40,769 nucleotides of DNA from Acidimicrobiaceae bacterium (lineage in GTDB: Bacteria; Actinomycetota; Acidimicrobiia; Acidimicrobiales; RAAP-2), in NCBI GenBank assembly GCA_027314705.1, contig DAHVAJ010000039.1:1-40769 (forward strand), read 5' to 3'. A program made the translations under genes and the position numbers. Numbering within the stretch: the stretch's first letter is position 1; each line of letters begins with the position of its first letter. Positions 1 to 40,769 of this stretch are shown piece after piece. The notes below the pieces were generated by a model that saw nothing but the letters and a program-made list of their open reading frames with translations, was not told the origin of the DNA and did not search any database.

Positions 1-1295
1 GGCGCGGCCGCCGGCGCCGGGGCCCGCACGCTCGCCGCCGCCACCAGGGCGGCCGGGGCCAGGTCGAGCAGGTAGTTGGCCAGGCTGCGGGCCGGGACGT
101 AGAGCACCAGGGGGAGGAGCAGGAGCCAGGCCCGGCGCAGACGCGGCTCCCACCAGAAGAAGGCGGCCAGGAGGGCCAGGTAGGCGGCGGCCCCGGCGGC
201 GGCCAGGAGGCCCACCACCACCCCGCCGGTCAGCCCGTGGAGGGCCAGGGCCACCACGCCCTGGCCGTCGGGGACGAGGGGGTCGACGAAGGGCAGGAGG
301 ACGCCGCGCAGCCAGGCGCCGGGGTTCCAGAGGAGGAAGGGCAGGTTGACGACGAGGAAGGCCCCGCCGACCGTGGCCGCGTACCGGGCGCCGACGGCCA
401 CCGGCCGCCCCCCGGCCCGCCGGGCGGCCAGGGCCACCCCGACCACGAGGAAGGGGACGCAGAACCACGGCGTCTGCTTGACGGTGCACGCCAGGCCGAG
501 GGCGACCGGCCCCACCCAGGCCGGGAGCCGGGCCGCCGCCCGGTGCGGGTACCGGTCCCACCGCCACACGGCCACCACCAGGAAGGGGAGGAAGAGGGCG
601 TCGGTCCCGCCGTTGGCGAAGGCCCCCGAGTAGCCGGCCACCACCAGGAGGAGGGGTCCGGCCCAGCGCAGGGTGGCGGGCAGGAGGCAGAACACCAGCA
701 CCGCCGTGGCCAGCCAGGCGACCAGGTCGACCCAGTCGGTGAGCTGGTGGTGGACGCCGAGGATCCAGAGCGGGGCCTGGAGGAGGAACGAGCCGGCCGG
801 ATAGGAGACCTGGAGCACGTGGCTCCCGTCCACCCGGTAGGTCCACAAGGCGAAGGCCGGATGGAGGAGGCGGGCCGCCGGGGCCATGGAGGAGGTGTAC
901 GGGTCGTGGCCGGCCACCAACAGGCGGGTCGCCACCTGGTTGAAGGCGCCGGAGTCGGTGGTGTAGCCGTGGCGGGTGTGGATGTCGGTCCCCTGGGAGG
1001 CGAGGACGGTGACCACCGCGGCCCCGAGGCCGGCCAGGCGGGCCCCGGGGCCCATCGGTCGGCGGGCCAGCCACACGGTGGCGGCGCCGACCACGGCCAC
1101 CAGGGCGAGCGCCGGGGCGAGGAGGGCGGCGAGGGGGCCGGCCGGCCACGAGCCCCAGTAGTTGAGGGCCACGGCCAGGACGGCGATCCACACCACGGTC
1201 CAGGCCGCCTTGTCGGCCAGGGCCAGCCGCTCGGCGTCGGGCGGGCCGGGGGCCTCGGGGGCGAGTACCGGGGCCGGTGGCTCGTCGAGGATCAC
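1..1295 (-). CDS. GT-C type integral membrane glycosyltransferase (DUF2029/GT87-like), 3' end cut by window
   Basis: A polytopic membrane protein read from a GTG at 1295; its C-terminus runs off the window edge, leaving about 431 residues. After a Pro-rich cytoplasmic N-terminus come many hydrophobic segments. An early extracytoplasmic loop contains the motif DSGAFNQVATRLLVAGHDPY, which resembles the polyprenol-phosphate-sugar donor loop of GT-C enzymes, and a later loop has TVKQTPWF, as in DUF2029/GT87 proteins. The GTG overlaps the TGA of the upstream gene (GTGA), so the gene is translationally coupled as the last visible member of a three-glycosyltransferase run. The likely role is adding a sugar from a lipid-linked donor to a cell-envelope glycan or lipoglycan on the outer face of the membrane. 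Donor and acceptor are not identifiable. The frame was read from the sequence, and no stop codon appears before base 1. Confidence 0.8.
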   Translation of the reverse strand, partial: MILDEPPAPVLAPEAPGPPDAERLALADKAAWTVVWIAVLAVALNYWGSWPAGPLAALLAPALALVAVVGAATVWLARRPMGPGARLAGLGAAVVTVLASQGTDIHTRHGYTTDSGAFNQVATRLLVAGHDPYTSSMAPAARLLHPAFALWTYRVDGSHVLQVSYPAGSFLLQAPLWILGVHHQLTDWVDLVAWLATAVLVFCLLPATLRWAGPLLLVVAGYSGAFANGGTDALFLPFLVVAVWRWDRYPHRAAARLPAWVGPVALGLACTVKQTPWFCVPFLVVGVALAARRAGGRPVAVGARYAATVGGAFLVVNLPFLLWNPGAWLRGVLLPFVDPLVPDGQGVVALALHGLTGGVVVGLLAAAGAAAYLALLAAFFWWEPRLRRAWLLLLPLVLYVPARSLANYLLDLAPAALVAAASVRAPAPAAA

Positions 1296-2569
1296 GGGAA
1301 GACCGCCCAGGAGAAGAACTCGAGGGCGGTGACCGCGCCGAGCAGGACCACCGAGACGACCACCAGGACCCGGTGGGTCCACCCGGTGTAGCGGGTGCCG
1401 GCGGCCACGATGAGCGGGAAGGCCAGCAGGAGGAAGCGCGGTCGCAGGCCGACCGGCTGCGAGACCGCGGCCAGCGCCACCGCCCCGATGCCGTAGACGA
1501 GCACCGGGGCGGGCTGGCGCTCGCGCACGGCCAGGACCACGCCGACCACGGCCACCGCCGTACCGGCCACCAGGAGGTAGCCGGTGAGGGTGGGCCCCAG
1601 GGGGTCGCCGAGGAAAGTGCCGACCACCCGGAACGGGTAGAGGAGCGACGGCCCGCTGTGCCACCCGTCGCGCTCGGTCAGGCGCCAGGCCATGAGGGTG
1701 CCGGTGTGGAGCCGGAGGTAGGCCATGTAGGCGAGGAACCCCACCGGGGCCAGGACCGGGGCCACGAGGGCCCGCCAGGCCCGGTGGTGACGGACGGCGC
1801 CCACCGCGGCCCAGGCGCAGCTGAGGGCGAAGACCAGGGCCACCGGCGAGGCGGCCGTGGCCGCCGCCCCGAGCAGGCCGGCGACCAGCCACCGCCGGTC
1901 CAGCAGGGCGAGGAGCCCGAGGGCCACGCAGGTGATGGCCAGACCCTCGGCGTAGGCCAGCGAGAAGATGAACGAGCCCGGGAAGACGGCCATGAGCAGC
2001 GCCGCCCGCCCGGCCGCCTCCTCCCCGGCGAACCGGCGGGCCAGCAGCCCGACGGCCACCACGGCGGCCAGTCCGCCGAGGGCGCTGAGGGCCAGGGCGG
2101 CGGCGAGGGCGGGCACGCCCAGGGCGGCCACCACCCGCACCAGGAGCGGGTAGAGCGGGAAGAAGGCGATCTGGCTGGCGGCCACGTGACCGTGGGTCAT
2201 GGGCAGGTGGGCCGGCCAGCCGTGTTCGGCGGCCTGCAGGAACCAGGCGCCGTCCCAGATGTCGAGCCCGGCGGCGAAGGACTGGTGGGTCACGGCGGTC
2301 TTGACGGCCACGGCGGCCAGGGTCACGCCCCGGCAGAGCGCGTAGGCCACGAGGGCGGTGACCGGAACCCACCGGCGCCGGCCCGCCTCGGTCGCCGGCC
2401 CCCCGGTCGCCGGCCCCCCGATCGTGGTGGCACCGATCGTGGCGACGCCGGTCGTGGCGGCCCCGGTCGTGGCGGCCCCGGTCGTGGCGGCCCCGGTCGC
2501 TGGCCCCCCGACCGTGGTGATCCCGGCCGCTCCCGGCGGGACGGCCGTCGGTGGCCCGGCCTCAACCAC
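1292..2569 (-). CDS. PIG-V-like mannosyltransferase family membrane protein
   Basis: 425 residues from a GTG at 2569 that overlaps the stop of the upstream gene by eight bases; an in-frame start at 2665 would overlap by about 100 bases and is less likely. Residues 16-60 are nine five-residue Gly/Ala/Thr units (GAATT, GGPAT and variants), followed by a basic EAGRRRW and then roughly ten membrane segments. WDGAWF (about 105-110), FFPLYP (136-141) and the later GSFIFSLAYAEGLA match the PIG-V/GPI-mannosyltransferase-2-like family found in many actinobacteria. These are GT-C enzymes that use polyprenyl-phosphate mannose. The gene sits between two other GT-C genes with overlapping ends, so the three probably work on one mannan-like or lipoglycan product. 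The repetitive N-terminus is not part of the catalytic fold and is probably a length-variable cytoplasmic tail. Confidence 0.85.
   Translation of the reverse strand: MVEAGPPTAVPPGAAGITTVGGPATGAATTGAATTGAATTGVATIGATTIGGPATGGPATEAGRRRWVPVTALVAYALCRGVTLAAVAVKTAVTHQSFAAGLDIWDGAWFLQAAEHGWPAHLPMTHGHVAASQIAFFPLYPLLVRVVAALGVPALAAALALSALGGLAAVVAVGLLARRFAGEEAAGRAALLMAVFPGSFIFSLAYAEGLAITCVALGLLALLDRRWLVAGLLGAAATAASPVALVFALSCAWAAVGAVRHHRAWRALVAPVLAPVGFLAYMAYLRLHTGTLMAWRLTERDGWHSGPSLLYPFRVVGTFLGDPLGPTLTGYLLVAGTAVAVVGVVLAVRERQPAPVLVYGIGAVALAAVSQPVGLRPRFLLLAFPLIVAAGTRYTGWTHRVLVVVSVVLLGAVTALEFFSWAVFP
2391..2525. repeat. 15-bp coding minisatellite, nine units
   Basis: Nine consecutive 15-bp units lie within the PIG-V-like gene. 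The three at 2451-2495 are identical (GTCGTGGCGGCCCCG on the plus strand) and the flanking ones differ by a few bases. On the coding strand each unit gives five residues such as GAATT, GGPAT or GATTI. The unit length is a multiple of three, so copy-number change keeps the frame. Confidence 0.9.
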
Positions 2570-4040
2570 GGCCCGCTCCGGGGAGGGCCACCCGCCAGTG
2601 ACGGCCGGCCACGAACCAGACCAGGGCGGCCAGGACGACCGGACCGGCCACCCAGTAGGCACCACCGTTGAGCATGGGCGTGCCGCCCGCCCCGACGGCC
2701 AGCATGGCCAGGGCGGCCACGGCGGCCACCAGGCGCGACCGCTGGGCCGAGGTGGCGGCCAGGACGGTGACCCCCCAGGTCAGGTACCACGGCCACACCG
2801 TGGGGCTGAGCACCACCAGCAGCAGCAGGGCCAGGCCCAACAGGCGCACCGCGTCCCCGCGGGTGGCCAGCGCGGCCAGCCACAGGGTGCCGGCCACGGC
2901 CGCCACCTCGCCGAGGGTCTGCACGACGGTGACGGTGGCGCTCACCGACCCCGGCACCCCGAGGGCGGCCTGCACGCCGTGGACGAAGGTCCCGAGCGAG
3001 ACGAGTGGCGTGGTGAGGACCCGCAGCTCGGTGGGGACGTGGAGGGCCGTCGGACCGAGCCAGGTCCACCCGAGGCCCACGGCCAGGGTGGTGACGGCCA
3101 GCACCACCGCGGTCAGTCCCACGGCCTCGGCCGCGGCCTCGAGGCGCCGCCGGCCCTCGCGGGCCCCCCACTCCGCCGCGGCCAGGAAGAGCACCCCGGC
3201 CCCGGCCGGCAGCTTGATGGTGGCGGCCAGGGCGCACAGGACGATCCCCCACCGGTAGCGGCCCCCGGTGCCGAGGGCCACCCCGGCGACGAGGAGGCCG
3301 ACCATCAGGGCGTCGTTGTGGGCCGACGAGACGAAGCCGAACAGGGCCAGCGGACTGAGCAGGGCCAGCCACAGGGCGAGGCCGGGGTCGTTGCCGAGCC
3401 GGCGGGCGAGGGGGGGGAGGGCCACCGCCACGAGCACCAGACCCCCCAGCTCGAGGAGGCGGAACACGAGGACCTCGGCCACCAGGCCGTGGCCGGCGAG
3501 CACGGCGCCCAGGTGGGTCACGGCCACGAACAGGGGGCCGTAGGGGGAGGCGGTGGCCCGCCACACCGAGGCGATCGAGGAGAGCAGCGGGCCGGGCCCG
3601 AGGGCGACGGGGGCCACGGTGTAGGGGTCGAGGCCGTGGTGGGCGAGCTGGCCCTGGCCGATGTAGCTGTAGACGTCGCGGCTGAACAGCGGCACCCCGA
3701 GGAGGAACGGGAGGCCCCAGCAGACGAGCACGCCGACGGCCACGACCACCGGGAGCCGGCCCCGACGGGCGTGGCCGCCGACGCCCAGCCAGGCGGCCAC
3801 CAGGAGCCCGGCCGAGGCGTAGAAGAAGAGGTGGGCGGGCCAGTACCCGCCGGCGGCGGTCGTGTACCACCACCGCGCCGGGGCCGGCGCGGGGCCCGAG
3901 CCGATGGACGAGCCGGCCGCCACCATGCCGAGGGCCCCCACCACCCCGAGGACGACCCAGAGGGCCAGCGGGCCGCGTGCCGCCGGGCCCGCCGGTCCGG
4001 CCGGGGCGGCCGGGGCGGCGGTCGCCGGCCGGGTGCTCAT
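2562..4040 (-). CDS. MptA/MptB-family polyprenol-phosphomannose-dependent alpha-1,6-mannosyltransferase
   Basis: 492 residues. The ATG at 4040 overlaps the TGA of the upstream protease gene (ATGA). The N-terminus is Ala/Pro-rich, followed by about twelve membrane segments. The donor-binding loop is clear: RDVYSYIGQGQLAHHGLDPY at 121-140, then SVWRATASPYGPLF, both hallmarks of MptA/MptB proteins, which extend the alpha-1,6-mannan backbone of lipomannan and lipoarabinomannan in mycobacteria and corynebacteria from C50-polyprenyl-phosphate mannose. The Asp in RDVYSY is the expected catalytic acidic residue of the GT-C fold. In a non-mycolate actinobacterium this suggests a lipomannan-like glycolipid. 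Which of the MptA or MptB roles it fills cannot be told from sequence. A much longer open frame continues upstream of this ATG but is the antisense-like, Arg/Pro-rich extension typical of high-GC DNA. Confidence 0.88.
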   Translation of the reverse strand: MSTRPATAAPAAPAGPAGPAARGPLALWVVLGVVGALGMVAAGSSIGSGPAPAPARWWYTTAAGGYWPAHLFFYASAGLLVAAWLGVGGHARRGRLPVVVAVGVLVCWGLPFLLGVPLFSRDVYSYIGQGQLAHHGLDPYTVAPVALGPGPLLSSIASVWRATASPYGPLFVAVTHLGAVLAGHGLVAEVLVFRLLELGGLVLVAVALPPLARRLGNDPGLALWLALLSPLALFGFVSSAHNDALMVGLLVAGVALGTGGRYRWGIVLCALAATIKLPAGAGVLFLAAAEWGAREGRRRLEAAAEAVGLTAVVLAVTTLAVGLGWTWLGPTALHVPTELRVLTTPLVSLGTFVHGVQAALGVPGSVSATVTVVQTLGEVAAVAGTLWLAALATRGDAVRLLGLALLLLVVLSPTVWPWYLTWGVTVLAATSAQRSRLVAAVAALAMLAVGAGGTPMLNGGAYWVAGPVVLAALVWFVAGRHWRVALPGAGRG

Positions 4041-4804
4041 GCGACCAGGCCCGACCACCAGCTGATGACGTGGCCGAGCGCCTGGACCCAGAGTCCGTGG
4101 AAGACGAGCAGCAGGATGAGGGGCAGGAACATCAGCGCCGGCTGGAGCTGGTAGTAGCCGGGCAGGAGCCGGGCCGGCAGCAGCCGCTCGAGCACCGAGG
4201 CGCCGTCGAGCGGGGGGCAGGGGATGAGGTTGAACAGCCCGAGGATGAGGTTGGCGAACCCGGCGATGAAGAGGACCTGGCCGAGGAGGGTGGGCGGGTA
4301 GAACCCCTGGACCACGAAGGCCTTCTCCACCGGGGTGGTGGTGGCGGCGAAGAGGACCCCGAACACGGCGGCCAGACCGAAGTTGGTGACCGGTCCGATG
4401 AGCGAGACGAGCACGATCTGGTTGCGCGGGCTGCGCAGGTTGGCCGGGTTGATGGGCACCGGCTTGGCCCATCCGTAGGCACCCACCCCGGAGAGCGAGA
4501 GCACGGCGGGCACGAGCAGGGTGCCCACCGGGTCGACGTGGCGCACCGGGTTGAGGCTGAGGCGGCCCGAGCGCTTGGCCGTGCTGTCGCCGAAGGCCAG
4601 GGCCACCACCCCGTGGGAGAGCTCGTGGAGGATGATCGACGGGATGAGGACCAGGAAGTAGATGATCTCGAACCGGGTGATCCGGCGGGTGGCGATGAGG
4701 ATGCCGATGAAGACGGCGGCCACCACCACGATGACCAGGGTCCGGGTCTCGGGCCCGGACCGCCGGGCACGGCCCGGGCCGCTGCCGAGACCTCCGGGGT
4801 TCAC
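4037..4804 (-). CDS. Site-2 protease family (peptidase M50) membrane metalloprotease
   Basis: 255 residues from a GTG at 4804. It carries the zinc-protease motif HELSH at 60-64, followed by AFGDSTAKRSGRLSLNPVRHVDPVG, and the second conserved site NLIPCPPLDG at 192-201, whose Asp200 should be the third metal ligand. Five or six membrane segments surround these motifs. This small, PDZ-free subtype is widespread in bacteria; M50 proteases cut membrane-embedded substrates such as anti-sigma factors or signal-peptide remnants. Neither the substrate nor any signalling partner is evident nearby. The gene lies 13 bases downstream of the DksA-like gene and overlaps the start of the MptB-like gene, so it is probably cotranscribed with both. 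Confidence 0.9.
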   Translation of the reverse strand: MNPGGLGSGPGRARRSGPETRTLVIVVVAAVFIGILIATRRITRFEIIYFLVLIPSIILHELSHGVVALAFGDSTAKRSGRLSLNPVRHVDPVGTLLVPAVLSLSGVGAYGWAKPVPINPANLRSPRNQIVLVSLIGPVTNFGLAAVFGVLFAATTTPVEKAFVVQGFYPPTLLGQVLFIAGFANLILGLFNLIPCPPLDGASVLERLLPARLLPGYYQLQPALMFLPLILLLVFHGLWVQALGHVISWWSGLVA

Positions 4805-4817
4805 CGGGCCGGACCGC

Positions 4818-5168
4818 TCAGGACCGGGCGGCGTGATCGATGCAGAACCGGGTGGCCGGCATGGCCTCGAGACGGGCCGGGTTGATGGCCACTCCGCAGG
4901 CCTCGCAGCGGCCGTAGGTGCCGTCCTCGAGCCGGGCCAGGGCCAGGGCCACCTCGTCCAGGGACTCCTTCAACTGGCCGGCCAGCGTCTCCGCCTCCCC
5001 CCGCTCAGCCGTGACCTGGCTGGAGTCGGCGAAGTTGGGGTCGTAGTGGAGGCCACCCGCCTCGCCGTAGCCCAGTTCGGCCAGCTCGGCCTCGAGCTGG
5101 CCCCGCTCCATCTCCAGGAGGTGGCGGTAGTCGGCGGTCGGCGTCTCGGTCGGGATGTCGCTCGGCAC
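4818..5168 (-). CDS. TraR/DksA-type zinc-finger protein
   Basis: 116 residues from a GTG at 5168. The N-terminal half is acidic and helical (consistent with the DksA coiled coil) with QLEAELAELGYGEAGG, and the C-terminus is the zinc finger at 88-112. The ligands follow C-x2-C-x17-C-x2-H: Cys88, Cys91, Cys109 and His112, so the usual fourth Cys is His. DksA/TraR proteins bind the secondary channel of RNA polymerase and tune transcription at rRNA and stress promoters; the short actinobacterial members are less well understood. The start is supported by a TAGCAT box exactly six bases upstream, which fits leaderless transcription. That box overlaps the stop codon of xerD, so this gene may have its own promoter within a larger operon. 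Confidence 0.88.
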   Translation of the reverse strand: MPSDIPTETPTADYRHLLEMERGQLEAELAELGYGEAGGLHYDPNFADSSQVTAERGEAETLAGQLKESLDEVALALARLEDGTYGRCEACGVAINPARLEAMPATRFCIDHAARS

Positions 5169-5174
5169 GGGGAG

Positions 5175-5180
5175 ATGCTA
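5175..5180 (-). promoter_or_regulatory. Putative -10 box (TAGCAT) of a leaderless promoter for the DksA-like gene
   Basis: TAGCAT on the minus strand, then six bases, then the GTG start at 5168. The first three bases are the TAG stop of xerD. The spacing is identical to seven other sites in this window. No convincing -35 element was seen. Confidence 0.55.
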
Positions 5181-6115
5181 CCCCGACCTGGTGCTCCCGG
5201 CCCGCGGGTGGGCCCGTTCGTAGGCGGTCCGGAGGTGGTCCTGACTGAGCCGGGTGTACAGCTGGGTGGTGGCGATGGACACGTGGCCGAGGATCTCCTG
5301 GACTACCCGGATGTCGGCGCCGTGGGCCAACAGGTGGGTGGCGCAGGAGTGGCGCAGGACGTGGGGGCTGACCACGTCACCGAGGCCCACCGCTCGGGCC
5401 CGGGTCTGCACGGCGGCCCAGGCCCCCTGGCGGGAGAGGCGCCGGCCGCGGGCGTTCAGGAAGACGGCCTCGGCGTCGCCGCGCCGGGCGAAGCGCTCGG
5501 GGGCGACGAGCGGCCGGCCCCGGGGGGCGAGCCACCGGTCGAGGGCGGCCCGGGCCACCCCACCGAGGGGCACCAGACGCTCCTTGGCCCCCTTGCCGTA
5601 CACCCTGAGCAGCCCGTCGTCGCGGGCCAGGTCGGGCAACGAGAGGCCGACCACCTCGGAGATGCGGGCCCCGGTGCCGTAGAGCACCTCGAGCAGGGCC
5701 CGGTCGCGCCGGTCGAGCGGGCCGTCGCCGTCGACCGACTCGAGCAGGGCCACCACCTGGACCTCGTCCAGGGCCTTGGGCAGCCGCCGGGGCAGCGAGG
5801 GCGACCGCACGTCGGCCGTGGGATCGGTGGCCAGGGCCCCCTCGGCCACGAGGAAGCGGTACAGGCCGCGCAGGGCGGTGGTGGCCCGGGCCCGGGAGGC
5901 GGGGTGGCGCCCGGCGGCGCGGAGGCCGTCGAGGTACCGCTCGACCTCGCCCGGACCGGCCAGGAGGGGGTCGATCCCCTCGTCGGCCGCCCACGCCTCG
6001 AACGCGGCCAGGTCGCGCCGGTACGAGACCAGGGTGTTCCGGGCGCGGCCCTTCTCCACGGCCAGCCACGAGAGGTACTCCTCGGCCGGGGTCGAGAGGT
6101 CGGCGGCCACCGCGT

Positions 6116-6119
<4 letters not shown>
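5178..6119 (-). CDS. xerD: Tyrosine recombinase XerD
   Basis: 313 residues from a GTG at 6119 that overlaps the TGA of the NUDIX gene (GTGA); extra frame upstream lies inside the NUDIX gene and is not conserved-looking. The N-terminal SAM-like core-binding domain spans about 8-95 and the catalytic domain about 112-305. The full catalytic set is present: Arg152 (GTGARISE), Lys176 (YGKGAKE), His253-x2-Arg256 (PHVLRHS), His279 (LGHVSIATTQ) and Tyr288 (QLYTR). XerD with XerC resolves chromosome dimers at dif during division. Its place just after a NUDIX gene and pyrG matches the xerD locus of Mycobacterium, supporting XerD rather than XerC or a phage integrase. Length is normal for the family. 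Confidence 0.93.
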
Positions 6120-10071
<3,952 letters not shown>

Positions 10072-10081
10072 GGGCCGGGAC

Positions 10082-10915
10082 CTACCGGTCGGCGAGGTGG
10101 AACTTGGCCCGCAGGATGGCGTGGAAGTCCCGCCCCCCGAAGGTCACCAGCCGGGCCGGCCGGTCGCCCTCGCGGCACTCCACGCTCCACCCCGGGGCCA
10201 GCTCGGTGACGCTGAGGCCGTCCACCACCAGCACGGCCGGGCGCGGGCCGGCCACCTCGAGGCGCAGGCGTTCGCCGGCGTCGAGCACCAGCGGTCGGTC
10301 GAAGAGCATGTGGGGCGAGACCGGAGTCAGCACCAGCGCCCGCACGTTGGGCGAGAGGATGGGACCGCGGGCCGAGAGGTTGTAGGCCGTGGACCCGGTC
10401 GGCGTGGCCACGAGGAGGCCGTCGGCCGCGTAGGTGACGAAGGGCCGGTCGTCGACGGAGGTGGCGATGCGCACGGTGTGGCCGGGGACGGTCTTCTCCA
10501 CCGTCGCCTCGTTGAGGGCCCGGCGCTCGGAGACCACCGCCCCCGCCGGATCGCTGACGGTGACGGACAGGGTCATGCGTTCCTCGACGCCGTGCCCACC
10601 GGCCAGGAAGCGCTCCAGCGCGTCCTCCAGACCGGCCGGCTCGACCTCGGTGAGGTAGCCGAGCCGGCCGAGGTTGACGCCGAGCACCGGCACCGAGGCG
10701 TCGAGGGCGGCGTCGACGGCCCGCAGCAGGGTGCCGTCACCCCCGAGGCTGACCACGAGGTCGGCACCGTCGACCACGGCCGAGCCGTCGACCGTCGAGG
10801 CCGGGGTGACGGCGTGGCCCCGCGCCTCGAGCCACGCCGTGGCCCGCGCCGCCAGGGCGGCCGCCTCCGGGTGGTCGGGGTGCACGGCGAACGAGATCCG
10901 GGTCACCGGCCGCAT
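10082..10915 (-). CDS. nadK: NAD kinase
   Basis: 277 residues. It has the diagnostic GGDGT at 58-62 ([14 protein letters not shown]), the NE motif in LNEATVEK, and the [15 protein letters not shown] loop (usually SAGGP). It phosphorylates NAD to NADP with ATP or polyphosphate. The ATG at 10915 sits inside the end of tlyA (13-base overlap), so translation is probably coupled. The neighbouring order tlyA-nadK-recN is conserved across actinobacteria. The C-terminal [17 protein letters not shown] is typical of actinobacterial NadK. Confidence 0.95.
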
Positions 10916-11829
10916 GCCTCACTGCCCCCGGAGGGCCCGGTCACCGCCGGGTCCCTGGGGGCGACGGCCACCGCCGGGTCCCCGGGGGCGTCGGTCACCG
11001 CCGGGTCCCCGTGGGCGTCGGCCACCGCCGCGTCGAGGAGGGCCCGGGTGCGGGCCGGATCGGGGGCGGACTCGGCGGCCGGGGCCCGGGCGTGGAGGAG
11101 GAACTCGACGTTGCCCGCCTGGCCGGTGAGGGGTGACGGCATGGCCCCCATGATGACCGCTCCGGCCACCTCGAGCGCGCCTGCCACCTCCCCGACGGTG
11201 CGTCGGTGGACGGCCGGGTCGCGGATGACCCCCCGTCCCCGGGAGGCCTCGGCCCGGCCCGCCTCGAACTGGGGCTTCACCAGGAGGACGATGTCGGCAC
11301 CGGAGGCGACGGCCCCGCCCACCAGGGCGGGGACGGCCAGGGTGGCGGAGATGAAGGACAGGTCGGCCACCACCAGGTCGACCGGCTGGCCGCCCACGGT
11401 GGCCAGGCTCACGCTGCGCACGTCGGTGCGCTCGCAGCAGAGCACACGGGGGTCGGCCCGGAGCCGGGCGTGCAACTGGCCGTGCCCCACGTCGACGGCC
11501 ACCACCCGGGCCGCGCCCCGCTGGAGGAGACAGTCGGTGAAGCCGCCCGTCGAGGCGCCGGCGTCGAGGGCCCGGCGGCCGGCGGGCTCGATGCCGAAAC
11601 GATCGAGCGCGGCGGCCAGCTTCTCCCCGCCCCGCCCCACGAAGCGCGGTGGTTCGCCGGTGACCACCACGGGCTCGGCCGCGGCCACCATGCGGGACGC
11701 CTTGGTGGCCACGCTCCCCGAGACGAGGACCCGGCCCTGCTCGATGAGCTCGACGGCCTGTGGCCGGCTGGTGGCCAGCCCCCGGCCGACCAGGGCGCGG
11801 TCGAGGCGACTGCGGGCCGCGGGCGTCAG
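10903..11829 (-). CDS. tlyA: TlyA-family rRNA 2'-O-methyltransferase / S4-domain protein, apparent CTG start
   Basis: 308 residues if read from a CTG at 11829 that overlaps the TGA of the upstream gene by three bases (CTGA). The N-terminal S4 RNA-binding domain is encoded at about 6-60 ([19 protein letters not shown], then [12 protein letters not shown]). The FtsJ-like methyltransferase domain follows, with RGGEKL at 66-71, the SAM motif [11 protein letters not shown] at 89-99, VADLSFIS and LVKPQFEAG. TlyA methylates 16S and 23S rRNA and determines capreomycin sensitivity in mycobacteria. No ATG, GTG or TTG exists in frame before the GTG at 11712, which would delete the whole S4 domain, so either CTG is the start or translation enters by coupling. 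The C-terminus has a tail of DPAV-containing repeats not usual in the family. Confidence 0.88.
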
Positions 11830-12338
11830 TCGCCCGGTCCCGCCACCGGCGGGACCGGTGTGGCCGCGGTCTTCTTGGCCGGGGCCTTCTTGGCCGGAGC
11901 CTTCTTGGCCGCGGTCTTCTTGGCCGGAGCCTTCTTCGCCGGAGCCGTCTTGGCCGCGGTCTTCTTGGCCGCGGTCTTCTTGGCCGCGGTCTTCTTGGCG
12001 GGAGCCTTTTTGGCCGGGGCCTTCTTGGCCGCGCTCTTCTTGGCCGGGGCGCCCGACCGGCCGAGCACGGTGGCCACCTGCCGGGCCAGGTCCTCGAGGC
12101 TGGCCACGCCGAGCGTCTCGAGCTGCCGGTTGACCTCGGTGCGGATCTGGGCCACCAGCGCCTCGCTGCTCTTGCGGCTGCGCTCGAGGAGCTCATCCAC
12201 CCGGGCCCGGGCGTCACCCCCCTGCAGCTCCCCGCTCTGCACCAGGTCGGAGACGAGCTCCTCGGCCCGCCTGCGGGTCATGTTGGTGAAGGCGATGCCG
12301 GCGTCGATGTAGCGCTGGAGCGCGTCGTTGTTGGCCAT
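11826..12338 (-). CDS. Phasin-like protein with histone H1-like Lys/Ala repeat tail
   Basis: 170 residues from an ATG at 12338. Residues 1-92 form an acidic, helical domain ([55 protein letters not shown]) resembling phasin or PhaF/PhaI granule-associated proteins. Residues 95-160 are about thirteen (A/P)AKK-type units, a positively charged tail like that of histone H1, Hc1 or Pseudomonas PhaF. Such proteins bind DNA non-specifically; in PhaF the tail links polyhydroxyalkanoate granules to the nucleoid. No PHA synthase is in the window, so a nucleoid role is equally likely. A TAGTCT box exactly six bases upstream suggests a leaderless mRNA, and the stop overlaps the proposed CTG start of tlyA, so it heads the tlyA-nadK-recN-pyrG block. 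Confidence 0.82.
11856..12055. repeat. Degenerate 12-15 bp repeats encoding the (A/P)AKK tail
   Basis: On the plus strand GCCTTCTTGGCCG- and GTCTTCTTGGCCG-type units recur about thirteen times. They are in frame with the phasin-like gene on the minus strand and encode its Lys/Ala tail, so they are likely to vary in copy number. Confidence 0.85.
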
Positions 12339-12344
12339 CGCCCC

Positions 12345-12350
12345 AGACTA
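12345..12350 (-). promoter_or_regulatory. Putative -10 box (TAGTCT) of a leaderless promoter for the phasin-like gene
   Basis: TAGTCT on the minus strand, six bases, then the ATG at 12338. It lies in the 65-base gap after the HAD gene and is the best candidate promoter of the tlyA-nadK-recN block. Confidence 0.6.
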
Positions 12351-12403
12351 CCGGGAGTGCTTGCTGGCGACAGGCACGGGGCCGGCGGGCCGGCGGGCCG
12401 ACC

Positions 12404-13197
12404 TCACCCGTCGAGGACCCGGCCGACGAGCGTGGGGAGGTCGGCGGCCCGCAGGGCCACCGGGCAGGCCCGGGCCGGGGTGCCCGGGGCGGTGACGCCC
12501 GAGTCGACCAGCGCGAAGGGGATGCCCAGCCGCTCGGCCAGCCGGCCGTCGGTGTCGGGCTGGTCCCCCACCAGCACCACCCCGTCGGCCCCGTCGGCGA
12601 AGCCGAACTGCCGGCGGAGGAGGGCGGCCAGGGGGGCGTGGGGTTTGCCGGCCACCTCGGGGGTCACCCCCGAGGCCGTGGCCACCGCGGCGACCAGGGC
12701 CCCGGACCCCGGCTGGAGACCCTCGGGGGTCGGATGGGTCGGGTCCACGTTGGTGGCCACGAGCCGGCCCGACGACCGCGCCGCGTCGGCGGTCGAGGCC
12801 AGGGTGGCGAAGTCGAAGTGGTGGCTCCACCCCACCACGGCGGCGTGGTGGGGCCCGGCCTCGCTGGTGCGGACACCCCGGTCGGCGAGGGCCTCGGCCA
12901 TGCCGTCCTCGGCCAGCATGCGTACGGTCTGCCCGGGCTCGAGCAGGGAGGCGGCGGCCCGGGCCGAGGTCACGAGGTCGGAGGCCACGGCCTCGATGCC
13001 GATGCGGGCCAGCCGGGCGAGCAGGGTGCCGGTCGTGGGGGCCGAGTTGTTGGTGGCGAAGGCCACCCGCGCCCCCCGCGCCCGTAGCAGGGCCACGGCC
13101 CCGGCGGCGTCGCCGAGCGGCTCACCGGTCAGCCACACCACCCCGTCGAGGTCGATGATCCAGAGACCGGCCGCGGCGAAGGCCGGTCCGGCGTCGT

Positions 13198-13201
<4 letters not shown>
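12404..13201 (-). CDS. HAD-superfamily hydrolase, subfamily IIA (NagD-like)
   Basis: 265 residues from a GTG at 13201 that overlaps the TGA of the desaturase (GTGA); frame further upstream lies within the desaturase and is a shadow. The nucleophile motif DLDGVVW is at 17-23, motif II is ATNNSAPT, followed by a C2-type cap and then GKPHAP and [19 protein letters not shown] with the metal-binding Asp residues. The HAD-IIA family includes NagD, 4-nitrophenylphosphatase and phosphoglycolate phosphatases. The substrate here is unknown. In many actinobacteria a HAD-IIA gene lies just upstream of tlyA, and here it precedes the phasin-like gene and tlyA, which fits that arrangement. Confidence 0.88.
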
Positions 13202-14379
<1,178 letters not shown>

Positions 14380-14448
14380 GGGAGTGGTGCGCCGCCTGCC
14401 GACGACGACACCGGAAGCGTACCCGACCGGTTCCGCGGGACGGTCGGA

Positions 14449-15570
14449 TCAGGTGACGTAGAGGTCCCCGGTCGGGCCTTCGACGATCCGGATCGAGGTG
14501 AGCCCGGTCGGGGCCGGGCCGTTCTCGACGGCCCCCGTCCTGGCGTTGAACTCCGAGCCGTGGCACGGGCAGGCGATGATCCGGGCCGAGGGGGCGTAGC
14601 CGACGGTGCAGCCGGCGTGGGGGCAGACGGCGTCGAAGGCCACGAACTCCCCGGCCGTCGGCTGGATGACGAGGGCCGGGTCGCCGCTGCCCGGGTCGGT
14701 GAAGGACGCCGAGCCCCCGACGGGCACGTCCGTGGCCGGCCCGATCTTGGTCCCCTTGGGCACCGCCGCGGTCGTCGAGGTCGTGGCGCCGGGGGCGGTG
14801 GTGGTGGACGGCGCCGCCGTGGTCGCCGTGGCCCCGCCGCCCAGGGACAGGGCGCTGGACCCCGAGGTCGGGGCCGGCGCGAAGAGGCGTCCCAGCCCGG
14901 CGACCACCCCGGCCAGCACCACCACGGCGGCGGCCACGACGCCGGCCACCACGCCGGTCGAGACGACCTCTCGACGGGGGACGCCGCGGACCCGGGGCGC
15001 GGCCGCCGCGACGGCTCGCTGGGCGGCCAGCCAGGTGTCGAGTGCCGGCGCCCCGCCCGCCCCGACCAGCACCAGCGGCGTCCAGGCGAAGAGGAAGACG
15101 ATGTCCGAGCCCGTGTAGAAGGGCCGGGCATGGAAGCTCACGGCCAGGAACAGGCCGAACGAGAGGAGGACCCCGCCGGCCGCGGCCACCCGGGTGAGCA
15201 GGCCGAGGAGCGCTCCCGTCCCGATGGCCACCTCGGCCAGGGCGATGAGCACGCCGACGAGCGACGCCATCGGGACCAGGTGGCCGAGGAGCCCGTGGAT
15301 GGGGCTGGTGCGGGCCGCCCCGGCCAGCTGGGCGTGGATGGAGTTCGGGCTGGCGGTGCGCAGGAAGTCCGGGTTGGCCAGCTTCTGGAGACCGGCGAAG
15401 AGGAAGGTCACCCCGAGGAAGAGGCGCAGCGGAACCAGGTACCAGCCGACGGCCACGGTGCCGTCGGGGCCGCGCACCTGCCACTGGTCGCCCGGGCCGG
15501 GGGCCCGGGGGGCGTCGGGCACGACACGCTGGGAGGCCGCCAGGGCCCGGCGCTGTGCGTTGGATGTCAT
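14449..15570 (-). CDS. DoxX-family membrane domain fused to a Rieske [2Fe-2S] domain
   Basis: 373 residues. The ATG at 15570 is preferred over an in-frame TTG at 15591 because a GGAGGA ribosome site lies between them, seven bases before the ATG. Residues about 40-185 form a four-helix DoxX/TQO-like domain (LRLFLGVTFLFAGLQKLANP). One more membrane helix near 210-235 and a Thr/Ala/Gly-rich linker lead to a C-terminal Rieske domain at about 275-373. Rieske ligands are Cys316, His318, Cys334 and His337, with Cys321 and Cys336 placed for the stabilising disulfide. The layout predicts an extracytoplasmic Rieske centre tethered to a quinone-type membrane domain. Electron flow to or from a partner is likely but unidentified; the neighbouring desaturase is one candidate. 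Confidence 0.88.
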   Translation of the reverse strand: MTSNAQRRALAASQRVVPDAPRAPGPGDQWQVRGPDGTVAVGWYLVPLRLFLGVTFLFAGLQKLANPDFLRTASPNSIHAQLAGAARTSPIHGLLGHLVPMASLVGVLIALAEVAIGTGALLGLLTRVAAAGGVLLSFGLFLAVSFHARPFYTGSDIVFLFAWTPLVLVGAGGAPALDTWLAAQRAVAAAAPRVRGVPRREVVSTGVVAGVVAAAVVVLAGVVAGLGRLFAPAPTSGSSALSLGGGATATTAAPSTTTAPGATTSTTAAVPKGTKIGPATDVPVGGSASFTDPGSGDPALVIQPTAGEFVAFDAVCPHAGCTVGYAPSARIIACPCHGSEFNARTGAVENGPAPTGLTSIRIVEGPTGDLYVT

Positions 15571-15577
15571 GGCATGG

Positions 15578-15583
15578 TCCTCC
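15578..15583 (-). promoter_or_regulatory. Ribosome binding site deciding the DoxX-Rieske start
   Basis: GGAGGA on the minus strand, seven bases before the ATG at 15570 and downstream of the alternative TTG at 15591, so it selects the ATG. Confidence 0.8.
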
Positions 15584-15631
15584 GGCGGCAATCTACCGGG
15601 CGCCCGCCTGGGGCGGGGTCGGTGGCGGCAC

Positions 15632-15637
15632 TAGGGT
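15632..15637 (+). promoter_or_regulatory. Putative -10 box (TAGGGT) of a leaderless promoter
   Basis: TAGGGT followed by exactly six bases and the GTG at 15644, in the 73-base divergent gap with the DoxX-Rieske gene. Confidence 0.55.
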
Positions 15638-15643
15638 GGGTGC

Positions 15644-16051
15644 GTGGACCAGGCCACTGCCACCGTCGCCGTCGCCGCTCCGCCAGCCGAGCGCCCGGCG
15701 GGCGACCGGTTGATGCGCCGGCTCCTCCGGATCCCCGAGGCCGGTCCCAAGGTGCGCGAGTCGGAGACGCACCGCATCTTCGGCATCTCCATCCTCCTCT
15801 CGGCCACCCGCTGCCTGCTCAGCTACATCGTGCTGCCCATCGTGCTCCCGGCCGTGGGGCTGGCCCGGGGCGTCGGTCCGGCCATCGGGATCCCCGTCGG
15901 GGTCCTGGCCCTCGTCTTCGACTACCGCGGGATCCGTCGCTTCTGGCTGGCCGACCACCACAACCGCTGGGCCTTCACCGCCCTCTACGCCGTGGTCGGC
16001 ACCCTGGTGGCCGTGCTGGTGGCCATCGACGTGGCCGGCCTCCTGCCCTGA
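15644..16051 (+). CDS. Small membrane protein of unknown function
   Basis: 135 residues from a GTG at 15644. A Pro/Ala-rich cytoplasmic N-terminus is followed by RRLLRIPEAGPKVRESETHR and then three membrane segments at about 46-68, 74-93 and 111-133, with FDYRGIRRFWLADHHNRW in the loop between the last two. I recognise no named family. The Arg/His-rich loop DYRGIRRFWLADHHNRWAF may be the functional part. The gene is divergent from the DoxX-Rieske gene and 48 bases upstream of a VOC gene, with which it may be cotranscribed. A leaderless-type TAGGGT box supports the start. Confidence 0.75.
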   Translation: MDQATATVAVAAPPAERPAGDRLMRRLLRIPEAGPKVRESETHRIFGISILLSATRCLLSYIVLPIVLPAVGLARGVGPAIGIPVGVLALVFDYRGIRRFWLADHHNRWAFTALYAVVGTLVAVLVAIDVAGLLP

Positions 16052-16099
16052 CCGACCCGGGCGTCCGACCCGCCCGGGTGCCCGACCACCGGAGGTCCC

Positions 16100-16573
16100 G
16101 TGCTCACCGACGGCATCCACCACGTGGCCACGCTCACCGCCGACACCGACCGGCTCCACGCCTTCTACCGCGAGGTGTTCGAGGCCGAGGTGGTCCGGGA
16201 CGGCCCCGAGGTCGAGGGCCGGGGCGGGGTCCGACTGTCGGTCGTGCGGATCGGTCCCGCCACCGAGCTCAACGTCTTCGAGATCGCCGGCAACACCGAG
16301 GCGGACCGCCAGACCCCCATCTTCGGCCGCGGCCGCCTCGACCACCTCGGGCTCCGGGCTGCGTCCCTCCCCGCCTTCGAGACCATCCGGGACCGGCTGA
16401 TGGCCCGGGGGGCGGCCGACTCGTTCGTCACCGACTTCGGCCCCGTGCTGTCCGTCTTCTTCCGTGACCCCGACGGTCTCGAGGGCGAGGTGTGCGCGGA
16501 CAACCCCGACGCCGTCCCCGGCGTCCACCACCCGCCCGGCACCCCGGCCGTCCGGTACACGGGCGGCGACTGA
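16100..16573 (+). CDS. VOC-superfamily (glyoxalase/dioxygenase fold) protein
   Basis: 157 residues from a GTG at 16100 preceded by GGAGG seven bases upstream. Two betaalphabetabetabeta modules are recognisable. Metal-ligand positions are plausible at His7/His8 (DGIHHVATLT), Glu in LNVFEIAGN, His in RLDHLGLRA and Glu in LEGEVCADN. Members include glyoxalase I, extradiol dioxygenases and antibiotic-binding proteins; the substrate here cannot be inferred. The length fits a single-domain VOC protein. It sits between two genes of unknown function on the plus strand. Confidence 0.85.
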   Translation: MLTDGIHHVATLTADTDRLHAFYREVFEAEVVRDGPEVEGRGGVRLSVVRIGPATELNVFEIAGNTEADRQTPIFGRGRLDHLGLRAASLPAFETIRDRLMARGAADSFVTDFGPVLSVFFRDPDGLEGEVCADNPDAVPGVHHPPGTPAVRYTGGD

Positions 16574-16636
16574 GCCGGGCCGACGGCGCCCGGCCCCGGC
16601 ACCCGCGCCGCCGGGCGCCCCGACCGAGGAGCCCCG

Positions 16637-17383
16637 ATGCCACCCAGCGACCCCACACCCCGGCCCGCCGGCCGGCCGCCCGGTGCCGCCGGGCCGACCC
16701 GCGACGCGCTCCACCGGGTCGCCACCCATGTCCTGGCCCGCGCCCGGGCCGCCCACGACGGCCGGTTCGGCCTCCGGGTCACCCCCGGGGGCATCGGCAC
16801 CCCCGCCTTCGGGCCCGACGGCACCGTCCTCCGGCTGGCCGGCACCGTCCTCGTCCTCGAGGACCGGCCCGGGGCCGGCGGCGGGACCGAGGCCCTGGAG
16901 CTCACCGGCCGGTCGCTGGGCGACGCCGCCGTCTTCGCCGGGGTGGACCTGGCCGCTCCGTTCGCCCCCGGCGCGGACGCCCCGCCGGTGGGCGACGCCG
17001 CCGCCGCCCTCGCCCTCGACCCTCCCACCGCCCGGGCCCTCCTCGACGGGTACCGGCTCGGGGCGGCCGTCCTCGACCGCCTCGTCCCCGGCCTCCGCAC
17101 GCCCTCGGTGGCCCAGCTCTGGCCCGAGCACTTCGACCTGGCCCTCGACGCCGACACCCCGGCCGGCCGGGTCACCCTCGGCGTCTCCCCCGGCGACGGC
17201 GGCCACCCGGCCCCCTACCTCTACGTCAGTCCCTGGGAACCGGCCCGACCCGGAGACCCGGCCTACTGGAACGCCCGGTTCGGCGCGCTGGCGGCCTGGT
17301 CCGAGGTCCTCACCACAGGGGACCCGGTGGCGACCGGCGGCGCCTTCTTCCGCCGCGGTCTCGACCTGCTGGCCGGGTCCTGA
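16637..17383 (+). CDS. Conserved actinobacterial protein of unknown function
   Basis: 248 residues from an ATG at 16637 with GAGGAG eight bases upstream. It has no membrane segment or signal peptide. Visible features are RDALHRVATHVLARARAAHDGRFGLRVT near the N-terminus, QLWPEHFDLALD around 175, GVSPGDGGHPAPYLYVSPWE around 200 and YWNARFGA near the C-terminus. The WPEHFD and SPGD...PYLYV motifs look like a conserved active-site or binding surface, and I have a sense of similar unnamed proteins in other actinobacteria, but I cannot name the family or function. It ends 24 bases before the convergent glutaredoxin-like gene. Confidence 0.75.
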   Translation: MPPSDPTPRPAGRPPGAAGPTRDALHRVATHVLARARAAHDGRFGLRVTPGGIGTPAFGPDGTVLRLAGTVLVLEDRPGAGGGTEALELTGRSLGDAAVFAGVDLAAPFAPGADAPPVGDAAAALALDPPTARALLDGYRLGAAVLDRLVPGLRTPSVAQLWPEHFDLALDADTPAGRVTLGVSPGDGGHPAPYLYVSPWEPARPGDPAYWNARFGALAAWSEVLTTGDPVATGGAFFRRGLDLLAGS

Positions 17384-17407
17384 TCCGGGGACCGACCCGC
17401 CGCCGGT

Positions 17408-17767
17408 TCAGCCCGCGGCGTCCTCCGCGTCCCGGGCGTCGCCGGACCGACCCGCCGCCGTCGGGCGGCGCGGCCACCACCGCCGGGCCGGCACGGGCTC
17501 GATCCCGGCGGTCCGGGCCAGGGCGACCACGCCGGCGGCGGACGGGTTGACGAGCACCGTCCCGGCCACGTCCACGGTGGGGACCGTCTCGGTGCCGGCG
17601 GCGTGGGCCCGCACGAAGGCGGCCGCCGCCGGGTCCTGCCAGATGTCGACCTCGTCGACTGGCAGGCCGGCCCGGCGCAGGCCGTGGCGCAGGACGGCGC
17701 AGAACGGGCAGCCCGGGCGACGGTAGACGACGACCCGGGGCGGCGACCCGCCGGGGTCGGCGCTCAC
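17408..17767 (-). CDS. Glutaredoxin-like protein
   Basis: 119 residues from a GTG at 17767 that overlaps the stop of the SDR gene (GTGA). The thioredoxin-fold core begins VVVYRRPGCPFCAVLRHGL with the CPFC active site at 20-23, and ETVPTVDV supplies the cis-Pro loop. An Arg/Pro/Ala-rich tail after about residue 90 is an unusual addition. It probably acts as a dithiol oxidoreductase using mycothiol or glutathione-like thiols. Coupling to a dehydrogenase of the metabolic block is positional evidence only. Confidence 0.85.
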   Translation of the reverse strand: MSADPGGSPPRVVVYRRPGCPFCAVLRHGLRRAGLPVDEVDIWQDPAAAAFVRAHAAGTETVPTVDVAGTVLVNPSAAGVVALARTAGIEPVPARRWWPRRPTAAGRSGDARDAEDAAG

Positions 17768-18606
17768 CCCGACCGCCAGTCGGGATGGAGCCCCTCGACG
17801 AGGGCCAGCTTCTGGGCCCGCACCGTCTGGCCGTTCTCCAGCGCGCCGGGATGGTCGGCCATCCAGGCGATGGCCGACCCGGGCACCGAGGGCGGCGCGC
17901 CCCGGTACCGGCCGACCAGCCCGAGGGCCTCGGCGTTCACCTGTTGCCGCTCGGTCTCGACGTAGCCGGGGTCGACGTTGAAGGCCCGGATGCCCCGGTC
18001 GCCGAGCTCGATGGCGAGCAGCGGTGCGAACCGGTGGAAGGCGGCCTTGGAGGCGGCGTAGGCCACCCCCCAGCCGCCGGTGCCGACCGGCGCGGGGGGA
18101 TCGGCCGTGGCCGTGTGGGAGGTCACGTCGATGATGGTGCCGCCTCCCCGGGCCAGCATCCCGGGCAGGACGGCCCGCACCAGCACGAACTGGGCCACCA
18201 CGTTGGCCTCGAGCTTGGCCGCCAGCTGTTCCACGGCGAGGTCGACGATGGGGACCATGCTCCCCGGCGCGGTGTCCACGGCGTTGTTGACCAGCAGGTC
18301 GACCCCGCCCCAGGCCTCCTCGACCCGGGCCACGGCCGCCTCCAGGGCGACCCGGACGTGGAGGTCGGCGACGAGCTCGAGGGAGCGGCCGCCGGCGGCC
18401 CGGATCGCCTCGGCCGTCTCCTCCAGGCTGCCCGGCAGGGGCCGGCCGCTCCCGGTGTCCGAGTCGTCCCGCCCCTCGCCCCGGCGGGCCGTCCGGCCGG
18501 TGACGGCCACGTCCCAACCGGCGGCGGCGAGGGCCAGGGCGGTGGCCCGTCCGATCCCCCGGGTGGCCCCGGTGACGAGGGCACGGCGGGTCGGCGGGTC
18601 GGCCAT
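17764..18606 (-). CDS. Short-chain dehydrogenase/reductase (SDR)
   Basis: 280 residues from the ATG at 18606; open frame continues upstream but without SDR similarity. The cofactor motif TGATRGIG is at 12-19, NNAVDT replaces the usual NNAG, and the catalytic Tyr/Lys pair is in YAASKAAFHRF with the Ser in IDVTSHTA. An insert of about 20 Arg/Gly/Asp/Ser-rich residues (RRGEGRDDSDTGSGRP) follows the second strand. It probably oxidises or reduces a hydroxyl/keto group with NAD(P). It is divergent from a second SDR gene across 115 bases and coupled to the glutaredoxin-like gene. Confidence 0.88.
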   Translation of the reverse strand: MADPPTRRALVTGATRGIGRATALALAAAGWDVAVTGRTARRGEGRDDSDTGSGRPLPGSLEETAEAIRAAGGRSLELVADLHVRVALEAAVARVEEAWGGVDLLVNNAVDTAPGSMVPIVDLAVEQLAAKLEANVVAQFVLVRAVLPGMLARGGGTIIDVTSHTATADPPAPVGTGGWGVAYAASKAAFHRFAPLLAIELGDRGIRAFNVDPGYVETERQQVNAEALGLVGRYRGAPPSVPGSAIAWMADHPGALENGQTVRAQKLALVEGLHPDWRSG

Positions 18607-18613
18607 GTCCCTG

Positions 18614-18619
18614 TGTCTA
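18614..18619 (-). promoter_or_regulatory. Possible -10 box (TAGACA) upstream of the minus-strand SDR
   Basis: TAGACA on the minus strand, seven bases before the ATG at 18606, in the divergent SDR-SDR gap. It is one base off the spacing seen elsewhere and has A at the last position, so it is weak. Confidence 0.3.
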
Positions 18620-18721
18620 CCAGAGGTGCGCTCCGACGGTGCCCGTTCCCGGCCGGTGTGCAACGATGAGCGGCTGCAGCCGGCACGGGCCGGGCGCCCA
18701 CGGACGACCAGGGGGAACGAC

Positions 18722-19603
18722 ATGGAGGAGCTTTCCGGAAAGGTCGCAGTGGTGACCGGCGGCGCCGGCGGCATCGGGCGGGGCATCGTCCACGCCCTCC
18801 TCGACGAGGGGGCCCGGGTGGTGGTGGCCGACGTCGAGGCCCCGGTGCTCGACCGGGCCGTGGCCGAGCTGGCCGGGCGGGGCGACGTGCGCGGCGTGGT
18901 CACCGACGTCTCCGACCCCGCCGCCGTCGAGGCCCTGGCCGAGCAGGTCTACGACCAGTTCGGCGCCTGTCACCTGCTGTGGAACAACGCCGGGGTGACG
19001 TCGGGCGGCGGCGGCAACCCCTGGGAGCAGGAGCCCAACGACTGGCGGTGGTGCTTCGGCGTCAACGTCTTCGGCACGGCCCACGGCATCCTCTCCTTCG
19101 TGCCCCGGATGCTGGCCGGCGGCGAGGAGGGGGTGGTGGTCACCACCTCGTCGGGCGACGGTGGCATCGCCCCGGTCCCCTACGCCTCCGTCTACGCCTC
19201 GTCCAAGGCGGCCATCAGCTGCCTGACCGAGGCCCTGGCCCACCAGTTCGCGGCCCAGAACACCAACCTGCGGGCCGCCGTCTTCTACCCCTCGGGGGGA
19301 CTGCTCGAGACCGGGCTGTGGGAGGCCCAGCGGAACCGGCCGCCCGAGCTGGCCCGGGTCCGTCCCCGGCCCCCGGCCCCGGGCACGACCTTCGCCGAGT
19401 TCAAGGCCCACCTGGCCGCGGCGGGCCGCCCGACCGACACCGTCGACCTCGACGCGCTCGGCCGGTTCGCCGTCGACGGGGTCAAGGCGGGCCGGTTCGT
19501 CATCAGCCACGGGCTCGACCGGGCCGGGGCCCTCCTGCACGCCCGGGCCGACGCCATCGCCCGCGGTGAGCTGCCCCCCTCGGCCCTCGACGGGCTGGCC
19601 TGA
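18722..19603 (+). CDS. Short-chain dehydrogenase/reductase (SDR)
   Basis: 293 residues from an ATG at 18722 with an AGGGGGA ribosome site about five bases upstream; the frame is open earlier but that part overlaps the divergent SDR. The cofactor site is VTGGAGGIGRG (residues 11-21), Asp36 in VVVADVE suggests NAD(H) preference, the structural motif is NNAGVTSG, and the active site is TSSGDGG with YASSKAAIS. The C-terminal region (ARVRPRPPAPGTTFAEFKAHLAA) is longer than the classical 250-residue SDR and may form a substrate lid. It is 41 bases upstream of the first amidohydrolase, suggesting a joint role in one pathway. Confidence 0.9.
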   Translation: MEELSGKVAVVTGGAGGIGRGIVHALLDEGARVVVADVEAPVLDRAVAELAGRGDVRGVVTDVSDPAAVEALAEQVYDQFGACHLLWNNAGVTSGGGGNPWEQEPNDWRWCFGVNVFGTAHGILSFVPRMLAGGEEGVVVTTSSGDGGIAPVPYASVYASSKAAISCLTEALAHQFAAQNTNLRAAVFYPSGGLLETGLWEAQRNRPPELARVRPRPPAPGTTFAEFKAHLAAAGRPTDTVDLDALGRFAVDGVKAGRFVISHGLDRAGALLHARADAIARGELPPSALDGLA

Positions 19604-19644
19604 CCAGCTACCGTGGTCGGAGCGCCGAACTGCGGGGGGACCAC

Positions 19645-20886
19645 ATGACGACCGAGCACGTGACCGGCGACCGCTACACGGTCATCTCGGCCGACGGTCA
19701 CGCCGGCGGGGACATCGCCGACTACCGTCCCTACCTGGCCGCCCGGTGGCACGACGAGTTCGACGCCTGGGCCGCCACGTACGTCAACCCCTTCGCCGAC
19801 CTGCTGGCCCCGACCGCCTACCGCAGTTGGGACTCGGCCCGGCGCCTGGCCGAGACCGAGGCCGACGGCGTGGTGGCCGAGGTGCTCTTCCCCAACACCG
19901 TGCCCCCCTTCTTCGAGGAGGGCAGCCTGGTGGCCCTGCCGCCCGCCGAGGCCGACTACGAGCGTCGCTGGGCCGGCCTCCAGGCCCACAACCGCTGGCT
20001 GGCCGACTTCTGCGCCGATGCCCCGGGGCGCCGGGCCGGCGTGGTCCAGGTCTTCGCCAACCGGATCGAGGAGGCGGTGGCCGAGGTGCGGTGGGCGGCC
20101 GGGGCGTTCCGCCCCTTCGGTGGCGTGCTCCTGCCCTCGCTCCCGCCGGGCGGGGGGCTCCCGCCCCTGTGGGACCCGGCCTACGAGCCGCTGTGGGACG
20201 CCTGCGAGGAGCTCGACGTGGTGGTGAACATCCACGGCGGCGGCGGACTGCCCGACTACGGCGACCTCGAGGTGGCCCGGGCCATCATGCTGGTGGAGCT
20301 GCCCTGGTTCTCGCACCGGTCGGCCTGGCACCTCATCTTCGGCGGGGTCCTCGAGCGCCACCCGGCCCTGCGGGTCGTCCTCACCGAGCAGGGTCTGGCC
20401 TGGGTGCCCCGGGGGCTCGAGACCCTCGACTGGTTCTACGGGCGCATGACCCTGGGCGGGGCGGCCGAGGCGTCCTTCTTCGGTGTGGCGGCCGAGGGGA
20501 TGTCGCTCACGCCCAGCGAGTACTTCGCCCGCAACTTCTGGGTGGGGGCCAGCTTCCTGCGCTCGACCGAGTCCGCCCTCCGCCACGAGGTCGGCGTGGA
20601 CCGCATCATGTGGGGCTCGGACTACCCGCACTCGGAAGGGTCCTATCCGTACTCGACGCTCGCCCTCCGGGCCGCCTTCGGCGGGGTGGACCCGGCCGAG
20701 ACCCGCCGCATGGTCGAGGACAACGTGGCCGGCGTCTACGGCTTCGACCTCGACGCCCTGCGCCCGGTCGGCGACCGGGTCGGTCCGACGGTGGCCGAGG
20801 TGGCCGCGACCCTGCCCGTCGAGGCGTACCCCTCCGATTCGACCTGCAACGCCTTCGACCGCCACCAGGTGCTGCGCTCCTGGTGA
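19645..20886 (+). CDS. Amidohydrolase-2 family metal-dependent hydrolase or decarboxylase
   Basis: 413 residues from an ATG at 19645 with GGGGGGA just upstream. Motifs run ISADGHAGGDIADYRPYL (Asp-x-His type first metal site), NIHGGGG (middle His), LTEQGLAWVPR and WGSDYPHSEG (catalytic Asp). The family folds as a TIM barrel and includes ACMS decarboxylase, gamma-resorcylate decarboxylase and hydrolases; which reaction applies is not decidable. It has a paralogue at 20922-22199 facing it, with the same ISADGHAG opening, DYRP, the RHPALRVVLTE-type stretch and GVYGFDLD near the C-terminus. A 20-bp tandem duplication covers its last codons and stop. Confidence 0.88.
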   Translation: MTTEHVTGDRYTVISADGHAGGDIADYRPYLAARWHDEFDAWAATYVNPFADLLAPTAYRSWDSARRLAETEADGVVAEVLFPNTVPPFFEEGSLVALPPAEADYERRWAGLQAHNRWLADFCADAPGRRAGVVQVFANRIEEAVAEVRWAAGAFRPFGGVLLPSLPPGGGLPPLWDPAYEPLWDACEELDVVVNIHGGGGLPDYGDLEVARAIMLVELPWFSHRSAWHLIFGGVLERHPALRVVLTEQGLAWVPRGLETLDWFYGRMTLGGAAEASFFGVAAEGMSLTPSEYFARNFWVGASFLRSTESALRHEVGVDRIMWGSDYPHSEGSYPYSTLALRAAFGGVDPAETRRMVEDNVAGVYGFDLDALRPVGDRVGPTVAEVAATLPVEAYPSDSTCNAFDRHQVLRSW

Positions 20887-20915
20887 GCGCCGGCGGCTCC
20901 TGGTGAGCGCCGGCG
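20876..20915. repeat. 20-bp perfect tandem duplication across the amidohydrolase stop codon
   Basis: Two adjacent identical 20-bp units, 20876-20895 and 20896-20915. The first carries the final residues and TGA of the amidohydrolase gene; the second is a noncoding copy between the convergent genes. Confidence 0.92.
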
Positions 20916-20921
20916 GGTCGC

Positions 20922-22199
20922 TCAGGCCGGAGGCACCACCCCGTACTCGGCCTTCCACCACCGGGCCGTGGCCCGGGCCTGCGGGTCGCTCCGGAGCGAG
21001 GCGTCCTGTCCGAGGGTGTCCGGTGACGGTCCGATGGTCGCGGCGATGGGCCGGAGCTGGTCGAGGTCGAAGCCGTAGACGTGCGCCGCGGTGAGCCCGA
21101 GGAGGTCGGCCGTGTCGTCCACCGGGATCGCGCCGAAGTCCGACCGCAGCCGCTCGTGGGTGTGGGGCCACGTCCCCTCCGGGTGGGGGTAGTCGGTCCC
21201 CCACATCACCACGTCGGTGCCGATGACGTACCGGCGGCGGAGCTCCTCTTTGGACATGGTCGAGGCCCCGATGAAGAGGTTGGTCCCGAAGTAGTCGGAG
21301 GGCAGCTTCGAGACCTTCCCCTGCAAGAGGGCGGCCATCTTCTTCGTGGTGTGGCCGCCCCCCATGTACTGGTCCCACTTCCACATGAGGTCCGGCGCCC
21401 AGTAGGCGGCGGCCTCGGTGACCACGAACTTGAGCCCCGGGTGGCGCTCGAAGGCCCCGCTGAACAGGAGGTGCCAGGCCGGCCGGGCCGCCCACCAGAC
21501 CACCTCGGCCAGGTAGATGCCGGTGTGGTCCCCGTACTCCTCCATCGGGGCCTCGCCCGAGTGGGTGTGGACCGGGAGGCCGGCGTCGGCGCAGGCCGCC
21601 CACACCGGGTCGTAGACGGCGTCGCCGTAGGGCGGGCGGCTCCGCCACATGGTCGGGATCATGATGCCGCGGAGGCCGGGCTGGGCCGCCACCCACTCGA
21701 TCTCCTCGACGGCCCGGGGGACGTCGTGGGTGATGGGGACGAGGGCGATCCCGCCCCGCCGGTGGGGCGTGTGGGAGCACAGCTCGGCCAGGAAGCGGTT
21801 GTGGGCCCGGGCCCCGGCGAAGGCCAGCTCGGGATCGTCGATGGCGCCGGCGAAGAGCCCGGCCCCGAAGGGCGGTGAGGCCACACCCGTGACCGCATCG
21901 GCGTCGGCGAAGAGCACGTCGGCGGCGACGCCGTCGGCGTCGAGCTCCTTGTTCCGCACGACCGGGTCGTAGGCGCCCTTCAGCCCCTCTTCGTTGTCCG
22001 TCTCCCACCCCATGATGTAGTCGTAGTTGAACTTGAGCGACTCCTCGCGGTGGGCCATCCGCTCGGCCAGGTACTCCTCGAAGGCCGGGTGGTGACGGGC
22101 CTCCAGGAAGGGGCGGTAGTCCTCGCAGGCCAGCCCGGCATGGCCGTCGGCCGAGATGACGATGTAGCGGTCCGAACCGCGTTCGGGCACGTCGCTCAT
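20922..22199 (-). CDS. Amidohydrolase-2 family metal-dependent hydrolase or decarboxylase (paralogue)
   Basis: 425 residues. The ATG at 22199 overlaps the TGA of the acetoacetate-decarboxylase-like gene (ATGA). Motifs are VISADGHAGLACEDYRPF, VHTHSGEAP, VVTEAAAYWAPD and MWGTDYPHPEG, placing the metal and catalytic residues as in its convergent paralogue. It also holds a stretch DVLFADADAVTG and ITHDVPRAVEEIEW. Being translationally coupled to a decarboxylase-fold protein and lying near MaoC and monooxygenase genes, it probably belongs to a degradation pathway. The reaction (C-C hydrolysis, decarboxylation or lactone hydrolysis) is unknown. Confidence 0.88.
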   Translation of the reverse strand: MSDVPERGSDRYIVISADGHAGLACEDYRPFLEARHHPAFEEYLAERMAHREESLKFNYDYIMGWETDNEEGLKGAYDPVVRNKELDADGVAADVLFADADAVTGVASPPFGAGLFAGAIDDPELAFAGARAHNRFLAELCSHTPHRRGGIALVPITHDVPRAVEEIEWVAAQPGLRGIMIPTMWRSRPPYGDAVYDPVWAACADAGLPVHTHSGEAPMEEYGDHTGIYLAEVVWWAARPAWHLLFSGAFERHPGLKFVVTEAAAYWAPDLMWKWDQYMGGGHTTKKMAALLQGKVSKLPSDYFGTNLFIGASTMSKEELRRRYVIGTDVVMWGTDYPHPEGTWPHTHERLRSDFGAIPVDDTADLLGLTAAHVYGFDLDQLRPIAATIGPSPDTLGQDASLRSDPQARATARWWKAEYGVVPPA

Positions 22200-22975
22200 C
22201 GCCCCGCCCCCAGCACGCTCAGGTCGTCGTAGCGCTGGTGCACGAAGGGCAGGAGCCACTCGGCGGGCACCCGCTCGGCGATCTCGCCCCGCTGCGACGA
22301 GGCGATCTCGGCGTACTCGAAGGAGCGCACGTTCCGCACCGGAAGGTCGGCGACGGGGTCGAGCGGGGCCTCGAGCAGCTTGCACTCCCCGATGACCGGG
22401 CGCACCAGCCTGGCCGTCTCGTGGCGGCGGCAGTACACGAGGGCCGGATCGCCCTCGAGGCCGTCGCCGGACGGGTCGGGCAGCAGTTTGAAGTAGAAGT
22501 CGAGCTTGTCGATCTCGTAGCCGGGCTGCTCGGCACCCAGGGTGCCGGTCACCTCGGCCACCGTCGAGCCCATCCGGGCGATGCGGGCGGTCAGACGGTC
22601 GCCGTCGAGGTCGAGGGCGACCTCGCCGATCTTCTTCGGCTCGCCGAAGGTCTCGCGCCCGCCCACCGTGGCCTGCTCGGTCGTCATGGGCATGAAGAGG
22701 GCGTACTCCCCCTCGGTGTCGCCGTGGCGGGCCCGGACCCCGAACCAGCCGGCGCCGAAGGAGGGCAGCCCGGTCCCCATGTCGACCACGGCGATGCGCA
22801 GCCGGGCGGTGGGCTCCGACGGCTCGAGCGGGCGGGGCAGGACGGCAGCCACGACCTCGGGATCGGTGTCGAAGACCACGGTCACGGCCTTCGACCAGAT
22901 GGTGGCCCGTGTGGCCTCGATCTCGTGGTTGGACCGCTGCTCCGGTCGGCGGGCGCCGTATCGGATCTCCCCCAT
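22196..22975 (-). CDS. Acetoacetate decarboxylase-family protein
   Basis: 259 residues from the ATG at 22975, which has GAAGGAGT eight bases upstream; frame upstream of it is not supported. The protein shows the ADC fold signatures DTDPEVVAAVLPRPLEPSEP near the N-terminus and GRETFGEPKKIGEV, where the Lys-Lys pair corresponds to the Schiff-base lysine and its neighbour in acetoacetate decarboxylase. The enzyme core is complete. ADC-like proteins outside solvent-producing clostridia often catalyse aldol, dehydration or decarboxylation steps through a Schiff base, so true acetoacetate decarboxylase activity should not be assumed. It is coupled to the amidohydrolase downstream. Confidence 0.85.
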   Translation of the reverse strand: MGEIRYGARRPEQRSNHEIEATRATIWSKAVTVVFDTDPEVVAAVLPRPLEPSEPTARLRIAVVDMGTGLPSFGAGWFGVRARHGDTEGEYALFMPMTTEQATVGGRETFGEPKKIGEVALDLDGDRLTARIARMGSTVAEVTGTLGAEQPGYEIDKLDFYFKLLPDPSGDGLEGDPALVYCRRHETARLVRPVIGECKLLEAPLDPVADLPVRNVRSFEYAEIASSQRGEIAERVPAEWLLPFVHQRYDDLSVLGAGR

Positions 22976-23104
22976 GGTCACTCCTTCCCCCGACGAGCTC
23001 CCCGAGCCGTCCCCGTCAGTCTGGCACGCCCGCGTCGACCACGCCGGGAGCACGCCGCCGCCGGCCGGTCCCCGGCCGTCCCGTGCCCGCGGCCACCGAC
23101 CGTC

Positions 23105-23548
23105 TCATGCACGGGTCCCGCGCCGCGCCAGGACGAGGGTGGCGGTGCCGGTCACGTGGTCGCCGAGATCGCCGACCGCCCGGAAGGACACGTCGACCAC
23201 CAGCTCCTCGCCCTCCTCCCGGAGACCGGCCACCTCGCCCGTGTAGACGAGGGTGTGTCCGGGGTGCACCGGCACCCCGAGGCGGATGGCCAGCCGGGTG
23301 AGGCGACCGTCGGGCCCGGCCCAGTCGGTGAGGAACCGGCTGCAGTAGCCGGTGTCGGAGAGGATGTTCATGAAGATGTCCGGTGCCCCCTGCTGCTGGG
23401 CGAAGTCGCGGTCGTGGTGGACGGGCATGAAGTCCCGGGTGGCCAGGGCCCCGGCCACGATGACCGTGGCCGTCACGTCGATGCGGAGCTCGGGGAGGGG
23501 GTCGCCGACCCGGATCGCGTCCACGTCCGGCCGGGCGTCCGTGCTCAC
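23105..23548 (-). CDS. MaoC-like hydratase subunit (catalytic-type)
   Basis: 147 residues from a GTG at 23548 that overlaps the stop of the next gene upstream (GTGA). The hydratase-2 motif is RDFMPVHHDRDFA with Asp39 and His44 as the likely catalytic pair, followed by DIFMNILSDTGYCSRFLTDW. This is a single hot-dog domain. Paired with the following entry, it resembles the two-gene MaoC enoyl-CoA hydratases of actinobacteria (for example ChsH1/ChsH2 of cholesterol side-chain degradation), in which one subunit carries the catalytic residues. It probably hydrates an enoyl-CoA; the substrate is unknown. Confidence 0.87.
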   Translation of the reverse strand: MSTDARPDVDAIRVGDPLPELRIDVTATVIVAGALATRDFMPVHHDRDFAQQQGAPDIFMNILSDTGYCSRFLTDWAGPDGRLTRLAIRLGVPVHPGHTLVYTGEVAGLREEGEELVVDVSFRAVGDLGDHVTGTATLVLARRGTRA

Positions 23549-24120
23549 GCCGGGGCCCCGGCCGCCGGCCGGGCGGCGGCGCGGCCGGGATCGAACTTGA
23601 GGATGCGGAACGTCTGGCGCCCGACGACCTCGCCGGCGCCGTCGGTGTAGGTGGTCACCCAGGTCACGAACCTGCCGGGACCGAGCCGGGTCAGTTTCTC
23701 CTCGGAGATGGCGGAGAAGACCGTCTCCGTCGAGACCGTGTCCCCCGGGCGGAGGTACCGGACGATCTCGAACTCCGAGTCGGTGGCCAGCGTGGCCACG
23801 TAGCCGGCCCGGTCGAGCACGCCGAGCGGACCGTCCCCTGCGGTGGGCACCGGGGAGCCGCCCCGCTCGCGGATGCCGGTGATGATCGGGGTCGGCATGG
23901 TCCAGGTCTGGAGCATGAGCGGGGGCGCCACGATGCCCCCGAACCGGGACGCCGCCGCGGCCCGCTCGTCGACGTAGACGGGGTTGGCGTCCTCGAAGGC
24001 CGCCGCCCAGTGGCGGATCATCGGCAGGTTCACCGGGTCGGGCCCCGTCGAGGGGCCGGGTGCGCCGACCGGCCGGCCGATCAGGGCGGCGAGCTCGTCG
24101 TCGAGCGTCTGGTCGTCCAT
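23545..24120 (-). CDS. FAS1-like dehydratase / MaoC N-terminal-type subunit
   Basis: 191 residues from an ATG at 24120 with GGGGGG three bases upstream. It contains AFEDANPVYVDERAAAASRF and GGIVAPPLMLQTWTMP, typical of the MaoC_dehydrat_N family. The position of the catalytic His is taken by Tyr-Val-Asp, so this is expected to be the non-catalytic, substrate-binding partner of the adjacent MaoC protein. The C-terminal FRILKFDPGR is typical for the family. Translation of the two is coupled through GTGA. Confidence 0.87.
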   Translation of the reverse strand: MDDQTLDDELAALIGRPVGAPGPSTGPDPVNLPMIRHWAAAFEDANPVYVDERAAAASRFGGIVAPPLMLQTWTMPTPIITGIRERGGSPVPTAGDGPLGVLDRAGYVATLATDSEFEIVRYLRPGDTVSTETVFSAISEEKLTRLGPGRFVTWVTTYTDGAGEVVGRQTFRILKFDPGRAAARPAAGAPA

Positions 24121-24215
24121 CGTCCCCCCCTCGTGCCGGGCGCCGGTCCCGGGGCCCCTGTCGGTCGGCCGCTGCGGTCGCCGGACGCTTGCACACGCCG
24201 CCGGCGGGTGTCCAC

Positions 24216-25070
24216 TCAGCCGGTGGGCAGCTCGGCGGCCAGGCTCCGGTAGGCGTCCAGGGGGAACGTCTCCAACGGGTGGACGACCTGGAGGCAGACG
24301 TGGTCGGCGCCGGCGTCGAGGTGCTGGCGGACCCGCTCGGCCACCCGGGCCGGGCTCCCCCACGGCACCACCGCGTCGACCAGCCGGTCGCTGCCGCCGC
24401 CGGCCACGTCGTCGTCCGAGAAGCCCAGCCGGCGGAGGTTGTCGGCGTAGTTGGGCAGGCCCAGGTAGCCGGTGGTGAAGCCGCGGGCCCGCGCCCGCGC
24501 CGTCGCCGGGTCCGTCTCCAGCACCACGGTCACCTCGGGGGCGAGCAGCGCATCCGGGCCGAGGACGTCCCGGGCCAGGGCGGTGTGCTCGACCGGCACG
24601 AAGTAGGGGTGGGCGCCGAGGGACCGGGCGGCGGCCAGTTCGAGCATCTTCGGGCCGAGCGCGGCCAGCACCCGCCGGTCCGGACCGACCGTCGGGGCCA
24701 GGGCGTCCACCGCGTCGAGGTAGGCCGCCATCGTCGAGTACGGACGCCGGTACCCCTCGACCACCGGCCCGTGGCTGGCGCCCAGGCCGAGCAGGTACCG
24801 CCCCCCGTGACGGGCGTCGAGGTCGAGCACGGCCGGCACCAGCTCCTCGGCCGGCGTGAGCCAGATGTTGGTGATCCCGCTCGCCACCACCGTCCGGCCG
24901 GTCGCCGACAGCAGGCGCTCGAAGCGTGGGGCCAGGCCGGGCCGGAAGCCCCCGCTCGACCAGAGGGTCCCGTAGCCGAGGCGCTCGAGCTCGGCGGGGA
25001 CGTCGACGTCGGCCCCGGACGCCACCTCCCAGGCTCCGCTCCACCACACCCCCACCCGTCCGAGCTCCAT
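24216..25070 (-). CDS. LLM-class (F420-dependent type) oxidoreductase
   Basis: 284 residues from the ATG at 25070; a TACCGT box exactly six bases upstream supports it over an in-frame start seven codons earlier. The bacterial luciferase-like TIM barrel is recognisable from RVGVWWSGAWE, LERLGYGTLWSSGGF, GRTVVASGITNIW, GRYLLGLGASHG and HVCLQVVHP. Proteins of this type in actinobacteria mostly use reduced F420 rather than FMN, to oxidise alcohols or reduce enoyl or keto groups. Which is used here is inferred from family and lineage only. It stands alone between the MaoC pair and the monooxygenase. Confidence 0.88.
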   Translation of the reverse strand: MELGRVGVWWSGAWEVASGADVDVPAELERLGYGTLWSSGGFRPGLAPRFERLLSATGRTVVASGITNIWLTPAEELVPAVLDLDARHGGRYLLGLGASHGPVVEGYRRPYSTMAAYLDAVDALAPTVGPDRRVLAALGPKMLELAAARSLGAHPYFVPVEHTALARDVLGPDALLAPEVTVVLETDPATARARARGFTTGYLGLPNYADNLRRLGFSDDDVAGGGSDRLVDAVVPWGSPARVAERVRQHLDAGADHVCLQVVHPLETFPLDAYRSLAAELPTG

Positions 25071-25076
25071 GCGGCC

Positions 25077-25082
25077 ACGGTA
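25077..25082 (-). promoter_or_regulatory. Putative -10 box (TACCGT) of a leaderless promoter for the LLM oxidoreductase
   Basis: TACCGT on the minus strand, six bases, then the ATG at 25070. It lies in the 90-base gap after the monooxygenase gene. Confidence 0.58.
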
Positions 25083-25160
25083 TCCGGGCACGGGGCCGGC
25101 CGCCGGTGGGCGCTCCGGGTCCGGCCCTGCCGTCGGGCGAGCACGTCCCGGCCGGCGGCC

Positions 25161-27014
25161 TCAGGTGGGGGCCGCAGCCGGCACGTGGAACTCCAGGCCC
25201 CCGAAGGTGCCCGACGAGCGCCATCGGTCGAGGTAGGCGAAGTAGGCGGGCGGGCCCTCCGGGTAGCGGGCCCCGTTCAGGCGCTCGCGCCGGCCCACGG
25301 GCCCGCCCTCGTTGTTGTAGTAACCCGGCGTGCACTCCGGGTCGCCGAAGATGAGGGAGTCGGCCGCCGTCTCGAGGAGGGCGACCCAGGCCCGCTCGGC
25401 CTCCGCTTCCACCTCGACCACCTCGGCCCCCCGGTCGAGCGCGTGGGAGAGGACCGCCGCGATGGTGGTGGCCGCCTCGGTGAGGTTGTGGGTGATGTTG
25501 GAGATGAGGTTGGCGCCCTGGCTCGGGCCCACCACGAAGAGGTTGGGGAAGCCCCGGACGTGCATGCCGTGCAGGCTGTGCATGCCGCCGGCCCACCGCT
25601 GCGACAGGGTGACCCCGTCCCGGCCGACGGTCTCGTAGCCGCAGCGCCGGGCGTAGTCGGTGCCGACCTCGAAGCCCGAGGCGAACACCAGGCAGTCGAG
25701 GTCGACGTGCCGGCCGGCGGCCACCACGCCGGTCCGGTCGATCCGCTCGACCCCCCGCCCGTCGGTGTCGACGAGGTGCACGTTCGGCCGGTTGAAGGTC
25801 TGGAGGTACTCGTCGTGGAAGCACGGCCGCTTGCAGAGTTGGCGGTACCAGGGCTTCAAGGCCGCGGCCGTGGCCGGGTCCTCCACCACGGCATCGACCC
25901 GGGCCCGGATCTCGTCCATCTTCTCGTCGTCGCACTCCTCGTAGGCCCGACGGAACTCCTCGGGCCCGAACTCCCCTCCGGACCGGCCGAGGTCGGCCAT
26001 GATCCGGTCGCGTATGCGCTTGGAGATGTCCGTCCAGCCGTCGTGGACGAGATCCTCCTCGGTGAGGCCCCCGGTCTGCAGGACGGCGAAGTTGGTCAGC
26101 CACTCCTGTTGCCAGCCGGGACGGAGACCGGCGAACCACTCCGGGTCGATCGGGTGGTTGTCGCGCACGTCGACCGAGGACGGCGTGCGCTGGAAGACGA
26201 ACAGCTCGGCGGCCGAGGCCCCGAGGTGGGGGATGCACTGCACGGCGGTCGCGCCGGTGCCGATGATCCCGACCCGTTGGTCGGCCAGCCCGGTCATCGC
26301 CGCACCCGACGGGTCGCCCCCGGTGGTGGCGTAGTCCCAGCGGCTGGTGTGGAAGGCGTGGCCGCCGAAGGTCTCGAGGCCGGGGATGCCGGGCAGCTTG
26401 GGGCGGTGGAGCGGGCCGGTGCCCATGGTCACGAAGCGGGCCCGCAACTCGTCGCCGCGATCGGTGCGGACGATCCAGCGGGCCGCGCCCTCGTCCCAGT
26501 CGAGGGCGGTGACCTGGGTCGAGAGCAGCGCCCGCCGGTAGAGGCCGAAGGCGGTGGCGATCCGCCGGGCGTGGTCGAGGATCTCGGGGGCGAAGGTGTA
26601 CTTCATGGTGGGCATGTGGCCCGTCTCCTCGAGGAGCGGGAGGTAGACCATGGCCGCGGTGTCGCACATGGCCCCGGGGTAGCGGTTCCAGTACCAGGCC
26701 CCCCCGACGTCGCCGCCGCCCTCGAGGAGCCAGACGTCGTCGATGCCGGCCTGGGCCAGGCGGGCCCCGGTCACGAGGCCGGAGAAGCCGCCGCCCACCA
26801 CGGCCACCGTCACCTCCCGGCGGACCGGTGGCCGCTCGACCCGCGGCGTGTAGGGGTCCTCCAGCAGGTGGGCGAACCGGCCGGTGGGCTCGACGTACTG
26901 CTCGTTCCCGTCGGGCCGGAGGCGCTTGTCCCGCTCGGTCCGGTACCGCGCCCGCAGGGCGGCCCGGTCGGCCTCCCCCGCCGGTGGTGCCCCCGGTGCC
27001 CGGTCCGTGCCCAT
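25161..27014 (-). CDS. Baeyer-Villiger-type flavin monooxygenase
   Basis: 617 residues from the ATG at 27014; a longer open frame upstream runs antisense-like through the exporter gene. The first Rossmann motif is VVGGGFSG at 72-79. The type I BVMO fingerprint F-x-G-x3-H-x3-W-D is exact at 216-227 (FGGHAFHTSRWD). The second Rossmann motif is GIIGTGATAVQ, and ATG-like LVFASGFEVGT is near the C-terminus. GGAWYWNRYPGAMCDT matches steroid and cyclic-ketone monooxygenases. It inserts O from O2 next to a ketone using NADPH and FAD. The N-terminal extension of about 65 residues is usual for this subtype. It is the strongest functional clue to a ketone-degrading pathway in this block. Confidence 0.93.
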   Translation of the reverse strand: MGTDRAPGAPPAGEADRAALRARYRTERDKRLRPDGNEQYVEPTGRFAHLLEDPYTPRVERPPVRREVTVAVVGGGFSGLVTGARLAQAGIDDVWLLEGGGDVGGAWYWNRYPGAMCDTAAMVYLPLLEETGHMPTMKYTFAPEILDHARRIATAFGLYRRALLSTQVTALDWDEGAARWIVRTDRGDELRARFVTMGTGPLHRPKLPGIPGLETFGGHAFHTSRWDYATTGGDPSGAAMTGLADQRVGIIGTGATAVQCIPHLGASAAELFVFQRTPSSVDVRDNHPIDPEWFAGLRPGWQQEWLTNFAVLQTGGLTEEDLVHDGWTDISKRIRDRIMADLGRSGGEFGPEEFRRAYEECDDEKMDEIRARVDAVVEDPATAAALKPWYRQLCKRPCFHDEYLQTFNRPNVHLVDTDGRGVERIDRTGVVAAGRHVDLDCLVFASGFEVGTDYARRCGYETVGRDGVTLSQRWAGGMHSLHGMHVRGFPNLFVVGPSQGANLISNITHNLTEAATTIAAVLSHALDRGAEVVEVEAEAERAWVALLETAADSLIFGDPECTPGYYNNEGGPVGRRERLNGARYPEGPPAYFAYLDRWRSSGTFGGLEFHVPAAAPT

Positions 27015-27115
27015 CGGTCCATCATGGTCCCCCGGCCGCCGTCCCGGCACGCCGGCGTCGTCGGGTCGGGACCGGCCCCGGGTGGGGGTCGGCGGCGGGC
27101 GGTCCGCGCCGTCGC

Positions 27116-28561
27116 TCAGGGACGCTCCGGCGCCGGTGGCGTGCGCACGAAGGCCAGGGCCAGCACGAAGCCGAGCAAGGCCCCGAAGGCGCCGACCCGG
27201 AACGCCGCCTGGGTCCCGGCCACCTGGGCCAGCACGGCCGAGGGGCGGGCCGCGCCGGCCAGGGTGTCTCGGGCCACGGTGGCCGCCACCGTCACCAGGA
27301 CGGCCAGGCCGAGCGACCCGCCGATCTGCTGGCTGGTGTTGAGCAGCGCCGAGGCCAGCCCGGTGCGCCGGGGGGGCACGCCGGCCACGGCGTTGAGGGT
27401 CAGGGGCACGAAGGAGAGGCCCATGCCCAGTCCGACCACGACCAGTGGGCCGAGGATGTCCGGGTAGGCGGACGTCTGCGTGACGGTCGAGACCCACAGC
27501 AGGCCGGCGGCCACCAGCAACGGGCCGACGGTCAGGAACGGGCGCGTCCCGAACCGGTGCACCCGGCGGGAGACGATCAACCCGGTGGTGCCGATCACCG
27601 CGGGGATCGGCAGGTAGGCCACGCCGGCCACGACCGGGCTGTAGCCCAGGACGTTCTGGAGGAATTGGGTGAGGAAGTAGATGAGCGAGAGCATCGACGC
27701 CCCGAGGAGGAGCATCACCGCGTAGCCGGCCGACCGGCTGCGGTCGGCCAGGAAGGCCAGCGGCAACAGGGCGTAGGACCGCCGGGACTCGATGGCCACG
27801 AAGGCGGCCAGCAGCACTGCGCCCACGGCGAAGGCGGCCAGCGTGGTGGCATGGGTCCAGCCGGCCTCCGGGGCCCGCAGCAGGCCCTCCACCACGGCGG
27901 CGATGCCGAGGGAGCCGGTCACCGCCCCGGGCAGGTCGAGCCGGCCGCCCTGGCCGACCACCCGGGCCAGGACGAACGGTGCGGCCAGGGCGGCGGCCGC
28001 GCCGATCGGGACGTTCACGAAGAGGACCCAGCGCCACGAGGCCACGTCGACGAGGATGCCGCCGAGGACGAGGCCGAGCGCCCCGCCGGCCGCCGACATG
28101 CCGGCGTAGACGGCCATCGCCCGGTGACGCAGTGGACCCTCGGGGAAGGTGGCGGCGATGAGCGAGAGCGCGGCGGGCGAGGCGAGGGCGGCCCCCACGC
28201 CCTGGAGGGCCCGGGCCCCGACCAGCCAGGCCTGGGTGGTGGCCAGGCCGCCGAGCAGCGAGGCGGTGGTGAAGACGGCGATCCCGACCACGAACATCCG
28301 GCGTCGGCCGTAGAGGTCGCCCATGCGGCCGCCGAGGAGGAGCAGGCCCCCGAAGGCCAGCGCGTAGGCGTTGATGATCCAGGCCAGGTTGGTGGTGGTG
28401 AAGTGCAGCTCGCGTTGCATCGACGGGAGGGCGATGTTGACGATGGTGAGGTCGAGCAGCACCATCAGCTGGGCGGCGGCGATCACCACCAGGGCGAGGC
28501 GCGGGTAGCGGGTGCCGGCGACGGCGATCGGCTCGGTCGCCGGGGGACCGACGGCGGTCAT
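27116..28561 (-). CDS. MFS drug exporter, DHA2 (EmrB/QacA) family
   Basis: 481 residues, with the ATG at 28561 overlapping the methyltransferase stop (ATGA). About 14 membrane helices fit the DHA2 family. Motif D1 is seen in LDLTIVNIALPSMQREL, motif A in GGRMGDLYGRRRMF, and motif C-like GGALGLVLGGILVD. Proton-driven export of lipophilic or cationic compounds is expected. Its coupling to a MarR regulator and a methyltransferase points to inducible self-protection against a compound that may also be methylated. Confidence 0.92.
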   Translation of the reverse strand: MTAVGPPATEPIAVAGTRYPRLALVVIAAAQLMVLLDLTIVNIALPSMQRELHFTTTNLAWIINAYALAFGGLLLLGGRMGDLYGRRRMFVVGIAVFTTASLLGGLATTQAWLVGARALQGVGAALASPAALSLIAATFPEGPLRHRAMAVYAGMSAAGGALGLVLGGILVDVASWRWVLFVNVPIGAAAALAAPFVLARVVGQGGRLDLPGAVTGSLGIAAVVEGLLRAPEAGWTHATTLAAFAVGAVLLAAFVAIESRRSYALLPLAFLADRSRSAGYAVMLLLGASMLSLIYFLTQFLQNVLGYSPVVAGVAYLPIPAVIGTTGLIVSRRVHRFGTRPFLTVGPLLVAAGLLWVSTVTQTSAYPDILGPLVVVGLGMGLSFVPLTLNAVAGVPPRRTGLASALLNTSQQIGGSLGLAVLVTVAATVARDTLAGAARPSAVLAQVAGTQAAFRVGAFGALLGFVLALAFVRTPPAPERP

Positions 28562-29196
28562 GCCGGACGGACGGCCCACAGGTAGACGTCGCCCGCCGTC
28601 GAGCGCTCCGCCGTGTCGCCGTGCCCGGTGCGTCCCAGGCGGACGACGTCGAGGTCGGGGAAGGCGGCGCCCAGGAGCTCCTCGGTGTAGAGCCGCTCGG
28701 GGTCGGGTGGACCGCAGAGCCCCAGGGACTCGAGATGGTGCCCGACCAGGTAGAGATGCCCGCCCGGGGCCAGGGCGGTCGCAGCCGCGGCGAAGAGCCG
28801 GTCGCGTTGGGCCACGGGCAGGTGGATGTTGGCCACCACCACCAGGTCGTACCCACCCGCCTCGGGGGTGTACTCGAGGAGATCGGCCTGGACGGTGGTG
28901 AGCGTGGCCCCGGCCGCCGCGGCCCGGTCGCCGGCCTGGGCCAGGCCGACGGACGATCCGTCGACGCCGGTCACGTCCCAGCCGGCCGCGGCCAGCCACA
29001 CCGCGTTGCGGCCGGTGCCGCACCCGAGGTCGAGGGCCCGGCCCGCCGGGAGGGTGCCGGCCAGGGACACGAGGAGCGGATCGGGCTCGGTGGGCCATTC
29101 GGCGGCGGCGTAGCGCTCGTCCCACGTGAGCCCGGCGCCGTGTCCCCCGTGATGGTCGTGGCCCTCGTGGTGCAGCTCGGCGGCACGGTCGGTCAT
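28558..29196 (-). CDS. SAM-dependent methyltransferase with His-rich N-terminus
   Basis: 212 residues. The ATG at 29196 overlaps the MarR stop, and its TGA overlaps the exporter ATG. Six His fall within residues 9-19 (HHEGHDHHGGHG), followed by WDERYAAAEWP and the class I SAM site DLGCGTG at 56-62. Overall shape and the WDxRY start resemble TehB/thiol or chalcogen methyltransferases. The His cluster could bind a metal. Substrate unknown; a role in detoxifying a metalloid or xenobiotic is inference from the operon. Confidence 0.87.
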   Translation of the reverse strand: MTDRAAELHHEGHDHHGGHGAGLTWDERYAAAEWPTEPDPLLVSLAGTLPAGRALDLGCGTGRNAVWLAAAGWDVTGVDGSSVGLAQAGDRAAAAGATLTTVQADLLEYTPEAGGYDLVVVANIHLPVAQRDRLFAAAATALAPGGHLYLVGHHLESLGLCGPPDPERLYTEELLGAAFPDLDVVRLGRTGHGDTAERSTAGDVYLWAVRPA

Positions 29197-29726
29197 GGCA
29201 GCGGCTCCTTCGCTCGGTCGGTCGATCGGTTCCGGCGGGACGGGGTGGGCCGGCCTCCTCCGGACGGTCCGTCGGCGCCGGGCGTCAGGGCGAGGCCCAG
29301 GTCGGCCTCGAGGGCGCCCAACGCCCGTTCGAACGCCGGACGGGCCGTCCTCCCCAGCGCGTCGGTCAGCCGCGCGTCCTGACCCCGCACCCGGCGGTCG
29401 ACCTCCCCGGCCAGGGCCCGACCCTCGTCGGTGGCGGTCAGCACCCGGGGACGGCGGTCGCCCGCGTCGGTGCCGCTCCGGAGGAGGCTCCGCTGCTCGA
29501 GCTCGTCGGCGCAGCGCTTCACGTTCATCGGGTCACCACCGAGCCGGCGGGCCAGGGCCCGGACCGAGACCCCGTCGGCGCCGGCCACGCCCCGGAGCAC
29601 GGCGGCCTGCGGAGGCGTCAGCCCGATGCCGGCCAGCTCGGCCGCCCAGCCGGCCCGCAGGGCGCGGACCAGGCGGTCGAGCCGGAAGCCGAGGCCGCCC
29701 TCGAGCGGGAGGAACGACGGGGTCAC
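29193..29726 (-). CDS. MarR-family transcriptional regulator
   Basis: 177 residues if read from the GTG at 29726, which has GGGAG four to five bases upstream; a GTG at 29750 would add eight residues. The winged helix is clear: LTPPQAAVLRGVAGADGVSVRALARRLGGDPMNVKRCADELEQRSLL, with the wing GDRRPRVLTATDEGRAL. MarR dimers usually repress their own operon and are released by small phenolic or drug-like ligands. A GTAG-N6-CTAC inverted repeat lies just upstream of its start. It is the first gene of a three-gene overlapping operon with the methyltransferase and exporter. Confidence 0.9.
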   Translation of the reverse strand: MTPSFLPLEGGLGFRLDRLVRALRAGWAAELAGIGLTPPQAAVLRGVAGADGVSVRALARRLGGDPMNVKRCADELEQRSLLRSGTDAGDRRPRVLTATDEGRALAGEVDRRVRGQDARLTDALGRTARPAFERALGALEADLGLALTPGADGPSGGGRPTPSRRNRSTDRAKEPLP

Positions 29727-29739
29727 GCCTCTCCCAACT

Positions 29740-29753
29740 GTAGACACCACTAC
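29740..29753. promoter_or_regulatory. Candidate MarR operator
   Basis: The inverted repeat GTAG-ACACCA-CTAC lies 14-27 bases upstream of the GTG at 29726, next to a TACCGT hexamer on the minus strand (29752-29757) that could be the -10 box. Position suits autorepression; the arms are short. Confidence 0.4.
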
Positions 29754-29789
29754 GGTATTCCCGGTCCCGGCGGTGCACCGGGGGGCCGG

Positions 29790-30698
29790 TCACGGCAGCG
29801 CCACACCCACCCCGGTGAGCAGCGTGCGTGCGGCCCGGCCGAGCCGCCGCCCGCGGGCCCAGATCGCCCGGATCGACCGCTCGAGGTCGAGGTCCTCGGT
29901 CGGCACCACCACCAACCGGCCGTCGGCGACGTCGATCCGGACCGCCAGCCGGCTGAGGATGGCCGGCCCGTGCCCGGATTCCACCGCCGCCTTGATGGCC
30001 GTGGTGGAGCCGAGCTCCACGAGGGGCGTGACCCCGAGCCCCAGGCCGGCGAGGGCACGCTCGAGCACCTCGCGCGTGCCGGAGCCCACCTCGCGCATCA
30101 CGAGCGGCGTCCCCGCCAGCTCGCGGGCGCCGACCGGGCGCCTCCGGCGGGCCCAGGGGTGCGACGGGTCCACCACCAGGACCAGGTCGTCGCGGTCGAC
30201 CACCCCGCACCCGAGCCCGTCGACGTCCTCGGGTCCCTCGACGAACCCCACGTCCACCCGGCCGGCCTCGACCCACTCGGCCACCTGGTGCGAGTTCCCC
30301 ATCTCGAGGGAGACCCGGACGTCGGGTGCGACCGTCCGGAGCTGCTCGAGCCACCCCGGCACCAGGTACTCGGCCACGGTCAGGCTGGCCCCGAGACGGA
30401 GCCGGCCCCGGCCCTCCGTCCGCAGCGAGGCCGTCCCGAGCAGCAGGGTGCCCATCGCCGTGAACACGGCCTCCGACCACTGCACCACGGCGCTTCCCGT
30501 CGGGGTGAGCCGGGCCCGCCCGGACGAGCGGTCGAGCAGTTCGAGCCCGAGCGTCCGCTCGAGGGACCGCAGCCGCATGCTGGCCGCCGGCTGGCTCATG
30601 GTGTGGGCGGCGGCGGCCCGTCGGATGGAGCCGAGGTCGGCCACGCTCCGCAGGAGGTCCAGCGAGATCAGGTCCGGCACCGGTTCGGCGAGGGGCAT
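29790..30698 (-). CDS. LysR-family transcriptional regulator (beside a YeiH-type transporter)
   Basis: 302 residues from the ATG at 30698. The N-terminal helix-turn-helix is DLLRSVADLGSIRRAAAAHTMSQPAASMRLRSLE, and the effector-binding domain runs from about 95 to 295. It is divergent from a YeiH-family gene, the usual partner of YeiE/CbbR-like LysR proteins. Its start codon is inside a perfect palindrome with the LysR T-N11-A pattern, and TAAGGT lies exactly six bases before the ATG, so the operator covers its -10 and transcription start. This predicts autorepression together with control of the transporter. The inducer is unknown. Confidence 0.92.
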   Translation of the reverse strand: MPLAEPVPDLISLDLLRSVADLGSIRRAAAAHTMSQPAASMRLRSLERTLGLELLDRSSGRARLTPTGSAVVQWSEAVFTAMGTLLLGTASLRTEGRGRLRLGASLTVAEYLVPGWLEQLRTVAPDVRVSLEMGNSHQVAEWVEAGRVDVGFVEGPEDVDGLGCGVVDRDDLVLVVDPSHPWARRRRPVGARELAGTPLVMREVGSGTREVLERALAGLGLGVTPLVELGSTTAIKAAVESGHGPAILSRLAVRIDVADGRLVVVPTEDLDLERSIRAIWARGRRLGRAARTLLTGVGVALP

Positions 30699-30711
30699 AA
30701 GGATACCTTAT
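30697..30711. promoter_or_regulatory. LysR operator: perfect 15-bp palindrome with T-N11-A core
   Basis: ATAAGGATACCTTAT has six-base arms around ATA. T30698 and A30710 form a T-N11-A box. It overlaps the ATG and the TAAGGT -10 of the LysR gene, and the adjacent TATACC at about 30710-30715 may serve the divergent transporter. It stands out as an AT-rich island in very GC-rich DNA. Confidence 0.75.
30705..30710 (-). promoter_or_regulatory. Putative -10 box (TAAGGT) of a leaderless LysR promoter
   Basis: TAAGGT on the minus strand, six bases, then ATG at 30698; the hexamer is half of the palindromic operator. Confidence 0.58.
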
Positions 30712-30769
30712 ACCCTCGTCGCGTGTTGCGGGCTTCCCGACGGGCCCGGCGGCACCGACACTGGATCCC

Positions 30770-31846
30770 GTGACCACGCCACCGACAGACGAACAGACCG
30801 TCGCGCCGCCGGCGCCGGCGCCGGCGCGCCACGTGCGCCTCCGGCGGGCCCTCCCCGGACTGGGCGCCTCCTTCGTGCTGGCCCTGGTGGCCGGCGGCCT
30901 GGGCCATTTCGCCCCGGTGGTCGGCGCCCCCGTGTTCGCCGTGGTGGGCGGGGTCCTCTACGCGGTGGTGCGACCCCCCCGGCCCGCACTCCGGCCCGGA
31001 CTCACCGTGAGCAGCCGCACCGTCCTGCAGGGGTCCATCGTGGTCCTCGGCACGGGGCTCTCCTTCCGCCAGGTCGTGGCCACCGGAACGAGCTCGCTGC
31101 CGGTGATGCTCGGCACCCTTGCCGTCGCCCTCCTCGGCGCGGCAGTGATCGGTCGTCTCCTCCGCATCGACCGGGACCTCCGCACCCTCATCGGGGTGGG
31201 CACCGGCATCTGCGGGGCGTCGGCCATCGCCGCCACCGACGCGGTCATCGAGGCCCCCGAGGTGGACGTGTCCTACGCCATCGCCACCATCTTCACCTTC
31301 AACGTGCTGGCCGTCCTCACCTTCCCCTCCATCGGCCGGCTGCTCCAGTTCACCCCCCACGCATTCGGGCTGTGGGCGGGGACGGCCGTGAACGACATGT
31401 CGTCGGTGGTCGCCGCCTCGACCATCTTCGGTCACGGGGCCACGGCGACCGCCGTGGTGGTCAAGCTCACGCGGACGCTCATGATCGTGCCCATCACCAT
31501 CGGACTCGGCCTGTGGCGGGCGTGGAAGAGCGAGGAAGCCGGCGGCGGGTTCGGTGACAAGTCCATCCTCGGTCACGTCCGTTCGGTCATCCCCTCCTTC
31601 TTCATCTGGTTCCTGCTGGCCGTGACCCTCAACACCGCCGGCCTGATCCCCACGTCGATGCACCGCTGGCTGGGCGACCTGGCCCAGGGCATGATCACCA
31701 TGGCCCTGGCCGCCATCGGCCTCTCGACCCGTGCCCGCGACATCCGCCAGGCCGGGATCCGCCCGCTCGCCCTCGGCGCCGCCCTGTGGGTGCTGGTGGC
31801 CGGCACCAGCCTCGGGCTCCAGGCGCTCACCGGCACGCTCGGGTGA
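30770..31846 (+). CDS. YeiH-family putative anion (sulfate) exporter
   Basis: 358 residues from a GTG at 30770. About ten membrane helices fit the UPF0324/YeiH family (PF03601). The conserved stretches GVGTGICGASAIAATDAVI, FGLWAGTAVNDMSSVVAAS and KLTRTLMIVPI are all present. Members have been linked to sulfonate or sulfate efflux and to taurine-related metabolism, but transport substrates are mostly unproven. The divergent LysR gene and shared operator indicate that expression is effector-controlled. A GC hairpin 100 bases downstream may end transcription. Confidence 0.9.
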   Translation: MTTPPTDEQTVAPPAPAPARHVRLRRALPGLGASFVLALVAGGLGHFAPVVGAPVFAVVGGVLYAVVRPPRPALRPGLTVSSRTVLQGSIVVLGTGLSFRQVVATGTSSLPVMLGTLAVALLGAAVIGRLLRIDRDLRTLIGVGTGICGASAIAATDAVIEAPEVDVSYAIATIFTFNVLAVLTFPSIGRLLQFTPHAFGLWAGTAVNDMSSVVAASTIFGHGATATAVVVKLTRTLMIVPITIGLGLWRAWKSEEAGGGFGDKSILGHVRSVIPSFFIWFLLAVTLNTAGLIPTSMHRWLGDLAQGMITMALAAIGLSTRARDIRQAGIRPLALGAALWVLVAGTSLGLQALTGTLG

Positions 31847-31946
31847 CGGCTCCTCCCGGGCGTCGACGGCCCCGGCCGACGGAGCTCCGATGGTCCTCGG
31901 TCCCGGGCCGGCACCTCACCCGGGTCGCGCCGGCCGGGGGACGCGT

Positions 31947-31964
31947 CCGGGCGTTACCGCCCGG
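31947..31964. terminator. Possible hairpin terminator downstream of the YeiH-type gene
   Basis: Perfect 7-bp GC stem CCGGGCG-TTAC-CGCCCGG, about 100 bases after the transporter stop and 18 bases before the next gene's putative -10. There is no U-tract, as often in actinobacteria. Confidence 0.4.
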
Positions 31965-31981
31965 TCGAACCGTCGGGCTGC

Positions 31982-31987
31982 TAGACA
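31982..31987 (+). promoter_or_regulatory. Putative -10 box (TAGACA) of a leaderless promoter
   Basis: TAGACA, six bases, then the GTG at 31994. The spacing is the same as at other genes here, but the last base is A rather than T. Confidence 0.4.
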
Positions 31988-31993
31988 GAGCCG

Positions 31994-32476
31994 GTGGAGG
32001 ACGACCCGACGGAGGACGCCGGTGACGACCGGGTCTTCATCGGCTTCCCGGTGAAGTGCCACTACCGGGGCGGCCACCGTGTGCTCGGCAACCACGGGGT
32101 CCATCTGTGGATCAAGGACGGCAGGCTCGGCCATGGCCAGCTGAGCCTCACCCATTCGATCCCCCTGGGCGACGTCTCCAGCGTGGACATCGTGGAGCGT
32201 CACGAGGGCGGATCCGAGGGGAAGATCCTGATGGCCCAGGGTCTGGCCCAGACGCTGGGATCTGGTGCCCTGGGCGGTGGCCGGGGCTCGCCGGCGTCGA
32301 CTCCCAAGGTGGTGACCGACGTGACGGTGCGCACCAAGGACCGGCAGCATGCGCTCTGGGTCGTCGAGGACCGTGGGGGCGCGTGGGTCCGGGGACGCCT
32401 GACCGGCGTGCTCCACGCCCACCGAATTCCCTTCTACGACGATCTCGCCCCGAGCGATCGGTCGGCCGCTCCCTGA
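31994..32476 (+). CDS. Hypothetical soluble protein, possibly PH-like fold
   Basis: 160 residues from a GTG at 31994. There is no signal peptide or membrane segment. After an acidic start (EDDPTEDAGDD) come alternating strand-like stretches, VFIGFPVKCHYRGGHRVLG, GVHLWIKDGRLGHGQLSLTHS, IPLGDVSSVDIVER, and later VVTDVTVRTKDRQHALWVVED. The strand pattern and the IPLGDVSSVDI motif resemble small bacterial PH-like or GRAM domains that sit on membranes, but this is a structural guess. No operon partner is evident. Confidence 0.7.
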   Translation: MEDDPTEDAGDDRVFIGFPVKCHYRGGHRVLGNHGVHLWIKDGRLGHGQLSLTHSIPLGDVSSVDIVERHEGGSEGKILMAQGLAQTLGSGALGGGRGSPASTPKVVTDVTVRTKDRQHALWVVEDRGGAWVRGRLTGVLHAHRIPFYDDLAPSDRSAAP

Positions 32477-32517
32477 CCGGCCGGCCGGGGGCTCCGTGGG
32501 GCCAGGTCGCCCTGGAG

Positions 32518-32574
32518 TGCGCCCGACGACCACGGGTCGGTGCGTCCGACTACCACGGGTCGATGCGCCCGACG
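32518..32574. repeat. 23-bp imperfect tandem repeat, two and a half copies
   Basis: Units start at 32518, 32541 and 32564 and contain ACCACGGGTCG. They lie in a 218-base gap that otherwise holds only a promoter for the next gene. Confidence 0.7.
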
Positions 32575-32682
32575 CCGGCGTCGGCGAGCGACGCCGCGAC
32601 GCGGACCCTCGGCGTGCCGGCGCGCTGAGTCGCTCGTGCGATCGGGGCCTCGTGGACGGCGGTCGGCCCCGCCCGGACCCGC

Positions 32683-32688
32683 TACCTT
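32683..32688 (+). promoter_or_regulatory. Putative -10 box (TACCTT) of a leaderless promoter
   Basis: TACCTT, six bases, then the GTG at 32695 of the YdeI/OmdA-like gene. Confidence 0.6.
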
Positions 32689-32694
32689 GGCCCC

Positions 32695-32961
32695 GTGAGC
32701 AGCCCGCGGGTGCCCGGTGGGGTGGTGCACAGGCTTCCCGGTGACCTGCGCAGGGTGCTGACCGCCCACCCCGCGGCACTCGATGCCTGGAGGGACATCA
32801 CGCCGCTGGCCCGCAACGAGTTCATCTGCTGGGTGGAGGACGCCAAGCGGGAGACGACCCGGGAGCGCCGCATCCGCCGCACCCGCGAGGAGCTGGAGGA
32901 AGGCCAGCGTCGGCCGTGCTGCTGGCCGGGGTGCACGCACCGCGAGCGCACCGGCAGGTAG
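32695..32961 (+). CDS. Small YdeI/OmpD-associated (OmdA) domain protein
   Basis: 88 residues from a GTG at 32695 supported by a TACCTT box six bases upstream. The OmdA-type core is DLRRVLTAHPAALDAWRDITPLARNEFICWVEDAKRETTRERRIRRTREELEEG, matching the C-terminal domain of YdeI-like proteins, where this stretch is a helical domain. Normal relatives carry a second upstream domain that is absent here. The C-terminus CCWPGCTHRERTGR adds three Cys and a His that could bind zinc, which is unusual. Biochemical function of the family is not established. Confidence 0.78.
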   Translation: MSSPRVPGGVVHRLPGDLRRVLTAHPAALDAWRDITPLARNEFICWVEDAKRETTRERRIRRTREELEEGQRRPCCWPGCTHRERTGR

Positions 32962-32978
32962 CCGTCGGCGGGGCGCCC

Positions 32979-33002
32979 CGGTCCGGGACCACGGCCGGAC
33001 CG
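32979..33002. terminator. Possible bidirectional hairpin terminator
   Basis: Perfect 8-bp stem CGGTCCGG / CCGGACCG with an 8-base loop in the 54-base gap between convergent genes (OmdA-like, plus; RecQ, minus). It lacks a U-tract. Confidence 0.42.
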
Positions 33003-33015
33003 CCGGGACCCGGCC

Positions 33016-35127
33016 TCACGGCAGCTGGTGGACCACCAGCGGCTGGACCGCCACCACCCCGGCCTCCCGGAGCAGGAAGGCCGCCACGGTCATGGTCCAA
33101 CCGCTCCGGTAGGTGTCGTCGACCACCAGGACGGGACCGTCGACGGGCAGGTCGACCCCGGCACGGACCTGCAGGCCGGCCAGGAGGGCGGCCACCCGGG
33201 CCACCGAGGCGACGTTCTGGGGTGGCGGTGGCCCGGTGGCCTCCAGGGCGTCGACCACGGGGAGCCGCCCGGCCTCGGCGATGCGCCGAGCCAGATCGTC
33301 GACGAGGCGGGGATGGCGACGCGACGGCACCGGGACGATGGCCACCGGACGCGCCGACCACTGGTCGCGCCAGCGGCCCACCACCGCGACCACGCCGTCG
33401 ACCACGTCCTGGCCGAGGGGCCGGTCCGGTCCGGCGACCGCCCGTACCGCCTCCTGCCACTCGGGCGCGTCGGCGAAGACGAGCGCCCGGCCGGCCTCGG
33501 CGCCGGCGATCCGGCCGGAGGGCCCGTCGCCGAGCCCTCGTGGCCAGAGCTTCCGCGGTGCGAGCACGACGTCGGCGCCGCGCAGGTAGGCCCGCGCCGC
33601 CGTGACGGACTCGGGGTCGACGGCGCGGCCCGGGGCCGGCAGCTCGCCGGTGCAGACCGAGCACCGACCGCACGCGCCGGGCGCGGGGTCGTCGAGGGCC
33701 TCCTGGAGGAACGCCATCAGGCAGCCGCGACCGCCGGCATAGGAGCGCATGAGGTCGGCCTCCGCCGCCCGGGCCGCCCGGATGGCGTCCCACTTCTCCT
33801 GGTCGTGGACGTACGGCTCCCCCGTCGCCCGCCAGCCCTCCGGCACCCGCTCGGCGACGCCCTCGACGGCGGTGATCTTGAGGAGGGCCTCCACGCGGCC
33901 CCGGCGGACACCGGTCACCGCCTCGACCTCGGCCACCCCCATCGCCGACCCGTGGTCGGTCAACGCCGCGAGCACCGTCCGCACGTCCCGAGGATCGGGG
34001 AGGGAGGAGGTGGCGAAGTACTCCCACAGCCGTTCGTCGCCCTCGGTCGGGAGCAGGACGACCTCGGCCCGTTCGATGGCCCGGCCGGCCCGGCCCACCT
34101 GCTGGTAGTAGGCGACGGGCGAGTCCGGGGAGCCCACGTGGATGCAGAAGCCGAGGTCGGGCTTGTCGTACCCCATCCCGAGCGCCGAGGTCGCCACCAC
34201 CGCCTTCACCCGGTTGGCCCGGAGGTCGTCCTCCACGCGCCGGCGCGCCTCGGTGTCGATCCGGCCCGAGTAGGCAGCCACCTCGTGGCCCCGGGAGACC
34301 AGGAACCCGGCCAGCCGCTCCGTCTCGGCCACGGTGGGCACGTAGACGATCCCCGAGCCCTCGACCCGACCCAGGGCGCCGTCGACCCAGGCGTACCGCT
34401 CGAGGCCGTTGAGGCCGGCGACGACGGAGAGGCGCAGCGAGGAACGGGCCAGGCCGCCCCGGAGGACCACGGTGGCCGCGCCGAGCTGGCGGGCCACGTC
34501 GTCGGTGACCCGCCGGTTGGCCGTGGCCGTCGTGGCCAGCACCGGTGTGGCCGGCGACGCCGTCAGGATCCTGGCCAGGCGTTGGTAGTCGGGGCGGAAG
34601 TCGAAGCCCCAGTCCGAGATGCAGTGGGCCTCGTCGATGACGAGGAGGCCGGCCCGGGCGACCACCGGGCCGATGCGCCGGGCGAAGGCGGGGTTGGCCA
34701 GCCGTTCCGGCGACACCAGGAGCACGTCGAGGTGGCCCCGTTCGACCTGGGTCAGCACCACGTCCCACTCCTCGGGATTGGCCGAGTTGACCGTGGCCGC
34801 GGTGAGGCCGGCGCCGACCGCCGCCGCCACCTGGTCCCGCATCAGCGCGAGCAGTGGCGAGACCACCAGGGTGGGTCCCCCGCCCATGGACCGGATGGCC
34901 GACGTGGCAGCCCAGTAGACGGCCGACTTCCCCCACCCGGTCGCCTGGACGACGAGGACGCGGGCCTGGTCGGCCACCAGTGCCCGCACGGCGGTGCGCT
35001 GGTCGGGTCGGGCCACGGCCCACTCCCCCGCCATCAGGCGGAGCACGGACCCGAGCTGGCGGTCGGCCACGGCCACGACCTCGTCATGGGTGCGCCCCCG
35101 CCACGCCTCCGAGGGACGAGCGGTCAC
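33016..35127 (-). CDS. RecQ-family DNA helicase fused to a phosphoribosyltransferase-like domain
   Basis: 703 residues from a GTG at 35127; open frame further upstream is an Arg/Pro-rich shadow. Helicase motifs are QATGWGKS (61-68, Walker A), SPLLALMRDQV, VIDEAHCISDWGFDFRPDYQRL (DEAH at 165-168), then TTATAN, and YYQQVGRAGR (motif VI). A zinc cluster follows at ACGRCSVC. The C-terminal 120 residues (AIVPVPSRRHPRLVDDLA, VLVVDDTYRSGWT at 666-678) form a ComF-like type I phosphoribosyltransferase domain with a PRPP loop; this replaces the HRDC domain. It unwinds DNA in repair; the extra domain may sense nucleotides. I know this fusion from other actinobacteria. Confidence 0.9.
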   Translation of the reverse strand: MTARPSEAWRGRTHDEVVAVADRQLGSVLRLMAGEWAVARPDQRTAVRALVADQARVLVVQATGWGKSAVYWAATSAIRSMGGGPTLVVSPLLALMRDQVAAAVGAGLTAATVNSANPEEWDVVLTQVERGHLDVLLVSPERLANPAFARRIGPVVARAGLLVIDEAHCISDWGFDFRPDYQRLARILTASPATPVLATTATANRRVTDDVARQLGAATVVLRGGLARSSLRLSVVAGLNGLERYAWVDGALGRVEGSGIVYVPTVAETERLAGFLVSRGHEVAAYSGRIDTEARRRVEDDLRANRVKAVVATSALGMGYDKPDLGFCIHVGSPDSPVAYYQQVGRAGRAIERAEVVLLPTEGDERLWEYFATSSLPDPRDVRTVLAALTDHGSAMGVAEVEAVTGVRRGRVEALLKITAVEGVAERVPEGWRATGEPYVHDQEKWDAIRAARAAEADLMRSYAGGRGCLMAFLQEALDDPAPGACGRCSVCTGELPAPGRAVDPESVTAARAYLRGADVVLAPRKLWPRGLGDGPSGRIAGAEAGRALVFADAPEWQEAVRAVAGPDRPLGQDVVDGVVAVVGRWRDQWSARPVAIVPVPSRRHPRLVDDLARRIAEAGRLPVVDALEATGPPPPQNVASVARVAALLAGLQVRAGVDLPVDGPVLVVDDTYRSGWTMTVAAFLLREAGVVAVQPLVVHQLP

Positions 35128-35551
35128 AGGGGCCCACCCGGCGCACCGCCGGCCGGGCCCGGCACCGCCACCGCCGCGGCCGCCACCGGCGCGGCAGGGC
35201 GCCGGCCCGGGACCCCGGAGCCCGGGTCGCTCGTCAGCGGCGTGTGCCTCGGCATCGTCCCGATCCTCGCTCCGGGTCCGGTCGGTGGCGCGCCGGCCGG
35301 GGACCGGCGACCGTGCCCGTGGAGCGTAGCCACCCCGTGCGGCCAGACCGGCCGGGCGGTCCGACCGGGCGGTCCACGGCTCCCGTCCCGGTCGGAGCCG
35401 TGACCGACTCGGAGACCGGGGCCGGCGCCGCGGTCGTGGCCGGGGCATCCGCGCCCTGCACCGCCCGGACACGCATCATGGAGGGGTCAAGCCGAGCTCG
35501 CCCGAGGGTGCGGCACGTCTCGGCGAAGCGATGAACACCAAGGGGGAACCG
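35128..35551. other. Noncoding stretch between divergent genes
   Basis: About 420 bases separate the RecQ start from the next start. Open frames on both strands are Arg/Pro/Gly-rich and look like GC shadows. No tRNA or clear hairpin was seen; promoters for both flanking genes are presumably here, but none is recognisable. Confidence 0.6.
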
Positions 35552-35740
35552 ATGGGCATCGTCAGGCGACGTGGGAGACGGCTCCCTCCGCCGAGCCAGC
35601 AGGCATCCCGGTTCGTGGCCATCCGGGCGATCGTGGACCTCGCCCGCGACGGCGAGGACTACGACGTCGCGGCGGAGGCCCTGCTCGTGATCGGGGCCTC
35701 ACCGCAGGAGATCACCGCGGCGCTCCTCGGCACCACCTGA
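35552..35740 (+). CDS. Small hypothetical protein
   Basis: 62 residues from the ATG at 35552, chosen over an ATG 21 bases upstream because AGGGGGA lies seven bases before it. A basic start (MGIVRRRGRRLPPPSQQ) leads into a helical segment ASRFVAIRAIVDLARDGEDYDVAAEALLVIGASPQEITAALLGTT. The latter has regular Ala/Leu/Ile spacing as in a short three-helix or helix-turn-helix domain. No family is recognised. A function in nucleic-acid binding is only a possibility. Confidence 0.6.
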   Translation: MGIVRRRGRRLPPPSQQASRFVAIRAIVDLARDGEDYDVAAEALLVIGASPQEITAALLGTT

Positions 35741-35865
35741 CCGGACCGGCGGGGGCGCGCCGGAGCCTGCCCCGCGGGTGAGGGTCCGACCCGCGCTCCG
35801 CCAGGCGCGAGCCCGGCGATCCGGACGTCCCCGGAGACGGCCGCCGCGACGACGGGAGCACCGCC

Positions 35866-37332
35866 ATGCAGGTTCGGAATCCGCACCTCCAACGTCTGCG
35901 GAGGCGCCAGGTGCCGACCTGGTGGTCGGATGCCAAGTTGGGGATCTTCGTGCACTGGACCCTGGCCTCGGTGCCGGCGTTCGCCCCGGTGGACGTGGAC
36001 TTCGGCTCCCTCATCGGCTCGGCCCGGCGGGAGGCGTTCGGATCCTCGCCCTACGTCGAGTGGTACCAGAACTCGCTGCGGTTCCCCGACAGTCCGGCGA
36101 GCCGCCACCACCGCGAGGTCTGGGGCGACCGGACCTACGAGTCCTTCCGCGAGCCGTGGGAGGAGGGGCTCGCGCAGTGGGACCCCGACGGCTGGGCGGC
36201 GTCCTTCGCCGCCACCGGGGCCCGGTACGTCGTCCTGGTGGCCAAGCACGCCGACGGCTACTGCCTGTGGCCGACCGGCGTGGACAACCCGCGACGCCCG
36301 GGATGGCACTGCCCGAGGGACGTCGTCGGCGAACTGGGCGAAGCCGTCCGGGGGGCGGGGATGCGCCTCGGCCTCTACTACAGCGGCGGGATGGACTGGA
36401 CCTTCGACGACCGTCCCCTGGGTTCGATGGCCGACGTGCTGGCCGGTATCCCCCGCGGCGAGTACCCCGCCTACGCCGAGGCCCAGGTCCGCGAGCTCAT
36501 CGCCCGCTACCGACCCAGCGTGCTCTGGAACGACATCGCCTGGCCGACGCAGGGGGCCCGGCTCTGGCCCCTCCTCGAGCACTACTACGACGAGGTCCCC
36601 GACGGCGTGGTGAACGACCGGTGGATGCCGTGGAGCCCGTTGCTCGGCCTGGCCGGTACGGCCCCGGGCCGCCGGGCGGTCGACGCGGCCATGGAACGCC
36701 AGCTGCGACGCGAGGGCGGGCTGGTCCCGCCGCGACCGCCCCACTGCGACGTCCGGACCCCGGAGTACGCCGTCTTCCCCGACGTCCAGCGCACTCCCTG
36801 GGAGTGCGTGCGGGGCATGGACCACAGCTTCGGCTACAACGCCCACTCCCGCCCCGAGGACTTCGTGGCCCACGACGAGCTGCTGTGGCTGCTGACCGAC
36901 ATCGTGGCCAAGGGGGGCAACCTCCTCCTGAACGTCGGACCCCGGGGCGTCGACGCCCAGCTCCCCGACGAACAGGCCACCCGGCTCCGGTGGCTGGCCG
37001 ACTGGGTGACGCCCAACCTCGGCGCACTGGCGGCCACCCGGCCCTGGGTCCGTCCCGGCACCAGCGTCCCGGGCGACCATCCCGTGCGCTACACGGCCCG
37101 CGGGGACACGGTCTTCGCCTTCCTCAGGGGGGCCTCGGGAGCGGTGACCCTCCCCGACGTACGGGCCACGCCGACCACCGAGGTCGAGACCATGACCGGG
37201 GCGCCGCTCACCTGGCACGCCTCCCCGGCCGGCCTCACCGTCGAGCTGCCGACCGCCGCCAGCGGCCCTCAGCCGGCGGTCGTCGCCTTGCGGGCGGTCG
37301 AGGCCGCACCGGCCGGGCCGCACGGGATCTGA
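35866..37332 (+). CDS. Alpha-L-fucosidase, glycoside hydrolase family 29
   Basis: 488 residues from an ATG at 35866. The TIM-barrel domain covers about 18-370: WWSDAKLGIFVHW (19-31), KHADGYCLWPT (127-137, the family's KHHDGF-like site) and LWNDIAWP, where Asp223 is the expected nucleophile. GGNLLLNVGP follows and a C-terminal beta domain runs from about 385 to 478. It releases terminal alpha-L-fucose with retention. No signal peptide is seen, so it should be cytoplasmic and act on imported oligosaccharides. No sugar transporter or fucose pathway gene lies nearby, suggesting a solitary, perhaps acquired, gene. Confidence 0.9.
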   Translation: MQVRNPHLQRLRRRQVPTWWSDAKLGIFVHWTLASVPAFAPVDVDFGSLIGSARREAFGSSPYVEWYQNSLRFPDSPASRHHREVWGDRTYESFREPWEEGLAQWDPDGWAASFAATGARYVVLVAKHADGYCLWPTGVDNPRRPGWHCPRDVVGELGEAVRGAGMRLGLYYSGGMDWTFDDRPLGSMADVLAGIPRGEYPAYAEAQVRELIARYRPSVLWNDIAWPTQGARLWPLLEHYYDEVPDGVVNDRWMPWSPLLGLAGTAPGRRAVDAAMERQLRREGGLVPPRPPHCDVRTPEYAVFPDVQRTPWECVRGMDHSFGYNAHSRPEDFVAHDELLWLLTDIVAKGGNLLLNVGPRGVDAQLPDEQATRLRWLADWVTPNLGALAATRPWVRPGTSVPGDHPVRYTARGDTVFAFLRGASGAVTLPDVRATPTTEVETMTGAPLTWHASPAGLTVELPTAASGPQPAVVALRAVEAAPAGPHGI

Positions 37333-37926
37333 CGGCGGGCCCGCCGCGACGTCCGGCCCGGGACCGGGCCCGGCCCGACGCCTGCGTGAGCGCCGCCGCC
37401 TCCGGGGCCTGGCCCGCGGTCCGGCATCTGATCGGCGGGCACGAGACCACCGGGCTCCACGAGGTGGCCCTCTCCGGGTTCCAGCTCGGTCAGTTCGGCC
37501 ACCACTGCTCCTCCGTGTTCCTCGCCGTCATCCTCACCAGGGCGGCCGTCACCCAGCCCGTCGAAGCCACGGGGGACCCCCCTCGACACCTTCCTCAGCG
37601 CCTACACCCCACGGCCGGGAGGCGCTCCCGCTGCCGGGTGTGCCCTGGGAGGACCTCTGGCACCGGCCCGTGAGCGAGATCCGTGCGAGCCTCGGCGGGG
37701 TCCCCTACGACTCGCCGTATCCGCCGGGCCTCCTCAAGGAGCTCCGCCCGGCCTCACAGGGCCACCCGTCGCCGGCCGGTCGGCCGTCCGGTGGTTCGTT
37801 CCGGACCGGTCCACCAGTCGTCTGCGGCCGGGTCAGGCCGGCGCCGGCGGGCGATCCCGACCTCGGCCCGCCGGAGCGTGGTCCGCCTGACGTGCCCGCC
37901 CGCCGGGGATGTGGTGGGATCGTGAG
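37333..37926. other. Noncoding or decayed stretch
   Basis: About 590 bases after the fucosidase. Near the start is a GC hairpin (GGCCCGG/CCGGGCC at 37355-37370) that could end transcription. Two short plus-strand reading stretches look protein-like: one at about 37385-37575 (LIGGHETTGLHEVALSGFQL) and one in another frame at about 37620-37755 (VPWEDLWHRPVSEIRASLGG). They do not join in one frame and lack convincing starts, so they may be remnants of a broken gene or chance. Nothing else was recognised. Confidence 0.45.
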
Positions 37927-38247
37927 ATGACCGTCATCATCATCAACGCCATCACCGTTCCTGAAGACGGCGGCGACGAGCTCGCCCGCCGGTTCGGTGC
38001 GCGGGCCGGTGCCGTCGACGGCCAACCGGGGTTCGAGGGGTTCGAGCTGATGCGGCCGACCGACGGGCGCCGTGAGTGGCTGGTGGTCACCCGCTGGAAG
38101 GACGAGGCGTCGTTCCAGGCCTGGACGGCGTCCCCGGCCTTCGCCCACGGGCACGCCAACGCCGACAAGCCGGCAGCCCACGGCGGTCCGGTCTCGGTGG
38201 CGTCGGAGGTCTGGAAGTACGAGATCGCCGGCGGCTCCCCCGGCTGA
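37927..38247 (+). CDS. Antibiotic-biosynthesis-monooxygenase-fold, IsdG/MhuD-type heme-degrading protein
   Basis: 106 residues from an ATG at 37927. The ferredoxin-like ABM domain matches mycobacterial MhuD nearly end to end: IIINAITVP with Asn7, RRFGARAGAVDGQPGFEGFELMRP, WLVVTRWKDEASFQAW with Trp66. These correspond to Asn7 and Trp66 of MhuD, which position and ruffle heme. The heme-ligand His (75 in MhuD) is not at the same column; His74 and His76 flank it. It probably degrades heme to release iron in the cytoplasm, acting as a dimer. No heme uptake genes are adjacent. Alternative: another ABM-family monooxygenase. Confidence 0.82.
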   Translation: MTVIIINAITVPEDGGDELARRFGARAGAVDGQPGFEGFELMRPTDGRREWLVVTRWKDEASFQAWTASPAFAHGHANADKPAAHGGPVSVASEVWKYEIAGGSPG

Positions 38248-38403
38248 CCGGCGGTCCCGGGACCGGGGCCGGGACCGCTGCGTTCGCCCACCGATCGGCA
38301 CGGGACGCGGCGCTCTCCTCCTCGCGGTGGCGGGGCGGGCCGCCTGCCGGACGTCGTCGGACGGGTCGGACTCTTATCCCTCGGTGCCTCAAGGCGGCGC
38401 CTC

Positions 38404-39000
38404 GTGCACCCGACAACAGACGGAGTGAGTCCCTCGACGGGGATCGGAGCTGAGTTCGACGCGGTCCTTGCCGCGGCCCAGGGCGGCGGCGAGTGGGCCT
38501 TCGCCGTGCTCTACCGCGCCCTGAACCCTCGCCTGCTTCGGTACTTCGCATCGCAGGCGCCGAGCGCCGCGGAGGATCTGGCCGCCGAGACCTGGATCGG
38601 GGTGGCGAGGAACCTGGGCGGGTTCACCGGAAGCGAGGATGACTTCCGGGGTTGGGTGTTCCGGATCGCCCAACGGCGCCTGGTCCAGCACTGGCGTGAC
38701 CTCCGACGCCGCCCGCCGCTGCTCTTCGACCCGGCGACGGGCGCAGACGCAGCAGGCGGTGACGACCCCGAGGCGATGGTGATGGCGTCGGAGGCAGCCA
38801 TGGCGGCGGTCCGGACGATCACCGAGGTGCTGACCGCGGACCAGGCGGCGATCGTCCTCTTGCGGGTGCTGGGCGGATTGAGCGTCGAACAGGTGGCGAC
38901 GGTGCTGGACAAGCGGCCCGGCGCCATCCGGGTGGCCCAGCACCGGGCCCTGCGGAAACTGGCCGATAACCACGTCGCCATCGACGGTGTAACGGAATGA
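38404..39000 (+). CDS. ECF-type RNA polymerase sigma factor
   Basis: 198 residues from a GTG at 38404. Region 2 lies at about 30-100 (WAFAVLYRALNPRLLRYFA, AAEDLAAETWIGVARNL, FRGWVFRIAQRRLVQHWR) and region 4 at about 135-190 (LTADQAAIVLLRVLGGLSVEQVATVLDKRPGAIRVAQHRALRKLA). A linker of about 35 residues joins them. Its ATGA overlap with the next gene strongly indicates a cognate partner. It would direct polymerase to a small stress or envelope regulon, including probably itself; a TATCCC stretch about 30 bases upstream of the GTG is a possible -10. Base composition is a little less GC-rich than the left part of the window. Confidence 0.92.
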   Translation: MHPTTDGVSPSTGIGAEFDAVLAAAQGGGEWAFAVLYRALNPRLLRYFASQAPSAAEDLAAETWIGVARNLGGFTGSEDDFRGWVFRIAQRRLVQHWRDLRRRPPLLFDPATGADAAGGDDPEAMVMASEAAMAAVRTITEVLTADQAAIVLLRVLGGLSVEQVATVLDKRPGAIRVAQHRALRKLADNHVAIDGVTE

Positions 39001-39902
39001 GCCGCCGTCGCGATGGAACAGGCAAGATGCACCGCTCACCGATCGACGATGCCACCGCTGACCGTCTCCTGACGGGACAGCTGTCGCCCGACGATGCTCC
39101 TGCGGATGTCGCCGCCCTCGCCGCGCTGATCCAGGTGGCGAGCGGGCCGGTGAGCCCGTCGGAGCTGGTCCGGGAGGCGCCGGTGGTGGCGTCGATGGTT
39201 GCAGCGTCCACCGCCACCCAACCCACAACCTCCCCGAGGAGACAGACCATGCTCTCAAAGCTCACGACGGCCAAGATCGCCGGTCTGGCCGCGGTCGGTG
39301 TGCTCGGTATCGGCACCGCCGCTGCCGCAGCGACCGGATCACTGCCTGGTCAGACGTCGCATGCGTCGAGCAACGCCGCATCCGGCCTGGCCACAGCATC
39401 GTCTCACGACTCCGTTCCTGACACGGCGACCAGCTCCACCACCGAGGTGACCACGGCACCCGGGGCGACCGTGGCGACACCCGCCGCGACCTCCAACTCG
39501 ATCCCTCCGACCGGCCCCGCCAACGTCCACGCGCAGTTCGGTCTGTGCACCGCCTTCCTGGCGGGCAACTCGACCACCAGCGGGTCGTCCACGACGCTGC
39601 CGCCTCAGGACTCCTCGACCGCGTTCCGGGCGCTCATCGGCCAGAACGGCGGTGTCGCGGCCACGGTCACCTACTGCAAGGGCATCGTCAGCGCCGGAGC
39701 ACCCACCGGCACCGGCTCGGCCACCAGCTCCGGGGCACCGGCAGGGTCGGGGAAGCCGGTCGGCTCCGGCAGGCCGGCCGGCACCGGCGGGTCCGAGCAC
39801 CAGGTGCCGGCGAACGTCCCGGGCACGGGAGGCACCCCCTCCGGGGGCTCGACCAACAGCGGTGCCCGTCCGACATCTTCAGGAACCGGTCGAGGTCGGT
39901 AG
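38997..39902 (+). CDS. Single-pass membrane partner of the ECF sigma factor (anti-sigma-like)
   Basis: 301 residues; the ATG overlaps the sigma-factor stop (ATGA). Residues 1-90 are cytoplasmic (SPIDDATADRLLTGQLSPDDAPADVAALAALI), one membrane helix lies at about 92-113 (TAKIAGLAAVGVLGIGTAAA), and the rest is a Ser/Thr/Gly/Pro-rich extracytoplasmic tail. The tail has two Cys, in FGLCTAFLAG and VTYCKGI, that could form a disulfide. Topology and coupling fit an anti-sigma factor binding the sigma factor through the N-terminal segment, but no zinc HxxxCxxC motif is present. I recall similar partner proteins next to ECF sigmas in other actinobacteria; function is inferred. Confidence 0.8.
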   Translation: MSRRRDGTGKMHRSPIDDATADRLLTGQLSPDDAPADVAALAALIQVASGPVSPSELVREAPVVASMVAASTATQPTTSPRRQTMLSKLTTAKIAGLAAVGVLGIGTAAAAATGSLPGQTSHASSNAASGLATASSHDSVPDTATSSTTEVTTAPGATVATPAATSNSIPPTGPANVHAQFGLCTAFLAGNSTTSGSSTTLPPQDSSTAFRALIGQNGGVAATVTYCKGIVSAGAPTGTGSATSSGAPAGSGKPVGSGRPAGTGGSEHQVPANVPGTGGTPSGGSTNSGARPTSSGTGRGR

Positions 39903-40475
39903 TTCGCCCCGGTGCCGCCGCCGGGCCGACGAGGCCCTGGCCGGCGTGGTCCGTCCGCCCTCGGTGGAGGGGATCCGACCTGACCGGCGGACGGTCCGGT
40001 CGGCGCCAGGGGACCGAGGAGGCTGCCGGTGGCCGGGGTCCCGGAACCGGCGACGCACCTCCAGACGAGGCCGGCGACGCACCTCGGCACCGAGGGCGGG
40101 GGCGCACCTCGGCACCGAGGACGGGGCGGGCGGGGCACCGGCGGGCCTCCAGACGGGGACGCCCACGGTCTCTCGGGACGGTACGGCCCACGAACCGGTC
40201 GGTGCGGCTGCCCCCTGGGAGGACCGAGGGCGTCCCGGGCGGGGTCGACGTGGTGGCTGGTGCCGATGGCGGGCAGCGTCATCGCCGCTCCGGACGGTGA
40301 GCGAGCGGCGCTCCGGGTCGAGCCGCCCTTCGCCACGGGTGTGCGTGACCGGCGACCTCGTCGTCCTCGAAGGCGATCAGCCCGCTGTCAGAACGCCGTG
40401 CGGACGCCTCACTCGCTCATGCGACCACGGCGGTGACGTCTCGCAGGATCCCGGGAGCCTGACTGATTGCGTGCA
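39903..40475. other. Intergenic stretch with repeats, no gene seen
   Basis: About 570 bases between the anti-sigma-like gene and the DUF1801 gene. It holds GC-rich direct repeats with two perfect hairpins (next entry). Open frames on both strands are Arg/Gly/Pro-rich shadows without ribosome sites. The last 100 bases become less GC-rich. Confidence 0.6.
40053..40120. repeat. Direct repeats containing two perfect 14-base hairpins
   Basis: GCGACGCACCTC at 40050-40061 and again at 40075-40086, then GCGCACCTCGGCACCGAGG at 40102-40120. The palindrome CCTCGG-CA-CCGAGG occurs at 40082-40095 and 40107-40120, 25 bases apart. Confidence 0.75.
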
Positions 40476-40769
40476 CTACCGCCGGGCTCTGGACTCGTTC
40501 AGGGCAACGGCGGCGCGCACGAGCGCCTTCACGGCCTCCTCGTCGATCTCCTCGCCCTCGTGGAAGTCGATGGCACGCCTCGTGTTCCCGTCAAGACTGG
40601 AATTGAAGAGGCCCGAGGGATCCTCCAGCGCCGCCCCTTTGGCGAAGGTCATCTTCACGACGCGCTTGTACGTCTCGCCGGTACAGATCAGTCCGTCGTG
40701 CGACCACACCGGAACCCCTCGCCACTTCCACTCCTCGACGACGTCGGGATCGGCAGCCTTGACGGCGGC
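40476..40769 (-). CDS. DUF1801-domain protein, 5' end cut by window
   Basis: 97 residues are visible and the N-terminus lies beyond the window edge; an internal GTG at 40709 is not the true start because matching sequence continues upstream (AADPDVVEEWKWRGVPVWSH). The visible part, GLICTGETYKRVVKMTFAKG, then DPSGLFNSSLDGNTRRAIDFHEGEEIDEEAVKALVRAAVALN, is typical of DUF1801 (YdhG-like) proteins. These are small soluble proteins of unresolved biochemical role, related in fold to YdeI. It is on the minus strand and ends about 570 bases from the anti-sigma-like gene. Base composition is noticeably less GC-rich than the rest of the window. Confidence 0.87.
   Translation of the reverse strand, partial: AAVKAADPDVVEEWKWRGVPVWSHDGLICTGETYKRVVKMTFAKGAALEDPSGLFNSSLDGNTRRAIDFHEGEEIDEEAVKALVRAAVALNESRARR

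Follow-up and report, generated by a model that had tools for sequence, protein, structure and literature searches.

Apparent near-cognate start of tlyA, recurrent and gene-specific in Acidimicrobiales, with a probable link to the upstream stop codon

The gene for a TlyA-family rRNA methyltransferase in a 40,769-nt stretch of DNA (hereafter the window; contig DAHVAJ010000039.1 of assembly GCA_027314705.1, Acidimicrobiaceae bacterium) raises the question of where its translation begins, as its reading frame holds no ATG, GTG or TTG ahead of the S4 RNA-binding domain. The gene belongs to a minus-strand set that comprises a HAD-like ORF, a phasin/HC2-like gene, tlyA, nadK, recN and pyrG. The features needed below are the following.

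11827 to 11829, minus strand: CTG, the putative start codon of tlyA, kept in relatives and marking the onset of constraint on the tlyA frame
11826 to 11828, minus strand: TGA stop codon of the phasin/HC2-like gene, overlapping the CTG by 4 nt as CTGA
10903 to 11829, minus strand: tlyA, TlyA-family rRNA (cytidine-2'-O)-methyltransferase, 308 aa when read from the CTG (TIGR00478, Pfam S4 and FtsJ)
11686 to 11808, minus strand: S4 RNA-binding domain, residues 8-48 counted from the CTG (Pfam)
11089 to 11643, minus strand: FtsJ-like methyltransferase domain, residues 63-247 (Pfam)
11710 to 11712, minus strand: GTG, the first ATG/GTG/TTG of the tlyA frame, rejected as a start (pN/pS of 0.37 between CTG and GTG)
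11826 to 12338, minus strand: phasin/HC2-like gene upstream of tlyA, 170 aa (ORF, profile and domain matches)
10082 to 10915, minus strand: nadK, the next gene, overlapping the tlyA stop and starting with an ordinary ATG (named from its translation)
end at 12404, minus strand: HAD-like ORF (named from reading its translation)
minus strand: recN (named from reading its translation)
8342 to 6759, minus strand: pyrG (profile match)

Read from the CTG, the product of tlyA contains the S4 and FtsJ-like methyltransferase domains (Pfam) by which the TlyA family is recognised, and it scores 197 bits against the TlyA-family profile TIGR00478 (curated cut-off 185.8). With the TlyA 23S equivalog NF049952 the score was 161.8 bits, below the cut-off of 250, hence the gene was not filed under that entry. 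The protein encoded upstream combines a phasin-like N-terminus with a Lys/Ala-rich histone H1 (HC2)-like tail. Tandem repeats are found in both genes: four copies of a 27-bp repeat (10926-11034, minus strand) code for part of the C-terminal tail of TlyA, and approximately 12.7 copies of a 15-bp repeat (11861-12050, minus strand) code for the HC2-like tail.

An earlier note, made from the sequence of the window, had placed the start of tlyA at the CTG which overlaps the TGA of the phasin-like gene, and this CTGA arrangement was confirmed (11829-11827 and 11828-11826, minus strand). Its statement that no ATG, GTG or TTG occurs in frame before the GTG at 11712 holds as well for the window sequence and, since the S4 domain occupies 11808-11686, a start at 11712 would lose nearly all of it. 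The S4 domain is indeed contained in the CTG-started frame, with the difference that Pfam places its edge at 11808 and not at about 11814. A mechanical scan of the whole window for NTGA overlaps between long coding-like frames returned 12 sites, namely four ATGA, four GTGA and four CTGA, in agreement with the ATGA/GTGA couplings that had been noted elsewhere in the window. The remaining three CTGA sites (19600 on the plus strand, 27119 and 24219 on the minus strand) are followed by an ATG or GTG 15-33 codons downstream, unlike the site at tlyA, where none occurs for 39 codons.

The tlyA search covered the genome itself, its relatives and one scan of named contigs, and a start was counted as canonical when the 20 codons preceding the S4 core held an ATG, GTG or TTG. 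Out of 194 distinct Acidimicrobiales tlyA loci, 105 have no canonical start and 89 have one; this count drops 18 duplicates as well as L175 and L430, which have no usable alignment start. A first set of 161 order loci gave 95 without a canonical start and 66 with one; it omits six order loci that duplicate named contigs, of which one has an N at the start and five are non-canonical and enter the count of 194. Rows of 12 duplicate pairs were dropped. The tree set of 160 loci is made up of 79 CTG, 14 ACG, one ATC and 66 canonical starts. None of the 11 copies from the same genus, that of the window included, has a canonical start, and each has CTG; three genomes of this genus gave no tlyA match. 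In a panel of 61 genomes tlyA was matched in 56. Of the 50 loci examined, two duplicate named contigs, and among the remaining 48 a canonical start was seen in 12. When each family was represented by a single genome, a canonical tlyA start was lacking in 26 of 47, including the family of the window (f1, represented by the window itself; L430 of f2, the anchor of which is unreliable, was counted as canonical).

The order loci are mostly the best matches of similarity-ranked lists. Among 28 order loci added later, with another query, a wider sample and selection by family, 23 were canonical, so the frequency of non-canonical tlyA starts depends on the lineage. Canonical starts were found in 66 of the 77 usable named loci from many phyla and in 21 of the 25 usable loci of a phylum sample, the latter including six further loci of the order (all canonical) and seven of the family f73 treated below. 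These comparisons support a habit of this gene that shows in roughly every second order locus studied, with CTG, ACG or ATC as the codon. The earlier remark on the rarity of such starts is to be amended in this sense, the start of tlyA being no local oddity. The comparison of N-termini and upstream junctions in relatives that had been proposed as a check therefore came out in favour of the non-canonical start, which recurs up to the level of all same-genus copies. Two observations may be added here. In L047 (JAENWR010000003.1) an in-frame TGA lies eight codons before the core with no near-cognate codon between, and the first canonical codon is the GTG at +5. In the genus g10 of the window's family no tlyA was found among the genomes listed (G022, G098-G112 and others), save for three weak matches (G109, G139, G182); infC, rsmH and pyrG are present in G022.

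A second lineage, the distant family f73 of the same phylum, lacks a canonical start in 21 of 29 usable tlyA loci. In many of them a CTGA overlap is followed two codons later by a CTG. This CTG persists in L368, L374, L385 and L386, which have lost the overlap, and other loci hold GTC or ATC in its place. Within the examined stretch before the core, L376 and L380 contain neither ATG/GTG/TTG nor CTG/ACG/ATC, and a GTC looks start-like there. GTC is probably used as a start in f73 as well.

Five genes were compared with tlyA in this respect. For nadK the start was canonical in each of the 136 order loci tested, and for the phasin-like gene in 89 of 89 (18 and 19 loci, respectively, over all groups are left out for want of an anchor or for their position at an edge). 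In a panel of relatives, pyrG was canonical in 27 of 29 genomes and rsmH in 21 of 25 within 20 codons and in 25 of 25 within 60 (both strands were searched, and 29 and 25 of 30 were anchored). Canonical starts were absent from infC in all 29 relatives within 20 codons, and ATA, ATC or ATT were seen there by eye. Outside the order, one nadK without a canonical start was encountered (L060). The weak start thus appears specific to tlyA and not genome-wide as far as nadK, the phasin-like gene, pyrG, rsmH and infC are concerned, and in this regard tlyA looks more like infC than like the other compared genes. Set against these controls, the 105 of 194 tlyA loci without a canonical start exceed what chance would give. 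A changed initiator tRNA was also considered and is disfavoured, as there is at least one tRNA-Met (anticodon CAT) with an arm of the initiator type.

As for the surroundings of the start, the tlyA frame overlaps the upstream stop codon by 4 nt in 102 of the 160 tree loci. Among the 79 CTG loci the upstream stop was found in 72, and in 71 of these it overlaps the CTG or lies within 15 nt, i.e., at a spacing of the kind expected for termination-reinitiation (overlap or about 15 nt). Strong Shine-Dalgarno (SD) sites, defined by an anti-SD duplex of -6 kcal/mol or lower, were no more frequent in the leaders of CTG loci (29%) than in shuffled leaders (28%), the value for nadK being 53%. At -4 kcal/mol the corresponding figures are 71% for CTG loci, 54% for shuffled leaders and 88% for nadK, which amounts to a weak excess at most. 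Compensation of the weak start by an SD sequence was rejected, as the tlyA leaders hold no strong site beyond chance; together with the close upstream stop, this absence points to termination-reinitiation. In the window a perfect 11-bp hairpin with a 3-nt loop (11858-11834, minus strand) is situated 4 nt 5' of the CTG, within the 3' end of the phasin-like gene; the repeat search reported no inverted repeat at this position. The folding of the region is not unusual over 91 nt (z of -1.36) and reaches z of -2.4 over 45 nt. As a general element the hairpin was discarded, given a mean z of -0.36 over the 79 CTG loci with three below -2.

Taken at the level of sequence comparison, the use of a near-cognate start at tlyA appears to be real, conserved and gene-specific, and initiation at the near-cognate codon itself is very probable. 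The mechanism we infer from the junctions is as follows. A ribosome finishing the phasin/HC2-like gene would halt at the TGA within CTGA, and an initiator tRNA would be set on the overlapping CTG, giving fMet-Thr-Pro-Ala-Ala and so on with a complete S4 domain; in relatives, initiation would take place on ACG, ATC or another CTG a few codons from the stop. That initiation depends on termination-reinitiation is likely. The weak start would limit the amount of TlyA, an rRNA modifier of which little is needed; the chances that it has been kept in order to keep TlyA scarce are, in our judgement, even. As a whole, near-cognate initiation through termination-reinitiation with a weak start kept for a low TlyA dose is the explanation we favour and consider probable. 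One point counting against it is that CUG initiation is described as inefficient and CUG complexes as unstable in E. coli (PMC11497404).

The main rival holds that start identity at tlyA is simply relaxed: a nearby terminating ribosome would accept any near-cognate codon, and ATG, GTG, CTG and ACG would interchange neutrally with no regulation involved. This seems rather unlikely to us, but it draws on two observations. At least 25 switches between canonical and non-canonical starts are required on the FastTree tree (200 shufflings of the labels give at least 43), and this number fits relaxed starts as well as selected weak ones. Furthermore, the first base of the NTGA overlap follows the last-codon bias of the upstream gene. 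It is C in 76 of 102 tlyA overlaps against 43 expected from the last amino acid, and the same upstream gene, where no overlap exists, has C before TGA in 27 of 32 loci. Because of these non-overlapping ends, and because CTGA is common at nadK too (36 of 69), the excess of C is no evidence of selection for CTG, and selection for CTG over GTG at the overlap was rejected.

Two other observations speak against neutral interchange. The first one comes from nadK. The distance from the tlyA stop to the nearest canonical codon is at most 15 nt, overlaps included, in 127 of 135 loci of this gene, yet all 136 starts are canonical. Junctions in the NTGA register with any first base comprise 36 C, 17 G, 15 A and one T (n = 69) at this gene, and an ATG or GTG is available within 20 codons at every one of the 36 CTGA junctions, in 35 cases at codon -5 and usually directly after the CTG; at tlyA, on the other hand, a canonical codon falls within 20 codons at only 8 of 76 CTGA junctions. 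Coupling therefore does not relax starts in general, nor is it sufficient by itself to account for a weak codon, and this is why the low-dose reading is preferred. The suggestion that stop-start coupling may substitute for a good start consequently has to be amended: coupling alone does not do so, for the equally coupled nadK keeps ATG, GTG or TTG in every order locus tested. The second observation concerns tlyA loci without an overlap. The tree set has 26 loci with neither overlap nor canonical start, and in every one a CTG, ACG or ATC is found close to where the start should be, whereas 10.6 (sd 2.4) are expected, which indicates that the near-cognate codon is constrained. ACG makes up 0.4% of gene-body codons, yet nine of these 26 loci have it at codon -6, where other relatives have ATG.

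The explanation by a near-cognate start also agrees with the position at which the tlyA frame becomes constrained. In 13 hand-picked close loci with the CTG at the same place, pN/pS of the tlyA frame was 1.57 upstream of the CTG, 0.43 in the seven codons after it, 0.37 between the CTG and 11712 and 0.31 in the following part of the gene; the wrong frames over the same stretch gave 1.56 and 1.83. Coding constraint on the tlyA frame hence begins at the CTG. Frameshifting or stop-codon readthrough could be supposed to join TlyA to the upstream protein, as the window shows no stop in the tlyA frame over the 121 codons 5' of the CTG (the stop lies 122 codons upstream). Such a fusion is highly improbable, for the upstream part of the frame is unconstrained and the relation of the frames varies: against the 102 of 160 loci with a 4-nt overlap, 13 order loci have an in-frame TGA, TAG or TAA 1-5 codons before the near-cognate codon, preceded by 40-498 open codons. 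Because of these 13 relatives, no single shared frameshift or readthrough mechanism can account for the loci. The CTG as the start of tlyA, as it had been proposed, is accordingly supported by its conservation, by the onset of constraint and by the stops located just upstream in relatives.

An internal canonical start, i.e., the GTG at 11712 or, in some relatives, a GTG five codons into the core, would leave the S4 domain incomplete and is hardly more credible than a fusion. The GTG at 11712 is the first ATG/GTG/TTG in the frame, but the stretch separating it from the CTG is constrained as protein. A GTG at +5 is not enriched, being present in only 36 of 94 non-canonical loci, and for 33 of the 94 loci one has to go at least 20 codons into the core to meet a canonical codon. 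Finally, although the window stems from an assembly of 131 contigs, a sequencing, assembly or binning error as the source of the CTG, a possibility raised beforehand, is excluded for practical purposes by the 11 same-genus copies and by recurrence in many separate assemblies, including single-contig genomes with CTG (G038, locus L124) and ACG (G254, locus L181).

Some known systems are helpful in placing the start of tlyA. The TlyA of B. subtilis belongs to the same enzyme family. The study devoted to it suggests that part of the ribosomes may go unmodified at the low native level of TlyA and that too much of the enzyme is detrimental under some antibiotics, e.g., erythromycin; it concludes that the subunits require the methyl groups to associate properly (PMC12805891). 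In the same study, a spot assay showed no visible effect of tlyA overexpression on the growth of the wild type, which disfavours a strong dose limit in B. subtilis, and “start codon” is a term absent from its main text (PMC12805891). The 4-nt overlap and the short-range reinitiation are shared with ATGA/GTGA termination-reinitiation pairs, a process described as strongly distance-dependent in E. coli and Haloferax; the difference is that at tlyA a CTG stands within the overlap, and non-canonical starts are mentioned for such pairs as a rare possibility (PMC10666635).

In Streptomyces, sigR is likewise an actinobacterial gene with a conserved non-canonical start, a GTC repressed through IF3 (PMC5472188). 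According to this source the start was misannotated by gene finders, lowers the dose of an operon protein and is critical for the control of SigR dose, and the same source gives infC as autoregulated by IF3 (PMC5472188). sigR differs in having an extensive ribosome binding site, in being the upstream member of its pair and in a GTC conserved across Streptomyces only (PMC5472188), whereas tlyA is a downstream partner with CTG/ACG across the order and CTG/GTC/ATC in another family. Like tlyA, infC, which encodes IF3 and starts with AUU/AUC, is a ribosome-related gene on non-canonical starts. It differs by an SD-like AGGAG, seen by eye in many loci, and by ATA/ATC/ATT codons, as tlyA has no strong SD, adjoins the upstream stop and uses mainly CTG/ACG. 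As at other genes of the infC/sigR kind, the lack of ATG/GTG/TTG at tlyA is conserved between species (105 of 194 loci in the order, all 11 in the genus, 21 of 29 in f73). The strong SD that precedes the weak start of IF3-repressed genes was not found at the tlyA loci. With good SD sites at both infC and sigR but not at tlyA, the analogy to IF3 control is incomplete, and any part played by IF3 here would be conjectural.

The targets of TlyA, which we take to be C1409 of the 16S and C1920 of the 23S rRNA, are located at the decoding helix and at the inter-subunit bridge facing it. C1920 is also given in PMC7317525. The loss of another decoding-site methylation (C1402) is stated to raise mis-initiation at AUU in E. 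coli (preprint PMC13317604). By analogy, tlyA might be self-adjusting: methylation-poor ribosomes would be laxer on starts and make more TlyA, and full methylation would reduce it. We regard this as speculative and improbable. Such a feedback loop, if real, would be a second homeostasis of the infC type, sensing ribosome modification rather than the amount of IF3, and is just as doubtful.

CUG is not a common non-AUG start in bacteria (PMC11497404), and experimental characterisation is said to be available for very few non-canonical starts, with infC and sigR as the cases given (PMC5472188). Among the leading results of searches in open-access papers, nothing was found on non-canonical starts of tlyA or of Acidimicrobiales. 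Gene finders limited to ATG/GTG/TTG are expected to truncate TlyA in these genomes, with the loss of the RNA-binding domain. The CTG/ACG start of tlyA, with a coupled neighbour as a control, would offer a natural system for asking when bacteria keep bad starts, and it touches upon the question of whether rRNA modification may feed back on the fidelity of initiation.
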